Positions 1-64,000 of a stretch of DNA of 64,000 bases are shown piece by piece. The DNA is from Brachybacterium kimchii. GTDB taxonomy: Bacteria; Actinomycetota; Actinomycetes; Actinomycetales; Dermabacteraceae. Below the pieces are notes generated by a model. The model was not told the origin of the DNA, made no database searches, and worked only from the letters and a program-made list of their open reading frames with translations. Within the stretch, counting starts at the first letter, position 1, and the number at the start of each line of letters is the position of its first letter. A program made the translations under genes and the position numbers. The stretch lies in assembly GCF_023373525.1 (NCBI RefSeq), contig NZ_CP097218.1, positions 2,852,001 to 2,916,000 of the forward strand, given 5' to 3'.

Positions 1-537
1 GTGGGCTCGACGATCCTCGCGCTGAGCATCTCGCTGTTCCCGGAGCGGTTCGCGCTCCGCTGGCGCTGGCTCGTGTTCTCCGCCCTGATGCTCGCCGCGA
101 TGATCGCCTTCGGCCTCGCGGGCGGCCTGGCCGGGACCGCGGGCGCGATGGCGATCGCGGGCATCGGGATCGGGCCGACGGTCGTGACGCTGTACAGCCT
201 GGCCGCGGACCGCTCCCCGCGCGGGCGCTCGGCGACGGTGATGACGATGCTGGGCTCGGCGACGATCGTCGGCCAGTCCGGCGCCTCGGCACTGACCGGG
301 GCTTTCGCCGAGAACGTCGGGGCGCAGGCCGCCATGTGGCTGCCGGCCGGTGCGGCCGGCCTGGTGGTGCTCGCGGCCCTCGTGAACGCGGCGCTCGGCG
401 AGGCCCACGGCCAGGCGCCGAGCGCCTCTCCCGGCACCGGCGACGTGGACGCGGAGACCTCGGATCTCCCCGCCTCGCAGCAGGAGGTCCTCGACGAGGC
501 GGAGGAGCTGCTCGAGAGGCCCACCGAGCACCTCTGA
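1..537 (+). CDS. MFS transporter, C-terminal part
   Basis: Only the 3' part of the gene is in the window; the open frame runs from base 1, so the true start lies to the left. The fragment has four hydrophobic stretches and MFS-like text such as GIGIGPTVVTLYSLAADRSPRGRSA. This resembles the second half of drug-exporter-type MFS proteins, which move small molecules across the membrane by proton exchange. The last 45 residues are acidic and cytoplasmic in character (EVLDEAEELLE). The substrate cannot be inferred. The next gene is convergent and ends 36 bases away. Confidence 0.75.
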   Translation: MGSTILALSISLFPERFALRWRWLVFSALMLAAMIAFGLAGGLAGTAGAMAIAGIGIGPTVVTLYSLAADRSPRGRSATVMTMLGSATIVGQSGASALTGAFAENVGAQAAMWLPAGAAGLVVLAALVNAALGEAHGQAPSASPGTGDVDAETSDLPASQQEVLDEAEELLERPTEHL

Positions 538-573
538 GGCGCTGGCCGCCGGCCCGCCCCCTCGGTCAGTCGG

Positions 574-2835
574 TCAGCGCGCGGCCGGGTGGCCGATCTC
601 GCGCAGGGAGCGGGCGAGCATCGACAGCTGCTCGAGCGTCTCGTCCTCCCAGGTCCGGGAGGTGCGGGCGGCATGGGAGCCGTGGGCGGCGCGGGAGTCC
701 TGCGGCCCCTCGTCGGGCGCGGGTGCGGCGCCGACGGCGGCGCTCGCCTCCGCCACGCGCTCCTCATCGGCGACGTCGCGGGCCAGAGCGGCGACGGCAT
801 CGCAGGCGTCGGCCACCCGGGGATCGACCCTTGGCGGGTCCACCGGTTCCACCTGGTCCGACGGGTCCGTCGGCCTGACAGCGTCACCGCTCGCGGCCCG
901 TGCCATGACGCGACTGGTCACGGTGCGGGCGATGCTCACGGACGTCGCCACCACGGTGAGCCGGCGGCGCACCCGGCGCGGACGGTGCTCGGTGAGGTGG
1001 TAGCGCGTCAGCGGCGCCGCCGCGAGCGCGAGCCGCCTGCGGGCGCCGATCGTCGCGAGCAGCAGGGCGTCGACCTCGTGCTGGGCCCCCGGGCCGGGTT
1101 CGCGCAGCGCGAGCGCCGTGCCCTCCATGAGGTCGCCGATCGACGCGGCGACCTCGCGCTCCGCGCGCGCCACGGTGTCGCGCGTGCTGACCGGGGCGAA
1201 CAGCAGCGCCACGAGCACGCCGATGCCCGCGCCCGCGACGGTCTCCGCGAGGCGCAGCAGGAGCAGGGCGTCGGAGAACAGACCGAGGATCCCGTAGAGC
1301 TGCGCGACCAGGATCGTCACGAACAGCATCATGTAGGCGTAGGAGATGCGGATCAGGTAGAAGCCGCAGAAGACGCTGATGAGGATGACCGCGAGCTCGA
1401 TCATCGGATGGCCCGCGGTGAGGGCGGCGAGCGCGATGCCCACCACCAGGCCCAGCACCGTCCCGATCACGCGGTTCAGGGACTTGCCGAAGGAGTCCAT
1501 GCGGGTGCCGGTGCCCGTGAACACCACGAACGCGGCGATCACCGCCCAGTAATAGCGGGAGTCGCTGATCAGCGTGCCCGCGAGGATCGCGAGCGCACCG
1601 GCGATCGCGACCTGCACGGCCTGCCGCGTGGTCGCCTGCGCGCGCACGACCGGGTTCCAGCGGGCGCCGCGGGCGCGCACGTCCTTCGCGACCGACGGCG
1701 GCCCCGGCAGCATGCCCAGACCCGTGAGCGCAGCGGCCGGGGTGAACTCGGCGTTGCGCTCGAGGTCCGGGGGCAGATGGGGATCGGCCGGCCGACGCAC
1801 GAGCTCGTCGATGCCGCGCACCAGGGAGCGCACCTCGCGGCGCAGACGGCCTGCATCCATCGCCCCGTCGGCCGCGGGGTCCTGTCCGGGAGCGCCCTCG
1901 CGCGCCATCATCCGTTCGAGCAGCGCGGCGACCCTGCGGGCGCTCTCGGCGTCGCCGTCGGCCAGATGGACCAGGGCCCGCGCCGCGAGCGAGCGCACGC
2001 GCGGCGGCGCCTCCATGAGGTGCAGGGACGCCCAGCCCACGAGGTCCAGGGAGAGCTGGCCCTCGAGCAGGCTGCGGCGCACGGTCTCCGCGCTCCAGCC
2101 CACCGGCAGCGCCCGGGCGTTCGCCGCCCAGCCGTCGCTCATGAGCACCATCTCGTCGAACAGGGCGCGCTCGTCGAAGACCCGTCGGGTCAGCCGGTCC
2201 CGCTCCCTCTGCGACTGCGCGCGCAGACGGGAGGCCATCAGCCGCAGCAGACGGCTGCGGCGCGCGACCATGCTGCGGAAGACCCGCGCGAGCGTGCGCC
2301 GCGGATGGGGCCGGAACACCGTGGTGCACAGCAGGGTGACGACCGCGGTGCCCACCACCACGGCGAGCATGAGGTGCGGCAGCTGACCGGGCGTCGGGCG
2401 CAGGAACAGCGAGAAGAAGAACCCCATCCACAGCAGGAAGCCGTAGAAGAAGAAGTCGAGGCCGAAGCGCCGCACGTACACGGCACCGAACATGACCAGC
2501 ACGAACACGAGGTGCGAGAGCCACAGGGAGTCGCCGACGAGGGTGCCGACGACCAGGCCGACGCCCATCGCGACGGGGAAGAAGAGCGCTGCGCGCAGGC
2601 TCTCGCGGGCCATCGGCCGCGCGAGGGCGTTCGAGCCGATCATCGCGATCACCGCGCCGAGGATCATCGTCGGCAGCAGTGCGGCGGGCTCCAGGTGCAG
2701 GGCCGTGCCCAGCAGTGCCTCGGCGGCGAGGTTCGCGGCGACGCAGCAGGCCCCGGCGAGGCCCATGCGGAGTCTGCTCAGACCCGGATCGGAGGCGATG
2801 AGAGCGTCCAACGGGCGCGAGAGCAGCGGCGGCAC
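574..2835 (-). CDS. FUSC-family membrane protein (large, 753 aa)
   Basis: This membrane protein has two hydrophobic blocks, about residues 20-170 and 400-550, separated by a long Arg-rich cytoplasmic region. That is the two-module layout of FUSC/YccS-type proteins linked to aromatic acid or other small-molecule efflux. The GTG start at 2835 follows a GAGGAGG ribosome site, and a TAGACT hexamer lies just upstream. An alpha/beta hydrolase gene lies 97 bases upstream on the same strand. A second, shorter FUSC protein sits at 43.8-44.9 kb. The substrate is not known. Confidence 0.85.
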   Translation of the reverse strand: MPPLLSRPLDALIASDPGLSRLRMGLAGACCVAANLAAEALLGTALHLEPAALLPTMILGAVIAMIGSNALARPMARESLRAALFFPVAMGVGLVVGTLVGDSLWLSHLVFVLVMFGAVYVRRFGLDFFFYGFLLWMGFFFSLFLRPTPGQLPHLMLAVVVGTAVVTLLCTTVFRPHPRRTLARVFRSMVARRSRLLRLMASRLRAQSQRERDRLTRRVFDERALFDEMVLMSDGWAANARALPVGWSAETVRRSLLEGQLSLDLVGWASLHLMEAPPRVRSLAARALVHLADGDAESARRVAALLERMMAREGAPGQDPAADGAMDAGRLRREVRSLVRGIDELVRRPADPHLPPDLERNAEFTPAAALTGLGMLPGPPSVAKDVRARGARWNPVVRAQATTRQAVQVAIAGALAILAGTLISDSRYYWAVIAAFVVFTGTGTRMDSFGKSLNRVIGTVLGLVVGIALAALTAGHPMIELAVILISVFCGFYLIRISYAYMMLFVTILVAQLYGILGLFSDALLLLRLAETVAGAGIGVLVALLFAPVSTRDTVARAEREVAASIGDLMEGTALALREPGPGAQHEVDALLLATIGARRRLALAAAPLTRYHLTEHRPRRVRRRLTVVATSVSIARTVTSRVMARAASGDAVRPTDPSDQVEPVDPPRVDPRVADACDAVAALARDVADEERVAEASAAVGAAPAPDEGPQDSRAAHGSHAARTSRTWEDETLEQLSMLARSLREIGHPAAR

Positions 2836-2880
2836 TGGGTGGGAGCCTCCTCGGGCGGCAGGGGTGTCGGGGACCCATGG

Positions 2881-2886
2881 AGTCTA
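2881..2886 (-). promoter_or_regulatory. -10 box for the FUSC gene
   Basis: AGTCTA on the plus strand reads TAGACT on the coding strand. Transcription would start near 2873, giving an untranslated leader of about 38 bases that carries the GAGGAGG ribosome site. The FUSC gene could therefore be expressed independently of the hydrolase upstream. Confidence 0.4.
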
Positions 2887-2932
2887 GCCGCGCCTCCCGA
2901 GCGCTCCCTGCCCGTCGTCGTCCTCGCCCTGC

Positions 2933-3811
2933 TCACCCGGCGGAGCGCAGGACCTCCTCGAGCACCTCGCGGGTGCGCTCGGGCCGCTCGATCCAGGGGG
3001 AGTGGCCGGCGCCCTCGATGATCCGCTTGCGTCCGCGGCGCGCGTGGGCGGCGAGCGCGACGACGCCGGTGACCGGGCGCGGATCGGCGAGTCCGTGGAG
3101 GAACCAGACGGGCGCGTCGGTCTTCGCGAGGTCGGCGACGAGGGCATCGTCGGCCACGGCGGGATCGGCCGCCAGCAGGCGGTTCGCGGTGTGCTCGATG
3201 TCGAGCCCGACGGCGGCGAGGCGCTCGGCGCGCACGAGCCCGTCGGCGGTGTCGGCGAAGTCGGTGGCCCACTGCAGGGTGCGCCAGCGGGTCTCCTGCT
3301 CCCCGGTGCGTCCGTCCGGTCCGAGGGCGTCGAGCCGGGCGAGCTCCTCGGTGATCCCGGCGCCCTCGCGTCGGCGGTCGCGCTCGGCGCGGAAGCCCGT
3401 GCGCCAGTCCCCGATGCCCGTGCCGCTGAGGAAGCCGACGGCGGCGACGTGCTCGGGGTGCGCGCCCGCGTAGGCGAGGGCGAGGGAGGCGCCGAAGGAG
3501 TGGCCGATGACGATCCATCGCTCGTGGCCGCCGTGCTGGGCGTCGAAGGCGGCGCGCAGCTCCTCGAGGTCGGCGACGGACTGCTCCACGGCCAGCTGCC
3601 CGTCGGGCACCGGGCGGGGCACGCTGCGTCCACATCCGCGCTGGTCGTAACGGTGCACGAGCGTCTGGTCGGAGAGCAGGGCGGCGAGGTCGCCGAGGTC
3701 GTCCCAGAGGCCCGGCCCGCCGTGGACGAGCACGACGGGCGGATGGGCCCCGGCCTCGCCGTCTGTCCAGGTGGCGAGCTCGGTGCCGTCGGCGAGAGGG
3801 ATCATGCGCAT
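2933..3811 (-). CDS. Alpha/beta hydrolase, proline iminopeptidase-like
   Basis: A 292-residue alpha/beta hydrolase of the S33 (proline iminopeptidase) type. It has the oxyanion text HGGPGLWDDL near residue 30, the nucleophile in GHSFGAS near residue 100, an acid in GLADPRPVTG and the catalytic His in GAGHSPW near the end. It lacks a signal peptide and so should be cytoplasmic. Peptidase or esterase activity are both possible. The ATG at 3811 has no ribosome site, but TACCGT ends 7 bases before it, so the mRNA probably starts at the AUG. Confidence 0.85.
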   Translation of the reverse strand: MRMIPLADGTELATWTDGEAGAHPPVVLVHGGPGLWDDLGDLAALLSDQTLVHRYDQRGCGRSVPRPVPDGQLAVEQSVADLEELRAAFDAQHGGHERWIVIGHSFGASLALAYAGAHPEHVAAVGFLSGTGIGDWRTGFRAERDRRREGAGITEELARLDALGPDGRTGEQETRWRTLQWATDFADTADGLVRAERLAAVGLDIEHTANRLLAADPAVADDALVADLAKTDAPVWFLHGLADPRPVTGVVALAAHARRGRKRIIEGAGHSPWIERPERTREVLEEVLRSAG

Positions 3812-3953
3812 GGGGCCGACGGTATCGGGGACGCGGGGCGCGCCGCGCGGGTCCCCGTCTCAGGGGACAGGAATCGTCCGCATCGCAGCGCAGTCTGTGG
3901 TCATGGCCGCGGAGCGTCCCGCTCACGGCCCCGCACCGAGCCAGGAGCACACC

Positions 3954-4547
3954 ATGTACGCACCCGCCCAGGACACCGAGATCGACGGCCTCGTCGGATA
4001 CATCGACGCACAGCTCGATGCCCTGCGCGCGAGCATCCACGGCCTCACCGAGGAGCAGGCGCATGCCGCGCCCTGCCGCAGCGCGCTCTCGGTGGGCGCT
4101 CTGATCAAGCACTCGATCTACGTGATGCGCGGGGCGACTGAGCGCCTCACCGACGGGCCGCGCCTCGTTCCCCCGACGCAGGAGGGATTCGTGGAGTTCG
4201 AGGACAGCACGCGGCTCGGGCAGGACGAGTCGGCCGCGGCGCTGCTGCCCGTCTTCGACGCCACGCGTGAGGACTACCTCGCCGCCCTGCGGGCGACGGA
4301 CCCGGCGGCGCCGTCCCAGGAGGCGCCGGCCCCCTGGTTCGGGATCACCGAACCCATGCCGATCCTGCAGCGCTACTACCTGGTCCACCAGGTCGAGGAG
4401 CTCGCACGCCACGCGGGCCACGCGGACATCATCCGCGAGCAGATCGACGGGGTCACGATCCCCGCGATCCTCATGACCCTGTCAGGGCAGGGGGCCAACG
4501 AGTTCTTCAGCCCCTACGAGGCGCCCGCCGGGACGATCACGGGCTGA
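3954..4547 (+). CDS. DinB/DUF664 family protein
   Basis: A 197-residue protein of the DinB four-helix-bundle superfamily (DUF664 branch). These are often metal-binding and tied to small-thiol-dependent or stress reactions, but most members are uncharacterised. Conserved text includes LIKHSIYV near residue 48 and the C-terminal RHAGHADIIREQIDG, both with likely metal-ligand histidines. I chose ATG 3954 because AGGAG sits 6 bases before it. An in-frame ATG at 3903 preceded by CAGTCT is an alternative leaderless start. A relative lies at 33.2 kb. Confidence 0.8.
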   Translation: MYAPAQDTEIDGLVGYIDAQLDALRASIHGLTEEQAHAAPCRSALSVGALIKHSIYVMRGATERLTDGPRLVPPTQEGFVEFEDSTRLGQDESAAALLPVFDATREDYLAALRATDPAAPSQEAPAPWFGITEPMPILQRYYLVHQVEELARHAGHADIIREQIDGVTIPAILMTLSGQGANEFFSPYEAPAGTITG

Positions 4548-4580
4548 TCGGAACCCGTGGGGCCGCGCCGCCCGCGCACG

Positions 4581-4889
4581 TCAGCGGCCCTCGCCGCCCA
4601 GCCGCCGCATCTCGGCCTGGATCCTCTCCTCGCTCACCCCGCCGCCGAAGACGCCGAGCACCTGCCAGAGCAGCCCGATGCCCCAGAAGGCGATGGGGAA
4701 GAAGGGCCAGAAGAAGCCGCCGCCGTTGCGCGCCCAGAAGACCACGAGCATGCCGTTGACCACGACGTACACGGCGAGGCTCATGACGAGGTTGCGACGG
4801 GCGTGCAGGCGGTCGACCGCGCGGCGGCGGAGATCCGTCTCCGCGTCGCTGCTGTCCGAGCGGGGGAAGCTGTCGTCGAAGCGATCCAT
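4581..4889 (-). CDS. 2TM domain membrane protein
   Basis: A 102-residue protein with a charged N-terminus, the 2TM-domain signature LRRRAVDRLHARRNL, two membrane helices (about residues 40-60 and 65-87) and a short acidic tail. 2TM-domain proteins are widespread, small and of unknown function; some are fused to sensor kinases, but this one stands alone. Start ATG 4889 was chosen for the strong AGGAGGG site 5-6 bases upstream; the frame extends 16 codons further but without support. It converges with the DinB-like gene. Confidence 0.8.
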   Translation of the reverse strand: MDRFDDSFPRSDSSDAETDLRRRAVDRLHARRNLVMSLAVYVVVNGMLVVFWARNGGGFFWPFFPIAFWGIGLLWQVLGVFGGGVSEERIQAEMRRLGGEGR

Positions 4890-4940
4890 GGTGACCCTCC
4901 TGGCCGAGCGCCGTCGGCGCGTGTGCTGTCGATGCACTCG

Positions 4941-4946
4941 ACGCTA
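4941..4946 (-). promoter_or_regulatory. -10 box for the 2TM gene
   Basis: The coding strand reads TAGCGT here, which would start the transcript about 45 bases upstream of ATG 4889. That leaves room for the AGGAGGG ribosome site and argues against the longer N-terminal extension. Confidence 0.4.
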
Positions 4947-5072
4947 GGCGCGACCGGCCCGCGCCTCCCCTGACAGCTGTCACGTCCGGCCCGGGACAAC
5001 CCTCCTGTCCGTCGGCCGGGCCGCCCGTTAATCCCGTTGCCCACCTGCACGCCCCGCCGTAGCGTCCGCCCC

Positions 5073-5864
5073 ATGACGCACCAGAACACCGACGACCTGC
5101 CCCTCCCCCGCGCCGCGCTGCTGACCGGCGTGGGCCGGCGCCGCGGGATCGGCGCCGCGATCGCGCGCGCGCTGGCGGAGGACGGCTTCGACCTCGCCCT
5201 GAGCTATTCCGACGACTACGACCGGCGCGTGAACGCCGAGCCCTCCGACGTCGAGGTGCTCGCCGAGGAGCTGCGCGGCCTCGGCCGGCGCGTGGTCCTC
5301 GTCCCCGGCGACCTGTCCGATCCGGCCGAGCCTCCGCGGATCCTGGGCGCGGCGAGCGCCGAGCTGGGCCGCCTGGGTGCGCTCGTCATGTGCCACTGCG
5401 AGTCCGTGGACTCGGCGATCCTCGACACCACCGTGGAGAGCTTCGACCGCCACTATGCGGTGAACGTGCGGGCCAGCTGGCTGCTGCTGAAGGCCTTCGC
5501 CGAGCAGGTGGAGGTCGGCGACGGCACCCCCGGCGGGGCGGTCGTCGCCCTCACCAGCGACCACACCGCCCACAACCTCCCGTACGGGGCGACCAAGGGC
5601 GCGCTGGACCGGCTCGTCCTCGCCGGCACGCACGAGCTCGCCGATCGCGGCATCCGCACGAACGTCGTGAACCCCGGCCCGATCGACACCGGCTGGATGG
5701 ACGACGCCGTGCGCGAGGCCGGCGCCGCCCAGACCCCCGGCGGGCGTCTCGGCGCCCCGAGCACCGTCGCGGACCTCGTGCGGTTCCTGGTCTCGGAGCG
5801 CGGCGGATGGATCCGCGGCCAGCTGCTGCTGTCCAACGGAGGTTTCGCGACGCCCGCGGTGTGA
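5073..5864 (+). CDS. SDR-family oxidoreductase
   Basis: A 263-residue short-chain dehydrogenase/reductase. It has a Rossmann nucleotide site TGVGRRRGIGAA at about residues 16-27, the conserved Asn in VNVRASW, Ser in ALTSDH near residue 160 and the catalytic pair YGATK at about 170-174. The C-terminal IRGQLLLSNGG text is typical. It should be a cytoplasmic NAD(P)-dependent reductase of unknown substrate. TAGCGT ends 7 bases before the ATG with no ribosome site, so it is probably leaderless. The stop codon lies within a short tandem repeat. Confidence 0.88.
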   Translation: MTHQNTDDLPLPRAALLTGVGRRRGIGAAIARALAEDGFDLALSYSDDYDRRVNAEPSDVEVLAEELRGLGRRVVLVPGDLSDPAEPPRILGAASAELGRLGALVMCHCESVDSAILDTTVESFDRHYAVNVRASWLLLKAFAEQVEVGDGTPGGAVVALTSDHTAHNLPYGATKGALDRLVLAGTHELADRGIRTNVVNPGPIDTGWMDDAVREAGAAQTPGGRLGAPSTVADLVRFLVSERGGWIRGQLLLSNGGFATPAV

Positions 5865-5893
5865 GACCCGCGGTGTGAGACCCGCGGTGTGAG
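5853..5893. repeat. 14-bp tandem repeat across a stop codon
   Basis: The unit CCCGCGGTGTGAGA occurs just under three times in a row. The first copy contains the TGA stop of the SDR gene, so the repeat carries extra copies of the gene's last bases beyond its end. It looks like slipped-strand duplication. Confidence 0.8.
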
Positions 5894-5943
5894 GATGCCC
5901 GGCCGCATCGAGGGCGCGGGGGCGCGGGCGCGGCCGCGGAGAC

Positions 5944-5949
5944 TATGCT
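5944..5949 (+). promoter_or_regulatory. -10 box for the APC permease
   Basis: TATGCT within GACTATGCTCGCC is the best -10 sequence between the SDR gene and the permease. A start near 5956 gives a leader of about 75 bases. Confidence 0.4.
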
Positions 5950-6030
5950 CGCCCCGGCGCAGAGACGGTGTCCCGTCACCCGGACGCCCTCCGCGCCCCT
6001 CCTCCGCCCCCGCCAGAGAAGAGCACCGGC

Positions 6031-7569
6031 ATGACCGAGATCGGCCCCGACGGCAGCACCCGCTTCGCCGAGGAGCAGAACCAGGTGCTGCATCGGACGC
6101 TCGGGCGCTTCGACATCGTGTTCATCGTGGTCTCGGCCGTCGTCGGCCTCGAGATGCTCGGCTCGGTGTCCTCGCAGGGACCGGAGACGTTCACCTGGCT
6201 GGTCTTCCTGATCATCGTCTTCCTGGTGCCCTACGCGCTGATCTTCGCCGAGACCGGCTCCGCGTTCGTGGGCGAGGGCGGCGTGTACCTGTGGGTGCGC
6301 CAGGCCTTCGGGCGCCCCGCCGCGGCCGTGGCCTCGGCGTTCACCTGGATCACGCAGCCCGTGTGGGTGGGCGGGTCGATGGCGTTCCTGTGCGCGGAGG
6401 CCGCCCGCGAGCATCTTGTGCACTTCGCCGAGGGCTCGTTCGCCGACTACGCCTTCAAGACGGCGTTCATCTGGATCACCGTGCTCGCGGCGATCCTGTC
6501 CCTGAAACGCGCGAAGTGGATCCCGACGATGGGCGCGGTCTGCAAGATCGTGTTCCTGGCCCTGTTCATCCTCACCGCGATCATCTATGCGGCCCAGCAC
6601 GGCGTGCAGAGCCTCGCGATCGGCGACTTCTCCCCCACCGTCACCGGGTTCATCACCCTGACCCCGCTGCTGCTGTTCGCGTTCCTGGGCTTCGAGTCCG
6701 GCTCCAGCGCCTCGGGCGAGATGAAGAACGCCGAGAAGGACGTCGCATTCTCCGTGCTGCGCTCCTCGGCGATGGCCGGCGTGCTCTACCTGATCCCGGT
6801 CTTCACGATCCTGCTGGTCATCCCCCATTCCGACATCGACGGGGTCTCCGGTCTGCTGCGCGCGGTCGCGACCGTGTTCTCCGTCTACGGCGCCGCGGCG
6901 CCCGTCGTGCTCACCGCGGCCGTCATCCTGTTCCTGCTCGCGAACATCGGGCAGGGTGCGGCGTGGATGATCATGTCCGACCGCATGCAGGCGATCGCCG
7001 CGGCCGACGGCTCCTTCTTCGGCGGCTTCTTCGGGAAGTTCCACCGCAGCCTGGGCACCCCGATCCGCGTCAACCTGCTCTCCGGCACGGTCGCGACGGT
7101 GTTCATGATCGCCGCGATGCAGCTGACCGGCTCGAGCGCGGCGCTGTTCGACGTGGTGCTCTCCGTCGCCATCACCACCTACCTGTTCAGCTACCTGCTG
7201 GTGATCCCCGCTGCCGTGCGCCTGCGCCTGCGCTTCCCGGACCAGCCGCGGCCCTTCCGCGTGCCCGGCCCGAACGGCGTGTTCATCGCGCTGGGCGTCG
7301 TGACCACGGCCTTCGTGGCACTGGGCTCTTGGGTCTCGGTGTTCCCGGGCACCCTGGAGACCCTGCTGGGCGTCCCCTACGACTTCTCGAGCGCGATGGG
7401 CGTGCCCTACGCGGCCTTCGAGGCGCTCACCCTGGGCACGATCGTCTTCATCATCGCGATCGCCCTCGTCGGCTTCGTCGCCGGACGCAGGCTGCGGCGC
7501 GAGACGGTCGCGGCGGAGTCGGCCGGGTCCCGTTCTGAAGGGGCGGAGAGCTCCGAGATCACCCGCTGA
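6031..7569 (+). CDS. APC-superfamily amino acid permease
   Basis: A 512-residue integral membrane protein with about twelve hydrophobic segments and APC-superfamily hallmarks. These are the substrate-binding text VVSAVVGLEMLGSVSS in helix 1, FAETGSAFVGEGGVYLWVRQAFG in helices 2-3 (the GEGGVY turn), and FLGFESGSSASGEMKNAEKDV near residue 225. This resembles the glutamate/GABA-antiporter branch; the substrate is inferred to be an amino acid but cannot be fixed. It ends inside the convergent CPBP gene with an 11-base overlap. Confidence 0.87.
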   Translation: MTEIGPDGSTRFAEEQNQVLHRTLGRFDIVFIVVSAVVGLEMLGSVSSQGPETFTWLVFLIIVFLVPYALIFAETGSAFVGEGGVYLWVRQAFGRPAAAVASAFTWITQPVWVGGSMAFLCAEAAREHLVHFAEGSFADYAFKTAFIWITVLAAILSLKRAKWIPTMGAVCKIVFLALFILTAIIYAAQHGVQSLAIGDFSPTVTGFITLTPLLLFAFLGFESGSSASGEMKNAEKDVAFSVLRSSAMAGVLYLIPVFTILLVIPHSDIDGVSGLLRAVATVFSVYGAAAPVVLTAAVILFLLANIGQGAAWMIMSDRMQAIAAADGSFFGGFFGKFHRSLGTPIRVNLLSGTVATVFMIAAMQLTGSSAALFDVVLSVAITTYLFSYLLVIPAAVRLRLRFPDQPRPFRVPGPNGVFIALGVVTTAFVALGSWVSVFPGTLETLLGVPYDFSSAMGVPYAAFEALTLGTIVFIIAIALVGFVAGRRLRRETVAAESAGSRSEGAESSEITR

Positions 7570-8509
7570 TCCCGTCCCTCTCCCGTCGGCCGACGGGCCC
7601 GAGCATCCTCCCGCGCCGCACCGCGAGGACCAGCATCACCACCCCGGCGGCGAGCCCGACGAGCACGGTGACGAGCGAGCCCTCGACGCCCATCGACCCG
7701 CCCGTCAGCCACGTCGGCCCGTCGATGTCGGCGATCAGCAGGCCCTCCTGCCGCCCGGTGCCGGAGACCACGGAGGAGAACACGCCCGCCTGCACCGCGT
7801 TCCAGGCGATGTGGATGCCGATCGCGAGCCACAGCCTGCGCGTGAGCAGATACGCGGCGCCCAGCAGGATCCCCGCCTCGATCACGAGGCCCAGGGCGCT
7901 GGCGGCGCTCGCGCCGTCGTTCGTGAGATGGATCAGTCCGAAGACGAGCGAGGTGAGCACGAGCGCGCCCCAGCTGCCCATCCAGGCGTCGATGAGCCGC
8001 AGCAGGATGCCGCGGAAGAAGATCTCCTCGACGAATCCCGCGCCGATGCCGATCGCGAGCGGCGCGAGCAGCTGCGGGGACGGCGAGATGCCGGTGACCC
8101 GGTAGCCGCCGAGCAGGGCGATCAGGGCGACGCTCAGCGAGATCAGCACGGTGCCGATGACGAGGCCGACGACGAGCTCCACGAGCTTGCCGCGCCCGCG
8201 CAGGGCGAGGCCGGGGCTGCGGCCGACGGGCCCGACGATCAGCAGGAAGCCGCCGACCCCGACCGCCGCGGCGAGCACACCGCCGAGCAGGAACGCCCAG
8301 GGTGCCGGCCCGTCCGCGACGTCACCGCCGGCGAGGACGGAGGCGAGGACCGAGACCGCCCCCATCACGACCTCGGCGACGAGGAAGAGGACGACCCCGA
8401 GGATCAGCTGGAGCCAGCGACGGCGGTCGCTGCGGTCGATCGGGGCCGTGGGCGAGGGGTCGCGGGAGGCCGTCGGGCGGAGGGCCGGCGGCGGGGCCGA
8501 GGTGCTCAT
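7559..8509 (-). CDS. CPBP-family intramembrane protease
   Basis: A 316-residue multi-pass protein with the CPBP/Abi (Rce1-like) signature. Motif 1 is EEIFFRG near residue 160, motif 2 FGLIHLTND and motif 3 IHIAWNAVQAG. The Glu pair and two His are the presumed active site, acting within the membrane on unknown substrates. I preferred ATG 8509 over an upstream in-frame ATG at 8521, because CATGAT ends 7 bases before 8509 as at other leaderless genes here. The last 11 bases overlap the permease gene on the other strand. Confidence 0.85.
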   Translation of the reverse strand: MSTSAPPPALRPTASRDPSPTAPIDRSDRRRWLQLILGVVLFLVAEVVMGAVSVLASVLAGGDVADGPAPWAFLLGGVLAAAVGVGGFLLIVGPVGRSPGLALRGRGKLVELVVGLVIGTVLISLSVALIALLGGYRVTGISPSPQLLAPLAIGIGAGFVEEIFFRGILLRLIDAWMGSWGALVLTSLVFGLIHLTNDGASAASALGLVIEAGILLGAAYLLTRRLWLAIGIHIAWNAVQAGVFSSVVSGTGRQEGLLIADIDGPTWLTGGSMGVEGSLVTVLVGLAAGVVMLVLAVRRGRMLGPVGRRERDGISG

Positions 8510-8575
8510 GGCACCGATCATGGACCCGATGGGCGCCCGTGTCCCGGCCCGGGCCCGAACCGTCGGGTCCGCTGG

Positions 8576-8827
8576 TCAGGGGGCGTCGTGCCTGCCCGGC
8601 CCCTTCTCGCCCTCCGCGGGGACGTCGAGGGTGATGGTGCCGCTGTCCAGGAAGTCCGCGTCGCGGCGGGGATCCGTCTCGCTCGCGCTCTCGGCCTCGG
8701 CGACCTCCTCCATGTCCTCGTCGGGTCGCGACCAGGGGAACGCGGCGGTCGGCGGGAGCGAGGGGATCGCGCCGCGCCGCAGGGGATTGCGCGACTGCTT
8801 CCCGTCGGTGGATTCGTCGTCGGTCAT
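8576..8827 (-). CDS. Small hypothetical protein (83 aa)
   Basis: An 83-residue hydrophilic, acidic protein of no family I recognise. It is Pro/Glu/Asp-rich with no membrane segment. A good ribosome site, GGAGAGGAG, lies just before ATG 8827, which is the main support that it is real. It is transcribed divergently from the fructosamine kinase gene, with 37 bases between the two starts, and lies 66 bases upstream of the CPBP gene on the same strand. Confidence 0.6.
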   Translation of the reverse strand: MTDDESTDGKQSRNPLRRGAIPSLPPTAAFPWSRPDEDMEEVAEAESASETDPRRDADFLDSGTITLDVPAEGEKGPGRHDAP

Positions 8828-8864
8828 GGTGGTCTCCTCTCCGTCGTCATGCCTACGGTGGCAC

Positions 8865-9653
8865 ATGTCTGATTTCCTGAAGCAGCGTCCCGGCGCCCCG
8901 CAGGGCTTCTTCGCCGCCGAGGCCGCAGGCCTCGCCTGGCTCGCGGCGCCGCGCGCGGTGCCCGTGGTCGAGGTGCTCGAGGAGGGTGAGGACCACCTGC
9001 GCCTCGAGCGCCTCGAGTCGGTGCGGCCCTCCCCCGAGGATGCCCGCGCCTTCGGCGGGCGCCTCGCCCATCTCCACGACGCAGGGGCCGAGGGATTCGG
9101 CGCCTCCCCGTCGGACACCTCGTGGTTCGGTCCGCTCGACTCGCCGTTCGAACTGCCGACCACCGCCCGCGAGGACTTCGCGACCTTCTGGGCGCAGGAC
9201 CGTCTGGAGCCGCTCGCGCGCCGCGCCTCCCCGCAGCTCGGGGCCGACGGGTCCGCGGCCGTCTCCCGCGCGATCGACGCGATCGCCGGCGGCGCCTTCG
9301 ACGGCGTGAGCGGGCAGGGGCGCGAGGATGCCTCGCGCGTCCACGGCGACCTGTGGTCGGGGAACCTGATGTGGACGGACGCGGGAGGGACGCTCATCGA
9401 CCCCTCGGCGCACGGCGGGCACCGTCTCGAGGATCTCGCGCTGCTGACGATGTTCGGCGCGCCCCACATCGACGCGATCCTCGCGGGCTACGAGGCCGCG
9501 CACCCCATGCCGACGGGGTGGCGCGAGGACCTGCCCGCGCACCTGTTCTTCGCGCTGCTCGCGCACGTGGTCCTGTTCGGGGGCGGCTACGGGGCCGAGA
9601 GCGTGCGCGTCGCGGAGCAGATCACCGAGCGCGCCCGGGATCTCACGACCTGA
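8865..9653 (+). CDS. Fructosamine kinase family protein
   Basis: A 262-residue member of the fructosamine-3-kinase/aminoglycoside-phosphotransferase fold. Key features are the catalytic loop HGDLWSGNLMW near residues 160-170, then IDPSAHGGHRLEDLA with the magnesium-binding Asp, as in bacterial FN3K-like proteins. These phosphorylate ketoamine-modified proteins or free fructosamines so that the sugar comes off. It probably acts in the cytoplasm in glycation repair. TACGGT ends 7 bases before the ATG, so it is probably leaderless. Confidence 0.87.
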   Translation: MSDFLKQRPGAPQGFFAAEAAGLAWLAAPRAVPVVEVLEEGEDHLRLERLESVRPSPEDARAFGGRLAHLHDAGAEGFGASPSDTSWFGPLDSPFELPTTAREDFATFWAQDRLEPLARRASPQLGADGSAAVSRAIDAIAGGAFDGVSGQGREDASRVHGDLWSGNLMWTDAGGTLIDPSAHGGHRLEDLALLTMFGAPHIDAILAGYEAAHPMPTGWREDLPAHLFFALLAHVVLFGGGYGAESVRVAEQITERARDLTT

Positions 9654-9686
9654 GCACGGCCCGGACGCGGGTGCCGTCCGCGCCGG

Positions 9687-10511
9687 TCACGCCCGCGCGA
9701 GGATCTCCCCGTGCAGCAGCACGAACCAGCCGGCGGGATCGTCGGCCCAGCGCTTCCAGTCCTCGCCGATCGCGTCGAGCTCGTCCTGGCTCGCGCGGCC
9801 GGCGTTCAGGAGCTGCTGGGCGACGGCGCCCGCGGTGATGCGCTGCGAGGAGGAACCGGCCCAGAAGGCGCGGTCGGCGGGGGTCGCGTAGCACCAGGTG
9901 CCCGCGCCGGGCTCCACGTCGCTCAGCCCCGCCTCGAGCGCCCAGCCCAGCAGGCGCCGACCGGCGTCGGGCGTGCCGCCGTTGGCGGCCATGGCCTCGA
10001 TGAACAGCTCGCGCCACGTCTCCAGGCCCGGCAGCTCGGGCCACCAGCGGAAGGCGCCGTAGTCGGCCTCGCGGGCGGAGACGATGCCTCCGGGCGCGGT
10101 CACGCGGCGCATCTCGGCCAGCACGCGGACGGGATCGGCGACGTGATGGAGCACCTGGTGGGTGTGGGCGACGTCGAAGGCGGCGTCCGCGAAGGGCAGG
10201 TGGTGGGCGTCGGCCGCACGGACCTCGACGCCCTCGAGGCCCTGGCGGGAGAGCTCGTCGCGGGTGATCCCCGCGGACTCCTCGGAGACCTCGATCGCGG
10301 TGACGTTCTCGGGGCCGACGATGCGGGCGAGGTCCGCGGTGATCGTGCCCGCGCCGCTGCCGACGTCCAGCAGACGCATGCCCTCGCGCAGGTGCGGGAG
10401 GAGGTGCGCGGCCGAGTTCTCGGCGGTGCGGTGCCGGTGGGAGGAGAGCACCGCGTCCTCGTAGCCGTGGGTGTAGTGGTGCTCGTGGCCGTGACCGGGG
10501 TGCTCGCTCAT
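9687..10511 (-). CDS. Class I SAM-dependent methyltransferase
   Basis: A 274-residue methyltransferase. A His-rich start (GHGHEHHYTHGYED) is followed by motif I LLDVGSGAGTIT near residue 47, AIEVSEES, AADAHHLPFADAAFD and the HQVLHHVADPVRVLAEM stretch, as in ubiE/arsM-like enzymes. The substrate is unknown. Its ATG overlaps the stop of the EamA gene (ATGA), so the two can be translationally coupled. TAGCGT also ends 7 bases before the ATG, suggesting an extra internal leaderless promoter. Confidence 0.87.
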   Translation of the reverse strand: MSEHPGHGHEHHYTHGYEDAVLSSHRHRTAENSAAHLLPHLREGMRLLDVGSGAGTITADLARIVGPENVTAIEVSEESAGITRDELSRQGLEGVEVRAADAHHLPFADAAFDVAHTHQVLHHVADPVRVLAEMRRVTAPGGIVSAREADYGAFRWWPELPGLETWRELFIEAMAANGGTPDAGRRLLGWALEAGLSDVEPGAGTWCYATPADRAFWAGSSSQRITAGAVAQQLLNAGRASQDELDAIGEDWKRWADDPAGWFVLLHGEILARA

Positions 10512-11479
10512 GGGCGCGACGCTACGCGCGCCTCCTCGGCCCCGGGCGCAGGTCTCGCCATCTGATGTTCCTCGTCGGCCACGGTTCCTCCGGCCCGTCG
10601 TGCCCGTCGTGCCCGCCGCGGCGCCCATGACGCGAGCAGCACGCCACCGACCACGAGCACTCCCCCGGCCAGCTCGAGCGGGGCGACGCCCTGGGAGAGC
10701 ACGATCCAGGCCGCGCTCATCCCCACCACGGGCACCAGCATCGAGAACGGCGCGACGGACCCCGCGGGATGGCGCGACATCAGCCAGCTCCAGATCCCCG
10801 AGGCGACCAGCGTCGCGATGACCACCGTGTACAGCAGGCCGAGAATCGCGAGCAGGCCGGGGCCGGTGAGGAGGCCGTCTGCGGAGGCGGCGATGCGCTG
10901 CGGCCCCTCGACGAGGAGGGAGAGCACGAGCGTGGGGATCGGCGGGATCACCGACATCCAGAGCACGAGCCGCAGGGGCTGGGTCGAACGGGCCTCCCGC
11001 GTGCAGATGTTGCCGATCGCCCACCCGAGGCCCGCGAGGAGGGTGAGGACGAAGGGCCAGATGGCCGCGTTCTCCGCCCGGTGCCAGCCGACGACGGCGA
11101 GGCCGAGGACCGCCACGCCGATCCCGATCCCGGCCCGCCGCCCCAGCGACTCCCGGGTGAAAAGGACGCCGAGGAGCACCGTGAACGGGGCCGACGCCTG
11201 CAGCACGAGGGAGGCGAGGCCCGCGGGCATGCCCAGCGTCATCGCGATGTAGAGCAGAGAGTACTGGGCGACGCCGAAGCCGAGGCCGTAGCCCAGCAGC
11301 CAGCGCAGGGGGACCTGCGGCGGGCGCACGAGCAGCACGGTGGGGATCGCGATGAGGGCGAAGCGCAGGGCGACCAGGAACAGCGGCGGGAACTGCGCCA
11401 GGGAGGCGTCGATCGCGAGGAAGTTGACGCCCCAGATCGCGGCGACGGCGATCGCGAGGAGGCGGTGGCGGCTGGGCAT
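10508..11479 (-). CDS. EamA/DMT-family transporter
   Basis: A 323-residue drug/metabolite transporter with ten predicted membrane helices in two EamA repeats (AAIWGVNFLAI at the start, GLGWAIGNICTREA mid-protein) and a charged C-terminal tail. Such proteins export amino acids or other metabolites. ATG 11479 was chosen over an upstream GTG because CACCGT ends 6 bases before it. It is transcribed away from a LysR regulator 71 bases off, a common pairing in which the regulator controls the exporter. Confidence 0.86.
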   Translation of the reverse strand: MPSRHRLLAIAVAAIWGVNFLAIDASLAQFPPLFLVALRFALIAIPTVLLVRPPQVPLRWLLGYGLGFGVAQYSLLYIAMTLGMPAGLASLVLQASAPFTVLLGVLFTRESLGRRAGIGIGVAVLGLAVVGWHRAENAAIWPFVLTLLAGLGWAIGNICTREARSTQPLRLVLWMSVIPPIPTLVLSLLVEGPQRIAASADGLLTGPGLLAILGLLYTVVIATLVASGIWSWLMSRHPAGSVAPFSMLVPVVGMSAAWIVLSQGVAPLELAGGVLVVGGVLLASWAPRRARRARRAGGTVADEEHQMARPAPGAEEARVASRP

Positions 11480-11508
11480 GGGTCCACGGTGCACCGGCCC
11501 TCACTTCA

Positions 11509-11536
11509 GCACAATCGCAGAGTTCTGCACCATCGC
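11509..11536. promoter_or_regulatory. Direct repeats in the EamA/LysR promoter
   Basis: GCACAATCGC (11509-11518) and GCACCATCGC (11527-11536) are direct repeats with 18-base periodicity. They lie between the two divergent leaderless starts. The first would overlap the -35 region of the exporter promoter (TTGTGC read on that strand). They are candidate regulator contacts. Confidence 0.45.
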
Positions 11537-11550
11537 TGTAGCGTTGCTGC

Positions 11551-12528
11551 ATGGACGTGCGTCACCTGGAGCTCCTGCGCGAGTTCGCCGCGCGCGGCAG
11601 CGTCACCGCCGTCGCCGCCGCGACCCACCGCACCCCGTCGGCCGTCTCGCAGCAGCTGCGCGCCGCCCAGCGCGACCTGGGGGTGCAGCTCGTGCGGCCG
11701 CAGGGCCGGGGTCTGCGGCTCACCGAGGCCGGGGACCTGCTGGCCCGGGGCGGGGACGAGGTCGCCGAGGCGGTCGCCGGGGTCGCCTCCCGGCTCGACG
11801 ACCTGCTGGGCGCACCCAGCGGCACGGTCGACGTGCTCGCCCTGGCGAGCGCCGCGGTCTACCTCTACCCGCACGCGGTGTCGACGCTCGAGGGCTCCGG
11901 GATCGACCTCGTGCTGCACGACGACGACATCGCCGAGGCCCGCTTCGCCGCGCTCACCGCCGACCACGACATCGTCATCGGCCATTCGCTGATCGGGCCG
12001 GCGCCCGCCGGGAGCGAGCGCTGCCGGGTGGTGCCGCTCGGCGCCGAGCCGCTGGACGTGGCGATGTCCGCCGACCATCCGCTGGCCTCCCGCGCGACCC
12101 TCACCGCGGCCGACCTCGCTGACCAGGACTGGATCGGCGTGCCCGAGGGCTTCCCCTTCGACCGCGTGCTGCAGACGATCTCGATGGCCACGGGGACCCG
12201 CCTGCACGTGGTCCAGCGCCTGCGCGACAACCATCTCATCGAGGCCCTCGTCGCGCGCAGCGACCTCCTCGCCATCCTCCCGCGATACACCACGCGCACC
12301 GATCGCGGGATCGCCCTGCGCCCCGTGGAGGGCGTGCCGACCCTGCGCCACGTGAGCGCCCTGATGCGGCCCGACGCGGCGCAGCGCTCGGCCGTGCGGC
12401 GGGTGCTCGAGGTGCTGCGCGAGGCGGCCGACGCGGCGACGCGGGCCGCCGCGGGCGCACAATGGGCGGGCGGCCCATGGGACGGCAGGGCCCGCAGCAC
12501 CGGAGACGAGGAGAGGGACGAGGCATGA
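11551..12528 (+). CDS. LysR-family transcriptional regulator
   Basis: A 325-residue LysR-type regulator. Its N-terminal winged helix is [22 protein letters not shown] followed by [19 protein letters not shown] (recognition helix). The effector domain runs from about residue 90, with [22 protein letters not shown]. It probably senses a small molecule and controls the divergent EamA exporter. TAGCGT ends 6 bases before the ATG, so it is probably leaderless. Its TGA overlaps the start of the CDF gene (ATGA), placing the metal transporter in the same mRNA. Confidence 0.9.
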
Positions 12529-13568
12529 GCACAGCCCCGCAGGAGGCTCACCCGGCGCCGCTCGCGCCGACCCCGCAGGCAGGGGACGGCTCCGACGACT
12601 CCTCCGGCAGCGGCCTCACCGTGATCCTCGCCTTCGGGGCGAACCTGCTGGTGGCGATCGCGAAGTCGATCGTCGCGGCCCTCACGGGATCCGCCTCGAT
12701 GCTCGCCGAGGCCGCGCACTCCTGGGCCGACACCGGCAACGAGGTCTTCCTGCTGATCGGCGAGCGCCGCGCCCGCAAGCCGGCCGACGCCGCCCACCCC
12801 ATGGGCTACGGCCGCTCGGGCTACGTGTGGGCGATGTTCGCCGCGATCGGCCTGTTCGCCGTCGGCGCCGGGGTGTCGATCTGGCACGGCATCCAGTCGC
12901 TCGGCGCGAGCGGCGACGAGGGGGCCGACTACACCTGGGGCTACGTGGTCCTCGGCATCTCCTTCCTGCTCGAGGGCACCTCGTTCCTGCAGGCCCTGCG
13001 GCAGACGCGCGCGGGGGCGAAGCGGCGTCGGATCAGCCCCCTGCGCTACGTGCGCACCACGTCCGACCCGATGCTGCGCGCGGTGTTCGCCGAGGACTCG
13101 GCGGCGCTCGTGGGGCTCGTGATCGCGGGACTCGGACTGTTCCTGCACCAGATCACGGGGAACGCGATGTGGGACGCGCTCGGCTCGATCCTCGTCGGCG
13201 TGCTGCTGGGCGTGATCGCCGTGATCCTCATCGGCCGCAACGCCTCGCTGCTCACCGGCGAGGGCGGGACGCCGCTGGTGAGGAACCGCCTGCTGGCGAT
13301 CCTCGAGGAGAACCCCGACATCGAGACAGTGACCTTCCTGCACACGGAGTGGATCGGTGCGAACAAGCTCTTCGTGGTCGCGTCCGTGGACGTGGTGGGC
13401 GACGTCAAGGAGTCCGAGCTGCGCGAGAAGGTGCAGGCCGTGGAGGATCTGCTCGAGCGCGAGGACGACGTGGAGCGCGCGCTGCTGACGCTCGCCCGCC
13501 CCGGCGACACCACCCGGCTCGAGCCCTCGCCGCTGCCCGACTGGTACGGACCCTCCGACGGGGACTGA
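12525..13568 (+). CDS. Cation diffusion facilitator (CDF) transporter
   Basis: A 347-residue CDF protein. After a Ser/Gly/Asp-rich N-terminal leader of about 30 residues come helices with the metal-site text [20 protein letters not shown] (HxxxD) and later [12 protein letters not shown] soluble C-terminal domain (residues about 245-330) follows. It should export a divalent metal such as zinc, iron or manganese in exchange for protons; the metal is not decided by the sequence. The start overlaps the LysR stop and has a purine-rich GAGGAGAGGGACGAGG site. Confidence 0.87.
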
Positions 13569-13580
13569 AGGCCGAAGCCT

Positions 13581-13614
13581 GAGGACCGGGGGCCGAGGAC
13601 CGGGGGAAACCCCC
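13581..13614. repeat. Short tandem repeat with small hairpin
   Basis: GAGGACCGGGGGCC is followed at once by GAGGACCGGGGGAA, a 14-base near repeat. Its end forms GGGGG-AAA-CCCCC, a small hairpin 13 bases after the CDF gene that may act as a weak terminator. Confidence 0.5.
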
Positions 13615-13651
13615 ATCGACGCCTCCGCGCCGCCCCGCCTACGATCGGGGC

Positions 13652-14071
13652 ATGCGTTCGATCCTCACCCTGATCCTCAACATCATCTGGCTGCTCACCG
13701 CGGGCTGGTCGCTGTTCCTGGGCTACGTGCTGGCCGGGATCATCGCCTGCATTCTGGTGGTCACGATCCCCTTCGGCCTGGCGTCGTTCCGGATCGCCGG
13801 TTTCGTGATCTGGCCCTTCGGGCGCGAGGTCGTGGACACCCATCGCGGCGGCGCCATGAGCGCCGTGGGCAACGTGATCTGGTTCCTGGTCGCCGGGCTG
13901 TGGCTGGCGATCGCGCATGTGCTGACCGCGGTCGCGCAGGCCGTGACGATCATCGGCATCCCGCTGGCCTGGGCGAACATCAAGCTGATCCCGGTCACCT
14001 GCTTCCCGTTCGGCAAGGAGGTCATCTCCTCCTCCGATGCCCGGGCGCAGATGTTCCCGACCGCCCGCTGA
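13652..14071 (+). CDS. YccF-domain membrane protein
   Basis: A 139-residue protein with two copies of the YccF motif. The first half has ILNIIWLLTAGW ... TIPFGLASFRIAGFVIWPFGRE; the second has VGNVIWFLVAGLW ... GIPLAWANIKLIPVTCFPFGKE. Four membrane helices are predicted. YccF proteins are widespread inner-membrane proteins of unknown role. TACGAT ends 6 bases before ATG 13652, so the gene is probably leaderless and expressed on its own. Confidence 0.88.
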   Translation: MRSILTLILNIIWLLTAGWSLFLGYVLAGIIACILVVTIPFGLASFRIAGFVIWPFGREVVDTHRGGAMSAVGNVIWFLVAGLWLAIAHVLTAVAQAVTIIGIPLAWANIKLIPVTCFPFGKEVISSSDARAQMFPTAR

Positions 14072-14098
14072 GGTCGGCCGTCCCGGCGAGGGCCCCGC

Positions 14099-14848
14099 TC
14101 AGGCGCCCGACGGCGCGGGCAGCACGCAGAACTCGTTGCCCGAGGGGTCGGTGAACACCCGCCAGGGCAGGTCGCCCCAGTCGGGGTGTTGCTCGGCGCC
14201 GCCGCGCGCGACGATCTCCGCGGCGACCGCGTCGGCGTCCTCGCCCGCTCCGAGGCGCACGTCGAGGTGGATCCGGTTCTTGCCGTCGGCCGCGCGCTTG
14301 GGCGCCGGTTCCGCGCACATCTCGAGCAGCGGCCCGCGGCGCGAGGGATGGCGCAGGGATGCGTCGGCGACGCCCTCGACCGGCGCCCATCCCGTCAGCC
14401 ACGACCAGAACTCCCGGTCGCGCGCGGGATCGGCGGAGTCGAGCGGGAGCGCGGCGATCGGGCCCGTGCCGCGATAGGCCGCGCGCTCCTCCATCACGCA
14501 GAAGGGGTTGCCCTCGACGTCGCCCAGCACCACCCACGGCACGTCGCCCTGTCCGATGTCCAGGTGCCGCGCGCCGAGCGCGAGGGCCCTCTCGACGACC
14601 TCCGCCTGCCCGGGCCCGCCGAGCAGGTCGAGGTGCAGGCGCAGGGCCTCGGTCGGCGGCACGGGGACGGGCTGGAGGCACACGTCGAGGAAGGCGCCCG
14701 GCTCGGGGCCGTTCCCGGGATCGAGGTGCACGCGCATCTCGAACCCCTCCGGCCCGTCGGTGAGGCGCTCGGCGTCCAGCAGCTGCCGCCAGAAGCCGCC
14801 CAGTCGGTGCGGGTCGACCGCGTCGATGACGATGTTCTCGAGGTGCAC
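14099..14848 (-). CDS. Two-domain VOC/glyoxalase-fold protein
   Basis: A 249-residue protein built of two VOC (glyoxalase/bleomycin resistance) modules, about residues 1-125 and 130-249. Both end in a DPSGNEFCVL-like strand (GNPFCVM and GNEFCVLP). These proteins isomerise, cleave or bind small hydrophobic compounds; the substrate is unknown. GTG 14848 has a GAGGGGG site in front. It starts 10 bases after the stop of the preceding hypothetical gene, so the two form an operon. Confidence 0.8.
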   Translation of the reverse strand: MHLENIVIDAVDPHRLGGFWRQLLDAERLTDGPEGFEMRVHLDPGNGPEPGAFLDVCLQPVPVPPTEALRLHLDLLGGPGQAEVVERALALGARHLDIGQGDVPWVVLGDVEGNPFCVMEERAAYRGTGPIAALPLDSADPARDREFWSWLTGWAPVEGVADASLRHPSRRGPLLEMCAEPAPKRAADGKNRIHLDVRLGAGEDADAVAAEIVARGGAEQHPDWGDLPWRVFTDPSGNEFCVLPAPSGA

Positions 14849-14858
14849 GGCGTCCCCC

Positions 14859-15257
14859 TCAGCGCGCGGCGCCCGCGGGCCGCAGCCGGTCGGTGGGCAG
14901 CTCGACGTCGATGCCTCCCACCAGGTCGATGGCCTTGGCGACGTGCCCGGACATGTTCTCTGTCGTGCGGCCGACGATGACGCGGTCGCGATCGATCTCG
15001 CGGATGCGCACGCGCGTCCACCCCGCCTCCTCCTGCAGCAGCCAGTCCTCGGCGAGGAGCCGCAGGCCGATCCCGTCGAGCACGGCCTCCGCCTCATCCA
15101 GGTCCATCGGCTCGCCGCGGCGCTGCCACAGCAGGTCGTAGGGGACGAAGCCGCCGTCGGCGGTCATCTCCATGTAGCCCACGTGCTCGCCGTCCTCGGC
15201 GCGCAGGTGGTCGAAGACGTCGGCCGCATCGGGACGCGGGGAGGCACCTGTGCTCAT
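14859..15257 (-). CDS. Conserved hypothetical protein (132 aa)
   Basis: A 132-residue soluble protein I cannot assign to a family. It is acidic, with text such as VGYMEMTADGGFVPYDLLWQ and ENMSGHVAKAIDLVGG, and no membrane segments. TAGATT ends 8 bases before ATG 15257, matching the leaderless pattern seen across the window. It is the first gene of an operon with the two-domain VOC protein. It is divergent from the aldo/keto reductase. Confidence 0.7.
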   Translation of the reverse strand: MSTGASPRPDAADVFDHLRAEDGEHVGYMEMTADGGFVPYDLLWQRRGEPMDLDEAEAVLDGIGLRLLAEDWLLQEEAGWTRVRIREIDRDRVIVGRTTENMSGHVAKAIDLVGGIDVELPTDRLRPAGAAR

Positions 15258-15390
15258 GGCGTGCGAATCTACGCGGCGCCGTCGGGGATGGCGAGGTGTT
15301 TGCGCGCCGGGCCGCCCAAGGGCCCGCCGCGCATTCCGCCCACAGCGCACCCGTTGGCGCTCCCCGTCGGCGAGGCGCAGGATGGCCCCC

Positions 15391-16275
15391 ATGAGCACTG
15401 GACACATCGGAGACCTCACCGTCCGCCGCGTCGGATACGGCGCCATGCAGCTCGCCGGCCCGGGCGTCTTCGGACCGCCTGCCGATCCCGAGAACAACAA
15501 GAAGGTGCTGCGCCGCGCCGTCGAGCTCGGCGTGGACCACATCGACACCGCCCAGTTCTACGGTCCCGACGTCGTCAACGACCTCATCCGCGAGGCCCTG
15601 CACCCCTACCCCGAGAACCTGCGCCTGGTGACGAAGGTCGGCGCGCAGCGCGGCGAGAAGGGCGAGTGGCTGCCCGCGGGCGAGCCCGACCAGATCGTCG
15701 AGCAGGTCGAGCAGAACCTGCGCTCCCTGGGCACCGAGCAGCTGGCCATGGTGAACCTGCGCCGCTACGAGCTCGATGCTCCCGGCGGCGAGGAGCCCGA
15801 CCTCGACGAGCAGCTGGCCGCGCTCGTGACGCTGCGCGAGCAGGGCAAGATCGCGCAGATCGGCATCTCGAGCGTCCCGGCGGCCACGGTGCGCCGCGCG
15901 GTCGAGGCGGCAGGCGTGGTCTCGGTGCAGAACCCCTACTCGATCCTGGACCGCTCCGGGCAGGAGGCCCTCGAGGTCGCGCGCGAGCACGGCCTGGCCT
16001 TCGTCCCGTACTTCCCTCTGGGCTCGGCGTTCACCGGGGGCCCCGAGAAGATCGCGGCCGAGCCGCACATCGCCGCGGTCGCCCAGAAGCACGGCGTCGC
16101 GCCCACGCAGGTCGCGCTCGCCTGGCTGCTCGCCCAGTACGAGAACGTGCTGCTGATCCCCGGCACCGCCTCCGTCGCCCACCTCGAGGACAACCTCGCG
16201 GTGGACGACATCGAGCTGGACCCCGAGGACCTCCTGCAGCTCGCGAAGGTCGAGGAGTCGCCCGTCAGCCACTGA
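15391..16275 (+). CDS. Aldo/keto reductase
   Basis: A 294-residue AKR-family oxidoreductase. It has GYGAMQLAGPGVFG at the start, the catalytic Asp-Tyr pair in HIDTAQFYG (about residues 51-56), Lys in LVTKVG near 81 and the C-terminal NADPH-binding text LLIPGTASVAHLEDN. The usual fourth tetrad residue (His) sits in a position that reads NLRRYE here, as in some actinobacterial members. It probably reduces carbonyls with NADPH. It is followed by a strong terminator. Confidence 0.88.
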   Translation: MSTGHIGDLTVRRVGYGAMQLAGPGVFGPPADPENNKKVLRRAVELGVDHIDTAQFYGPDVVNDLIREALHPYPENLRLVTKVGAQRGEKGEWLPAGEPDQIVEQVEQNLRSLGTEQLAMVNLRRYELDAPGGEEPDLDEQLAALVTLREQGKIAQIGISSVPAATVRRAVEAAGVVSVQNPYSILDRSGQEALEVAREHGLAFVPYFPLGSAFTGGPEKIAAEPHIAAVAQKHGVAPTQVALAWLLAQYENVLLIPGTASVAHLEDNLAVDDIELDPEDLLQLAKVEESPVSH

Positions 16276-16284
16276 CCGGGAGGA

Positions 16285-16326
16285 CCTCGCCGCGCGGGAC
16301 GGCTTTGCCGCTCCCGCGCGGCGAGG
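16285..16326 (+). terminator. Strong terminator after the aldo/keto reductase
   Basis: A perfect 15-bp stem (16285-16299 with 16312-16326) encloses a further CGGC-TTT-GCCG hairpin, giving about 19 pairs with one bulge. It begins 9 bases after the reductase stop and ends only two bases before the -10 box of the next gene. Confidence 0.8.
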
Positions 16327-16340
16327 ACTACCGTCAGCCC

Positions 16341-17180
16341 GTGCCGAAGATCCCCTCCCCCTCCGACGGCGCCCGCATCGCCTATGACGTGACCGGTTCG
16401 GGCCCCGCGGTCGTCCTCCTCCACGGATCCGTGCTCTCCCGCGCGATCTGGCGCGCCTACGGGTACGTCGACGCGCTGAGGAGCGACCGCACGGTGATCC
16501 GCATCGACCTGCGCGGGCACGGACGGTCCGACGCCCCGCACGAGGCGTCGGCCTATACCCAGGACGCGTTCGTCGCGGACATGATGGCCGTCCTCGACGC
16601 CGAGGGCATCCAGCGCGCCGCGCTGATGGGCTACTCGCTCGGCGCGCGCATCGCGGTCACCGCGGCCGTGCGCCGTCCCGAGCGCGTCACGCACCTGGTC
16701 TCCCTGGGCGGCTCCGCCTCCGCGCAGCAGGGCTCCGTGGACACCGTGTTCTTCCCCGGCACCGTCGAGACCCTGCGCAGCGAGGGCATGGAGGGCTTCT
16801 GCCGGGCGCAGGGGCTGGGGCCGGAGGTCAGCGGCCGACGCGACCGCGGCACCCGCACCGCCTTCCTCGCCGCCGATCCCCTGGCGATGGCCGCCCTGTT
16901 CACGGCGACCGAGACCACCCCCGGCATCCCCGACGCCGAACTCGCCGCGTGCCCGGTCCCCGCACTCTGGATGGCCGGCGATCGCGACCACCCCCGCTTC
17001 GAGGAGTCCGAGCACGCGGCGGCGATGATGCCCGACGCGCGCTTCGTCCCCCTGCCCGGCCGCACCCACGCCGGGACGCTCGCCCCCGCCGAGCCGATCC
17101 TCGAGCAGGTCATGCCGCTGCTCGACGCCCCGTCCCCCTCCGCCCCCTCCCCCGCATCGACGCGTCAGGAATCCGCATGA
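16341..17180 (+). CDS. Alpha/beta hydrolase
   Basis: A 279-residue alpha/beta hydrolase with HGSVLSRAIW near residue 32, the nucleophile elbow GYSLGA near residue 98, Asp in MAGDRDHP and His in PGRTHAG. Esterase or lactonase activity is likely; the substrate is unknown. The GTG start at 16341 has TACCGT ending 6 bases before it, so it is probably leaderless. The TGA overlaps the ATG of the MFS gene (ATGA), so hydrolase, transporter and a VOC protein form one operon. Confidence 0.86.
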   Translation: MPKIPSPSDGARIAYDVTGSGPAVVLLHGSVLSRAIWRAYGYVDALRSDRTVIRIDLRGHGRSDAPHEASAYTQDAFVADMMAVLDAEGIQRAALMGYSLGARIAVTAAVRRPERVTHLVSLGGSASAQQGSVDTVFFPGTVETLRSEGMEGFCRAQGLGPEVSGRRDRGTRTAFLAADPLAMAALFTATETTPGIPDAELAACPVPALWMAGDRDHPRFEESEHAAAMMPDARFVPLPGRTHAGTLAPAEPILEQVMPLLDAPSPSAPSPASTRQESA

Positions 17181-18490
17181 CCACCTCCTCCTCGGCCTTC
17201 TCCCCCGCCCCCGGTGCTCCCGCCGCCTCCGCCCTCCCGGCCCCGCATCCGCGCCGCTGGCTGATCCTGGTGCTGGCCTGGGCGGCCTTCACGATGACCT
17301 CGCTCGACCGGTCCGTGTGGGGCCCGGCGGCGCCGAGCGTCGGCCAGGCCCTCGGGGTCGCGCTCGCCTCCCTGGGCGTGTTCGCGACCTGCTACTACAT
17401 CGGCTACGTGGTCTCGAACTTCCTGGGCGGCCTGGCCTCCGACTGGGTGGGGCCGCGCGTGGTGCTCACCGCGTCGATGGTGCTCGCGGGAGCCGGGATG
17501 GTGTTCTTCGGCAGCGTCGAGTCCTTCGCGCTCGGTCTCGTGGCGCAGGCCCTCGTCGGGTTCTTCGCGGGAGCCGACTACTCGGCGGGCGCGAAGTCGA
17601 TCTCCTCCTGGTTCTCGGGCCGCGAGCGGACCTTCGCCGTCGGCCTGTTCACGACCGCGACGTCGCTGGGCACGGTGGTCGCGAACCTCGTGGTGCCCAC
17701 GATGATCGCCGAGCACGGCTGGCGGCTCTCCTACCACCTGTTCGGCGCGATCTCGATCGTGCTGGGCCTGGTCATCGCCGTGCTGCACCGGTCGCGGCCC
17801 CCGCAGGCCGAGGGCGCCGAGCTCGCCACACCGGCGGCGCCGCGCACCCCGCACCTGGGCCGCGTGCTGCGCAGCCGCGACCTGCTCGTGCTGGGCATCG
17901 CCGGCTTCTTCTCGCTGTGGGGCACGTACGGCTTCATCACCTGGTCGAACACCCTGATGATCGAGGGCAAGGGCATCGACCCGGTGCATGCGGGCGGGAT
18001 CGTCGCCCTGTTCGCGATCACCGCCGTGGTGATGAAGCCCGTGATCGGCCTGGTGGCGGGGCGCGTGCCCTTCCACCGCAAGTACCTGGCCGCGGGCATC
18101 CTCGTGCTGTTCGCGCTGATGCTGCTGGTGTTCGGGGCGCTGGGCTCCCTGCCGGCGTTCTACATCGCCGCCCCCGTGCTGGGCTTCGCGGCATACTGCT
18201 ACTCGCCGATCCAGAACGCTCTGATCCTCGACTACGCGGGCGCGGGCGACTCCGGCTCGGCCGCGGGCACGCTCAACGCGGTGTGGCAGCTGGGCAGCGT
18301 GGTGGTGCCGACGGTGGTCGGGGCGGTGTTCGCCTCGACCGGATCGGTGTACTCGGCGTTCGTGACCCTCGCGATCGGCCCGCTGCTCGCGGCGCTGCTG
18401 ATGCTGCCGCTGAGCGGGCGGTTCCGCTCGGCGGCGCCGGAGGACGAGGCCACGACACCCGAGCCCGCTGCAGGCCCCGCAGCAGGTTGA
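17177..18490 (+). CDS. MFS transporter
   Basis: A 437-residue MFS protein with twelve predicted helices. It has the loop 2-3 text GGLASDWVGPRVVL, the helix 5 region GADYSAGAKSISSWF and an Ala/Pro-rich N-terminal leader of about 25 residues. The pattern (SLDRSVWGPAAP at helix 1) resembles organic-anion/ACS-type symporters. Its coupling to a hydrolase upstream and a VOC protein downstream suggests uptake of an ester or lactone that is then processed; that is inference. Confidence 0.86.
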   Translation: MTTSSSAFSPAPGAPAASALPAPHPRRWLILVLAWAAFTMTSLDRSVWGPAAPSVGQALGVALASLGVFATCYYIGYVVSNFLGGLASDWVGPRVVLTASMVLAGAGMVFFGSVESFALGLVAQALVGFFAGADYSAGAKSISSWFSGRERTFAVGLFTTATSLGTVVANLVVPTMIAEHGWRLSYHLFGAISIVLGLVIAVLHRSRPPQAEGAELATPAAPRTPHLGRVLRSRDLLVLGIAGFFSLWGTYGFITWSNTLMIEGKGIDPVHAGGIVALFAITAVVMKPVIGLVAGRVPFHRKYLAAGILVLFALMLLVFGALGSLPAFYIAAPVLGFAAYCYSPIQNALILDYAGAGDSGSAAGTLNAVWQLGSVVVPTVVGAVFASTGSVYSAFVTLAIGPLLAALLMLPLSGRFRSAAPEDEATTPEPAAGPAAG

Positions 18491-18516
18491 GCACCGCCCG
18501 ACACGAGGAGCACATC

Positions 18517-18948
18517 ATGGACCAGCGCATCACCCTCATCACCCTCGGGGTCTCCGACCTCCGCCGCTCGACGTCCTTCTACGAGGCGCTCGGCTGGCGG
18601 GGCCAGGAGGTCGAGGAGACCGTGTTCTTCCAGGCGGGAGGCATGGGGCTGGTCCTGTGGAGCCGCGAGAAGCTCGCCCGGGACTCGGGAGTCCCGGCTC
18701 TCCCGTCGGGCGACGGGTTCGACGGGATCGTGCTCGCCCAGAACCTGCGTTCGGCCGAGGAGGTCGACGAGCTCATCGCGCGGGCCGAGTCCGCCGGCGC
18801 CGCGATCACGCGGGCTCCGGCGGAGACGTTCTACGGCGGCTACGCCGGCTGCTTCGCGGATCCCGACGGCCACCTCTGGGAGATCGCCTTCAACCCCGGG
18901 TTCCCGCTCGAGGCGGACGGGTCGCTGCGCATTCCTGAGCTGGGGTGA
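18517..18948 (+). CDS. VOC-family protein
   Basis: A 143-residue single-module glyoxalase-fold protein. It has ITLITLGVSDLRRSTSFYEALGW at the start and the conserved C-terminal CFADPDGHLWEIAFNP with the metal-ligand Glu. GAGGAG sits 7 bases before ATG 18517. It is the third gene of the hydrolase-MFS operon, with 26 bases between it and the transporter stop. The substrate is unknown. Confidence 0.85.
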   Translation: MDQRITLITLGVSDLRRSTSFYEALGWRGQEVEETVFFQAGGMGLVLWSREKLARDSGVPALPSGDGFDGIVLAQNLRSAEEVDELIARAESAGAAITRAPAETFYGGYAGCFADPDGHLWEIAFNPGFPLEADGSLRIPELG

Positions 18949-19006
18949 GGGGGTGAGGATGTCGCCCCGCTTCCCTTGAGCCTCTCGTGAGCGCCGAGAC
19001 TGCGGC

Positions 19007-19699
19007 TCATTCGGCCAGCGCCGCGTCGACGGCGGCCTGCGCGTGCAGTCGCGTGGTCGGGAACACCGGGACCGGGGAGTCGTCGGCCCCGATGAGCAGC
19101 TCGATCTCGGTGCAGCCCAGGATGATCCCCTGGGCGCCGCGGTCGACGAGGCGCCGGATGACGTGCTGGTACTCGCGGCGCGAGGAGTCGCTGACGACGC
19201 CGACGACCAGCTCCTCGTAGATCACGCGGTGCACGAGTGCGCGGTCCTCGGGGTCCGGGACGATCGCCTCGATGCCGTGCTCGCGCATCCTGTCCACGTA
19301 GAAGCCCTGTTCCATCGTGAAGGCGGTGGCCAACAGGCCGACGCGGCGGATCCCGGCACTGGCGACCGCATCGGCCGTGATGTCGACGAGGTGCAGGAGC
19401 GGGATGTCGACGGCCGCCTCGATGGCATCGGCCACCAGGTGCATGGTGTTGGTGCACAGCACCAGGAGGTCGGCGCCGGCAGCTTCGAGGGCGTGTGCGC
19501 GCTCGGCGAGCAGCCGCCCGGCCGCGTCCCAGTCCCCGGCTTCCTGCATGGCCTCGATCTGTGCGAAGTCCACGGAGTCCAGGACGATCCGCGCGGAGTG
19601 CGTCCCTCCCAGGCGCTCGCGCACGGCCTGATTGGCCAGGCGGTAGTACTCGGCCGTCGACTCCCAGCTCATCCCGCCCAGCATGCCGATCATCCTCAT
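19007..19699 (-). CDS. Aspartate/glutamate racemase family protein
   Basis: A 230-residue Asp/Glu racemase. The N-terminus MRMIGMLGGMSWEST is typical. The two catalytic cysteines lie in LVLCTNTMH (about residue 82) and ILGCTEIELL (about 196). It likely interconverts L- and D-aspartate or a similar amino acid without cofactor. AGGAG lies 7-8 bases before ATG 19699. The best -10 sequence upstream (TATAAG, 19884-19889) would give a long leader of nearly 190 bases. Confidence 0.88.
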   Translation of the reverse strand: MRMIGMLGGMSWESTAEYYRLANQAVRERLGGTHSARIVLDSVDFAQIEAMQEAGDWDAAGRLLAERAHALEAAGADLLVLCTNTMHLVADAIEAAVDIPLLHLVDITADAVASAGIRRVGLLATAFTMEQGFYVDRMREHGIEAIVPDPEDRALVHRVIYEELVVGVVSDSSRREYQHVIRRLVDRGAQGIILGCTEIELLIGADDSPVPVFPTTRLHAQAAVDAALAE

Positions 19700-20037
19700 G
19701 GGAGTGCTCCTCTACCTGGTGTCTGCGCTTCGGGTCTGCGTTCCGAGCGTGCTGCTCGGGTCTCTGCGGCACGTTCCGCCGAGGCCCGATCCTTGCACGT
19801 GGCGCGGATACGGCGAAGGCGCGCAGGCGTCGGTGCGAGCTGGGCTCTGCGTTGCGAAGGCCGAGAAGCCGATGACGCACCGGCTTATAGGGGCTGGCAG
19901 GGCGACGATCAGCCGTCCGCCTCCTTTGGGGCGCGCCTGTAGAGGGGCACGGTGGTGTGCCCCTCTACAGGCGGGGGTGGTGCTGTGCGGGGTCTGACCT
20001 CGCGCTCTGCCGGAGCCGACCGGGCCGGGCTCTCGGG
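19700..20037. other. Gene-free stretch between racemase and HNH nuclease
   Basis: This 338-base stretch holds no gene that I can support. It contains the racemase ribosome site at the left end, a TATAAG hexamer on the minus strand (19884-19889) and the perfect terminator stem of the HNH gene at 19934-19973. It is less GC-rich than its surroundings on the left. Confidence 0.6.
19934..19973 (-). terminator. Perfect 17-bp terminator stem after the HNH gene
   Basis: Bases 19934-19950 pair perfectly with 19957-19973 around the loop GGTGGT. It lies 65-104 bases beyond the stop of the HNH gene. There is no T-run, as is usual in GC-rich actinobacteria. Confidence 0.8.
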
Positions 20038-21921
20038 TCAGAAGGGTGGTGGTCCGGGGTCGAACTTCGGAGGTGGATCCTGGCGTTTGCGTGGTTTTCG
20101 GGTGGTGGCGCTGATGGGGATGTCGCCGTCGTACTGGAACGTCGGGAGTGGTTGGTACCTGCGCCTGACGGGTTTCTCGACGGGGATTTCTTCCAGGTCG
20201 GGTGCTCCGGCGTGGTCCATGTCGACGCGGGGCCACGGGTCAGGGACACCAGGCCGGATCGGCCACGGTGAGTCCAGAACTGACGGCTCAGGCGAACCAG
20301 TCACCCCGCCACTGGGGGTTTCGCTGTCGTGCTCGCCAGCGCCCCGCTGCTCGTAGTCGTCCTGCCTGCGCTGTATCGAGTCCCAGACGGCGTCGAGCTG
20401 GGCGACGGCTTGTGGGGTGAGGAGGTCGGTGTCGTCCTCGCGGAACACGCGGAAGCGTTCCTGCATCTCCCACACCGTGCCCGCGGTCCCTGCCGGGGAC
20501 TCGTCCGCTTCCACACGGATGGGGTCGAGTCGCCCGGCGGTCTTCATCGCGTGGTGGAACCAGCACAAGAAGTGCAGGTTCTCCACCGCCGTCCGACCAC
20601 CACACACCGGATCCGCATGGTTGTACTCCACGATGTGGTCCGCTTCGGAGGCCACGGACGCTGCGCGTTCGCAGCCGGGAACGCCGCAGGATTGGCCGCG
20701 GAGGCGGAGGTGTTCGAGCATCGCCCCCGTGGGCCGGTACTTGTCCGCCGGCCGCGGCAAGAACTCACCCGATGACGGATCGGTGAGGACCCGGAACCAT
20801 TCCTCGCTCTTGCCGGCGATCTCACGGGCCATCTGCGCGGGAATCGGCGTCCCGTCCTCCAACACACCCGGTGCGTCGTCGCCACCAACCAGGGTGAGGA
20901 AGGGAACGAGGACGTTCAACCGGAACCGTGCCTCCGGGACGGTGATGCCGCCGGTGTCGATCTGCGCGGCGTGGGCGAGGTGATAGCGGATCAGGTTGAG
21001 CGACAGGGGCATGCCCTCGTTCTCCACCCGACGATCCGGATCCAAGGGGATCTCGGTGCCCTCCATCAGGGCGTGACGCTGGGCGTTCTGGATCGCACGA
21101 GCCGCCAGGTCGAACTTCCCGGCCAATGCTTTGATCTCCGGGGCCGGGCCGATGATCCGCAGGGACGCGACGCCGTCGAGGGTTCCAGGGTCCAGGACCA
21201 TGCGGCGGCGGGTGGCGGAGACTTCTTCGGGTTCTTTCGGGTGTCGCTGCTGAATCTTCGTGACAAGCAGGTCGAGGCATTTCGTGAATACTCTCGGCAT
21301 GATCGCCAGACACCACGAGGCGACCGTGACATCCACGAGGACCATTTCCGCCGGGGTGAAATCCGCGGTGCGCCGCAACAGGGTCCGGAACCATTCCGCC
21401 GGGAATTCCCCCGCCTCCAATGCTTGGGTGCAGCGCGGGAGGAGGTCCACGGCCCGGTGGGCGTCGGTGATGGCTTTGGTGGCCTGGCCGCGGGTGCAGC
21501 GCATCGCCACAGCGACCATCAGGTCCTGCTGCTCGACCTCGTAGGGGTCGGCGTCCATGTCCTCGCGCCCCGCCCAGAACGGCGCCAGGGCCACGAAACG
21601 CCGGGAGAGTTCATAGGACTCATCGACACCCTCGTCCCACAGGGCACGGACCTGCGCAGTGAGCTCCACATCAGGGCGGGCCTTGACCCTGCGTGCCACC
21701 ACATCGCGGCAGACCGGCTTCTTGGATTCCTTCACGACGAACAAGGGCTTCACACCCTCCGGGGGTGCGGTCACGAACCGGGGCGTGTGGGCATGCATGT
21801 CCTCGCGCTGACGCTCGGTCATCTTCTCCAGATCATCGAGGATCGTGAACGTCGACTCGATCGCCGGCTCCCCGGGCAGGTCCAGCCGCCCCTGCGACTC
21901 CGGCTGCTCCACCGCACTCAT
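20038..21921 (-). CDS. DUF222/HNH endonuclease
   Basis: A 627-residue protein with an N-terminal DUF222 region (roughly residues 30-330) and a C-terminal HNH nuclease domain. The domain runs CGVPGC near residue 410, then ADHIVEYNHADP, then NLHFLCWFHHAMK, with the Zn-binding and catalytic His residues intact. A Pro-rich tail ends in PKFDPGPPPF. This family is multi-copy in many actinobacteria and mycobacteria and is often suspected of being mobile; its role is unknown. I chose ATG 21921 (G-rich GGGTGAG in front). ATG 21948 is possible. Confidence 0.85.
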   Translation of the reverse strand: MSAVEQPESQGRLDLPGEPAIESTFTILDDLEKMTERQREDMHAHTPRFVTAPPEGVKPLFVVKESKKPVCRDVVARRVKARPDVELTAQVRALWDEGVDESYELSRRFVALAPFWAGREDMDADPYEVEQQDLMVAVAMRCTRGQATKAITDAHRAVDLLPRCTQALEAGEFPAEWFRTLLRRTADFTPAEMVLVDVTVASWCLAIMPRVFTKCLDLLVTKIQQRHPKEPEEVSATRRRMVLDPGTLDGVASLRIIGPAPEIKALAGKFDLAARAIQNAQRHALMEGTEIPLDPDRRVENEGMPLSLNLIRYHLAHAAQIDTGGITVPEARFRLNVLVPFLTLVGGDDAPGVLEDGTPIPAQMAREIAGKSEEWFRVLTDPSSGEFLPRPADKYRPTGAMLEHLRLRGQSCGVPGCERAASVASEADHIVEYNHADPVCGGRTAVENLHFLCWFHHAMKTAGRLDPIRVEADESPAGTAGTVWEMQERFRVFREDDTDLLTPQAVAQLDAVWDSIQRRQDDYEQRGAGEHDSETPSGGVTGSPEPSVLDSPWPIRPGVPDPWPRVDMDHAGAPDLEEIPVEKPVRRRYQPLPTFQYDGDIPISATTRKPRKRQDPPPKFDPGPPPF

Positions 21922-22350
21922 CTCACCCACCCCCCCCTTCCCCGGCATTCCACGACCCCGCGCGAGACTCCGCGAGACTGCGCGATGCGATAACTCTGAT
22001 TCGAGAGGCCAGAAAGCAGAACCCGTCGACATCACCAATGAAACCGCTGGCGCTCGCTCTCGATATGTCCGATTCTATCCCGCCGCGCCACGGAAAGCCA
22101 GACCTCTATGGAGAATGTGGATAAGCCTGCGGATATTCCCCGCTTCCTCTGCATCCGCCGCCCCGTAGTGGATAACCCCGTGGAAAACACCCCCATGTGG
22201 AGGAACCGCCGCGAATACCCAGACCTCAGCGGGCACCCCCAACACCCCACATCCCGACCCCTTGACCCTGTGCCGACCACACGGTCTCCGATGAACTCTT
22301 CACGCCCCCTCGAACCCCGCACGAAGCGCCACCCGAGAGAACGGACCCGC
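21922..22350. other. AT-richer gene-free stretch upstream of HNH and oxidoreductase
   Basis: This 429-base region lies between the divergent HNH nuclease and FAD oxidoreductase genes. It holds a 10-base near repeat (CGCGAGACTC/CGCGAGACTG, 21961-21980), a TAGAAT hexamer on the minus strand (22072-22077) that may drive the HNH gene, and two DnaA-box-like sites. Base composition is clearly more AT-rich than elsewhere, consistent with acquired DNA. I see no convincing gene in it. Confidence 0.6.
22116..22124 (-). promoter_or_regulatory. DnaA-box-like site
   Basis: TGTGGATAA here is the exact complement of TTATCCACA, the classic DnaA box. A near copy, AGTGGATAA, lies at 22167-22175 in the same orientation. 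No replication genes are nearby. Confidence 0.4.
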
Positions 22351-23685
22351 ATGAGCCAGCACGACCTCATCACCGACCTCCACGCCCGGCACCCGGACAT
22401 CACCCACGCCCTGCCCGGCGAGGACATGTACGCCCGCTCGCTCGACCTGTGGAACGGCGGGGTCACGACGAGACCGGCCGTGATCGCGCGACCACGCAGC
22501 ACCGACCAGGTGTCCTCGCTCGTCCGGCTCGCCCGGGAGCACGGCACTCCCCTCGCCGTGCGCGGCGGGGGCCACGACTGGCTGGGCCGGTCCCTGGCGG
22601 CCGACGGGCTCACGATCGACCTCGCCGACCTGCGCGACGTGAGGATCGAGGGCACGGAGGCGATCGTCGGCGGCGGCGCCCTGGCCCGGGATCTCGTCGC
22701 CGAGTCGAGCCCCCGCGGGCTGCTCGCCGCGACCGGCACCGCCGGATCGGTGGGGCTGGCCGGGCTCTCCCTCGCCGGCGGCTACGGCCCGCTTCTGGGC
22801 ACGGCGGGCCTGGCCTGCGACAACATCCTGGGTGCGGAGGTCGTCCTGGCCGACGGCACGGTCACCTCGACGCAGGAGGACCCGGAGCTGCTGTGGGCGC
22901 TGCGGGGCGGCGGTGGGAACTTCGGCGTGGTGACGTCGATGCGGATCGCCCTGCACCGCGATTCCGGCATCGTCGGTGGGACCGTGCTCTTCCCGGGGTC
23001 GCAGGCGTCGACGGTGCTCGACGGCTGCGCCGAGCTCATCGCACGTGCGGATCGCGGCCTGACCCTGCTCGCCGAGCTCACGCACGTCCCCGACGTCGGC
23101 CCCTGCGTGCTCGTGGTCGCTGTGTGGTCCGGAGAGCCCGGCGGGGCGGGCCCCGCGCTCGACGAGGTGCGAGGACTCGGCACTCCCCTCGTCGAGGACA
23201 TGAAGCCGACGACGCAGCAGGATCTGCTCGCGGGCTTCGACCAGCAGGTGCCGCACGGGATGCACTGGTGCATGCGCGCACGAACGGTCCGCGCCCTGAC
23301 CCCCGAGGTCATCCAGGCGCTGCTCACCGCGGCCGAGGACCGGCCGGGCCCCGGTGCCGGCATCGGTATGCGCCAGTTCCACGGCGCGGCGACCGACGTG
23401 CCAGCGGATGCCACCGCCTTCGGCCGACGCGAGCAGCACGTGGCCCTGGAGATCTCAGCCGGATGGACCGACGGAGAGGACCCGGAGCCCTACGTCGAGT
23501 GGGCGGAGCAGGTGCGGAGCGTCCTCGAGCCGCTCGCCCTCCCCGGCGGCTATCCGAACTTCCTCGCCCCGCAGTTCACGGATCAGGTCGCGGCCTCGTA
23601 CGGGGACCACGCCGAGCGTCTGCGCAGGGCGAAGGCCCGCTTCGACCCCGACGGCGTCTTCACCGCCACGCCCCTGCCCTCCTGA
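22351..23685 (+). CDS. FAD-binding oxidoreductase (berberine-bridge type)
   Basis: A 444-residue FAD_binding_4/BBE-type flavoprotein. The FAD-binding text RGGGHDWLG near residue 72 contains the His that normally bonds covalently to FAD. TGTAGSVGLAGLSLAGGYG and LWALRGGGGNFGVVTSM follow, and the C-terminal BBE segment includes YPNFL and RRAKARFDPDGVF. The second covalent Cys of bicovalent members is absent from the GxxGxxxGGG stretch. It likely oxidises an alcohol or sugar. ATG 22351 was chosen because conservation begins just after it. Confidence 0.85.
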   Translation: MSQHDLITDLHARHPDITHALPGEDMYARSLDLWNGGVTTRPAVIARPRSTDQVSSLVRLAREHGTPLAVRGGGHDWLGRSLAADGLTIDLADLRDVRIEGTEAIVGGGALARDLVAESSPRGLLAATGTAGSVGLAGLSLAGGYGPLLGTAGLACDNILGAEVVLADGTVTSTQEDPELLWALRGGGGNFGVVTSMRIALHRDSGIVGGTVLFPGSQASTVLDGCAELIARADRGLTLLAELTHVPDVGPCVLVVAVWSGEPGGAGPALDEVRGLGTPLVEDMKPTTQQDLLAGFDQQVPHGMHWCMRARTVRALTPEVIQALLTAAEDRPGPGAGIGMRQFHGAATDVPADATAFGRREQHVALEISAGWTDGEDPEPYVEWAEQVRSVLEPLALPGGYPNFLAPQFTDQVAASYGDHAERLRRAKARFDPDGVFTATPLPS

Positions 23686-23720
23686 GGCACCATCATCCCG
23701 ACTCGCGACCGCTGACAGCG

Positions 23721-23746
23721 CGCCCCGCATGCCCGATCATGGGGCG
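23721..23746 (+). terminator. Hairpin after the FAD oxidoreductase
   Basis: CGCCCC-(GC)-ATG and CAT-GGGGCG pair around the loop CCCGAT, leaving a two-base bulge. It begins about 35 bases after the oxidoreductase stop. Confidence 0.45.
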
Positions 23747-23806
23747 AAAGAGCGTCAATCGCCCGAGAGCCGAGAGAGCCGAGAACGTGCGAGAGCGGGG
23801 AACCCT

Positions 23807-24583
23807 GTGCACCTGAGCGAGACGGTCGGACACGACGCGACCCGCTGCGTCGTCCTCGTCCACGCCGTGCGGTCATCGCGGACCATGTGGAAGGGCCAGA
23901 CCCGCAGGCTGCGCCGCCGCGGGTACACGGTGATCGCACCGGACCTGCCGGGGCACGGACGGCGCCGGGACGAGCCGTTCACGCTCGACGGGGCGCTCGC
24001 GACGATCGAGGACGCCGTGAGCGCGTGCGAGGAGCCGCCGCTGCTGGTCGGCCTCTCGCTGGGCGGCTTCCTCGCCCTGCACTGGGCCGGCACGCATACC
24101 GGGCGCCTCGCCGGCGTGGTCGCCGCCGACTGCACGATCGTCCCGGGCCCGGCGCTCGCCCGGATCTACGGGCTCTGGATCAGCATGAAGGACTGGGTCC
24201 CCGGGGATTCCGACGCGCGGGTCGCCCGCGCCTTCGCGCGTCGGCACAGCGAGAAGGCCGCGCGGCGCTACTACGGCGGCGGGCGCGCCCACGGGGTGGT
24301 CCGGGGCGTCGTGCGCACCATCGGATCGCTCGACCTGCTGGCCGACGTCGCCGCGATCGACGTGCCCCTGACCTTCATCAACGGCGCGCAGGATCCCTTC
24401 CGACGGCACGAAGCCCTGTTCGTGGAGGCCGCGCGCGACGCGCGCCTCGTGATCCTCGACGACGCCGGCCACCTCGCGAACCTCTCCCGGCCCAAGCGCT
24501 TCACGAAGGTGCTGCGCCGCGCCGCCGGCGAGAGCGCCGACGGCCACCGCGCTCACCCCGCCCTCAGCACCCACTCCCCGTAG
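23807..24583 (+). CDS. Alpha/beta hydrolase
   Basis: A 258-residue alpha/beta hydrolase with HAVRSSRTMWKGQ near residue 18, a nucleophile in VGLSLGGFLA near residue 82, Asp in NGAQDPFRRHE and His in DDAGHLANL. Together these make a complete Ser-Asp-His triad. The reaction is unknown. The start is GTG 23807; a purine-rich GAGAGCGGGGA precedes it and no better in-frame start is present. Its 3' end overlaps the convergent mraY gene by 31 bases. Confidence 0.83.
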   Translation: MHLSETVGHDATRCVVLVHAVRSSRTMWKGQTRRLRRRGYTVIAPDLPGHGRRRDEPFTLDGALATIEDAVSACEEPPLLVGLSLGGFLALHWAGTHTGRLAGVVAADCTIVPGPALARIYGLWISMKDWVPGDSDARVARAFARRHSEKAARRYYGGGRAHGVVRGVVRTIGSLDLLADVAAIDVPLTFINGAQDPFRRHEALFVEAARDARLVILDDAGHLANLSRPKRFTKVLRRAAGESADGHRAHPALSTHSP

Positions 24584-25653
24584 AACAGCGCCAGCCCGGC
24601 GCCCACGCAGATCGCGCTGATCAGCCAGAACCGGATCGAGACGGTGACCTGGCTCCAGCCGCGCATCTCGAAGTGGTGGTGGATGGGGGTGATGAGGAAC
24701 AGGCGCCTGCCCACGCCGTTGTTGCGCCGCTTGGTGAGCTTGAAGAAGCCGACCTGCAGGATCACGGTGACGGTCTCGAAGACGAACAGGCCGCCGAGGA
24801 CGACCATCAGCAGCTCGGTGCGGGTCATGATCGCGAGGCCGGCGAGCGCCCCGCCGAGGGCGAGGGAGCCGGTGTCGCCCATGAACAGGATGGCGGGCGG
24901 CGTGTTCCACCACAGGAAGCCGATGCAGGCGCCGGCGAGGCAGGCGGCGACGAGGGCGAGGTCCAGGGGGTCGCGCACCTCGTAGCAGCCCGGCTCGACC
25001 AGTGCGCGGCAGTTCTGCAGCGACTTCCAGATCCCGATGAACGCGTAGGCGGCGAAGGCCATCGCGGAGGCGCCGGCGGCCTGGCCGTCGAGGCCGTCGG
25101 TGAGGTTCACGCCGTTGCTCGCGCCGGTGATCATGAGCACCGCCCACGCCACGAACAGGAGGGTCCCCACGATCACCCCGAAGGCGGCGAGGTCGATCGC
25201 CGTGTCGCGGACCAGGGAGATCCGGAAGCTCGCCGGGGTGATGCCGTCGCGGGCGAAGCGGGTGGCGAGCAGGGCGAAGACGACGGCCACCGTGGTCTGG
25301 CCCAGCAGCTTCTGCCACGACCGCAGCCCGAGGGAGCGCTCTCGGCGGATCTTCGTCCAGTCGTCGAGGAAGCCGACGAACCCGACGCCGAGCATCAGGA
25401 ACAGCACGAGCATGCCGGAGACCGTGGGCGCCGACCACGTGACCAGGTGCGCGAGCAGGTAGCCGGCGAGCGTCGCGCCCATGATGGCGATCCCGCCCAT
25501 CTGCGGGGTGCCGCGCTTGGACAGGTGGGTCGTCGGCCCGTCCATGCGCACGAACTGGGCCCACCCTCTGCGCTTGGCGAGCTCGGTGTAGAGCCGCGTG
25601 CCGACGGCGCCGACGATCAGGGCGATCGCCGTGCCCAGGAGGATCAGGGTCAT
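24553..25653 (-). CDS. mraY: Phospho-N-acetylmuramoyl-pentapeptide-transferase (MraY)
   Basis: A 366-residue polytopic enzyme that transfers phospho-MurNAc-pentapeptide from UDP to undecaprenyl phosphate, making lipid I for peptidoglycan. All hallmark sites are present: GTPQMGG, FLDDWTK near residue 95, NLTDGLDG near 184, FMGDTGSL, and TPIHHHFE near 327. It is not among mur/fts genes, as mraY normally is. Instead its ATG overlaps the stop of a HelR-like helicase gene (ATGA), so it is coupled to that gene. It could be a paralogue or the only copy; the window cannot say. Confidence 0.93.
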   Translation of the reverse strand: MTLILLGTAIALIVGAVGTRLYTELAKRRGWAQFVRMDGPTTHLSKRGTPQMGGIAIMGATLAGYLLAHLVTWSAPTVSGMLVLFLMLGVGFVGFLDDWTKIRRERSLGLRSWQKLLGQTTVAVVFALLATRFARDGITPASFRISLVRDTAIDLAAFGVIVGTLLFVAWAVLMITGASNGVNLTDGLDGQAAGASAMAFAAYAFIGIWKSLQNCRALVEPGCYEVRDPLDLALVAACLAGACIGFLWWNTPPAILFMGDTGSLALGGALAGLAIMTRTELLMVVLGGLFVFETVTVILQVGFFKLTKRRNNGVGRRLFLITPIHHHFEMRGWSQVTVSIRFWLISAICVGAGLALFYGEWVLRAG

Positions 25654-27818
25654 GACTCGGGATCATCCCATCCCGGCTCGAGGGTCACCAGTCGGTGGGT
25701 CGCGCGGGTGCGCGCCACGTAGAGGTCCCGCGCCCCCGCCTCCCCGGCCGCCTCGATCGCGGAGGGGTCCACGACGATCACGCTGTCGAACTCGAGACCG
25801 CGGGCCTCGGGCGCGGCGATCACGCTCGCGCCGCCGCCGCGGAGGGCGTCCTGCGCGGCGTCCGCGTCGTCGGCCGTGGTGATCACGCCGACGAGGCCGT
25901 TGGGGTCGCTCGCGCGGAGCTCGTCGACCGCGCGCCGCAGGTCCTCGAGGAGCCTGCCGCGCGAGGAGGGCACCCGGGACGGTTCCTCGCCGTGGCGCAG
26001 GGAGCGCGAGAGCCGCTGCTGCGGGGCGATCCGCGCGAGCAGCTCGCGGGTCGACTCGAGGATCTCCGCGGTGGTGCGGTAGTTGATGCTCAGCGTCCGA
26101 TGCTCGAAGCGGTCCTGGACGAAGGGGGCGAGCGCCTCGTCCCAGCTGCGGATCGTGCTGGTGGGGCCCGCCTGGGCGAGGTCCCCGACCACCGTCATCG
26201 AGCGCTCCGGGCAGCGCCGCACGAGAGCGCGCCACTGCATCGGGGAGAGCTGCTGCGCCTCGTCGACGACGATGTGGCCGACGATGTCCTCGGGCGGACC
26301 GTCCACGAGCGCTCGCGCCTCGTCGAGCAGGGCGAGATCGGCGAACGACCAGCCCGTCGGGCCGTCCGAACCTGCGCGGCCGTCCGTCCCCGCCATCTGC
26401 TCGAGGTCCTCGGCCGACGCCTCCGGCAGTGCGCGGGCGAGCGCCGCGGGATCGGCGAGGACCCGGCGCACCACGTCCTCGGGATCGAGTCGCGGCCACA
26501 CCGTCTCGACGGCGCGGTCGATGGCGGGATCCTCGAGCAGGTCCTCGTGGATCTGCTCCCAGTCGATGTCGAGATCAGCGCCCGTCCCCTGCGCGCCGTC
26601 GCCGCCCATGCGGGTGAGGTCTCCCGCGACCGCCCGGTCGAGGTTCAGACCGTAGGCGGCCTCGAGCTCCGCCTCGAAGGCGCTGTCCTCGCCCGATGTG
26701 CGCGCCTCGAGCTCGCTGACCAGGTCGTCCACGATCGCCTCGAGGAACAGGGCGCGGGCCTCGGTGTGCCCGGACGCGCCCTGCAGCGCGGAGCGTCGGG
26801 CGGCGTCGACGAGCTCGGCGTCGAGCACGACGGTGTCGTGAGCGGTGCGCAGCTCGAGCGGCACCCCGTGGGGCTGATGGCCGCGCACGTGCGCGGCGAG
26901 GGCGTCCGCGAGCTCGGCGCGGCCCTTGAGCCGGGCGATGCGGTCGGGCTCGGTGCGCGCGGGCTCCGTGCGGACGAGGTCGGGGAGCGTCGCCAGGTGC
27001 ACGTCGTTCTCCCCGAGCGAGGGCAGCACGTCGGAGATGTACGTGAGGAACCGCCGGTTCGGGCCGAACACCATGACGCCGCGCCCGGCGATGGCCGGCC
27101 ATGCGTAGAGCACGAAGGCGGCGCGGTGCAGGGCGACGATCGTCTTGCCCGTGCCCGGTCCGCCGTCGACCACGGTGACGCCGCGGTGGGGCGAGCGGAC
27201 GATGTCGTCCTGCTCGGACTGCAGGGTGGAGGCGGCCTCGCGCATCCGTCCCGTGCGGGGTCCGCTGAGGGCCGCGGTGAGCGGCCCGTCGCCGACCACG
27301 TCGCCCGGCAGCGGGGCGCTGCCGTCGAGGATCTCGTCGCTGACGCCGACGACCCGTCGGCCGTCCGTGCGCAGGTGGCGGCGCCTGCGCAGCCCCATCG
27401 GGCTGACCATGGTCGCGGCGTAGAAGGGGCGCGCGGCCTCGGCCCGCCAGTCCACCAGCAGCGTGTCGCCGTCCGGGGTGCGCATGCCGATCCTGCCGAT
27501 GTGCAGACCGTCCTCAGGCGCGGAGCCCGCCTCGCCGCTGCCGTCGATGCGCCCGAAGCACAGCGAGCGCTCGGCCGCCCGCAGCTGCCGGATCCTCTCC
27601 GCCAGCCGGTGCACCTCGACGTCCCGCGCGTAGGCGTCCGCCGGGCCGCCGACGGGGGCCGCGAGGGCCCGCTGCTGCGCGGCCGTCCGCTCCTGCACCT
27701 CCCGGTCGAGCCGCTCATGCATGCGGTCCACCGCGCGCTGCTCGACCTCCGTCTGGCCCTCTCGGCTCCCACCTGCATCGATATCGCTATGACCTGCCGA
27801 ACTCGTCCGTTCGTCCAC
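25650..27818 (-). CDS. helR: HelR/HelD-like RNA polymerase-associated helicase
   Basis: A 722-residue UvrD-fold ATPase. An N-terminal coiled-coil region (about residues 20-90, Arg/Glu/Gln-rich) precedes the Walker A in VVDGGPGTGKT near 218. VVDEAQQLSPMQWRALVRR (motif II), SWDEAL, SINYRTTAEIL and ARGLEFDSVIVVDP follow. This fits the HelR/HelD proteins that pull stalled or rifamycin-bound RNA polymerase off DNA. I chose GTG 27818 because GAGAGGCGGGG precedes it. The frame opens at TTG 27845, but that codon overlaps the -10 box. Confidence 0.85.
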   Translation of the reverse strand: MDERTSSAGHSDIDAGGSREGQTEVEQRAVDRMHERLDREVQERTAAQQRALAAPVGGPADAYARDVEVHRLAERIRQLRAAERSLCFGRIDGSGEAGSAPEDGLHIGRIGMRTPDGDTLLVDWRAEAARPFYAATMVSPMGLRRRRHLRTDGRRVVGVSDEILDGSAPLPGDVVGDGPLTAALSGPRTGRMREAASTLQSEQDDIVRSPHRGVTVVDGGPGTGKTIVALHRAAFVLYAWPAIAGRGVMVFGPNRRFLTYISDVLPSLGENDVHLATLPDLVRTEPARTEPDRIARLKGRAELADALAAHVRGHQPHGVPLELRTAHDTVVLDAELVDAARRSALQGASGHTEARALFLEAIVDDLVSELEARTSGEDSAFEAELEAAYGLNLDRAVAGDLTRMGGDGAQGTGADLDIDWEQIHEDLLEDPAIDRAVETVWPRLDPEDVVRRVLADPAALARALPEASAEDLEQMAGTDGRAGSDGPTGWSFADLALLDEARALVDGPPEDIVGHIVVDEAQQLSPMQWRALVRRCPERSMTVVGDLAQAGPTSTIRSWDEALAPFVQDRFEHRTLSINYRTTAEILESTRELLARIAPQQRLSRSLRHGEEPSRVPSSRGRLLEDLRRAVDELRASDPNGLVGVITTADDADAAQDALRGGGASVIAAPEARGLEFDSVIVVDPSAIEAAGEAGARDLYVARTRATHRLVTLEPGWDDPES

Positions 27819-27844
27819 GCACCCCGCCTCTCGAAGACCCACCA

Positions 27845-27880
27845 ACTATGAGGACGGCGGCGGCGAAGGTCAACGTTGAC
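27845..27880 (-). promoter_or_regulatory. helR promoter with palindromic operator
   Basis: On the coding strand a -35 TTGACC (27873-27868) and -10 CATAGT (27850-27845) are separated by exactly 17 bases. The -35 lies inside the perfect palindrome GTCAACGTTGAC (27869-27880), placed where a repressor would block polymerase. Transcription would start near 27838, 20 bases before GTG 27818. Confidence 0.55.
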
Positions 27881-27928
27881 TTCCTCTCCCGGCTCGTGTC
27901 CTGAGCAGGGGCGGAGCGCCGCCGGCGC

Positions 27929-29677
27929 TCAGGGACGGCTGGTCAGCCGCCAGGCCCCGGCGGCGTCCTGCTGGCGGCAGAACTCGGCGAAGCGGCCGCC
28001 CGCCGACAGCAGGTCCGCGATGGTCCCGTCCTCGACGATGCGTCCGTCCTCGAGGAAGACCACGCGGTCGGCGGCGCGGATGCTGCTGAGCCGATGGGCG
28101 ACGATCACCCGTGTGCGCGGGGTCGGATCGTCGGTGAGGGCGGCGGCGACCGCCGTCTCGTTCTCCGTGTCCAGCGCGCTCGTGGCCTCGTCCACGAGCA
28201 GCACGGGCGAGGGCTTGAGCAGCGCGCGGGCGATGGAGACGCGCTGGCGCTCCCCGCCGGAGAGGCCTCCGCCCGCCTCGCCGACCGCGCTGTCCCAGCC
28301 GTCGGGCATGCGGTCCACGAGGGAGTCGACCCGGGCGAGGCCCGCGGCCTCCGAGACCCGGTCCTCACCGGCCTGCGGGTCCCCCACCAGGACGTTCTTC
28401 CGGATGCTGCCCTCGAACAGGTAGGGATGCTGGAACACCATGCTGATGAGCCCGCGGCGCGTGTCTGGGTCGAGCGCGGAGAGGTCCGTCCCGTCGATCA
28501 GCACGGAGCCCGCGCTCGGCTGCTGGAGCCCGGCGAGGAGGGCGAGCACGGTGCTCTTCCCGGACCCCGAGGGGCCGACGATCGCCGTGGTGGTGCCCGG
28601 TGCGAGCGCGAGATCGAAGTCCTCGAGCACCGCCGGCCCCGCCTGGTCGTCCTCCCCGTAGCGGAAGTCGACGCCGCGCAGCTCGATCCGCGGGGCGTCG
28701 GCCGGCGCCGCATCCGCCGTCCCCTCGGGGTCGCGGGGTGCGCGCAGCACCTCGCGGATGTTCCGCAGCGCGCCCGTGGTCGTCTCGATCCCCGGGGAGA
28801 GCTCGGCGAGCACGGTGAAGGACTCGAGGCAGCGGACGATCACGACGATCAGCGCGATCGCCTGGGGCGCGCTGAGCGTGCCCCGCACGGTGAGCACGAC
28901 GGTGGTCGCCGCGAGCAGGAGCAGGGCGATCTGGCTGGCCAGCCCGAACAGCACCTGGCCGGGGACCTGCAGGAGCAGGGTGCGCATGGTCGCGCCGTGC
29001 TGCGCGGCGAGCGCCGCCCCCACGTGGCTGCGAGCGGGCTCCGCGCGGCGCGCCGCCCGCAGCGCCTGCTGGGTGCGCGCGAACTCGAGGACCCGCTCGG
29101 TGAGTCTGCTGTTCGCATGCGCGGCGGCGCGGTCGGCGCTGCGCGAGAGGCGCCCCGAGGCCCACATGGCCCCCAGCAGCACGAGGATCCCGGCGAGTGC
29201 GGCGACGCCCAGCTGCCAGGCGATCGGGAACAGCGCGATCGCGATCACCGTGGGCAGCAGCACCGCGCTGAGCAGCGGCGTCACGAAGTTCAGGATGATG
29301 CCCACGAGGTCCGGACCGGTCGCGGCGACGGCCTGCCGCGTGGTCGAGGTGTGCTCCGCCGTGAACCAGTCCAGGCGGATGCCGGTGATGCGGTCGGCGA
29401 CGGTGCGCTGGCCGTCGCGCAGGATCCCGAAGCCCAGGCGGAAGCCGAGCCGGCCGGCGGAGCGGTCGACGATCCAGCCGACGACGGTGACCAGGGCGAG
29501 CGCGCCCAGCCACGGCCAGGCGTCGGCGGGCGTCCCGCTGAACAGCGCCGCGACCAGGGGCACGAGCAGCACGCAGCCGACGGCGCGCAAGACCACGCCG
29601 AGGACCGTGAGGGCGAGGTGCCGGGCGACGAGGCCGCCGCTGTGCGGGGGCAGGAGGGAGAGCATCGCGCGGATCAT
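27929..29677 (-). CDS. irtB: ABC siderophore importer subunit, IrtB-like
   Basis: A 582-residue half-transporter with six membrane helices (about residues 15-300) and a nucleotide-binding domain. Walker A is GPSGSGKST near residue 372, the signature LSGGERQR near 472 and Walker [13 protein letters not shown] near 492. Beside an IrtA-like protein it should form the heterodimer that imports ferric siderophore and works with the FAD-reductase domain of IrtA. ATG 29677 overlaps the irtA stop (ATGA). The longer upstream frame is an extension into irtA. Confidence 0.88.
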
Positions 29678-32370
29678 CGGACCGCCTCCGTTCCCGTGCC
29701 GGAGCCCGTGCCGGGTCCCGCACCGTGGGCCGACGCGAGGGGCCTGCCGGCGTCCCACAGCCGCCGGTACCTGCCCTCGCGCGCGAGCAGCTCCTGGTGC
29801 GTGCCGGTCTCGGCGATGCCCCCGTGGTCGAGGACGACGATCCTGTCCACGCCGGTGACGGTGTGGAGGCGGTGGGCGATCACGAGCACGGTGCGCCCGG
29901 CCGTCAGCCGGTTCAGCGCCCTCTGCACGAGGTACTCGGACTCGGGGTCGGCGAAGGCCGTGGCCTCGTCGAGCACGAGCACGGGGGTGTCGGCGAGCAG
30001 CGCGCGGGCGATGGTGAGGCGCTGGCGCTCCCCGCCCGAGAGCGCCGCGTCCGGACCGAGCTCGGTGTCGTAGCCCTGCGGCATGCGCAGGATCCGCTCA
30101 TGCAGCTGCGCATCGCGGGCCGCGGCCTCGATCTGCGCGTCGCCCGCGTCCGGCGCGGCCAGGGCGATGTTCTCGCGCACGGTGCCCTGGACCAGCTGGG
30201 TCTGCTGGAGGACGAAGCCGATGCGGGTGTAGAGCTCGTCGGCGGTGAGGGAGCGCAGGTCGTCGCCGTCCACGCGGATCGCGCCGCCGTCGACGTCGTG
30301 GAAGCGGGCGAGGAGCGCCGCGAGCGAGGACTTGCCCGATCCCGAGGGGCCGACGAGCGCCGTCACCGTGCCGGACTCCAGGGTGAGGTCGATGTCCTCC
30401 AGCACGGGCACGCCGGGTCGGTACGAGAAGCCGACGCGGTCGAACTCGACGCGGCCCGCGCGGGCGGGCTCGGCCGAGGAGGCGGCGGCGGGGGCCGTCC
30501 CGTCCGTCGGCGACGGGAGGGTCTCGAGCTCCGGCTCGTCGAGCGCCACCTGGATGCGGCGCGCGGCGAGCATCCCCGTGCGCAGGCCGCCCAGCCCGTA
30601 GCCGACGCCCAGCAGGCGCGCCCCGAACGTCGTTCCCAGCAGCAGGAACGGCAGCAGGTCGATCGGCGCCATGGAGCCGGTGACGATGAACAGGGTGCCG
30701 GGGGCGCAGATGAGCAGCAGGAACGTTCCGGGCCTGGTCACGAGGTCGATGAAGGTCCGCTGCCCGAGCATCGGCTGCTGCCAGGCCCGCAGGAACTCGA
30801 CGTACTCCCCCAGGCGGGCGCGGAAGCTCGATGCCGCGGCGCCGCCGAACACGCGGATCACGGGCTGCCCGTCGAGGTAGGCGCCGGCCTCGACGTTCAT
30901 GCGCTCGGCCCACCGCAGCGCGAGGGCGGTCTTCGGGCCGGACTGGACCAGCATCACCATCATCCCCCACACGTAGGCGAGCACCGGGATCAGCAGGATC
31001 AGGGCGAGCCGCCAGTCGACGACGAACAGGTAGACGAGCACCCCGATCGGCGCGACCGCGGCGGCCGCCGCGTCGGGCACGGCGTGGGTGACCAGGTAGT
31101 GCAGCGAGAGCGTGTCGTCCTGGACGAGCTGCTTGATGCGCCCGGAGCCGCGGGCGTCGAACCATCCCAGCGGGACCCTCGAGAGCTTCGCGAGCAGACG
31201 CTCGCGCACGTCGCGAGCGAAGCGCGCGTCGACGGCGTGGAGCCACGCCATGAGCGCCGCCGAGGCGAGCACCCCGAGTCCCATGAGGACCACGGCCCAG
31301 ATGCCGAGGGCCCACAGGCGGGACGGGTCGTCGCCCCGCAGCAGACGGCGCGCGAGCTCGACGAGCAGCACGAACGGCGCCAGCTGCAGCAGGGTGACGA
31401 GGGCCTGCACGACGCCGGCGACGATCAGGTGCGTCCGCATCGGGGCGAGCAGACGGCCACCGGCCTGCGTGCGCCATCGGCCTGTGGATGTGCGGGCAGC
31501 GGGGACCGGTGCGCTCTCCTGCTCCTCCTCGATCGCGGGCGCGGACGCCCGCGCCTCCTGCTCCGCCCCGCTCTCCGGCACCGGCGCCGGCACCGGCTCC
31601 GGCACGGGCTCCGGTGCGGCCTTGGAGCGGTTCGATCCGAACGCCCGGCCGTAGTACCAGTAGGCCTGCGCGTGCATCTCGCTGCGGGGGAAGCCGAACT
31701 CCTCCTTCAGGCGTGTCCGCAGGATCTTCAGCGAGCCCGATTCCGGCGCCGTCCAGACGTACCAGTCCGACCAGTCGCGGGTCTCGATGGCGGCGGCCAG
31801 CGACTGCTCGCCCCGACGCGGCACCCAGTGCACCGCGGCCCGCGGATGGTCGACGAGGGGGATGCTGCGATCGGTCTCCGCGTGTTCCTCGAGGTAGACC
31901 TCGATCGGCACCTCGGCGGGGACGACGGCGAGGATCCCGTTGATCGCGGGGATCGAGGCCGAGTCGCCGATCAGCAGGTACCCGGCGGGGAGCTCGTCGG
32001 GCAGGTCGAAGCGGGGACTGCCGAACGGCGTCACCTGGACCGTCGTCCCGACCTCGGCGCTGCGCGCCCAGGCGGAGGCGGGCCCGGCGGGCTCGTGCAG
32101 CACCATGTCGATCGCGAAGTCGCCGGTCGCGGCGTCGCCCTGGGCGACGGTGTATCCGCGCTGGTGCTCGAAGTCCTTGCCCTCGTGGTCCGGGAACCAG
32201 AAGCGCACGGCCGCGGCCGGGGCGAGCACGTCGTCCTCGAGCAGCGTGTCCGAGTGCATGTGGATGCGCACGAACCCCGGCGCGAGGGTCTCGGTGCCCG
32301 TCACCGTGGCCTCGTGGTCCTTCGCGCCGTACGCGCGCATGATCGCGCCGCCCACGCCTCTCCTGGCCAT
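29674..32370 (-). CDS. irtA: ABC siderophore importer fused to siderophore-interacting domain, IrtA-like
   Basis: An 898-residue fusion. Residues about 10-270 are a siderophore-interacting FAD reductase domain ([10 protein letters not shown] for FAD, C-terminal [16 protein letters not shown]). A Pro/Glu/Ala-rich linker (about 275-320) follows, then six helices, then an ATPase domain with GPSGSGKSS near 678, LSGGERQR near 780 and [10 protein letters not shown] near 795. This is the IrtA layout: import of ferric siderophore with reduction of iron at the inner membrane face. Its start shares one base with the TetR stop (TGATG), and it overlaps irtB. Confidence 0.92.
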
Positions 32371-33056
32371 CACTGCTCCTTCTCCGCCGCGTCGAGCGCG
32401 GCCCTGATCTGGTGGGCGCTGGACCCGGGCGGCGCCGACGCCGCGAATCCGCGCACCACGGCGCCCAGCCAGAGCCGCACGTAGTCGTCGTCGCCCACAT
32501 CGGGCAGGGAGCGCACCGCCGGCCCGAGGGTCGTGTCGGCCCGCAGCTGGGCCTCGGCCGCGAGCTGCTGCGAGCTGAGGCCCTCCTCGTGCCGCCTGCG
32601 GGTCTCCTCGGCGGCGGCATAGCCGATGGCGACCGAGGCGACCGCGGTCGCGAGCACGATCGCGGCGTCGGCGTCGTAGCCGCGTCGACCCAGTGCCTCG
32701 ACCTCCGTCGCGAGCAGCCGGCGGCCGTTCTCGCCGCGCGGGAAGAGGGTCTGCACGTAGCTCGCGAGGCCGGGGCTCGCGAGGATGGCGGCGCGCAGCT
32801 GCATCCCGAAGCTCAGCAGGTGGCGCTCGGTGCTGTGGGCGGGGTCGTCCTCGAGCTCGATGTCGGCGAGGATGCTCTCCCCCACCAGGCGCTCGAGGCC
32901 CCACCGCCCCTCGACGTGCCGGTAGAGCGCTGTCGAGGTCACGCCGAGGCGCTCGGCGACGGCGTTCAGGCTCAGGCGCTCGAGTCCCAGCTCGCGCCCG
33001 GCGCGGACGATGTCCTCGCTCCGGATCTGCGGGGGCCGTCCGCCGACGCGCGCCAT
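32370..33056 (-). CDS. TetR-family regulator of the irtAB operon
   Basis: A 228-residue TetR-type repressor. Its N-terminal HTH comprises [42 protein letters not shown] (about residues 12-54 in two stretches). An all-helical ligand domain follows, with TetR-class text [16 protein letters not shown]. It is the first gene of the irtAB operon, linked by a TGATG overlap, so it likely controls its own operon. An IdeR/DtxR-like iron box lies 37-55 bases upstream of the start, which suggests double control. Confidence 0.85.
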
Positions 33057-33092
33057 CGGCGCCCTCCCGTCCTCGAAGTTATGGGTATCAAC

Positions 33093-33111
33093 TAAGGGGA
33101 GGCTAAGCGAA
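33093..33111 (-). promoter_or_regulatory. IdeR/DtxR-like iron box
   Basis: TAAGGGGAGGCTAAGCGAA matches the 19-base IdeR/DtxR consensus TTAGGTTAGGCTAACCTAA at 14 positions, including the whole central AGGCTAA. It overlaps a plausible -35 TTAGCC that is 17 bases from CATAAC on the minus strand. Just downstream, AGTT...AACT (33077-33093) is a weak palindrome that could be the TetR site. Confidence 0.6.
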
Positions 33112-33211
33112 CCCGGGTGGCGGCGCAAGGGTCGGCCGGTGAGCGGTCCGCGACGGGCCGACGGGCGGGCGGCCACGGGCCCGTCGGACCCCGGGTCTAG
33201 GCTCGCGGAGC

Positions 33212-33754
33212 ATGACACCGGAACTCGACGAGCACGGCCGCCTCGACCCGCCCCTGGACGCCGACGAGTGGGGGACCCTGTGCGGATTCCTCGACTACCA
33301 GCGGGCCACGTTCGCCTGGAAGTGCCGGGGCCTCGACGCCGCGCAGCTCGCACGCACCCTCCCGCCGAGCCCGATGACGCTCGCGGGGATGATGAAGCAC
33401 CTGGCCTACGTCGAGGACGACTGGTTCAGCCGCGACCTGCACGACGAACCGCTGCGGGAGCCCTGGGCGTCCGTCGACTGGAGGGCCCGACCCGAGTGGG
33501 AGTGGGAGACCGCGGTCGTCGACGACCCCGACGAGGTGCGCGCGCTGTGGACCGCGTCGGTCGAGCGGGCCCGCGAGCTCGCCGCCCGGGCGTACGAGGA
33601 GGGCGGGCTGGGCATCGCCGCGAAGCGCCGGTTCCCCGACGGGCGCAGCCCGAGCCTGCGCTGGATCATGACCCACATGATCGAGGAGTACGCGCGCCAC
33701 AACGGCCACGCCGACCTGTTGCGCGAGTCGATCGACGGGGAGGTCGGCGAGTAG
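33212..33754 (+). CDS. DinB/DUF664 family protein
   Basis: A 180-residue DinB-like four-helix protein, a relative of the one at 3954. It has conserved MTLAGMMKHLAYVEDDWF near residue 50 and WIMTHMIEEYARHNGHADLLRESIDG near the end; the three His are the likely metal ligands. The role is unknown; related proteins are often thiol-dependent transferases. TAGGCT ends 8 bases before ATG 33212, so it is probably leaderless. It is divergent from the TetR-irtAB operon. Confidence 0.82.
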   Translation: MTPELDEHGRLDPPLDADEWGTLCGFLDYQRATFAWKCRGLDAAQLARTLPPSPMTLAGMMKHLAYVEDDWFSRDLHDEPLREPWASVDWRARPEWEWETAVVDDPDEVRALWTASVERARELAARAYEEGGLGIAAKRRFPDGRSPSLRWIMTHMIEEYARHNGHADLLRESIDGEVGE

Positions 33755-33829
33755 CGGCGAGCACCTCGGCGGGCAGGTCGGCGCGCCCGACCCCTGGTGC
33801 TCGCGGCCGCCCCGCGCGAGGATCGAGCC

Positions 33830-34447
33830 ATGACCGCGCGCACTCTCGCCATCCTCCTGTTCGACGGCGTCGAGGAGCTCGACGCCGTGGGCCCCTGGGA
33901 GGCCCTCTCGTACTGGACGCAGAACCATCCCGATGATGGCTGGCGGGTGGCCACCGCGAGCGTCGGCGGCAGCGCGATCACGGCCGCGAAGGGCATGGTC
34001 ATCACGCCGACGACCGCCCTCGAGGACCTCGAGCACGTGGACGTCCTGCTGCACCCGGGCGGCCGCGGCACCCGGGCGCTGTTCAAGGACGCGGCACACC
34101 TCGAGCGGGTGCGCCGGATCGCCGGCACCGCAGAGCTGATGACGAGCGTGTGCACCGGATCTCTCGTCTATGCGGCCGCCGGGCTGCTGCGCGACCGTCC
34201 CGCGATCACCCACCGGGGCTCCGTCGACCTGCTGCGCGAGATCGATCCGAGCATCGACGTGCGCGAGGGCGAGCGCTGGGTGGAGGACGGGGACGTGGTC
34301 ACCTCGGCCGGGGTCTCCGCGGGGATCGACATGGCGCTGCACCTGGTGGGGCGCCTCGTCTCCCCGCAGCGCGGCCGGGACGTGCAGCACGGCATCGAGT
34401 ACGACCCCGCGCCGCCGGTGTGGGACGACGAAGGAGACGCACGATGA
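33830..34447 (+). CDS. DJ-1/PfpI family protein
   Basis: A 205-residue protein of the DJ-1/ThiJ/PfpI class I glutamine amidotransferase-like fold. It has [19 protein letters not shown] at the start, the nucleophile Cys in [13 protein letters not shown] near residue 107 and [17 protein letters not shown] after it. It could be a glyoxalase III-like deglycase, an isonitrile hydratase or a chaperone. Its TGA overlaps the DUF1348 start (ATGA), so the two are co-translated. Confidence 0.87.
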
Positions 34448-34926
34448 GCACACATCCCGCGAGCAGCGACCCCACGAGCACCGATCCGGCCCCGCGCCCT
34501 CCGCTGCCGCCCTTCACCGAGGAGACCGCGCGGGCGAAGGTCCAGGCCGCCGAGGACGCGTGGAACACCCGCGACCCCGAGCGCGTCGCCGGCGCGTACA
34601 CCGAGGACACCGTGTGGCGGAACCGCGACCGGTTCCTCGTCGGCCGCGAGCAGGTGATCGAGTTCCTGCGCGGCAAGTGGGAGCGCGAGCAGGAGTACCG
34701 GCTGCGCAAGAACCTCTGGGCGTTCACTGACGACCGCATCGCCGTGCGCTTCCAGTACGAGTGGCACGACGCCGACGGCCAGTGGTGGCGCTCCTACGGC
34801 AACGAGCTCTGGGAGTTCGACGACCTCGGGTACATGAGCCGCCGCGAGGCCTCGATCAACGACGTGGCGATCGACGAGGCGGACCTGCGCGTCACGCCCG
34901 GCGAGGGCGAGCTGCCCGCGCACTGA
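34444..34926 (+). CDS. DUF1348, NTF2-like protein
   Basis: A 160-residue NTF2/SnoaL-fold protein of the DUF1348 type. It has [20 protein letters not shown], then [22 protein letters not shown] and [22 protein letters not shown]. The family is conserved but uncharacterised. The fold is a cone that binds small molecules, and some relatives are isomerases or polyketide enzymes. It overlaps the DJ-1 gene by four bases. The first 20 residues are Pro/Ser/Thr-rich and poorly conserved. Confidence 0.85.
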
Positions 34927-34951
34927 CCCGTCGGGCCCGGGCGTCGAGCCG

Positions 34952-35554
34952 TCAGTCCCGCCCCGCGATCCCGGACAGCAGCACGTCGGCGACGCCCTCG
35001 GCGAAGGCGTCGGCGTCGGCCTCGGGATGGGCGCGCAGGTGCGAGACCATGGCCTCGACGGCGCCCTCGTAGACGAGGGCGAGGGTGCGCAGATCCGCCC
35101 CGGCCCGGATGACCCCGTCGCGCTGTCCTCGGGCGAAGACGCCCTCCTGCCCTTCGAAGGTCTCCTCCATGTCCGCGATGCCGAGCACCGGCCCGCCGTC
35201 CTCGTCGCGCAGGCCGGCGACGATCTGCTCGAGGGCCGCGAGCTCGCGCTCGTGGGTGCGGGCGAGCCGCGCCGCTCCCCTGATCGCCGCGCGCAGGAAG
35301 GCCGCGGCGTCGACCTCCGCGTCGAGCCCCTGCGCGACCTGACTGCGCAGCTGGACGAGCGCGGTCCGCGCGGCCTCGGCCATGAGCGCGTCGCGGGAGG
35401 TGGCGTAGTGGGCGACGAGCGCCTTGGAGACGCCCGCCCGGGCGGCGATCACCTCGAGGCTGCTGGCCGCGAAGCCGCGGGCGGCGACGGCATCGATGGT
35501 CGCCTGCACGATCTGGGCGCGACGCTGGTCGGGCGGGAGCCGGCGGCCCGCCAT
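34952..35554 (-). CDS. TetR-family regulator
   Basis: A 200-residue TetR regulator. The HTH runs from RRAQIVQATIDAVAARGF to EVIAARAGVSKALVAHYATSRDAL (residues about 11-55); a helical effector domain follows. The start shares one base with the stop of the membrane protein gene upstream (TGATG). The operon promoter has a perfect TetR-type palindrome between its -35 and -10 boxes, so this protein is the likely autorepressor, with the membrane protein as its partner. Confidence 0.86.
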   Translation of the reverse strand: MAGRRLPPDQRRAQIVQATIDAVAARGFAASSLEVIAARAGVSKALVAHYATSRDALMAEAARTALVQLRSQVAQGLDAEVDAAAFLRAAIRGAARLARTHERELAALEQIVAGLRDEDGGPVLGIADMEETFEGQEGVFARGQRDGVIRAGADLRTLALVYEGAVEAMVSHLRAHPEADADAFAEGVADVLLSGIAGRD

Positions 35555-35952
35555 CACGCGGCCCGTCCGCCGGGGCTCGTGCGGGCGGCCTCGAGGCTCA
35601 CGCCGGTGACGACGCCGGCCATGAGCACCGCGATGACGATCATCTCCGCGCGCATCCAGACCGGGAAGAGGCCGGGGACCAGCGCCTCGACGACGTTGGC
35701 CAGCAGCAGCACGGCGGCGATGATGCCGGCCGCGCGCAGTGCGGAGCGGGAGCCGGTGGCGGCCCGGCGCAGCCGCAGCGGGAGCAGCACCCCCAGCAGC
35801 AGGACGATCACGGCATGGATCCAGGCCTCGACCGGTGCGAGGTGCGGGGCGAGGACCGCGAGGACGACGAGCGCCGGGATCGTCACGAGCACGAGCACGA
35901 GGTAGACGGCGGCGAGGGTGGAGGCGAGCGGGAGGCGGGGCGATGCGACCAT
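35554..35952 (-). CDS. Four-helix membrane protein, TetR partner
   Basis: A 132-residue protein with four hydrophobic helices and no family I can name with certainty. The last helix ends with GVSLEAARTSPGGRAA. It is the first gene of an operon with the TetR regulator, one base overlapping. TAGGGT ends 6 bases before ATG 35952, so translation should start at the 5' end of the mRNA. By analogy with TetR-membrane protein pairs it may move or sense the TetR ligand; that is inference. Confidence 0.78.
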   Translation of the reverse strand: MVASPRLPLASTLAAVYLVLVLVTIPALVVLAVLAPHLAPVEAWIHAVIVLLLGVLLPLRLRRAATGSRSALRAAGIIAAVLLLANVVEALVPGLFPVWMRAEMIVIAVLMAGVVTGVSLEAARTSPGGRAA

Positions 35953-35958
35953 GCGGCC

Positions 35959-35987
35959 ACCCTATTGACCGCTCGGTCAACAGGCAA
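35959..35987 (-). promoter_or_regulatory. Promoter with TetR operator filling the spacer
   Basis: On the minus strand -35 TTGCCT (35987-35982) and -10 TAGGGT (35964-35959) are 17 bases apart. The operator TTGACCGCTCGGTCAA (35965-35980; 7-base arms around 2 bases) fills all but one base of that spacer. Binding would exclude polymerase. Confidence 0.7.
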
Positions 35988-36012
35988 GGGGTCGCGCGTA
36001 CACTCGCACCCC

Positions 36013-36045
36013 TTGACAACCTGCAACCATTCGGTTGTAAGTTGT
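36013..36045 (+). promoter_or_regulatory. Promoter and dyad operator of the ArsR gene
   Basis: TTGACA (36013-36018) and TGTAAG (36036-36041) are spaced by 17 bases. An imperfect 30-base dyad spans 36016-36045, with outer arms ACAAC/GTTGT and inner arms CAACC/GGTTG around ATTC. It covers the promoter and is a likely ArsR-type operator. Confidence 0.6.
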
Positions 36046-36049
36046 GCGT

Positions 36050-36418
36050 GTGCTCGACATCGACGAGGACCGCGCGGATGCGCTGTTCCATGCGCTCTCC
36101 GATCGCACGCGGCGGGACATCCTGCGGCGCGTGCTGGTCGGGGAGAAGTCGGTGTCGGCGCTCGCGCCGAAGTACGACATGAGCCTCACCGCGGTCCAGA
36201 AGCACGTGGCCGTGCTGGAGCGCGCGGGGCTCGTGACCAGGCGCCGCCAGGGGCGGGAATCCCTCGCCCGGGGCGACGTCGCGGCGGTCGGATCGGCCGC
36301 CGCCCTGCTGCGCGATCTCGAGGAGATCTGGCGCGACCGCATCAGCCGCATCGACGACCTGCTCGCCGACGGCCCCGACCAGGAGGACCACCATGCCGGT
36401 CACCGACATCACCACTGA
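36050..36418 (+). CDS. ArsR-family regulator
   Basis: A 122-residue winged-helix regulator. FHALSDRTRRDILRRVL near residue 12 and YDMSLTAVQKHVAVLERAGLV (recognition helix) near 45 are typical of the ArsR proteins paired with SRPBCC genes. A His-rich end (HHAGHRHHH) overlaps the next gene. The GTG at 36050 fits a leaderless mRNA from the TTGACA/TGTAAG promoter; an in-frame GTG at 36044 is possible. It probably represses itself and the SRPBCC gene. Confidence 0.85.
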   Translation: MLDIDEDRADALFHALSDRTRRDILRRVLVGEKSVSALAPKYDMSLTAVQKHVAVLERAGLVTRRRQGRESLARGDVAAVGSAAALLRDLEEIWRDRISRIDDLLADGPDQEDHHAGHRHHH

Positions 36419-36881
36419 CCTCGACGCCCTGACCATCACCATCACCGCGCAGTTCGACGCACCCGTCGAGCGCATCTGGCAGATCTACGCCGACCCGCGC
36501 CAGCTCGAGAGGATCTGGGGCCCGCCCACGTACCCCGCGACCTTCGTCGACCACGACCTCACGCCCGGCGGCCGCATGAACTACTACATGACGAGCCCCG
36601 AGGGCGAGAAGCTCGGCGGCTTCTGGGAGATCCTCGAGGTCGACGAGCCCCGCTTCTTCCGCTACCGCGACGGATTCGCGGACGCCGAGAACGGCTTCGC
36701 CGTGAACACCGACCTCCCGGTCGCCGAGAACACCGCCACCTTCGAGGCCGCGGACGGCGGCACCCGCGCCGTCTACGTCTCGATCCACCCCACGCGCGAG
36801 GGCCTGCAGCAGGTCATCGACATGGGCGTCGAGGAGGGCTCGCGCGAGTCGATCGACCAGATCGACGCGCTGGTGGGCTGA
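36393..36881 (+). CDS. SRPBCC/AHSA1-domain protein
   Basis: A 162-residue SRPBCC-fold protein (AHSA1-like). The signature text is FDAPVERIWQIYADPRQLERIWGPPTYP, then GGRMNYYMTSPEG and GGFWEILEVDEP, and it ends with an amphipathic helix. The fold forms a hydrophobic ligand cavity. It overlaps the ArsR gene by 26 bases and has GGAGG in front of ATG 36393. ArsR-SRPBCC pairs are common in actinobacteria, but their ligand is unknown. Confidence 0.88.
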   Translation: MPVTDITTDLDALTITITAQFDAPVERIWQIYADPRQLERIWGPPTYPATFVDHDLTPGGRMNYYMTSPEGEKLGGFWEILEVDEPRFFRYRDGFADAENGFAVNTDLPVAENTATFEAADGGTRAVYVSIHPTREGLQQVIDMGVEEGSRESIDQIDALVG

Positions 36882-36893
36882 GGGGCTCCCGCC

Positions 36894-37664
36894 TCAGACC
36901 TCGCCGAAGCCCTCCCAGACCTCGTCTCCCGCGCGGGGGCGCAGGAGGGCCGGCTGCAGGGCCGTGGCCTCGCCGCGCGTGTAGAGCGCGGGGTGCGGGC
37001 TGCCGGTGGGCGTGCCGTCGACGGAGCGGTCGTCGGGCACCACGAACCCGTCGGTCGAGAGCACCTTGCGGATGAAGGTGCCGCGGTCCGGGAGGGCTCC
37101 CCAGACGGCGCCGTAGACGCTGCGCAGCTCCGCGAGCGTGAACGGCTCGGAGAGGAACTGCGTGGCCAGGGTCGTGTACTCGACCTTCGCGCGGACGCGC
37201 TCGAGGGCATCGGTGAGGATCTCGCGGTGGTCGAAGGCGAGCTGCGGGGCGTCGGGGTCCTCGAGGATCTCCTCGACGCCCCACCAGCGCGCGAACGCCG
37301 CGTCGTCGCCCGCCGTGGGATCCGGCAGGTCGGGGGCGAACGCCAGGTGGGCGACGGAGACGACGCGCATCCGCGGGTCGCGGTCGGGCGCCGAGTACGT
37401 GCGCAGCTGCTCGAGGTGGTAGCCGGCGGTGTCCATGCCGGTCTCCTCGACGAGCTCGCGCGCCGCCGCGGTCGCGGCGTCCTCGTCGGGCTCGATGAAG
37501 CCGCCGGGCAGCGCCCAGCTGCCCTCGTACGGGTCGGCGCCGCGCCGCACGAGCAGCACGCTGAGGGCGCCCGAGCGGATGGTGAACACGGCGAGGTCGA
37601 CCGTCACCGCGAAGGGCGGGTGCTTGCTGGCGTCGTAGCCGGCGGGAGCGGTGTTGCCGGGCAT
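36894..37664 (-). CDS. Nudix hydrolase with winged-helix domain, NrtR-like
   Basis: A 256-residue protein with an N-terminal Nudix domain. The full Nudix box is at about residues 53-76: G in GGFIEPDE, then RELVEETGM. A C-terminal domain (about 165-256) resembles the winged helix of NrtR regulators (LSEPFTLAELRSVYGAVWG). NrtR proteins control NAD genes through ADP-ribose. The intact Nudix box means it may still hydrolyse ADP-ribose. It starts one base after the stop of the fused pncB-pncA gene, so both serve NAD metabolism. Confidence 0.82.
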   Translation of the reverse strand: MPGNTAPAGYDASKHPPFAVTVDLAVFTIRSGALSVLLVRRGADPYEGSWALPGGFIEPDEDAATAAARELVEETGMDTAGYHLEQLRTYSAPDRDPRMRVVSVAHLAFAPDLPDPTAGDDAAFARWWGVEEILEDPDAPQLAFDHREILTDALERVRAKVEYTTLATQFLSEPFTLAELRSVYGAVWGALPDRGTFIRKVLSTDGFVVPDDRSVDGTPTGSPHPALYTRGEATALQPALLRPRAGDEVWEGFGEV

Positions 37665-37665
37665 C

Positions 37666-39726
37666 TCAGGCGTCCTTCCGGGAGTCGGTCGGGGCGGCGG
37701 AGCGTGCGGGCGAGACCGTCCGGATCCCCGCCTCCGTCAGGTGCTGCACGGTCTCCGCATCGGCCTCGGGATGCACGGCGGCGGTGAGGTCCCCGAGGAC
37801 CCGCACGGTGCCCGCGCCGGGCAGCGCGGCGATGTCGCGGGCGCTCGCGGCGACGCAGTAGTCGAAGGCCAGGCCGGTGACGTCGACATCTCCCGTGAGC
37901 AGGGAGGGCAGGTCGGTGCCGCCGGCGGGGGCGCCGCCGTCGACGCCTGCCACGCGGCCCTGGGCGAGGCTGTAGTCGGGGGCCCCCTCGCCCTTCACCA
38001 CGTGGACGACCTCGGCGCCGCTGCCGACGAGCCGCTCGAGGGCCCCCAGGATCGCCGGGTGGTACTCGGCGCCGCAGGTGCCCTGCACGCAGTGGACGGG
38101 CCAGGTGTCCACGAAGTCGGGCGCGGACGGCGGGAGGGCGAAGTGGCCGCCGTTGTCGCCCTCGGCGAGGTGCCAGTCGCGGGAGAAGACCACGCGGCGG
38201 TAGTCGCCGGCGCGCTCGGAGAGGTGGGCGGCGATGCGCTCGGCGACGGCGTTCCCGCCGGTCACGCCGAGGGCGCCGCCCTCGCAGAAGTCGTTCTGCA
38301 CGTCGACGACGACGAGGGTGCGGGGTGCGTCGGCCGCCACTCCGTCGCGCGGCGATTCTTCCGCGTCGGCCGTCTCTCCCCCGTCGATCCTCTCCCCCGC
38401 GTCGCCCGTCCCCGCCTCGTCCCACTGCTCGCTGGCGCGGAAGGCCTGGCCCTCGCTGATCTCGCGGGCGCGCGCGGGAAGGCTCGCGAGGCTCACGGCG
38501 GCGACCTCGCGCGCCTCCTCGGCGCTCGCGACGCGCTGCGGGACGCCGTCGCGGATCACGTCGACGTGCACGGGCCTCGCGCCCTCCGGCACCGAGCCGT
38601 CGAGGGTCCAGACCTCGCGGCCGTCGGGGAAGCGGGAGACGGTCTTCGCGCCGCCGGTCGACCCCTTGTCGGCCGAGAGCTTCTGGACGCTGCGCAGCGG
38701 CGTGCCGGGACCGTCGCCCACGGCGACGAGCTTGTACACCATGCCCGCCGTCGGATGGTCCGAGCCCGTCGCGACCCGCGTGCCCACGCCGTAGCCGTCG
38801 ATCGGGGCGCCGGCGAGGTGGACGAGCGCGTACTCGTCGAGATCGCTGGTCACGGTGATGCGGGTGCTCGTCGCGCCGAGCGCGTCGAGCTGGGCGCGGG
38901 CGGCGGGGGCGACGGTCATCAGGTCCCCGGAGTCGATGCGCACGGCGCCGAGCCCGGTCCCGGCGACCTCGACCGCGGTGCGGATGCCCGCGGGGATGTC
39001 GTAGGTGTCCACGAGCAGCGTGGTGCCCGGCCCGTAGGTCGCGATCTGGGCCGCGAAGGCGTCGCGCTCCGTGGGCCGGGCGAGCGTCGCGGCATGGGCG
39101 GCGGTGCCCGCGACGGGGACGCCGAAGCGCCTGCCGGCCTCCAGGTTCGAGGTGGTCGCGAAGCCCGCGATCCAGGCGGCCCGGGCGGCGGCCACGGCCG
39201 CCTCCTCGTGGACGCGGCGCGAGCCCATCTCGATGAGGGGGCGATCCCCCGCGGCGATCACCATGCGCGCCGCGGCGGAGGCGATCGCCGAGTCGAAGTT
39301 CAGCACCGAGAGCACGAGCGTCTCCAGCAGCAGGCACTCGCCGAGGGTCCCGTGCACGGTGAGCAGCGGCGTGTGCGGCCAGTACAGGCTGCCCTCGGGC
39401 AGGGCGGTGATGGTGCCGGTGAAGCTCCAGTCGCGCAGGTACTCCGCGGTCGCCTCCGTGATCGCTCCGACCTCGCGCAGGTAGGCGAGGTCCTCCGCGT
39501 CGGGCGCGAAGTCCTCGAGGAGAGGAAGCAGGCGGCCGAGGCCCGCGAACAGGCCGAAGCGTCGGCCCTCGGGGAGGCGACGGGCGAAGGCCTCGAAGAC
39601 GGCCTCGTGGTGGACGCTACCGTCCTCGACCATGGCCGAGAGCATCGTGTACTCGTACATGTCGGTCAGCAGTGCGGTGCTCGCGGGGATGCTGCCGGTG
39701 CCGCGGCGCGACGCGGATGCCGTCAT
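37666..39726 (-). CDS. pncB: Fused nicotinate phosphoribosyltransferase-nicotinamidase
   Basis: A single 686-residue frame joins two NAD-salvage enzymes. Residues 1 to about 435 are a nicotinate phosphoribosyltransferase (TDMYEYTML, AGTAAHAATLA with the His, LLVDTYD, RIDSGDL). A charged linker spans about 436-469. Residues 470-686 are a nicotinamidase with Asp in VVDVQNDFC (475), metal ligands in RDWHLAEGDNGGHF, Lys in VVKGEGAPDYS (578) and Cys in AFDYCVAAS (624). Together they would turn nicotinamide into nicotinate mononucleotide. ATG 39726 follows AAGGGCGAG. Confidence 0.92.
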   Translation of the reverse strand: MTASASRRGTGSIPASTALLTDMYEYTMLSAMVEDGSVHHEAVFEAFARRLPEGRRFGLFAGLGRLLPLLEDFAPDAEDLAYLREVGAITEATAEYLRDWSFTGTITALPEGSLYWPHTPLLTVHGTLGECLLLETLVLSVLNFDSAIASAAARMVIAAGDRPLIEMGSRRVHEEAAVAAARAAWIAGFATTSNLEAGRRFGVPVAGTAAHAATLARPTERDAFAAQIATYGPGTTLLVDTYDIPAGIRTAVEVAGTGLGAVRIDSGDLMTVAPAARAQLDALGATSTRITVTSDLDEYALVHLAGAPIDGYGVGTRVATGSDHPTAGMVYKLVAVGDGPGTPLRSVQKLSADKGSTGGAKTVSRFPDGREVWTLDGSVPEGARPVHVDVIRDGVPQRVASAEEAREVAAVSLASLPARAREISEGQAFRASEQWDEAGTGDAGERIDGGETADAEESPRDGVAADAPRTLVVVDVQNDFCEGGALGVTGGNAVAERIAAHLSERAGDYRRVVFSRDWHLAEGDNGGHFALPPSAPDFVDTWPVHCVQGTCGAEYHPAILGALERLVGSGAEVVHVVKGEGAPDYSLAQGRVAGVDGGAPAGGTDLPSLLTGDVDVTGLAFDYCVAASARDIAALPGAGTVRVLGDLTAAVHPEADAETVQHLTEAGIRTVSPARSAAPTDSRKDA

Positions 39727-39765
39727 GAGCGCTCGCCCTTCATCGGTTGCGGAGTGACGGAATGG

Positions 39766-39791
39766 CGGGCCCGAGGGCCCGTCCCAGCCTA
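39766..39791 (-). promoter_or_regulatory. Promoter and palindrome upstream of the pncB-pncA fusion
   Basis: On the minus strand TAGGCT (39791-39786) is a -10 box. Just downstream is CGGGCCCTCGGGCCCG (39781-39766), 7-base arms around TC, located at or right after the expected start of transcription near 39779. It is a candidate operator for the Nudix regulator-like protein. Confidence 0.45.
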
Positions 39792-39828
39792 GCCCCGCGC
39801 GCACAGGGCGATGGTGTGTGATGGACGG

Positions 39829-41427
39829 ATGAGCACCGACGACTGGTTCCTCTCGACGATCGAGCGCGGCAACACCTTCACGCGCCTCGACCACCGGCAC
39901 GAGGGACGGGCGCTGACCAGCGGCAACACGGCCCGGGTGCACGTGCACGGCGCCGACTACTTCGCGCGCCTGCGGGAGCTGATCACCGCCCAGGGACCGG
40001 GCGACCTGCTGCTGTTCACCGACTGGCGCGGCGATCCGGACGAGAGGGTCGGCGAGGACGAGCTCACGATCGTCGAGCTGATCGCCGACGCCGCCCGCCG
40101 CGGCGTCATCGTCAAGGCGCTGTTCTGGCGCTCGCACCTGGACTCCATCCACTACTCCGAGGAGGAGAACCGCAGCCTCGCGGACACGGTGCGGGCGGCC
40201 GGCGGCGAGGTCATCCTCGACCAGCGCGTGCTGCCGCTGGGCTCCCAGCACCAGAAGTTCCTGGTGCTGCGCCACCCCGGGCATCCCGAGCGGGACGCGG
40301 GATTCTGCGGAGGCATCGACCTGTGCCACACCCGCCGCGACGACGCCCGGCACCTGGGCGATCCGCAGACCGTCTCGATGGGCGCGATCTGGGGCGGGAC
40401 CCCCGCGTGGCACGACCTCATGGTCGAGGTGGGCGGGCCCGCCGTCGGCGACCTCGAGGCGACCTTCCGGGAGCGCTGGGAGGACCCGACACCGCCCTCC
40501 CTGGACCCGCTCTCACGAATCCAGGCGCGCATCCACCGCGACGACCAGCACGCCGAGCCGCTCCCGCTGCAGGAGCCCGATCCGGACCCCTCGGGCACGG
40601 TCGACGTGCAGGTGCTGCGCACCTACCCGCACAAGCGACCCCGCTTCCCCTTCGCGCCCTCGGGCGAGCGGAGCATCGCCCGCGCCTACGTGAAGGCGGT
40701 CCCGCGCGCCGAGCGGATCATCTACCTCGAGGACCAGTACATCTGGTCGCCCGAGGTGCTCTCGTGCTTCGCCGACGCGCTGCGCCAGCACCCCGGCACC
40801 CACCTGGTGATCGTCCTGTCGACCTTCACCACCGCGGACACGACGATCGCGAACGCGAGCGCCATGAGCTCGCGGAACGCCGCCCTGGACCTGCTGCACG
40901 AGGCGGGCGGCGAGCGCGTGCACGTGTTCGGGATCGAGAACCACGACGGCACACCGGTGTACGTGCACTCGAAGGTGTGCCTCGTGGACGACGTCTGGAT
41001 GACCGTGGGCTCGGACAACGTGAACCTGCGCTCCTGGACCTACGACACCGAGATCGCGTGCGCGCTCGTGGACCAGCGTGAGGATCCGCGCGAGCCCACG
41101 CGCCTGCGCTCCGACGACGACCTCGCCCGGGTCCTCCCCCGCGACGTGCGTCTCGAGCTCGCGCGCGAGCACCTGGATCGGGCCGACGGTGACGACGCAG
41201 ACCTCGTGGACCCGGACGCCATGGTGCGGGCGTTCGAGGAGAGCGCCGCACGGCTCGACGCCTGGCACGACGGCGGGAAGCAGGGCCCGCGGCCCGCGGG
41301 GCGCCTGCGCCGGTACGTGCAGACGCCGATCCCCGCACGGGAGCTGCCGCTGGGCCGGCTCGTCTACAAGATCGCCGACGACCCCGATGCGCGGCCGCGG
41401 AGGCTGCGCGGGACGGACTGGTTCTGA
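39829..41427 (+). CDS. Phospholipase D-like protein
   Basis: A 532-residue protein with two HKD half-sites: GSQHQKFLVL near residue 139, with FCGGIDLCHTRRDD after it, and YVHSKVCLVDDVWMTVGSDNVNLRSW near 380. Both are needed for the phosphodiesterase/transphosphatidylase reaction of phospholipase D. There is no signal peptide or membrane helix, so it should be cytoplasmic. Lipid or nucleic acid substrates are both possible. TGTGAT ends 6 bases before ATG 39829. The stop shares one base with the ASCH gene start (TGATG). Confidence 0.86.
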   Translation: MSTDDWFLSTIERGNTFTRLDHRHEGRALTSGNTARVHVHGADYFARLRELITAQGPGDLLLFTDWRGDPDERVGEDELTIVELIADAARRGVIVKALFWRSHLDSIHYSEEENRSLADTVRAAGGEVILDQRVLPLGSQHQKFLVLRHPGHPERDAGFCGGIDLCHTRRDDARHLGDPQTVSMGAIWGGTPAWHDLMVEVGGPAVGDLEATFRERWEDPTPPSLDPLSRIQARIHRDDQHAEPLPLQEPDPDPSGTVDVQVLRTYPHKRPRFPFAPSGERSIARAYVKAVPRAERIIYLEDQYIWSPEVLSCFADALRQHPGTHLVIVLSTFTTADTTIANASAMSSRNAALDLLHEAGGERVHVFGIENHDGTPVYVHSKVCLVDDVWMTVGSDNVNLRSWTYDTEIACALVDQREDPREPTRLRSDDDLARVLPRDVRLELAREHLDRADGDDADLVDPDAMVRAFEESAARLDAWHDGGKQGPRPAGRLRRYVQTPIPARELPLGRLVYKIADDPDARPRRLRGTDWF

Positions 41428-41864
41428 TGGACGCGCACGACGCGGCGCACGATGCCGCACTCCCCCTCGCCGAGTTCGCCTTCCCGGGCCCCCTGAGGGA
41501 CCAGCTGGTCGGGGCGATCCTGTCCGGCGCGAAGACCGCGACCGCCTCGCTGCGGGAGGAGTACGTGCGCGAGGGCGCGCCCCTGCCCGTCGTCGGGGCC
41601 GAGGAGGCGGTGGTCGATTCCGACGAGCGCCCCGTCGCGGTGATCCGCGCGACCGGCGTGCAAGTGGTGCGGCTGGCCGACGTCACCGACGGCCACGCGC
41701 GCGCCGAGGGCGAGGGCCATCCCGACGCCGCGGCCTGGCGCGAGGGCCACGAGGAGTTCTGGGGCTCGGTCGAGTTCATCGCGGGGCTCGGGGAGCCCCG
41801 GATCGTGATCGACGACGACACCGAGGTGGTGTGCGAGACCTTCGAGGTCGTGCGCAGGCTCTGA
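41427..41864 (+). CDS. ASCH-domain protein
   Basis: A 145-residue ASCH-domain protein: FAFPGPLRDQLVGAILSGAKTATASL at the start, the RPVAVIRATGVQVVRLADV core strands, then HEEFWGSVEF. ASCH domains are PUA-like beta barrels linked to RNA binding, and some members are nucleoside amidohydrolases. It overlaps the phospholipase D-like gene by one base, so the two are coupled. The specific function is unknown. Confidence 0.86.
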   Translation: MDAHDAAHDAALPLAEFAFPGPLRDQLVGAILSGAKTATASLREEYVREGAPLPVVGAEEAVVDSDERPVAVIRATGVQVVRLADVTDGHARAEGEGHPDAAAWREGHEEFWGSVEFIAGLGEPRIVIDDDTEVVCETFEVVRRL

Positions 41865-41913
41865 GGCAGTCGGCCGGCCGATCTCGCCGGTGGCGGGGCG
41901 GAGTGCGGCGCTC

Positions 41914-42318
41914 TCAGCGCCCGAGCAGCCCGTGCATCGTGGAGACGAACCGCTGCGCGTGGTCCTTCGTCCCTGTCGACAGCACGATCTGCGTTCCGTC
42001 GCGCAAGTGCACGCGCAGCTTCCCGGACAGCAGGGTGGGCTTGAAGTCGACGTCGACGACCTCCGCCGCCGGCGCCTGCTTGAGGATCTTCCACGAGCCG
42101 AACGCACGTCGGCGTGTGAGCACGACGCGTCGGTCGGTCGCCAGGAGGATCGGGGTGGTGTCGTTCTGGATGTCGCCGACCTTCGTGTCGAGGACGGTCT
42201 CCTCCGGATCGAGGACCCGCTCCGGCAGATCGACGGTGAGCGCGTTCTTTGCCTCGTCGTTCTTGTTCAGAACGGCGAAGAAGGTCTGCTCGGCGTGTGT
42301 CGGGTCGGCAAGGCTCAC
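41914..42318 (-). CDS. PH-like small protein, copy 1
   Basis: A 134-residue soluble protein of unknown family with a PH-like beta-strand pattern. It has PEETVLDTKVGD, ILLATDRRVVLTRR, then ILKQAPAAEVVDVDF, and a final helix KDHAQRFVSTMHGLLG. It closely matches the next gene: both have ADPTHAEQTFFAV near the start and KPTLLSGKLRVHLRDG later. GTG 42318 is preceded by TACGGT with a 6-base gap, so it is probably leaderless. It could bind lipids or proteins at the membrane; no function can be assigned. Confidence 0.7.
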   Translation of the reverse strand: MSLADPTHAEQTFFAVLNKNDEAKNALTVDLPERVLDPEETVLDTKVGDIQNDTTPILLATDRRVVLTRRRAFGSWKILKQAPAAEVVDVDFKPTLLSGKLRVHLRDGTQIVLSTGTKDHAQRFVSTMHGLLGR

Positions 42319-42382
42319 GGGGCCACCGTAGCGGGGGGACGCGCCGGGCCGGGCCGGAAGGGGCCCGCGTGTTTCGTCGGCG

Positions 42383-42805
42383 TCAGTGCCGCGAACGCTG
42401 AGCGCCATCCAGCAGGCCCCGCATGGTCGCGACGAAGCGCTCAGCATGGCCCTTCGTGGCGGTAACGAGCGTGATGGCGGACCCGTCGCGCAGGTGCACG
42501 CGCAGCTTCCCCGACAACAGGGTGGGCTTGTAATCGACGCCGACGACCTCCGCCGCCGGCGCCTGCTTGAGGACCCTCCACGACCTGATGGAGCCCTCCT
42601 TCGCGAGGAGCACCCTCCTGTCAGTGGCGATCAGCAGCGGGTTCGTATCGGAGGTCGTGTCCCCGACCTTCACGTCGATCACGGTCTCGTCCGGATCGAG
42701 GATCTTCTCAGGAAGGTTCAGGTCCCACACGTCGCGCGGCTCGTCATTGCGCTGCATGACGGCGAAGAACGTCTGCTCGGCATGCGTCGGGTCGGCGTGG
42801 TTCAC
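42383..42805 (-). CDS. PH-like small protein, copy 2
   Basis: A 140-residue paralogue of the protein just downstream. It shares the ADPTHAEQTFFAV start, LLIATDRRVLLAKEG, VLKQAPAAEVVGVDY and the 16-residue KPTLLSGKLRVHLRDG. It carries its own leaderless promoter of the same form (TACGGT, 6 bases, GTG), so promoter and gene were duplicated together. The function is unknown. Confidence 0.7.
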   Translation of the reverse strand: MNHADPTHAEQTFFAVMQRNDEPRDVWDLNLPEKILDPDETVIDVKVGDTTSDTNPLLIATDRRVLLAKEGSIRSWRVLKQAPAAEVVGVDYKPTLLSGKLRVHLRDGSAITLVTATKGHAERFVATMRGLLDGAQRSRH

Positions 42806-42850
42806 GGGGTCACCGTAGCGCGGGCCGCATCGGCTTCCCGTGCCGAGCGG

Positions 42851-43678
42851 TCAGCGCAGTGCCGGCCCGCGCCCCTGGCGCAGCAGGCCCTCGAGCGTCT
42901 GCACGAAGGCCTGCGCCGGCTCCGCTGCTCCCTTGCCCAGGCTGATCGGCTTCTGGTCCCGCACCTCGACCGTGACCGAGGCCGCCTTCAGGGCCGTCCC
43001 TCCCGCGCTGCGCACGCCGGTGACCGACGGCGCCGCGGTCTCCCGCTGGGTGATCCAGCTCCCCGGCGTCTGCTCACCCGCGAGCAGCACTCGGTGGTCG
43101 CTGAGCACGAGCAGCTGGTGCTCGCTCGACCACGTCGACCAGCCCTCGAAGACGCTGTGCACCCGCTCGCCCCGCGCGAGCAGCCCCTGCACCTCGGAGG
43201 GGACGGACACGGCCGTGGCGCCCCCGTCGGTCTCCGGCAGGGCGCCGTTGCCCTCCGCGGATCTTCCCGGGGCGGCGCCGGCACGCAGCGCCTCGAGGGT
43301 GCGCAGCAGCTCGGCCGCGGCCTCGTGGCTGCCGATCTTCATCGTGACCGGCTTCTGCCCCTGCACCCCGATCTCCACGGACGCCGCTGTGAGCGTCCCG
43401 GTGACCTGTCGCCCTCCCAGCACCGCCGTCGCCGGCACGTCGCGCATCGCCTTCCAGCGGCCTGGGATCGGCGCCTTGACCAGCAGCACCCGACGATCCG
43501 TGAGCAGCAGCAGATGCTCGCTCGTGTAGTCGCGGTACCCGTCGGCGACGCAGTGGACCGTCTCCTCGGGATCGAGCATCTCGTGCAGGCGGCGATAGAT
43601 CGACGGCTTCGCCGGGCGCCCGCGATAGGTGCGGTCGAGGGCGGCCAGCAGGGTGGTCTCGGCGATCGTGGTGGTCAC
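42851..43678 (-). CDS. Double PH-like protein
   Basis: A 275-residue protein made of two repeats of the same PH-like pattern, about residues 30-130 and 160-270. Each repeat shows EETVH or GERVH, then EHLLLLTDRRVLLV or EHQLLVLSDHRVLLAG, a Trp, a strand-rich core with QKPVTM or QKPISL, and a closing helix (LLRTLEAL, FVQTLEGL). It is distantly related to the two genes downstream. GTG 43678 is preceded by TAGGGT at 7 bases. I do not know a named family for it. Confidence 0.68.
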   Translation of the reverse strand: MTTTIAETTLLAALDRTYRGRPAKPSIYRRLHEMLDPEETVHCVADGYRDYTSEHLLLLTDRRVLLVKAPIPGRWKAMRDVPATAVLGGRQVTGTLTAASVEIGVQGQKPVTMKIGSHEAAAELLRTLEALRAGAAPGRSAEGNGALPETDGGATAVSVPSEVQGLLARGERVHSVFEGWSTWSSEHQLLVLSDHRVLLAGEQTPGSWITQRETAAPSVTGVRSAGGTALKAASVTVEVRDQKPISLGKGAAEPAQAFVQTLEGLLRQGRGPALR

Positions 43679-43777
43679 GGGCAACACCCTATGCAGAGCC
43701 TGTCGGGCGCTGATCGGTAGGCCTCGCCCGTCTGCTTCCTGTGTCGAGGCCGCCGGCGGCGCCGCCCGTGGCGTCCG

Positions 43778-44869
43778 TCAGGCCGCGCCGAGGCGCCGGG
43801 CCCGCCGGCGCTCGAGGGCGACGGCCAGCAGCACCGTGCCGATGCCCACGACCGCACCGATCGCCGACTCCGAGACGCGCGCGGCGAGCAGCGATCCCAC
43901 GGGCCGCGGGCTCGCCAGCTGCACCATCAGCAGCGCGAGCGGCGTGATGAACACGAGCGCCAGCGAGTAGTTGCGCAGCACGAACAACTCGGCGAGGAAC
44001 TGCATGAGGATGACCCACACCAGCAGCTGCCAGGGCTGGCTGGGGAACGAGAGCAGGAACGCCGTCACCCCCACGCCCAGGGCCGTCCCGACGATCCGGT
44101 GCAGCCCGCGCTCCACCTGCAGGCGCCGACCGGGCGCCGAGAGCGGGACGACGGCCGCGACCTGCGCCCAGTACGGGGAGGGGATCCCCGTGAGGGACGC
44201 GATGATGCCGCTGACCAGCGCGGCGAAGCCGTAGCGGGCGAACTCCTGGCGGCGCATCCTGCCCGTGATGCCCGAGGTGTCCGGGGCTGCGGCGTCGACG
44301 TTCGCCTCGCCCGTCCAGCGAGCCAGGAATCCCAGCAGCACGCACCATCCGGCCGAGGCGCCGGCGATCAGGAGGGCGAGCCACCAGGAGGCGACCGACG
44401 GGGCGCTGGAGACCGCGGTGACCGCGAAGACGGGGAACACGGCCCCCGTCGGACGCAGGCCCTTGCTCATCACGAGCACCGAGCCGATCGCGGCGGCGAG
44501 AGCCCCGGCCACCGTGGTCAGGGCGAGGTGCATCCCGTGGCCGAGCACGTCGGCGGCCGCGAGCTGGGAGAGCAGGGCGCCGATGCCCACGCAGATCGTC
44601 AGCAGGACGCCCACGCGCACGTGGTGGCTCACGCGGATCGCGGTCGGCACGTACCGCGCGTAGATGGAGGTGAACCCGCCGAAGGAGGCGAACATCGCCC
44701 ACTGGATGTGACCGCTCAGCAGCAGGATCACGAGCGGCGCCGCGAGCGAGACCGCGATCCTCACGGCGGGCGCGAGGTCGGCCCTGCCCGGGCCGAGCGT
44801 GACCATGCTGCGGGCGGTCGAGGACACATGCCCGCTGAGGGACCGGGGATCGGGGAGAGAGGGGCGCAC
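43778..44869 (-). CDS. FUSC-family membrane protein (363 aa)
   Basis: A 363-residue FUSC-like protein with about ten hydrophobic helices. It has GHIQWAMFASFGGFTSIYARYVP in the first half and PYWAQVAAVVPLSAPGRRLQVERGLHRIVGTALG in the second, the repeat typical of aromatic-acid exporter-type proteins. It is half the length of the FUSC protein at 0.6-2.8 kb because it lacks the long soluble insert. GTG 44869 is preceded by TATCGT at 8 bases, so it is probably leaderless. The substrate is unknown. Confidence 0.85.
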   Translation of the reverse strand: MRPSLPDPRSLSGHVSSTARSMVTLGPGRADLAPAVRIAVSLAAPLVILLLSGHIQWAMFASFGGFTSIYARYVPTAIRVSHHVRVGVLLTICVGIGALLSQLAAADVLGHGMHLALTTVAGALAAAIGSVLVMSKGLRPTGAVFPVFAVTAVSSAPSVASWWLALLIAGASAGWCVLLGFLARWTGEANVDAAAPDTSGITGRMRRQEFARYGFAALVSGIIASLTGIPSPYWAQVAAVVPLSAPGRRLQVERGLHRIVGTALGVGVTAFLLSFPSQPWQLLVWVILMQFLAELFVLRNYSLALVFITPLALLMVQLASPRPVGSLLAARVSESAIGAVVGIGTVLLAVALERRRARRLGAA

Positions 44870-45070
44870 GGCTTTCCACGATAGGACGACTGACCGCCTG
44901 CGGTCCCGGGTGTCCCGTCGATTGCCTGCAATCTCTCATGCGCCCTCCCGGGTGGGATGATGGGTCTCCCGCTGTCCCCTGGTCGGACCGCGCGTCGGCC
45001 GGGGCGCATGGCATGCACCCCGTCCCTGCAGCGCGGTCCGCCCGCGTGACCACACACCCCGGAGGCGACG

Positions 45071-46621
45071 ATGTCGTCCGCAGATCCCCGCCCCGTCGGC
45101 CCGTCCGACTCCTCCGTCGGCCCCGTCGGACCCGCCGGCCCCGTCGGCTCTCCGCTGGTCGAGACCACCGGCATCGAGATCATCGCCGAGTCCGAGCGCA
45201 CCGCGAAGCCCCACCAGCTGTTCTGGCCGTGGTTCGCCGCGAACGTGTCGGTGTTCGGCATGAGCTACGGCGCCTACGTGCTGGGCTTCGGGATCTCCTT
45301 CTGGCAGGCGGTCGTCGTCGCCGTGATCGGGATCGTCGTCAGCTTCGCCCTGTGCGGCCTGATCGCGATCGCGGGCAAGCGCGGCAGCGCACCGACGATG
45401 GTGCTCTCCCGCGCCGCCTTCGGCGTGCACGGTCAGAAGCTGCCGGGGATCATCTCGTGGCTCACCTCGATCGGCTGGGAGACCTCGCTCGCGATCTCCG
45501 CCGTGCTCGCCACCGCGACCGTGTTCCAGGCCCTGGGCCTCGCCTCCGGGACGACGGTGCTGGTCATCGCCACCCTCGCGATCGCAGCGATCATCGTGAC
45601 CGCCTCGGTGCTGGGCTATCACACGATCATGCGGATCCAGTCGGTGCTGACCTGGGCGACAGGCGCGATGACGATCCTGTTCATGATCCTCACGATCCCC
45701 CACATCGACCTCTCCGCGGTGATGGCGGCCCCGGGCGGGAACGTGCAGAAGATGATCGGCGCGCTGGTGATGGTGATGACCGGCTTCGGTCTGGGCTGGA
45801 TCAACATCGCGGCCGACTGGTCCCGCTACCAGCGCCGCGCGACGTCCGACGGCGCGATCATCGCCTGGAACACGATCGGCGGCTCGGCCGCCCCCGTGAT
45901 CCTCGTGGTGTTCGGACTGCTGCTGGCCGGCTCCGACGCCGACGTGATGGCGAAGATCGGCGACGACCCGGTGGGGACGCTCGTGACCTTGCTGCCGCTG
46001 TGGGCGCTGATCCCCTTCTGGATCGTCGCCGTGCTGACCCTCGTCTCCGGCGCGGTCAACGGCATCTACTCCTCGGGCCTGACGCTGCTGAGCCTGGGCA
46101 TCCGCATCCCCCGACCGGCGGCCGCGTTCGTCGACGGCGCGATCCTCACCGCGGGCACCATCTGGGTGGTGTTCTTCGCGGGCAGCTTCATCGGCCCCTT
46201 CCAGAGCTTCCTGGTCACGCTCGGCGTGCCGATCGCCTCCTGGGCCGGCATCCTCATCGCCGACGTGCTCACCCGCCGCACCGACTACGACGAGACCTCG
46301 CTGTTCGACGCCCGCGGACGCTACGGGGCCGTGGACTGGACCTCGATCGCGACCCTCGTGGTCACCTCGGCGCTGGGCTGGGGCCTCGTGGTCAACCAGT
46401 ACTCCGACGCGTCGTACAACGACTGGCAGGGCTACCTGCTCGAGCCGCTGGGCCTGGGCACCTTCATCGATGCGCCCGACGGCGCCTACTGGGACGGCCC
46501 GTGGGCGTACTCGAACCTGGGCGTGCTGCTCGCGCTCGTGCTGTCCTTCGCGGTCGCGATGGTGTTCCGCCGCCCGCGCATCCGCCACCAGGAGGTCGGG
46601 CTCACGCGCCGCGGGCGGTGA
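45071..46621 (+). CDS. NCS1-family cytosine/purine permease
   Basis: A 516-residue nucleobase:cation symporter-1 protein with twelve predicted helices. The N-terminus is a Pro/Val/Gly repeat (GPVGPAGPVGSP). Family text includes FWPWFAANVSVFGMSYGAYVLGFGISFWQA and SRAAFGVHGQKLPGIISWLTSIGWE (helix 3), and GFGLGWINIAADWSRYQRR. It should import cytosine, a purine or a related base. GGAGGCGACG directly precedes ATG 45071. A cysteine hydrolase gene follows about 136 bases later. Confidence 0.88.
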   Translation: MSSADPRPVGPSDSSVGPVGPAGPVGSPLVETTGIEIIAESERTAKPHQLFWPWFAANVSVFGMSYGAYVLGFGISFWQAVVVAVIGIVVSFALCGLIAIAGKRGSAPTMVLSRAAFGVHGQKLPGIISWLTSIGWETSLAISAVLATATVFQALGLASGTTVLVIATLAIAAIIVTASVLGYHTIMRIQSVLTWATGAMTILFMILTIPHIDLSAVMAAPGGNVQKMIGALVMVMTGFGLGWINIAADWSRYQRRATSDGAIIAWNTIGGSAAPVILVVFGLLLAGSDADVMAKIGDDPVGTLVTLLPLWALIPFWIVAVLTLVSGAVNGIYSSGLTLLSLGIRIPRPAAAFVDGAILTAGTIWVVFFAGSFIGPFQSFLVTLGVPIASWAGILIADVLTRRTDYDETSLFDARGRYGAVDWTSIATLVVTSALGWGLVVNQYSDASYNDWQGYLLEPLGLGTFIDAPDGAYWDGPWAYSNLGVLLALVLSFAVAMVFRRPRIRHQEVGLTRRGR

Positions 46622-46685
46622 GGTGCGAAGCGCTCGGGCGACTCCGAGACCCGGGCAACCGGGCGGCGCGGCAGGGGCTGCGGGT

Positions 46686-46691
46686 CATAGT
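46686..46691 (+). promoter_or_regulatory. -10 box for the isochorismatase gene
   Basis: CATAGT in GGGTCATAGTCTGGGG would start a transcript near 46698, giving a 60-base leader that ends in the GAAGGAG ribosome site. Confidence 0.4.
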
Positions 46692-46757
46692 CTGGGGCTC
46701 CGCTCGGCGCGGTCATCGGCATCCCGCGCGCCGTCCGCCTCACGACGAAGGAGTCCC

Positions 46758-47384
46758 ATGACCTCGCAGCCTGCGCATCCGCACCCCGACGACCCCGTGT
46801 CGTCCCCCTCCCCCTGGCTCGTGGTCGTCGATCCGCAGCGGATCTTCGCCGACCCGTCCTCGAAGTGGTCCTCGCCGTTCTTCGACCAGGCGATGGAGCG
46901 CATCGCGCTCCTCGCGGCGCACGTGGGCCCCGAGCGCACGGTCGTGACCCGCTGGCTGCCGACGGCCGACCGCTCGGGGTCCTGGGCCGACTACTTCGCC
47001 GCCTGGCCCTTCGCCGACGTCGCCCCGGAGGATCCGCTCTTCGATCTCGTCGGGGCCGCCCACGGTCTCACCGCGCATCCGACCGTCGACGAGCCCACGT
47101 TCGGCAAGTGGGGCGCCGGGCTCGAGGAGGTCGTCGGACCGCACCCCGACCTCCTGCTGACCGGTGTCTCGACCGACTGCTGCGTGCTCTCCACCGCCCT
47201 CGCCGCGGCCGACGCCGGGGCGCGCGTGCGCGTGGTGACCGACGCCTGCGCCGCCTCGACGGGCGAGAATGCCACGACGGCCCTGCAGGTCATGGGTCTG
47301 TACGCGCCGCAGGTCCGGCTGACGACGTCCGCCGAGCTGCTGCAGGGGGCCGCCGGGTCATGGCAGGGTGAGAGGCAGAACTGA
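46758..47384 (+). CDS. Isochorismatase-family cysteine hydrolase
   Basis: A 208-residue isochorismatase-like hydrolase. The acid is in WLVVVDPQRIFADP near residue 25, Lys in PTFGKWGAG near 117 and the nucleophile Cys in VSTDCCVLSTALAA near 140. Members cleave amides or enol ethers (nicotinamidase, ureidoacrylate or other amidases). The substrate is not clear; the permease upstream could supply a nucleobase product. GAAGGAG sits 5 bases before ATG 46758. Downstream are two zinc-ribbon proteins. Confidence 0.85.
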   Translation: MTSQPAHPHPDDPVSSPSPWLVVVDPQRIFADPSSKWSSPFFDQAMERIALLAAHVGPERTVVTRWLPTADRSGSWADYFAAWPFADVAPEDPLFDLVGAAHGLTAHPTVDEPTFGKWGAGLEEVVGPHPDLLLTGVSTDCCVLSTALAAADAGARVRVVTDACAASTGENATTALQVMGLYAPQVRLTTSAELLQGAAGSWQGERQN

Positions 47385-47403
47385 TCGATCCGAGGGGGCA
47401 CCG

Positions 47404-47637
47404 ATGGCCAAGAAGGACGAGATCTTCATCGCGGGCGCCGCAGGCACGCAGATCGTGTGCGGGCACTGCGAGGGCAACCAGTTCCGCTCGCGGCGCGTGC
47501 TGCTGAACTCCGGCACCTCCGAGCTGTTCGGCTTCGCGGCCTTCAGCCCCGAGGCGATCGCGCTGGCCTGCGTGCAGTGCGGCAAGATGCAGGAGTTCGA
47601 GGACGGCCGCGTCGAGCTCGTGCCCGTCGAGGACTGA
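47404..47637 (+). CDS. Zinc-ribbon small protein, copy 1
   Basis: A 77-residue protein with two CxxC knuckles, VCGHCEG and CVQCGKM, 44 residues apart, forming a likely zinc ribbon. It has FRSRRVLLNSGTSELFGFAAFSPEAIAL between them. I do not know a function; such ribbons often bind nucleic acid or act in protein assembly. It starts 19 bases after the isochorismatase stop, with CGAGGGGG in front. A paralogue follows 61 bases on. Confidence 0.75.
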   Translation: MAKKDEIFIAGAAGTQIVCGHCEGNQFRSRRVLLNSGTSELFGFAAFSPEAIALACVQCGKMQEFEDGRVELVPVED

Positions 47638-47698
47638 CCAGGTAGACGAGGCGGAAGAGACCGCGACGGACGGCCGGAGGGGCAGGAGGCATACGCCG

Positions 47699-47968
47699 AT
47701 GGACGCGAAGCAGCTGCGTGCGGTGCGCGACATGGTCGTCACCGCCGTCGCGGGTTCGAAGGCGGTGACCTGCTATCACTGCGCCGCCGACCGATTCCGC
47801 TGGCAGCGGGTCGCGCTCGCCTCCCGTGCCTCCTTGCACTTCGGTGCCGAGTTCCTCGACGACGGCGCGATCGCGCTGGAGTGCGTGGACTGCGGCTGCA
47901 TGCTCGAGTTCCGCGAGGACCGCATCGAGCTGACCCGGGCGCCCTCGAGCATGCGCCGGAAGAGCTGA
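47699..47968 (+). CDS. Zinc-ribbon small protein, copy 2
   Basis: An 89-residue paralogue of the preceding protein. It has the same two knuckles (TCYHCAA and CVDCGCM) and the matching body FRWQRVALASRASLHFGAEFLDDGAIALE, plus a 20-residue N-terminal helix and a basic tail (SSMRRKS). GGCAGGAGGC precedes ATG 47699. It is the last gene before a strong bidirectional terminator. Confidence 0.75.
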   Translation: MDAKQLRAVRDMVVTAVAGSKAVTCYHCAADRFRWQRVALASRASLHFGAEFLDDGAIALECVDCGCMLEFREDRIELTRAPSSMRRKS

Positions 47969-48003
47969 GCGCGCCGCACCTGAGCTCAGCAGACCTGACC
48001 ACG

Positions 48004-48038
48004 ACGGCGCCCCGAGGACCTGGTCCTCGGGGCGCCGT
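48004..48038. terminator. Bidirectional terminator between convergent genes
   Basis: A 17-bp perfect stem (48004-48020 with 48022-48038) with a minimal loop lies between the stop of the zinc-ribbon gene and the stop of the metallophosphoesterase gene. It can work on both strands. Confidence 0.8.
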
Positions 48039-48072
48039 GGTCGGCGGAGGCCGACAGGGAGTGGGTCGGTGA

Positions 48073-51000
48073 TCAGCTGCGGCCGTGGCCCTTGCCGTGG
48101 CCGGAACCGCCCTTGCCCTTGCCGTGGCCCTTGCCCTTCCCGTGGCCCTTGTCGTGGCCCTTGTCGTGGCCCTTCCCGGGGCGGTTGCCGTCGTCGTGCT
48201 GCGACTCGCCGGTGCCGGTGAACACGCCGTGCTGGACGATGCCCTCGGTGAGGTCGCCCGAGCCGGAGCCCGAGCCGCCGCCGTGCTTGAGCACGGTGCG
48301 ACGGTCGGCCTCGGGATCGGCCGCCCGCGACACGTCGCGGGTCACGGCGAACCAGCCGTAGGCCTTCCCGTCCTTCAGGCCCTTCCAGGTGACCTTCGCG
48401 TCCTCGCCCGACTCGTGCGTGACCTCGTCGATGGTCTTCGTCGTCGGGGTCAGGCCCATCATCGCGTCGGTCGTGAACGCGGTGGTGCGGCCGTCGAACT
48501 GGACGGGGACGCGGAAGTCGTCCTCACGGCCGTCGTACCGCCCCTTGGTGTCGTACTCGTGGGCCCCGAAGTTGTCGAGGTACGGGGAGTAGGTGTCGAC
48601 GCTGACCTCGCCCTTGTCGAGGTCGAACTGGAGGAGGCGGAAGAAGCTGGCGCCGAAGCGCAGGCCCGTGTCCTTGCCGTAGCCGCCCTCCTCGGTGAGG
48701 CCCAGCTCGTCGGAACCGACCTCGTAGAACTGGTAGTCGGCCAGCAGCTCGGTGACGTCGTTGCCCTTCTGGCCCACGTCCTTGCGCACGCTGATGTTCA
48801 CACCGTGCTCGTGGCCCGAGAGCACCAGGTCCGCGTTCGGGCTCTTGGAGAGGACCCGGTCGTAGATGAGCTGGCCGTCGGCCGAGAACGGGCCCCCGCG
48901 ACCGTCGGGCGAGGACGAGGGCTTGAGGTAGGCGTGGGTGAGGACGATGCCGTTGCGGGTCGGGTACTTCGCGAGGATCCCGGCGGCCCAGTCGGCCTCC
49001 TCCTTCGTCACGGAGTAGCCGAGGTTGACGGTCACGAAGTCCTCGCCGCCCGCGCTGAACAGGTTGTAGGAGTTGGAGTTGTCGCCCTCCTTCCACGGGT
49101 GGTACTCCGCGCCCTCTGCCTTCCAGGACTCCTTCTGCGCCTGCGCCTCGTAGCGCTCGGGACCGAAGGTCTCGTTGAACAGGGTGTCGTCCTCCCCGCC
49201 CAGGTTGTCGTGGTTCCCGGGGATGGCGGCGTTGGGGATGCCGGTGTCCTCGAGGATCTTCTGGGCGCCGTCGGCGAACTGCATCTCCTTCTCCGGCACG
49301 GAGCGGTCGGTCGCGCCGGAGTTCCAGGACTCCACGACGTCCCCGGTGTGGGCGACGAAGGCGACCTTGCGCTCCTTGCCGTGCTCGGCGAGCCAGCGGT
49401 AGGAGTCCTCGTAGGCGTCGGCCCACTCGGTGCGCTCGGCCGCGGTGGGCCGGGCGGTCGCGCCCTGGGAGAGGTACTGGGTGTCGGTGATGTGCATCAG
49501 CGAGAAGTCGTAGTCGTCGGGGTCCTCGAAGGAGTCGTCGACCGGCTTGTCGAGATCGTCGGCGAAGGGATCCGTGCCCAGGACCAGCGTCTTGATGGTG
49601 CCGTGGTCGTCGTTGGCCTTCGCGGCGCTGCCGTCGAGCTCGACCTGGCCGTCGGAGGAGCCGCGCGCCGAGTCGAGCACCTCGTAGCGCCCGGTCTCGG
49701 TGTTCAGGGCGAGCAGCTGCACGGCCCGCTCGGGGTCGACCTCACCGCGCCAGACGAGGCTCTGGCCCTCCTCGGAGAAGGGGATCTCGGTGGAGAGCGC
49801 GGGGATCTGATCGGTCTTCTCGGTCTGCAGGGTGGTGCCGTCCGACGGGGCCAGCTCGTCCTTCGTCGCCTTCGCGTCGGAGAGCTTCACGTCGCCGTCC
49901 ACGCCCTCCTTCTCGTCGAAGGCGGAGGCGGGGATCGTGCCCGTGCGGGAGTTCTTCGCCTGCGCGACGTCGCCCTGCAGGAAGGTGGTGCGCAGGGAGG
50001 CGCCGCTGGGGCTGGTGGCGCGGGCGGTGAGCGTCGCCTGGCCGCTGCCGCTGGACTGGGTGGTGCCGCCCGCCGTGGGGATGGTGGTGCTGGTGAAGGC
50101 CGTCGAGCCCTTCACGGCCGTCCCCAGGGCGTCCTTCCCCGAGTAGCTGATGGTGTGGGTGCCGGCCTTGAGGCCGGGGCCGATCTCATCGCCGAGGGCG
50201 ATCGGCTTCCCGTCGAGCTTCAGGGTGAGGTCGCCGGCGAGGAGGTCCTCGTTCTCGACGGTGCCCTGGAGGGTGGTGGGACGGGTGAGCTGCTTGCCGG
50301 GAGCGGGGCTGGAGAGGGTGAAGCCGGCCTGGTCCTCGGTGCGGTGGGTGAAGGTGTCCGCATAGCGCGCGGTGACCTGGTCGTCGCTCAGGGCCCTCGA
50401 GTAGACGGCGGCGTTCGCGACCGAGCCGGTGGCGTTGAACTGCGGCTTGCCGGTCGAGTTCGTGTCTGCGCCAACGAAGAACTGTCGGGCGGAGTCCTTG
50501 GGCGCCGTGATGGCCTTGCCCTCGGCGGGCGACTCGGCGACCTTCTTGCCGTTGAGGTAGAGGGAGACGGTGTCGCCGTCCCACACGCCGACCGCGTGGT
50601 ACCAGACGCCCTGCTCGATGTCGACGCCGGCCCCGTAGTACTTCCCGTCGACGTTGACCATCATCTTGAGGGTCTTGCCGTAGGCGGTCAGCGAGTAGCC
50701 GCCGCCCTCCTTGGCGCCGCAGAGGTTGCCGGAGCCCTCGTCGCTGCCCTCGGGCAGCGGGGCGTCGAAGCGGATGGTGCACTCCATGGTGAGCGCCGTC
50801 GAGGTCTTGTCGTAGCCGTCGGCGAAGTCGTAGCCGATCGCGTTGGTGCCGTCGAAGGCGGCGACGTCGCGGCCCAGCGCGTGGTCGGTGGAGACCTTCG
50901 GCGCGTCGCCGAAGGCGGTGGCCTTCCGGCCGGTGGCGTCCTCGGTGTTCCCGCGGGAGGGGTCGACGTCCAGGACGTCGGGCGCGGGCGTCTCGGCCTG

Positions 51001-51201
51001 CGCCTTCGGCAGCGGTGCACGGGCGGCCTGCTTCGCGCTGTCGCCGTCGGCGGGGACGGGCTGAGCGGGTGCCTCGACCGACGGGCCCGTGCCGAGCGGC
51101 CCGGTCGGCAGCGGCGTCGAGGAGGCCATCGCGGGGCAGAGCCCCAGGGAGAGCGTCGCGGCGAGGGTGAAGGTCGTGGCGCGCCATGGCGTCGAGGTCA
51201 T
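48073..51201 (-). CDS. Secreted LamG-metallophosphoesterase
   Basis: A 1042-residue exported protein. It has a signal peptide ending near AMASS (residue 28) and a LamG-like sugar/protein-binding domain (about 100-290, with GVWYHAVGVWDGDTVSLYLNGKK). An Ig-like/linker part follows (about 295-540), then a metallophosphoesterase domain: HITDTQ near 568, HTGDVVE near 620, PGNHDN near 664, LTHAY near 755 and SGHEHG near 795. The last 35 residues are GKGH/DKGH repeats, His/Lys/Gly-rich and possibly metal- or wall-binding. AAGGAG precedes ATG 51201. Confidence 0.87.
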   Translation of the reverse strand: MTSTPWRATTFTLAATLSLGLCPAMASSTPLPTGPLGTGPSVEAPAQPVPADGDSAKQAARAPLPKAQAETPAPDVLDVDPSRGNTEDATGRKATAFGDAPKVSTDHALGRDVAAFDGTNAIGYDFADGYDKTSTALTMECTIRFDAPLPEGSDEGSGNLCGAKEGGGYSLTAYGKTLKMMVNVDGKYYGAGVDIEQGVWYHAVGVWDGDTVSLYLNGKKVAESPAEGKAITAPKDSARQFFVGADTNSTGKPQFNATGSVANAAVYSRALSDDQVTARYADTFTHRTEDQAGFTLSSPAPGKQLTRPTTLQGTVENEDLLAGDLTLKLDGKPIALGDEIGPGLKAGTHTISYSGKDALGTAVKGSTAFTSTTIPTAGGTTQSSGSGQATLTARATSPSGASLRTTFLQGDVAQAKNSRTGTIPASAFDEKEGVDGDVKLSDAKATKDELAPSDGTTLQTEKTDQIPALSTEIPFSEEGQSLVWRGEVDPERAVQLLALNTETGRYEVLDSARGSSDGQVELDGSAAKANDDHGTIKTLVLGTDPFADDLDKPVDDSFEDPDDYDFSLMHITDTQYLSQGATARPTAAERTEWADAYEDSYRWLAEHGKERKVAFVAHTGDVVESWNSGATDRSVPEKEMQFADGAQKILEDTGIPNAAIPGNHDNLGGEDDTLFNETFGPERYEAQAQKESWKAEGAEYHPWKEGDNSNSYNLFSAGGEDFVTVNLGYSVTKEEADWAAGILAKYPTRNGIVLTHAYLKPSSSPDGRGGPFSADGQLIYDRVLSKSPNADLVLSGHEHGVNISVRKDVGQKGNDVTELLADYQFYEVGSDELGLTEEGGYGKDTGLRFGASFFRLLQFDLDKGEVSVDTYSPYLDNFGAHEYDTKGRYDGREDDFRVPVQFDGRTTAFTTDAMMGLTPTTKTIDEVTHESGEDAKVTWKGLKDGKAYGWFAVTRDVSRAADPEADRRTVLKHGGGSGSGSGDLTEGIVQHGVFTGTGESQHDDGNRPGKGHDKGHDKGHGKGKGHGKGKGGSGHGKGHGRS

Positions 51202-51379
51202 GGGGACTCCTTGAGGAGGTGATGGGGAGAGGGACCGCGACGGACGCTAGGGAGCCCCGGCGACGGGGGCATGACCTGCCGGCGACATGATCGGGGCCGC
51301 GCGGGGGCTCACCGGTGGCGCGCGGGCGAACCCGAGGAATCATGAACGGACCTGCGACGACGTGACCTCGCGTGACCTG

Positions 51380-51393
51380 TGGGAGCGCTCCCA
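51380..51393. promoter_or_regulatory. Perfect CelR/CebR-type LacI operator
   Basis: TGGGAGCGCTCCCA is a perfect 14-base palindrome and the exact sequence known for the actinobacterial cellulose/cellobiose repressors CelR and CebR. It lies about 180 bases upstream of the metallophosphoesterase gene. No sugar transporter, glycosidase or LacI gene is in the window. Confidence 0.6.
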
Positions 51394-51465
51394 ACCCGAG
51401 CGCCGGTGAACACGGATGTCGGGTTGAGGAAGCGCGGGTGACGATCCGACGGCAAGCGGACACGG

Positions 51466-51714
51466 GTGGCCGCGAAGAGGTCGGAGAGGGCCGGCGAGGG
51501 TCAGAGCCTCGGCTTCCAGGCCGACGGCGAGGAGGCGCCCGGGGCGCCCCTCGTGGTCATCGAGGTCGACGATCTCGCCTCGACACGCGCAGCGGTCGAA
51601 GCGGCCGGCGGCACGGTGACGGTCGAGCCCTTCGACTTCCCGGGCGGCACGCGCTTCCATGTCCGCGAGCCCAGCGGGAACGAGCTGGCCGTCTGGGTGC
51701 GAGCGGCGGCGTGA
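51466..51714 (+). pseudogene. Truncated VOC protein remnant
   Basis: The 82-codon frame encodes only the second half of a VOC module: GAPLVVIEVDDLASTRAAVEAAGG, then FDFPGGTRFHVREPSGNELAVWV. The first beta-alpha-beta unit, where the other metal ligand sits, is missing, and no frame upstream supplies it. The first 28 residues are not VOC-like except for SLGFQADGE. The only start is a GTG at 51466. It is most likely a 5'-deleted gene, though a short functional protein cannot be excluded. Confidence 0.6.
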
Positions 51715-52185
51715 TCACCGTCGGCGCGCGGCTCCCTGCTCGTCGTCGCCGCAGGTGAGGTCCGAGACCGCCTCGCTCAACCGCATGCGGATGTCGCCAG
51801 CGATCTCGTGGAGCGAGAGGCCCGGGGGCCAGGTGTCGAGGCCGTCGCCCTCCCACCGCGGCACGACGTGCATGTGCAGGTGCGGCACCGACTGACCCGA
51901 GGCGGGGCCGCTCGCGTTCAGGACGTTGACCCCGTGGGCCCCGAGGCCTGAGAACATCGCAAGGGCGATGCGCTGGACGAGGTCGGAGACGGAGTGCAGG
52001 GCTCGGGGGGAGGCGTCATGGACGCCCACACAGTGCTCCGCCGGGATCACGAGCGTGTGCCCGGGTGCCAGCGAACTCTCGGGCAGGGGCAGCAGCGCGG
52101 CGGCGTCTGCCCCGTCCTCCCGGGTCACCCAGGCGGCGTCAGGGTCGGCGAGGAGGGAGCAGAAGAGGCAGCTGGCCGGGTCCAT
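51715..52185 (-). CDS. HIT-family protein
   Basis: A 156-residue histidine-triad protein. A CLFC zinc-binding-like pair is at the start (SCLFCSLL), followed by LVIPAEHCVGVHD, and the triad PHLHMHVVP near residue 103 completes the active site. HIT proteins hydrolyse nucleoside phosphoramidates or dinucleotides. GACAGT ends 8 bases before ATG 52185, fitting a leaderless start. It ends one base from the VOC remnant on the other strand. Confidence 0.88.
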   Translation of the reverse strand: MDPASCLFCSLLADPDAAWVTREDGADAAALLPLPESSLAPGHTLVIPAEHCVGVHDASPRALHSVSDLVQRIALAMFSGLGAHGVNVLNASGPASGQSVPHLHMHVVPRWEGDGLDTWPPGLSLHEIAGDIRMRLSEAVSDLTCGDDEQGAARRR

Positions 52186-52232
52186 GTCGGGAGACTGTCA
52201 TCGGGACCGGGTGCTGTCACCCGGTTTCCTGC

Positions 52233-53633
52233 TCATCGCCAGCGCGGCTCCGCGGTCCCGTACTCGGCGATGGGGGCGGTCAGAGGGGCGCCGTCGAGGC
52301 GCAGAGGGGCGGGCGCGGTGCGGACCCTTCCGTGTGCGGTGCTCTGCTCGACCGTCGTGACAGGGGAGGGCGCATTCGGCTCGGTGGTGGTGGACGGCGG
52401 GCCCGCCTGCGCAGCCGCCTCCATCACCCCGGGCGTCGTCGCCCCCGTTCCCCGCCCCATGAGCTCGCGCGCGGCGCCGAGCAGGTGCACGCGGACCAGG
52501 CCGCCCCGCCCGTCGGCCAGGAGATCGAGGATGCCGGCGGCGAGCACGTTCCCGGTTGCGTGGTCGAGGGCCTGGACGGGCAGCGCGCCGGGTGTCCGCG
52601 CGGAGCGCGTGCGGGGGCGGCCGGCGCGGGAGTCGCTCTGTCCGTGCCGGCCGACAGGGGCCTCCTGCGCTCCCCCGCTCGCATACGCCTCGGCGATGCC
52701 GGTCGCGGCCTGCACGATCGAATCGAAGCCCGCACGCTCTCCCCACGGGCCCACCTCGCCCCACGCGGAGAGGGACCCGATCACGAGGTGGCCGAAGCGC
52801 TCGCGCAGGTCCTCGGGTGCGAGGCCGAAGCGGGCGAGGGCACCGGGTCGGTAGCCGAGCACCACGACGTCGGCGCGCCGGAGCAGCGTCTCGAGGACGG
52901 GTCGCGAGGTCGCGAGGTCGAGCGACGTCGAGTGCTTGCCCATGCCGCTGGCGAGGAAGGCGTCGCGCAGCTCGGGCCGACGGGGCGGGTCGATGCGCAG
53001 CACGTCGGCGCCCAGGCAGGCCAGGAGCTGGGTGGCCATGGGGCCGGCGACGACGCGCGTGAGATCCAGGACGCGCAGCCCGTCCAGCGGCAGCGGGGCC
53101 GACGGGGCGGGTCCGGCCACGCGTCCGACGGGCGGGTCGGTGCGCTGCTCCCCCGCCTCGATGCTCCGCCACGGCACCTCCGCCATCGCTCGGGCCTGCG
53201 GGTGCGCCTTCCACTGGCCCGCGGTGCGGACCGTCGTGGCGATGCCACCCTCTTCGAGAATCCGCCGGACCGCGACGTCAGCGGGAAGACGTCCGATCGC
53301 CTCCGCCGCGCCGGCACGGTCCTCGACGGCGAGCGCACGACGGATCGCGGCCTGGTGGTGCGGATAGTTGCCGTGCAGGCGGATCCAGCCGTCGTCGGCC
53401 GCGAAGAAGCCCGAGAGCTCGCCCCAGGCCTCAACCGGCCTGCCCTCCACACGCAGGTGGTCGATCGCCGCGAACGAGCCCTCGACCAGGGAGGACGTGG
53501 TGTCGATGTGCACGTCGAGACCTCGGGCCCGGGCGACCCTGCCCGCGGCGCAGACCACCTGCCCGACGGCGTCCATCGCGAGGGCGGAGACGTCGAGCGG
53601 GCCGGTCCATGCCGGGATCGCCGGGGTGCTCAT
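52233..53633 (-). CDS. CaiB/BaiF-type CoA transferase
   Basis: A 466-residue family III CoA-transferase-like protein. The core is LRVLDLTRVVAGPMATQLLACLGADVLRIDPPRRPELRD, then LDLATSRPVLETLLRRADVVVLGYRPGALARFGL and GERAGFDSIVQAATGIA. A divergent N-terminal half (about residues 1-185) resembles a second, degenerate CaiB half. The substrate is unknown. ATG 53633 is preceded by GAGGCT at 6 bases. It is divergent from the nucleotidyltransferase gene. Confidence 0.82.
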   Translation of the reverse strand: MSTPAIPAWTGPLDVSALAMDAVGQVVCAAGRVARARGLDVHIDTTSSLVEGSFAAIDHLRVEGRPVEAWGELSGFFAADDGWIRLHGNYPHHQAAIRRALAVEDRAGAAEAIGRLPADVAVRRILEEGGIATTVRTAGQWKAHPQARAMAEVPWRSIEAGEQRTDPPVGRVAGPAPSAPLPLDGLRVLDLTRVVAGPMATQLLACLGADVLRIDPPRRPELRDAFLASGMGKHSTSLDLATSRPVLETLLRRADVVVLGYRPGALARFGLAPEDLRERFGHLVIGSLSAWGEVGPWGERAGFDSIVQAATGIAEAYASGGAQEAPVGRHGQSDSRAGRPRTRSARTPGALPVQALDHATGNVLAAGILDLLADGRGGLVRVHLLGAARELMGRGTGATTPGVMEAAAQAGPPSTTTEPNAPSPVTTVEQSTAHGRVRTAPAPLRLDGAPLTAPIAEYGTAEPRWR

Positions 53634-53713
53634 GCCGGGAGCCTCGCACATCCCGCCTCGCGCGGTCTCAGATATCGCTCGCCGATGACGAGCGCGCCTG
53701 GAAGGCTCACGGC

Positions 53714-54424
53714 ATGGAAGATGCGAGCATCCGGCCGCCTCTCGGGACCTCCGAGGACCAGACTCTCCCGCTGCAGCACTCGGATGCCTGGCAGGCCCGG
53801 ACCCTGGCTCACATGAGGGCGGCCCTGCCGGGAGCCGAGGTCACGGTCCACGGGTCCGCGACAGATCCCGCCGCCCTGGACCCGTGGAGCGACCTGGACG
53901 TGCGCATCGTTCTCGACGCCCCGGTCGATGTGGAAGCCGTGCTCGGGGCTCCGATCTGGGCCTTCCAGCACTCCCTCACGGAAAGTCGGGCGGTGGTGCG
54001 GACGGTTCTGGTCGACGGCCGGGCCGTGGACCTTTCGGTCGACGGCGGCCCGGTCGTGCTGCCGGAGCCGGCGCCCGATGCCGCGATCCGCTTCGACGCG
54101 GCGCTGGCCGCGGCCCGGTTCGGACGCGGCAGCGAGCTCATCGGTCTGCACCTCACGCTGGGCATAGTGCGCGAGACGCTCGTCCAGGGCATGCTCCTGG
54201 CGGATCGCCGCGAGGGCACGGACCACCACCGTTTCGCCACCGCCCAGGATGCTCGCGCCCGGGAAACGCTCGCGGTCGTCGACGGAACGCTGTCCCCGCG
54301 GACGGCGCTCGCGGCGTACATGCAGTACGGGCGCTGGAGGCGAGAGCTCGACCCCTCCTACCGCCCCGATGGCACGGGACTCGAGGCGCTCATCCGACGT
54401 GGGACCGACGGCCGGGACGGCTGA
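53714..54424 (+). CDS. Nucleotidyltransferase-domain protein
   Basis: A 236-residue protein with the pol-beta-type nucleotidyltransferase signature VHGSATDPAALDPWSDLDVRI near residues 46-64 (GS...DxD), a third Asp in DGRAVDLSVDGG, and a helical C-terminal half. This layout matches aminoglycoside adenylyltransferase-like proteins. It may modify a small molecule or act as a toxin-like enzyme; resistance is not shown by the sequence. AAGGCT ends 6 bases before ATG 53714, so it is probably leaderless. Confidence 0.77.
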   Translation: MEDASIRPPLGTSEDQTLPLQHSDAWQARTLAHMRAALPGAEVTVHGSATDPAALDPWSDLDVRIVLDAPVDVEAVLGAPIWAFQHSLTESRAVVRTVLVDGRAVDLSVDGGPVVLPEPAPDAAIRFDAALAAARFGRGSELIGLHLTLGIVRETLVQGMLLADRREGTDHHRFATAQDARARETLAVVDGTLSPRTALAAYMQYGRWRRELDPSYRPDGTGLEALIRRGTDGRDG

Positions 54425-54541
54425 GGCGGCGCCGGACGGCCGGAGGACGACCGCGGCGCGGGCGCGCACTCGCGAGGAGCTCCCCCGGAGGCCGCGCTCT
54501 CCGTGTCACCCCGGCCCGTCCGGCCGTGCTTGGATCGGGGA

Positions 54542-54991
54542 ATGCGACTGTGGAGCCTGCACCCCTCAATCCTGGACCGCGCAGCGCTCGTCGCCGGCTG
54601 GCGCGAGGCGCTGCTCGCGCAGAAGGTGCTGGCGGGAGGCACCACGGGATACACCCGCCATCCTCAGCTCACGCGCTTCCGTGCGCACCCCGAGCCCCTC
54701 GCCGCGATCGGTGCCTACCTGGTGGGGCTGCGCGAGGAGGCGACGGCGCGCGGCTACCGCTTCGACGCCACGCGGATCCTGCAGCCCGGCGATCCGTCGG
54801 CCCTGCGCTCGTCCGCGCCGATCCCCGTCACCACCGGCCAGCTCCAGTACGAGCTCGCCCATCTGCGTCGCAAGTGCGAGGAGCGCTCCCCCGACTGGCT
54901 CGAGCAGCTCCCGGCCGACGGGCAGATCCCCGCTCCCCACCCGCTGCTGGCCGCGAAGGCCGGGGACGTGGAGGCCTGGGAAGTCCGCTGA
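54542..54991 (+). CDS. Pyrimidine dimer DNA glycosylase (endonuclease V-like)
   Basis: A 149-residue protein of the pyrimidine-dimer glycosylase family. The N-terminus MRLWSLHPSILDRAALVAGWREALLAQKVL and the body YTRHPQLTRFR ... LREEATARGYRFDATRI are characteristic, and PIPVTTGQLQYELAHLRRKC completes the helical fold. It should cut at UV-induced pyrimidine dimers in DNA. TTGGAT ends 6 bases before ATG 54542, so it is probably leaderless. Confidence 0.85.
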   Translation: MRLWSLHPSILDRAALVAGWREALLAQKVLAGGTTGYTRHPQLTRFRAHPEPLAAIGAYLVGLREEATARGYRFDATRILQPGDPSALRSSAPIPVTTGQLQYELAHLRRKCEERSPDWLEQLPADGQIPAPHPLLAAKAGDVEAWEVR

Positions 54992-54993
54992 GC

Positions 54994-55683
54994 TCAGGCG
55001 ATGCCGAGCTCGTCCCACACCGGCACGGTCAGGTCGACCCGCAGCTGCCGGGGCGTGGTGGTCTTCGCGAGAGCGCCCACGGCGAGCAGATGCGTCAGCA
55101 GTGCCTCCGCGAGCGGGCCCCGGGCATGGTCGCGGCGCTCGGTCCAGTCCAGGCACGGCTGCACGAGCACCCCGCGGCGCGGGCGGCCGGGGTCGATCCC
55201 GTGCGCCTCGAGCCATTCCTCGCCGGTTCTTGTGACCTCCCATGCGGGGCCGACGAGACGCTGGGCGTGCAGTGCGTCGGCGAGCGCGACCCCGAGCCGT
55301 CCGGCGAGGTGCCGGTAGCAGGTGCGGGCCTCGCGCAGCGCGGCATCGGCCCGCTGGGCGCGCAGGGCGCTCGCCGCCGGGCGCACCAGTCCTCGCTGGG
55401 CCGCCAGGGCGCTGAGCGACTCGACGGCGTGGGCGACGTCCGGGTCGGCGATCCTCACGTACCGGTGGCGGCCCTGGCGCCGCTCCTCGACGAGCCCGGC
55501 GGCGAGCAGCCGGTTGACGTGCTCCGTGGCCGTGGGCCTGGCGATCCCGGCTGCCGTCCCGAGCTCGCCCGTGGTCCAGGCGCGGCCATCGAGCAGCGCA
55601 AGCAGCATGGTCGCCCGGGAGTCGTCGGCCATGGCGCGCGCGAGGTCGGCGAGACCGGGGGCAGAGGGACCGGTGGTGGACAT
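54994..55683 (-). CDS. ArsR-type winged-helix regulator
   Basis: A 229-residue regulator. Residues about 10-90 form an ArsR-like winged helix (MADDSRATMLLALLDGRAWTTGELGTAAG, then TATEHVNRLLAAGLVEERRQGRHRYVRI). A longer C-terminal helical domain has REARTCYRHLAGRLGVALADAL, as in the actinobacterial ArsR proteins with a C-terminal extension. GAGGAT ends 6 bases before ATG 55683. A perfect palindrome lies between it and the divergent flavin-reductase-like gene, suggesting control of both. Confidence 0.85.
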   Translation of the reverse strand: MSTTGPSAPGLADLARAMADDSRATMLLALLDGRAWTTGELGTAAGIARPTATEHVNRLLAAGLVEERRQGRHRYVRIADPDVAHAVESLSALAAQRGLVRPAASALRAQRADAALREARTCYRHLAGRLGVALADALHAQRLVGPAWEVTRTGEEWLEAHGIDPGRPRRGVLVQPCLDWTERRDHARGPLAEALLTHLLAVGALAKTTTPRQLRVDLTVPVWDELGIA

Positions 55684-55707
55684 GGTGCGATCCTCGCACC
55701 CGCATGC

Positions 55708-55723
55708 TTCGGCGTACGCCGAA
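55708..55723. promoter_or_regulatory. 16-bp palindromic operator between divergent genes
   Basis: TTCGGCGTACGCCGAA is perfectly symmetric. It sits where the -35 regions of both divergent leaderless promoters should be; each -10 box lies about 17 bases from position 55713-55718. One bound dimer could switch both genes. Confidence 0.65.
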
Positions 55724-55748
55724 CCGCCCCGGGACGAGGCTGGCGCCC

Positions 55749-56339
55749 ATGCACATCTCGATCGACCCCAGCGTCTACTACTTCGGCACGACGATCGCCC
55801 TGGTCACCACCCTGAACGAGGACGGCACCAGCAACATCACCCCGATCTCCTCGGCCTGGGCCCTGGGCCGCACGTACGTGCTGGGCTTCGCCGATGACTC
55901 CCACGCGATGTCGAACCTGCGCCGCCGGGCGCGTCTGGTGATCAACCTTCCCGATGCCTCGCTCGCCGATCGCATCGAGGCCATCGCGGACACCACGGGC
56001 GCCGATCCCGTGCCGGCCCGCAAGAGAGCGCAGTTCCGCAGCGTGCGCGACAAGTGGTCGGCCGGCGGCTTCACTCCCGTGCCCGCGGACCACGGCGCGC
56101 CGGCGCGGATCGCCGAGTGCCCGGTGCAGCTGGAGGCGCATGCGGCGAGGGTGATGCCGTGCGAGGACGGTGCGAGCGCCGTGCACGCCCCGGTGAGCCG
56201 GGTGCTCGCTCGCAGCGACCATGTCCTTCCCGGCACCAGCCATATCGACCTCGGCGTCTGGAGGCCGTGCCTGTACACGTTCCGCCACTACTTCGCGCAG
56301 GGCGAGGAGGTGGCGCGGAGCTTCCGGGCGGAGTACTGA
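55749..56339 (+). CDS. Flavin reductase-like domain protein
   Basis: A 196-residue FMN-binding split-barrel protein of the flavin reductase-like type: LVTTLNEDGTSNITPISSAWALG near residue 18, then DDSHAMSNLRRRARLVINLPDA, and the FMN-phosphate region. It probably uses NAD(P)H to reduce FMN or a substrate. GAGGCT ends 7 bases before ATG 55749. The divergent ArsR-type regulator and shared palindrome suggest induction by a chemical signal. Confidence 0.85.
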   Translation: MHISIDPSVYYFGTTIALVTTLNEDGTSNITPISSAWALGRTYVLGFADDSHAMSNLRRRARLVINLPDASLADRIEAIADTTGADPVPARKRAQFRSVRDKWSAGGFTPVPADHGAPARIAECPVQLEAHAARVMPCEDGASAVHAPVSRVLARSDHVLPGTSHIDLGVWRPCLYTFRHYFAQGEEVARSFRAEY

Positions 56340-56347
56340 CCCCGCCG

Positions 56348-56989
56348 CTACCCGCCCAGCGTCTTGTACAGGTCGAGGGCGAGGGCCGTGCGGTCGCGGG
56401 CGCTGAGTTTGCGCAGCAGCGCGCTCACGTGGTTCTTCACGGTGCCCTCGGCGAGCACCAGCTCCGCGGCGATCTCGGTGTTCGTGCGGCCCCGGGCCAC
56501 CTGCTCGGCGACCAGGCGCTCGGTGCGGGTGAGGATGGCGAGGGTGTCGGCCTGCGCGTCGGGCCGACGCATCGCTGCCCGGGCCACGCGCGGGTCGATC
56601 ACCATCCCGCCGCTCGCGACAGCACGCACGGCATCGGCCAGGGCGTCGGTCGAGGTGTCCTTGAGCAGGAAGCCGCTCGCGCCGGCAGCGAGCGCGCCCT
56701 GCACCAGCGCGTCGTCGTCGAACGTGGTCAGCAGCAGCACCGGGAGGCGGGGATGCCGCTCGGCGCAGCGGGCCACGAGCTCGACGCCGTCCATCCCGGG
56801 CATGCGGGCGTCGGTGAGGACCACGTCGACAGGCCGACGGTCGAGCACAGCGAGGGCCTCGGCGCCATCGGCCGCCTCCCCGGCGATCTCGAGGTCCGTG
56901 ACGGTGGACAGCAGCATCGTCAGGCCGCGCCGCAGCAGCTGCTGGTCATCGACGAGCAGCACGCGCAGCGCAGCCGTCTCCGCCCTCAT
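56348..56989 (-). CDS. NarL/LuxR-type response regulator
   Basis: A 213-residue response regulator. The receiver domain has acidic LVDDQQLL near residue 13, the phosphate acceptor in VVLTDARMPG near 60 and Lys in LLKDTS near 110. The LuxR-type HTH runs from LTRTERLVAEQVARGRTNTEIA to GTVKNHVSALLRKL (about 150-200). The start overlaps the kinase stop (ATGA), so kinase and regulator are co-translated. Confidence 0.93.
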   Translation of the reverse strand: MRAETAALRVLLVDDQQLLRRGLTMLLSTVTDLEIAGEAADGAEALAVLDRRPVDVVLTDARMPGMDGVELVARCAERHPRLPVLLLTTFDDDALVQGALAAGASGFLLKDTSTDALADAVRAVASGGMVIDPRVARAAMRRPDAQADTLAILTRTERLVAEQVARGRTNTEIAAELVLAEGTVKNHVSALLRKLSARDRTALALDLYKTLGG

Positions 56990-58275
56990 CGGGCGACCCC
57001 GGTCGCCGTGCGGCCGACGCCGCCGACCACACCTCGGGGTGAGCCGCTCGCGCGCGAGAGGTCGGGCACCGGGAGCTGCAGCGCGACGAGGAAGCGGTCG
57101 CCCTCACGTGCGGCGCGCAGGCCACCGCCGCGAGCGAGCGCGCGCTCGGCCAGTCCGCGCAGGCCGAAGCCCGGTTCGGCCTCACCGTCGGGCACCTGGG
57201 CGCCGGGCCCCAGGTCATTGCTCATCCGCAGGCGCAGCTGCCCGTCAGCGGCGTGGAGCCCGAGACGCACCTCGCGCGCGCGCCCGTGCCGCAGGGCGTT
57301 CGTCAGCCCCTCCTGCACGGCGCGGTAGACGAGCAGCGAGAGGGCATCATCCGTGGTGAGCACGGTGTTCGAGCGGTCGTCGACCGTGACCTCGACCGCG
57401 AGGCCGGTGCCGCGGAAGGACTCGGCGATGGCGTCGAGCGCCGCGGCGCCCCGGGCGGCGGGATCGCGCACCGGGCTGAGCGCGCGCACCCAGGTGCGCA
57501 TCTCCTCGAGGGCGTCCTGCGAGGTGGTGCGCGCCTGGGCGACCTCGTCCCAGGCGGCCCGTGCGTCCCGCTCGCGCATCCGCTCGGCGAAGTCGAGGCT
57601 CATGGAGACCAGGGTGAGGCGGTGGCCGAGCCCGTCGTGCAGCTCTCGGGCGCTGCGGGCCCGCTCGTCCGCCAGCAGCAGCTCCTTCTCGGTCTCCGCG
57701 GCCCGCCGCAGGCGGTCGATGAGGGCCGCGTCGCGCCGCAGCTGCCGCTCGTAGGCGCGCAGCGTCCAGCCCAGCACGATCCCGAAGCCCAGCAGGACCA
57801 TCACCGGGACAGAGTTCACCAGCCCGATGGCGAATCCCGTCCCCAGATCGCCCCAACTGGCCACGTGCAGGGCCACGCCCAGCACACCGATCCAGGCCGT
57901 CGCGACGACCCCGGCGCGCACCGAGGCGTCGAGCACCACGAGGGCCACCGCCAGCAGGAGCACGGGGACCGTGAAGCCGATCCGCCCGAACACGGCCACG
58001 GGCGTGACGAGCAGGACCACCACGGCGGAGAGGATCGCGCGCGAGCGGGGCGTGCGCAGCCGGGGCCGCAGCATCCAGGCGAGGGCGATCAGGACCGCCA
58101 GCGCGCCCCACACGACCGACAGCACCCAGACGCGCCCCGCTCCCGGGCCCTGCTCCAGGGGCAGGCCCAGAACTGCGGCGATCACGAGGCACACGAGCGC
58201 GAGGGACTGGAGCACGGGCAGCATGCGGCGGGGCAGGCTCGGGGCAGGGGCCGTGGTCGCCGGCAGCTCGCTCAT
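56986..58275 (-). CDS. NarL-type sensor histidine kinase
   Basis: A 429-residue kinase with about six N-terminal helices (residues 20-170), a HisKA_3 dimerisation domain with the phospho-His in ARELHDGLGHRLTL near 212, and an ATPase domain (VYRAVQEGLTNALRHG, then GFGLRGLAERA). It has no extracellular sensor domain, like kinases that sense the membrane itself. TACGGT ends 6 bases before ATG 58275. It is divergent from a CPBP protease. Confidence 0.92.
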   Translation of the reverse strand: MSELPATTAPAPSLPRRMLPVLQSLALVCLVIAAVLGLPLEQGPGAGRVWVLSVVWGALAVLIALAWMLRPRLRTPRSRAILSAVVVLLVTPVAVFGRIGFTVPVLLLAVALVVLDASVRAGVVATAWIGVLGVALHVASWGDLGTGFAIGLVNSVPVMVLLGFGIVLGWTLRAYERQLRRDAALIDRLRRAAETEKELLLADERARSARELHDGLGHRLTLVSMSLDFAERMRERDARAAWDEVAQARTTSQDALEEMRTWVRALSPVRDPAARGAAALDAIAESFRGTGLAVEVTVDDRSNTVLTTDDALSLLVYRAVQEGLTNALRHGRAREVRLGLHAADGQLRLRMSNDLGPGAQVPDGEAEPGFGLRGLAERALARGGGLRAAREGDRFLVALQLPVPDLSRASGSPRGVVGGVGRTATGVAR

Positions 58276-58310
58276 GGTGCCACCGTAGGGGGATCGCCCC
58301 CGCACCGACC

Positions 58311-58326
58311 CATGACCGCGGTCATG
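58311..58326. promoter_or_regulatory. 16-bp palindrome, likely response-regulator site
   Basis: CATGACCGCGGTCATG is perfectly symmetric. Its centre is about 43 bases upstream of the presumed kinase transcript start and 65 bases upstream of the CPBP start. That is a typical activator position for the two-component operon. Confidence 0.6.
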
Positions 58327-58383
58327 ACCTCCGGTGACCCGAGGGGGACGTTCCCGGCGCGGCGTCTTCCTAGCGTCGGGGAC

Positions 58384-59316
58384 ATGACCTCCGCACCCCG
58401 CTCCCGCCCACTCGCCATCCCCATCGATGCCGGCCCCCGCACCAGCCCTCCCGGACCGCGCCTGCCGCGCTGGCTGCGAGTGCTCCTCCCGATGATCGTC
58501 TTCCTGCCCGCCGCCATGACGTCCGCCCTGCCGGGTCTGATCCCCGGGGTCGCCGCCACGAGCGAGAGGGAGGACTGGTGGGGTGCGGGCGCCTATGCGC
58601 TGGTCTGCGCGGCCCCGCTGCTGGCGTATCTGCTGCTGGCCGCTCTGTTCGTGCACGGGGTCGATCGGCGACCCTTCGCCGCGCTGGGTCTGCGGCTGAA
58701 CGTCCGTGCCGGAGCCGCGCTCGTCACCGGGATGGTGATCGCGATCGCGCTGCTCGTCATCGCCTCCTTCGTCGCCGAGGCCGCCGGGCTCGTGGCACCG
58801 GTGCCCGCGGCGGAGATCCGCCGATACATCCCGACGGGGGCGGCGATCGTCCCGGTCCTGGTGCTCGTGCTCCTGCGCGCGTTCGTCCTGCAGGGGATCG
58901 GCGAGGAGGTGCTGTTCCGCGGCTACGTTCTGCAGACCCTCTCGCGGCGCCCGCGCCTGGCCGTGCTCGTGACCGCTGCGGCGTTCACCCTCCCCCATCT
59001 CGCCTCGACCGGGGGCCAGGAGGGCATCGGGCAGCGGCTGGTCTATCTCGCGATGCCCTTCGGATTCGCGATGAGCGCGGGGATGCTCGCGATCGCGCTG
59101 CGCTCCGTGTGGGCGGCCATCGGCGTCCACGGCGGCTTCCATGTCGCCACCGCCCTCGTGCCGCTGATCGGCTTCGCGGCCGACGGGCCGGTTGTCTGGG
59201 CGCTGCTGGGCGCCGCGCATCTGCTCACGGCGCTGGTGATCGCGGCCGCGATCCCGCGGCGGCGCTGGGACGAAGTGCGCGCGAGCGGCCCGTACGCCCG
59301 TCCATCGGCGCCCTGA
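58384..59316 (+). CDS. CPBP-family intramembrane protease
   Basis: A 310-residue CPBP/Abi protein. The N-terminus is Pro/Arg-rich (about 30 residues), followed by eight helices with the active-site motif EEVLFRGY near residue 175, TLPHLAS and IGVHGGFHVATALVPLIG. It should be a membrane-embedded protease of unknown substrate. TAGCGT ends 7 bases before ATG 58384. It faces the kinase-regulator operon across the palindrome at 58311, so it is a likely target of that system. Confidence 0.86.
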   Translation: MTSAPRSRPLAIPIDAGPRTSPPGPRLPRWLRVLLPMIVFLPAAMTSALPGLIPGVAATSEREDWWGAGAYALVCAAPLLAYLLLAALFVHGVDRRPFAALGLRLNVRAGAALVTGMVIAIALLVIASFVAEAAGLVAPVPAAEIRRYIPTGAAIVPVLVLVLLRAFVLQGIGEEVLFRGYVLQTLSRRPRLAVLVTAAAFTLPHLASTGGQEGIGQRLVYLAMPFGFAMSAGMLAIALRSVWAAIGVHGGFHVATALVPLIGFAADGPVVWALLGAAHLLTALVIAAAIPRRRWDEVRASGPYARPSAP

Positions 59317-59362
59317 CGCGACGCCCCCGCCGCTGGTCCGAGCGCGGTGCCATCCTGGTCAG

Positions 59363-59908
59363 ATGGATCCTGATCTCCTGACCCTCGGCCACGGCACCCT
59401 CTCGCGCGAGGAGCTCGCCGACCTGCTCACGGGCGCGGGCATCGAACGGCTCGTGGACGTGCGCCGGTTCCCCGGGAGCCGCGCGAACGAGGCCGCCGCG
59501 AAGGGCTCGGTCCCGGAGATCTGCGCGGAGTCGGGGATCGGGTACCGCTGGGAGGAGCGCCTGGGCGGCAGGCGCCGTCTCACGAAGGACCAGGACGCGG
59601 ACTCGCCGGACACCTGGTGGAGGGTCGCCGCCTTCCGCGCCTACGCCGCCTGGACCCGCACCCCGGAGTTCCGCGCCGGCGCAGATGAGCTGCTCGAGGA
59701 CTGCCGCGCGGCCCGCACGGCGATCATGTGCTCCGAAGCGGTGTGGTGGCGATGCCACCGCCGGATCATCGCCGACGTGATGGAGCTCGAGCATCGCGTC
59801 GAGGTCCTGGACCTGATGCACGACGGGGCGCTGCGTCCACACGAGCCCAGCGAGGGCGCCCGACTGGATGCGCAGAGCCACGTGGTGTGGGACGGGGCCG
59901 AGGGCTGA
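59363..59908 (+). CDS. DUF488 family protein
   Basis: A 181-residue DUF488 protein: LTLGHGTLSREELADLL at the start, VDVRRFPGSRANEAAA near residue 31, GYRWEERLGGRR, and IMCSEAVWWRCHRRIIADVM near 120. The conserved CxE...CHR text suggests a metal or nucleic-acid site; the function is unknown. CATCCT ends 6 bases before ATG 59363. The gene ends just before a strong terminator. Confidence 0.87.
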   Translation: MDPDLLTLGHGTLSREELADLLTGAGIERLVDVRRFPGSRANEAAAKGSVPEICAESGIGYRWEERLGGRRRLTKDQDADSPDTWWRVAAFRAYAAWTRTPEFRAGADELLEDCRAARTAIMCSEAVWWRCHRRIIADVMELEHRVEVLDLMHDGALRPHEPSEGARLDAQSHVVWDGAEG

Positions 59909-59963
59909 CTCGCCGGCGATGGCGAGGTCACCGGTGTGCGCCGTCTCGTCCCGAGCGCACGAT

Positions 59964-59998
59964 CGGGGCCTCCCGTCCTGGTCGGACGGGAGGCCCCG
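59964..59998. terminator. Bidirectional terminator after DUF488
   Basis: A perfect 15-bp stem (59964-59978 with 59984-59998) with a 5-base loop lies between the convergent DUF488 and C39-like genes. Confidence 0.8.
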
Positions 59999-60036
59999 GC
60001 GTTCTGGCGAACCCGTGCTCGCGCAGCGCAACGCCG

Positions 60037-60756
60037 TCAGCCGGCGACGACGCTTCCCACTCCCGGCGTGTCGGCGAAGTTGGCGTAGTACGTGTCGAGC
60101 CAGCTCGACTTCACCTGGTGCGGGGTGTTCGCATCAGCGGCGGACAGCGGATCCAGCACCGTGTACTCGTCGGTGTCGGCGTCGTAGTCGACGACGACGA
60201 TCCAGTGCAGGATCGGGGTCTTCGCTGAGAGAGCATCGGGGCTGATGTTGACGTTCCACCAGGGGGCGGCCGCCTGGGCATCGCCCATGACGATGGCGAC
60301 CTTCCCGTCCCGGACGGCCTTCTTGGCGGCGCCCAGGTCGTACTCCTCGTGCGCGTCGACGCCATAGGCCTTGAAGCCCTCCACGCCCTGGCCGATCATC
60401 GTGCCGCCGCCATCGGTCTCGTTCATCGAGGCCTTCATGTTCTGGACGGTGGCGTCGGTGCTGGAAGCCTCACCGGTCCACCCCTTCGGGGTCTTGCCCA
60501 GGGCGAGGAGCGCCATGCTCACGCTCGTGGGTCCGCACTCGTGCCACGGGTCCACGGTCGTGTCCCCCTGGCGCATCGGGACGATCTTGCCGTCCTTCGC
60601 GGCGAGCTTCGCCGGCGCGACGACGGACTGCGGGGCGGCGGGAGCCTGCGTGGGCGTCGTCGCGACGGCGCCGGGTGCGGCGAGGCCCACGAGGAGGGCG
60701 GCGCCGGCAGTGCCGGTCGCGGCGAAGGTCGCGAAGCGGGTGGTGCGGTTGCGCAT
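60037..60756 (-). CDS. Secreted C39-like cysteine peptidase
   Basis: A 239-residue exported protein with a Sec signal peptide (basic MRNRTTRF, hydrophobic to about residue 30, ending near AVATT). The mature part is papain-like of the C39 type, with catalytic Cys in WHECGPTSVSMALLALG near 75, His in ILHWIVVVDYD near 190 and the Asp-containing VLDPLS after it. It may process peptides or act on the wall outside the cell. GAGAGGA precedes ATG 60756. Its promoter carries the palindrome shared with the CHAP operon. Confidence 0.83.
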   Translation of the reverse strand: MRNRTTRFATFAATGTAGAALLVGLAAPGAVATTPTQAPAAPQSVVAPAKLAAKDGKIVPMRQGDTTVDPWHECGPTSVSMALLALGKTPKGWTGEASSTDATVQNMKASMNETDGGGTMIGQGVEGFKAYGVDAHEEYDLGAAKKAVRDGKVAIVMGDAQAAAPWWNVNISPDALSAKTPILHWIVVVDYDADTDEYTVLDPLSAADANTPHQVKSSWLDTYYANFADTPGVGSVVAG

Positions 60757-60838
60757 GTCGAATCCTCTCGCTGTGCGCATCCTCGGGAGGGTGCGCTGTC
60801 GTTCGGTGTTCGGGAACCACCTTCGACCGCCGCCCCGT

Positions 60839-60888
60839 GCCCGCACCATCGGTCCCGGTCCGATCTTCGCCCTGGAGGTCCTAGGACC
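60839..60888 (-). promoter_or_regulatory. Shared activator site and promoter of the C39-like gene
   Basis: Palindrome GGTCCTAGGACC (60877-60888), exactly 24 bases, then GCCCGCACCATCGG (60839-60852; minus strand -10 GATGGT at 60850-60845). The palindrome would be centred near -44.5 from a transcript start near 60838. The same architecture recurs at 63325-63379. Confidence 0.7.
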
Positions 60889-60918
60889 CCTTCCGCCGCA
60901 CCGCTCGCGGGGACGGGA

Positions 60919-61965
60919 TCAGCCCGTCGTCGAGCGGGAGCTCGCGAGCGAGCCGTCCGCTCCGCCGTGGAGGACGAGCGCGAGGCCGGAGCGCTGGGTC
61001 TGGCCGCACTTGCGCAGGATCGCCCCCACATGGGTCTTCACCGTCTTGACCGAGATGAACAGCCGCTCGGCGATCTCGACGTTCGTCAGGTTCTCGGTGA
61101 CGATGAGGAGCGCGATCTCCTCCTCGCGCGGCGTGAGGCCGGGGTCGGGCGATGTCGCGGCGTCCGACGCCGGGAGGGGGGCCGTGGCCGCCATCTGCGC
61201 CAGATGCGTGGATGCCTCCTCGCACAGTCGCGAGAGGACCTCAGCGCGTGCGGTCACCTCGTCCCGGGCGTCCTCCGGGACGGCCGACGGGAGCGCGAGG
61301 AGACCTCGGCGCACGGAGTCCATGAGGCTCGCCGCTTCGTGGAGCTGATCGATGCCGTCCCCCGTCGAGGGCACGAGCTCGGGGAACTGGGCGTGGAGGG
61401 TCTCGTCCTCGATACCGGTGCCGGGATCATCGGCGACCGTGCCCAGGAGGTGCGCGAGGGCCTCGACGATGCGGACGTGCCCGGTGTCGAAGGCGTTCTC
61501 GACGAGCGAGTGGACGCCGAGGAATCCGCGCACCGCGTCATCGCGGTCACGGATCGGAGCGAGCACGGCGTCACGGCTGGGTTCGGAACCGTCGCCGAAG
61601 GACACGGAGTCGCAGAGCATCCGGCCGTCGTCGTCGCCGAAGCGGTACGTGGTCCCCGTGTCGCGGACCCAGCGAGCGGCGGTGCCGGCGCGAAGATGCA
61701 ACACGTCGGGCGCCTCGAGCACACCTTGCTGTTCGGCATACGGGACGACCATCAGATCGTCCCGGAACAGTCCGACGACGAGCGCATCGACGGGCAGCAG
61801 CGTCGTGGCGGCATGGTGCACCGCCTCGTAGCGGTCCCGCGGCCGGTCCTGGTCGATCGCGCGCAGGCGACGCGCGGTGCGTCGCAGGATCGTCGCCGTG
61901 GTCTCGTCGCGCTGCCTCTCGGAATCGGCGGTGCCCGGCGGGGGCGCGGTGGAAGACGTGCTCAC
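60919..61965 (-). CDS. GAF-like/LuxR-type transcriptional regulator
   Basis: A 348-residue regulator. The N-terminal half (about residues 20-190) has a GAF-like sensor pattern: AIDQDRPRDRYEAVHHAATTLLPVDALVVGLFRDD (in two stretches), YRFGDDDGRMLCDS and VRGFLGVHSLVENAFD. The C-terminus is a LuxR HTH, LTPREEEIALLIVTENLTN to SVKTVKTHVGAILRK (about 275-333). There is no receiver domain. It lies between the C39-like gene and the CHAP operon, whose promoters share a palindrome. TACTCT ends 6 bases before GTG 61965, so it is probably leaderless. Confidence 0.84.
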   Translation of the reverse strand: MSTSSTAPPPGTADSERQRDETTATILRRTARRLRAIDQDRPRDRYEAVHHAATTLLPVDALVVGLFRDDLMVVPYAEQQGVLEAPDVLHLRAGTAARWVRDTGTTYRFGDDDGRMLCDSVSFGDGSEPSRDAVLAPIRDRDDAVRGFLGVHSLVENAFDTGHVRIVEALAHLLGTVADDPGTGIEDETLHAQFPELVPSTGDGIDQLHEAASLMDSVRRGLLALPSAVPEDARDEVTARAEVLSRLCEEASTHLAQMAATAPLPASDAATSPDPGLTPREEEIALLIVTENLTNVEIAERLFISVKTVKTHVGAILRKCGQTQRSGLALVLHGGADGSLASSRSTTG

Positions 61966-61985
61966 GGATCGAGAGTAAGCGCCGA

Positions 61986-62020
61986 CCCCTGGCCCCCGTC
62001 GAGAGGACGGCAGTCAGGGG
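61986..62020 (-). terminator. Hairpin after the CHAP operon
   Basis: Outer arms CCCCTG/CAGGGG and inner arms CCGTC/GACGG around GAGAG form an imperfect hairpin between the CHAP stop and the LuxR-type gene start. Confidence 0.45.
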
Positions 62021-62103
62021 CCGGCGCGCGCGGGGCCACCGGATCGCTGGGGGCTGCGATGGGGGTCCGGGGCTCGTCGTGGGAACGCCGGAGCGTGCGG
62101 CTG

Positions 62104-62643
62104 TCAGGGATGGATGTAGCTCATCCCCGGCAGGTCCTGCACGACGCGGGAGTCGAACACGCCGACTCCGCCGCCGAGCTCGGGCGGCCCGTTCATCTCG
62201 GTGATGTGCACCCCGGCGTCGTCCACCGCGTCGACCCACGCGACGTGACCGTAGTTCGGGTCCGCACCCTGCACCCCGGCTTCGAAGACGACGATCGCAT
62301 GGACCTTCGCGTCGGCGGAGACGCTCAGTCCTGCTGCCCCGGCGGCATCGTCCCACTGCGCGGCGTTGCCGGTCAGCGCGGGGAAGTAGCCGTACTGCTC
62401 ACGGAACTTCTGTGCCGCGCCCTCGGTGCACTGGCCGGAGAGTCCCGGGTTGCTCGTGCCGTGCACGGGCTCCGCCGACGCGCGGGTCGCCGGCAGCGCG
62501 GTCACGCCGACGCCGGCCAGAGCCGTGACGCCGAGGCCCATGAGCAGGTGGCGTCGTGTCGGCTTCGCAGTGCACCGTGCGTCCACAGTGGAAGTCTGAG
62601 TCGCGCAGTCCATGTCTGGTGCGTTCGTCGCGATCTCCGTCAT
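62104..62643 (-). CDS. Tat-exported CHAP-domain peptidoglycan hydrolase
   Basis: A 179-residue protein with a twin-arginine signal (TRRHLLMGLG near residue 29) and cleavage near TRASA. The mature CHAP domain has the Cys in LSGQCTEGAAQKF, His in NYGHVAWVDAV and HITEMNG. CHAP enzymes cut peptidoglycan amide or peptide bonds. I chose ATG 62643 for AGGAAGGA 7 bases upstream. An in-frame ATG at 62673 overlaps the preceding stop (ATGA) and is an alternative. It is second in the operon with the lysozyme-like protein. Confidence 0.83.
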   Translation of the reverse strand: MTEIATNAPDMDCATQTSTVDARCTAKPTRRHLLMGLGVTALAGVGVTALPATRASAEPVHGTSNPGLSGQCTEGAAQKFREQYGYFPALTGNAAQWDDAAGAAGLSVSADAKVHAIVVFEAGVQGADPNYGHVAWVDAVDDAGVHITEMNGPPELGGGVGVFDSRVVQDLPGMSYIHP

Positions 62644-62669
62644 GCTGCTGTCCTTCCTCTCGTCCTCGG

Positions 62670-63266
62670 TCATCCCGTGAACGGGGCGATCGAGCCCCAG
62701 GTGTTGTAGATGTCGGTGGCTGCGGCGGCCCAGTCCTGGTAACGGGGCTTGAGGTCTTCTCGTGGGCTCTGCACCGCGGAGGCGGCCTCCCACAGCGACA
62801 TGTCCTCCCAGCCCGCCGTCTGGAGCAGGCCGTTGTTGTTCGTGTGCTCAGAGCCGGGGACCCCGTAGAACGCCTTGGTGGCCAGGAGCTTGTGGCAGAC
62901 CTGGCTGTGGGTTCCCCAGCCCGCGGCGGGGCGCTGCTGGAAGAGGCCCCCGGAGTCGGCGTCCAGGGCCGCGTGGATGTTCAGCAGCATGGATTCGCGG
63001 ATCGCCGTGGCGAGCGCGACCTCGATGCCGAACCGGGGGATGTCGTGGCCCTTGCCCACGGCCATGATCAGCTTGGCGTTGTCGACCTGCGCGTCGAGCA
63101 TGGCGTCGATCTTGATGTCCCCTGTGTACTGCGCACCCTCGTCGCGGGTGAAGAAGGCTTCATCGAACGTCGGGTCCGCTGCGAGAGCGGGGGCGGCGCC
63201 CGCGAGGGTGATCGCGCCGATCGCTCCTCCGATCAGCAGGCCCCTGCGCGTCATCGGGTGAGTCAT
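62670..63266 (-). CDS. Tat-exported lysozyme-like wall enzyme
   Basis: A 198-residue protein with a twin-arginine signal (MTRRGLLIGGA) cleaved near AALAADP. The mature part has text typical of an actinobacterial lysozyme/transglycosylase-like fold: VALATAIRESMLLNIHAAL with the Glu near residue 102, then SGGLFQQRPAAGWGT and KAFYGV. It likely acts on cell walls or on a related glycan, but the reaction is not proven. GGAAGG precedes ATG 63266. Its stop overlaps the alternative ATG of the CHAP gene. Confidence 0.75.
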   Translation of the reverse strand: MTHPMTRRGLLIGGAIGAITLAGAAPALAADPTFDEAFFTRDEGAQYTGDIKIDAMLDAQVDNAKLIMAVGKGHDIPRFGIEVALATAIRESMLLNIHAALDADSGGLFQQRPAAGWGTHSQVCHKLLATKAFYGVPGSEHTNNNGLLQTAGWEDMSLWEAASAVQSPREDLKPRYQDWAAAATDIYNTWGSIAPFTG

Positions 63267-63324
63267 CACGGTCCTTCCGTCGAGCGGTCATCTCTGACAT
63301 CCGGAAGTCTTCTCCGGCGCTCTC

Positions 63325-63379
63325 GCCCGCACCATCGGACCGAGGCCGACTTCTGCACGGCGGGTCCTAGGACCCGCCG
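63325..63379 (-). promoter_or_regulatory. Shared activator site and promoter of the wall-enzyme operon
   Basis: The core GGTCCTAGGACC (63363-63374) extends to a perfect 22-base palindrome at 63358-63379. Exactly 24 bases separate the core from GCCCGCACCATCGG (63325-63338), whose minus strand gives -10 GATGGT at 63336-63331. The centre lies near -44.5, as in the C39-like promoter. Confidence 0.7.
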
Positions 63380-63416
63380 CACCGGATGGCGCCCCACGCA
63401 GGCCTACGCTGTGCGC

Positions 63417-63959
63417 ATGCACCTGGAGTGGGAGGCACTGCTCCCGGCGGCCCTGAAGTACCTGCTCGTGCTGGGCGTGATGCTCGGCGTCGGAGTCACG
63501 AGCTCGATCATCGTGCGCTGGCGCAGTCGGCCCGACGCGCACCGCCGCCCGCAGGACCCCGTGCGCCGGCGGATGCCGCTGCTGGGGCCGATCGCCGGGC
63601 TGCTGATCCTCCTGCTCGGCGCGCTCATCGGCCTGGTCGGGACGACGGAGGACGCCGACCCCGAGAACGGGCGGCAGATGATGATCGCGGGCCCGAGCAT
63701 GATGCTGCTGGGCCTCGTGCTGCTGGTGCTCTACCTCGTGGTCTACGTGGAGGCGACGCCCACGGCCTTCACCATGCGAGGCATCCTCGGGCGCACGCGC
63801 ACGATCTCCTACGAGGACATCGTGTCGATCACCGACAAGCACTCCTGGGGCGCCCCGGTGGTCGAGGTCCGAGGGCGCTCGGGCAAGCGCATCCAGGCGG
63901 GCCCGATCATGTTCGACTGGTCCCACTATCAGCGGTGGCAGGCGGCGCGGACGCAGTAG
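63417..63959 (+). CDS. Membrane protein with PH-like C-terminal domain
   Basis: A 180-residue protein with a short N-terminal amphipathic/membrane helix (about residues 9-30), two more helices (about 58-75 and 92-112) and a C-terminal strand-rich part. That part, TAFTMRGILGRTRTISYEDIVSITDK, resembles bacterial PH-like modules. The function is unknown. TACGCT ends 6 bases before ATG 63417, so it is probably leaderless. It is divergent from the wall-enzyme operon. Confidence 0.72.
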   Translation: MHLEWEALLPAALKYLLVLGVMLGVGVTSSIIVRWRSRPDAHRRPQDPVRRRMPLLGPIAGLLILLLGALIGLVGTTEDADPENGRQMMIAGPSMMLLGLVLLVLYLVVYVEATPTAFTMRGILGRTRTISYEDIVSITDKHSWGAPVVEVRGRSGKRIQAGPIMFDWSHYQRWQAARTQ

Positions 63960-63969
63960 GCTCGTGCTC

Positions 63970-64000
63970 ATGAAGGGACAGCGACTCGGGATGCTCAGCC
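63970..64000 (+). CDS. Start of a further gene (truncated by window edge)
   Basis: ATG 63970 begins MKGQRLGMLS and runs off the edge. TAGGCT ends 7 bases before it and shares its first three bases with the preceding stop codon TAG. That is the same leaderless pattern as elsewhere. Too little is present to name it. Confidence 0.5.
   Translation, partial: MKGQRLGMLS

Follow-up and report, generated by a model that had tools for sequence, protein, structure and literature searches.

The product of 60919..61965 in the analysed stretch of the Brachybacterium kimchii genome (64,000 nucleotides, hereafter the window) is very probably a one-component LuxR-type activator with a local operator controlling wall enzymes. 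The composite element GGTCCTAGGACC-N24-CCGATGGTGCGGGC was found at 60888-60839 (site 1) and 63374-63325 (site 2) on the minus strand, with zero mismatches in both places. Site 1 precedes a C39-like peptidase gene and site 2 a lysozyme-like/CHAP gene pair. The lysozyme-like, CHAP, regulator and C39 genes follow one another in this order, all on the minus strand, and the regulator gene is placed between the two sites along with the lysozyme-like and CHAP genes. These positions agree with the preliminary description, which had assigned one promoter to the C39-like gene and the other to the gene pair, with the regulator gene between them. The features are:

60037..60756, minus strand: C39-like cysteine peptidase (Peptidase_C39_2; 35.1 bits, cut-off 24), predicted secreted, 239 aa
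60839..60869, minus strand: site 1 core promoter block; GATGGT at 60850-60845 is the putative −10
60877..60888, minus strand: predicted operator palindrome of site 1 (GGTCCTAGGACC), 30 nt past the regulator stop codon and ahead of the C39 gene
60919..61965, minus strand: regulator, 348 aa, with a GAF domain at about residues 18-181 and a LuxR/GerE HTH at 277-330
61972..61977, minus strand: TACTCT, a −10-like hexamer six bases upstream of the regulator GTG, as read from the sequence
61979..62027, minus strand: stable, terminator-like hairpin without a U run between the CHAP and regulator genes, from folding against shuffles
62104..62643, minus strand: CHAP-domain protein (amidase/endopeptidase-like), predicted secreted, Tat-like signal by eye
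62670..63266, minus strand: lysozyme-like protein (TAxxES ... GLFQQRPxxGWG), predicted secreted, Tat-like signal by eye
63325..63355, minus strand: core promoter block of site 2, with putative −10 GATGGT at 63336-63331
63363..63374, minus strand: predicted operator palindrome of site 2, within a perfect 22-bp palindrome at 63358-63379

The exact 12-mer occurred in 2 places in the 4,348,474-base genome (4.35 Mb), both inside the window. With up to three mismatches, the composite was found in this genome at the same two places only, and it was absent from 37 of the 37 other genomes of the genus that were searched. The shared architecture with its spacing of exactly 24 nt was confirmed as first described, and the exact sites, two only, were not scattered at random over the genome. 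The 12-mer alone means little, because genome composition predicts 0.46 copies and, with 2 mismatches, the window held 4 copies against 3.48 expected from shuffles, which is no excess. Sites 1 and 2 were identical at 38 of 50 positions (12/12, 12/24 and 14/14 in the left block, the middle and the right block). The two outer blocks had originally been chosen for their agreement, whereas the 24-nt middle was unselected; its 12/24 identity compares with 0.30 expected per column. When the core block alone was used to scan both strands of the window, site 1 scored best (16.6) and site 2 second best (15.7), a modest separation from the third-best, unrelated place (13.3).

The enzymes encoded behind both sites are probably wall-cutting. 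The C39-like protein has a signal-peptide-like N-terminus (by eye), and a Cys in HECGPTS and a His in ILHWI, read from its sequence, place it among the Peptidase C39-like proteins. The product of 62670..63266 had no Pfam match; it has the features of a lysozyme-like muramidase/transglycosylase fold with a catalytic Glu. The 138-nt stretch between the CHAP and regulator genes had a fold z of −2.61, with 2 of 200 shuffles equally stable, and the TACTCT hexamer suggests a separate, leaderless regulator transcript. The G+C content of the locus was slightly lower (0.68-0.72) than just upstream (0.72-0.76).

The C-terminal HTH of the regulator matched GerE with 43.3 bits (cut-off 23.5), which identifies a LuxR/GerE-type transcription factor, and its N-terminal half is a GAF domain, as in GAF-domain one-component regulators. 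Pfam searches of the 348-aa protein at E 0.1 returned no Response_reg match, so it does not qualify as a two-component response regulator, and no autoinducer-binding domain, so it does not qualify as an autoinducer-binding LuxR either. A full-length homolog was found in 0 of 35 same-genus genomes, which left no comparison within the genus; further regulator searches scored only the best 5-6 candidates per genome and may have missed homologs. When a named-genome collection was scanned with the regulator alignment, 80 loci were retained; in L074-L078 the match spanned almost the full length, in the others mainly the HTH. The patchy distribution and the slightly lower G+C are compatible with acquisition but are no proof of it. 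A mobile-element reading was rejected: neither plasmid nor phage records contained a match to the C39 protein, and the regulator had only HTH matches in plasmids (2 records).

A genome of another family (G253) carried a regulator homolog (35%), a lysozyme-like protein and a C39 homolog side by side; the last was matched by tblastn at E 1e-16 in a search against four loci. Its element sits upstream of the lysozyme-like gene and not at the regulator stop. In a scan with the columns common to the two window sites, this lysozyme promoter was the top-ranked place on the two strands of 19.5 kb, with a margin of one point (25 vs 24 of 38). The pairing of the window and G253 in the regulator tree may be an artefact, because the window row is on a long branch (2.47).

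In a third family, a palindrome with at least 10 of the 12 bases was present at the regulator end in 19 of the 30 regulator loci read, 9 of them exact, within a search zone of −60 to +150 of the regulator stop; no such palindrome was found elsewhere in those loci on either strand (117,592 bases in all). The shared-column scan placed its top site at the regulator end in L070, L072, L077 and L078 and elsewhere in L073-L076; in L074-L076 the element was present only in a more divergent form. It was absent from L202, L191, L193-L200 and the paralog L073 (10 of the 30 relatives' loci read are without it). A profile was built from 18 of the 19 third-family palindrome loci, holding out the window and G253 sites. 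With the full element, sites 1 and 2 scored 37.4 and 36.5 bits, against 1.3 for the third-best place in 64 kb, and the G253 element scored 31.1 against 8.5 for the next; the best score on 15 shuffled windows was 12.0. The profile is partly non-independent, as its training sites were found with the window 12-mer and aligned on the core already seen in all. On the regulator tree, the 21 element rows needed 3 changes, against a shuffled mean of 10.0. Neither a lysozyme paralog of the window genome (L163) nor C39 genes unaccompanied by the regulator (L169, L171, L172) had the element nearby, in keeping with specificity. An exact relaxed composite had 0 matches in the named-genome collection; the pattern was too strict, and the window genome itself is possibly missing from that collection.

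Across three families of the order, the element accompanies this regulator subfamily, which bears out the expected conservation with the regulator across relatives. From these comparisons we now strongly infer that the regulator binds the palindrome. The GAF sensor domain would perceive a cytoplasmic signal, and a regulator dimer would sit on GGTCCTAGGACC, with its centre some 44.5 bp before the presumed transcription start, which would be a class-II activator position. It would recruit RNA polymerase to promoters that have no −35 and share AAnnT-n2-GnC-n3-GnCnATRG. Site 1 would then drive the C39-like peptidase and site 2 the lysozyme-like/CHAP pair, and the signal would switch on secreted enzymes predicted to act on peptidoglycan.

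LuxR-type regulators of such a build can activate or repress, and an unlikely alternative is that the regulator binds the palindrome as a repressor, from which it is released by a GAF ligand. Further GGnCC-like half-sites immediately upstream of the −10 would fit repression. In contrast, no −35 is recognisable at the usual distance and the 23 aligned sites all keep 22-25 nt between the palindrome and GnCnATRG (L180 after re-registration), both of which are expected of an activator replacing the −35 contact. It is improbable that another protein recognises the palindrome, or that it is a general promoter element with the regulator nearby by coincidence. The chance expectation for the 12-mer alone leaves some room for this, but the only two exact genome sites flank the regulator gene and the palindrome is tied to one regulator subfamily. 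The pattern from the three known sites also had no further match in 396 genomes of the order, a null of limited weight because the reversed control (3 matches) predicts few chance matches. Hardly credible, and somewhat less so than a different recogniser, is a terminator hairpin of the regulator gene: in 19 relatives, as in the window, the palindrome lies at or near the regulator stop, with long arms in some copies (28 bp in L182), but its inner 12 bases are conserved as sequence while the arms vary, loop room is scant, a U run is missing, neither site 2 nor the G253 site follows the regulator gene, and the core block stands at an almost invariant distance. A recent, functionless short duplication would account for the identity within the two window sites and for 10/20 identical positions immediately upstream, but is very improbable given that identity drops to 6/30 over the 30 nt that follow downstream and that other families show the same conserved columns.

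The wall-enzyme output was not general. The preliminary description had proposed a regulon of wall-active proteins, and this holds for the window genome and G253 but not for the whole subfamily. L201 (a regulator paralog followed by a PG-binding and NlpC/P60 protein) was counted as weak, because its element, at 9.2 bits, falls in the shuffled range of up to 12.0. In the third-family loci, the element is followed not by a wall gene but by a stretch rich in hairpins whose loops contain G runs. This stretch may be a small, non-coding RNA, so far undescribed, in 19 of the 30 relatives' loci. By the presence of a perfect 7-bp G-loop stem, it was detected in 17 of 19 element loci (L189 and L190 being the exceptions) and in 10 of 982 control windows; among the 11 loci that lack the full element, L199 alone had such a stem. 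Runs of 4-6 G occupy the loops, and consensus folding of four subgroups with RNAalifold gave mostly G-loop hairpins. The L077 stretch folded no better than shuffles (z −0.87). A small protein encoded by the stretch is a possible alternative: some start codons of its small ORFs have a purine run upstream, and no peptide common across lineages was seen by eye.

Rfam scans covered 17 of the 19 G-loop stretches (all but L181 and L183). Eight loci had no match at gathering, and 10 further loci at E 0.5 gave only RsmY in L184, at 25.1 bits (cut-off 57) and outside the stretch. Pairing of the G-loops with C-rich loops, for example in 6C RNA, is conceivable but only an idea. RF01066 (6C) matched 22 of 36 genomes at E 0.001, 10 of them above the cut-off; the matches fell in 14 of 19 G-loop carriers and 8 of 15 others of the third family, and in neither the window genome (G000) nor G253, a distribution that supports neither side. 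Ms1 RNA, which has been linked to a HAD hydrolase gene (PMC9130861), is an unlikely identity for the stretch, as no such gene was recognised by eye among the listed neighbours. Literature searches of open-access papers found no earlier report of the operator or the RNA.

The operator of the putative activator is most likely used for wall enzymes here and perhaps for an RNA elsewhere, which suggests that it was kept while the output shifted from a putative RNA to enzymes. In a wider form, regulator subfamily and operator would be a portable switch that mostly drives a new G-loop small RNA in a Gac/Rsm-like layout, with wall-enzyme genes replacing the RNA in the window genome and G253; we consider the chances of this to be even. 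Sequence analysis alone gives the regulator a defined candidate operator and a set of targets, and it links a GAF-type sensor to the control of secreted wall enzymes. The operator also points to a candidate family of G-rich-loop small RNAs in Flexivirga, Luteipulveratus, Allobranchiibius, Leekyejoonella and their kin.

The DosR/DevR operator of Mycobacterium is given as TTSGGGACTWWAGTCCCSAA (PMC2275270), and DosR, a response regulator, is described as controlling a large regulon. Both systems combine a palindromic G/C-rich site with a LuxR-family regulator in an actinobacterium, but the core sequence differs, and the window regulator lacks a receiver domain and has just two exact sites, both local. 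Rpf acts on the cell wall. RamA of Corynebacterium glutamicum, likewise a LuxR-type regulator of an actinobacterium, is described as the activator of the resuscitation-factor gene rpf2 (PMC4448153). RamA has many metabolic targets, and the window regulator is not a member of its family (NCBIfam model NF041673: 13.4 bits, cut-off 500). The 6C RNA (RF01066) of actinobacteria forms hairpins with homopolymer loops, as the G-loop stretch does, but its loops are C-rich, whereas those of the stretch are G-rich on the presumed sense strand, and the 17 stretches scanned had no Rfam match. GacA is a LuxR-type HTH regulator. In Pseudomonas, the RNAs RsmX/Y/Z sequester RsmA through GGA motifs, and GacA is part of a two-component system (PMC2375449). 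The relatives' loci differ in that the candidate RNA lies directly next to the regulator gene and the loops carry runs of 4-6 G; as far as that account describes the Pseudomonas system, they share with it a LuxR-type HTH regulator, a palindromic upstream site, a short RNA and a repeated, unpaired G-containing motif.

The two sets of putative wall-active genes in the window are each preceded by the same element, a palindromic 12-mer followed by a probable core promoter block:

60888-60839, minus strand: site 1, GGTCCTAGGACC + 24 bases + CCGATGGTGCGGGC, before the C39-like peptidase gene
63374-63325, minus strand: site 2, GGTCCTAGGACC + 24 bases + CCGATGGTGCGGGC, before the lysozyme-like/CHAP pair
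60919-61965, minus strand: regulator gene (GAF domain, LuxR-type helix-turn-helix, HTH), with site 1 lying 30 bases beyond its stop

The preliminary description had reported a motif repeated at fixed spacing, and rightly so: both sites were present and unique in the genome. The 12-mer occurred at only two places in 4.35 Mb, both in the window (0.46 copies expected from composition alone). Allowing the composite as many as three mismatches yielded the same two sites only, and none of the 37 other genomes of the genus searched had a match. The sites were identical at 38 of 50 columns, the outer two blocks having been picked because they agree; the middle block matched at 12 of 24 bases. In the adjoining flanks, agreement was 10/20 on the upstream side and 6/30 on the downstream side.

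No full-length homolog of the regulator was found in 35 genomes of the genus, for which the matches listed cover the HTH region. Scoring the best 5–6 candidates per genome, nearly full-length homologs (34–36%) were detected order-wide in three further genomes of 347 (G126, G253 and G165), and class-wide (394 genomes) G126 was the sole match besides the own genome. Of 186 genomes in the G126 family, 28 had a homolog at E 1e-18. Thirty loci were read from the 38 matches listed for this family, seven being the same stretches as the homolog loci L070, L072 and L074–L078, each counted once.

The tie between regulator and element held across these relatives. In G253, of another family, the regulator homolog adjoined a C39 homolog and a lysozyme-like protein. 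A first scan, using only the columns common to both window sites (38 scored), placed the lysozyme promoter on top within 19.5 kb of G253, by a margin of one point (25 versus 24 of 38). At eight other homolog loci, the top site fell at the end of the regulator gene, on its strand, in L070, L072, L077 and L078, and elsewhere in L073–L076; at the regulator's end, a more divergent element was present in L074–L076 and none in L073. The palindrome (at least 10 of 12 bases) was found within −60 to +150 of the regulator stop in 19 of the 30 G126-family loci, nine of them with an exact copy, and nowhere else in the 30 (both strands, 117,592 bases total). Besides L201, the 19 comprised all but one of the 19 loci that have a stretch of hairpins carrying G runs in their loops (G-loop loci; L173–L190, L192). 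The remaining G-loop locus, L185, reached 9/12, as did two loci without the element. The element was absent from 10 of the 30 (L191, L193–L200, L202). In a tree of 33 regulators, rows with the element grouped together (3 changes versus a shuffled mean of 10.0), and the window row grouped with them, but with a long branch. In L173–L176, the regulator gene ends with a TAG stop codon that is part of the CCTAGG of the putative operator.

A profile was trained on 18 G126-family loci, with the window, G253, L180 and L201 left out; a caveat is that the training sites were located via the window's 12-mer and that their core was aligned after being seen in all sites. Scanning both strands of the entire window, the profile scored the two sites at 37.4 and 36.5 bits and the next place at 1.3; the maximum over 15 shuffled windows was 12.0. 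For the lysozyme promoter of G253 it gave 31.1, against 8.5 for the next place there. With the palindrome removed, the core block alone still ranked the window sites first and second (16.6 and 15.7, against 13.3 for the third place) and the G253 promoter first (22.8; second 18.1). An operator-like GGTCCTAGACCT followed by ACCGATGGC at about 1266 (minus strand) in L174, 3' of the G-loop hairpin, is perhaps a second promoter; its profile score was −5.2.

Across 23 aligned sites, the palindrome was followed after 22–25 nt by GnCnATRG, with AA and T kept shortly before. L180 fitted this spacing only if counted from a second palindrome that overlaps the first (the distance is otherwise 30 nt), and L201 fitted the core poorly (7/9). 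Since NATRG is −10-like and no −35 lies at the usual distance, the palindrome appears to occupy the position of a class-II activator site, and an activator role is therefore favoured for the adjacent LuxR-type protein. The central proposal of the preliminary description, that this regulator binds the motif, is well supported by comparison across genomes.

In the G-loop loci, seven of which have named equivalents (Flexivirga, Allobranchiibius, Leekyejoonella, Luteipulveratus), hairpins with G runs in their loops directly follow the putative operator in place of a wall gene. The 330 nt read beyond the regulator showed no wall gene at any of the 19, and further downstream in four loci the next same-strand gene was, by eye, not a wall protein. 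Hairpins with a G-run loop on a perfect stem of 7 bp or more were present in 17 of 19 loci versus 10 of 982 control windows of the same loci; among the 11 loci lacking the full element, 1 had such a hairpin. The G run was constant and the stems varied between lineages; the sense strand held 56 runs of at least four G versus 15 of at least four C. Folding was stronger than in shuffles for L078, L070 and L072 (z −4.2, −3.4 and −4.7), and no better for L077 (z −0.87). Seventeen of the 19 stretches were scanned against Rfam, and none matched. The stretch is a candidate small RNA. The Flexivirga loci L179 and L180 carry a strong hairpin and T run. A weak RsmY match outside the stretch (L184 401-505, minus strand; 25.1 bits, cut-off 57) is probably due to chance.

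Regulator paralogs were also found. At L201 569-1444 (minus strand), the second regulator copy of genome G1146 has GGTCCCGGGACC at its end, a weak element, and is followed by a protein that looks secreted and combines PG_binding_1 with NlpC/P60 domains. The second paralog of G253 (L073 8942-9928, minus strand), without the element, is followed at about 8820-8600 by a gene whose small protein product has an N-terminus resembling a signal peptide. Same-genus C39-like proteins (L171 5123-6226, L172 5556-6878) have two peptidoglycan-binding repeats each, and the element was not upstream of their genes. Elsewhere in the window, a G+C-rich hairpin at 59965-60000 (GGGGCCTCCCGTCC...GGACGGGAGGCCCC) between the DUF488 and C39 genes is likely their common terminator. 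At 56348-58350 lies a separate response regulator with a LuxR HTH, and a reading frame that overlaps its start resembles, by eye, a histidine kinase; nothing connects them with the element.

Judged from its sequence, the system belongs to a known kind, in which a LuxR-type one-component regulator acts at a palindromic operator nearby; here the operator is putative. Its unusual feature lies outside the window, where the presumed output changes between secreted wall enzymes and the candidate G-loop RNA.
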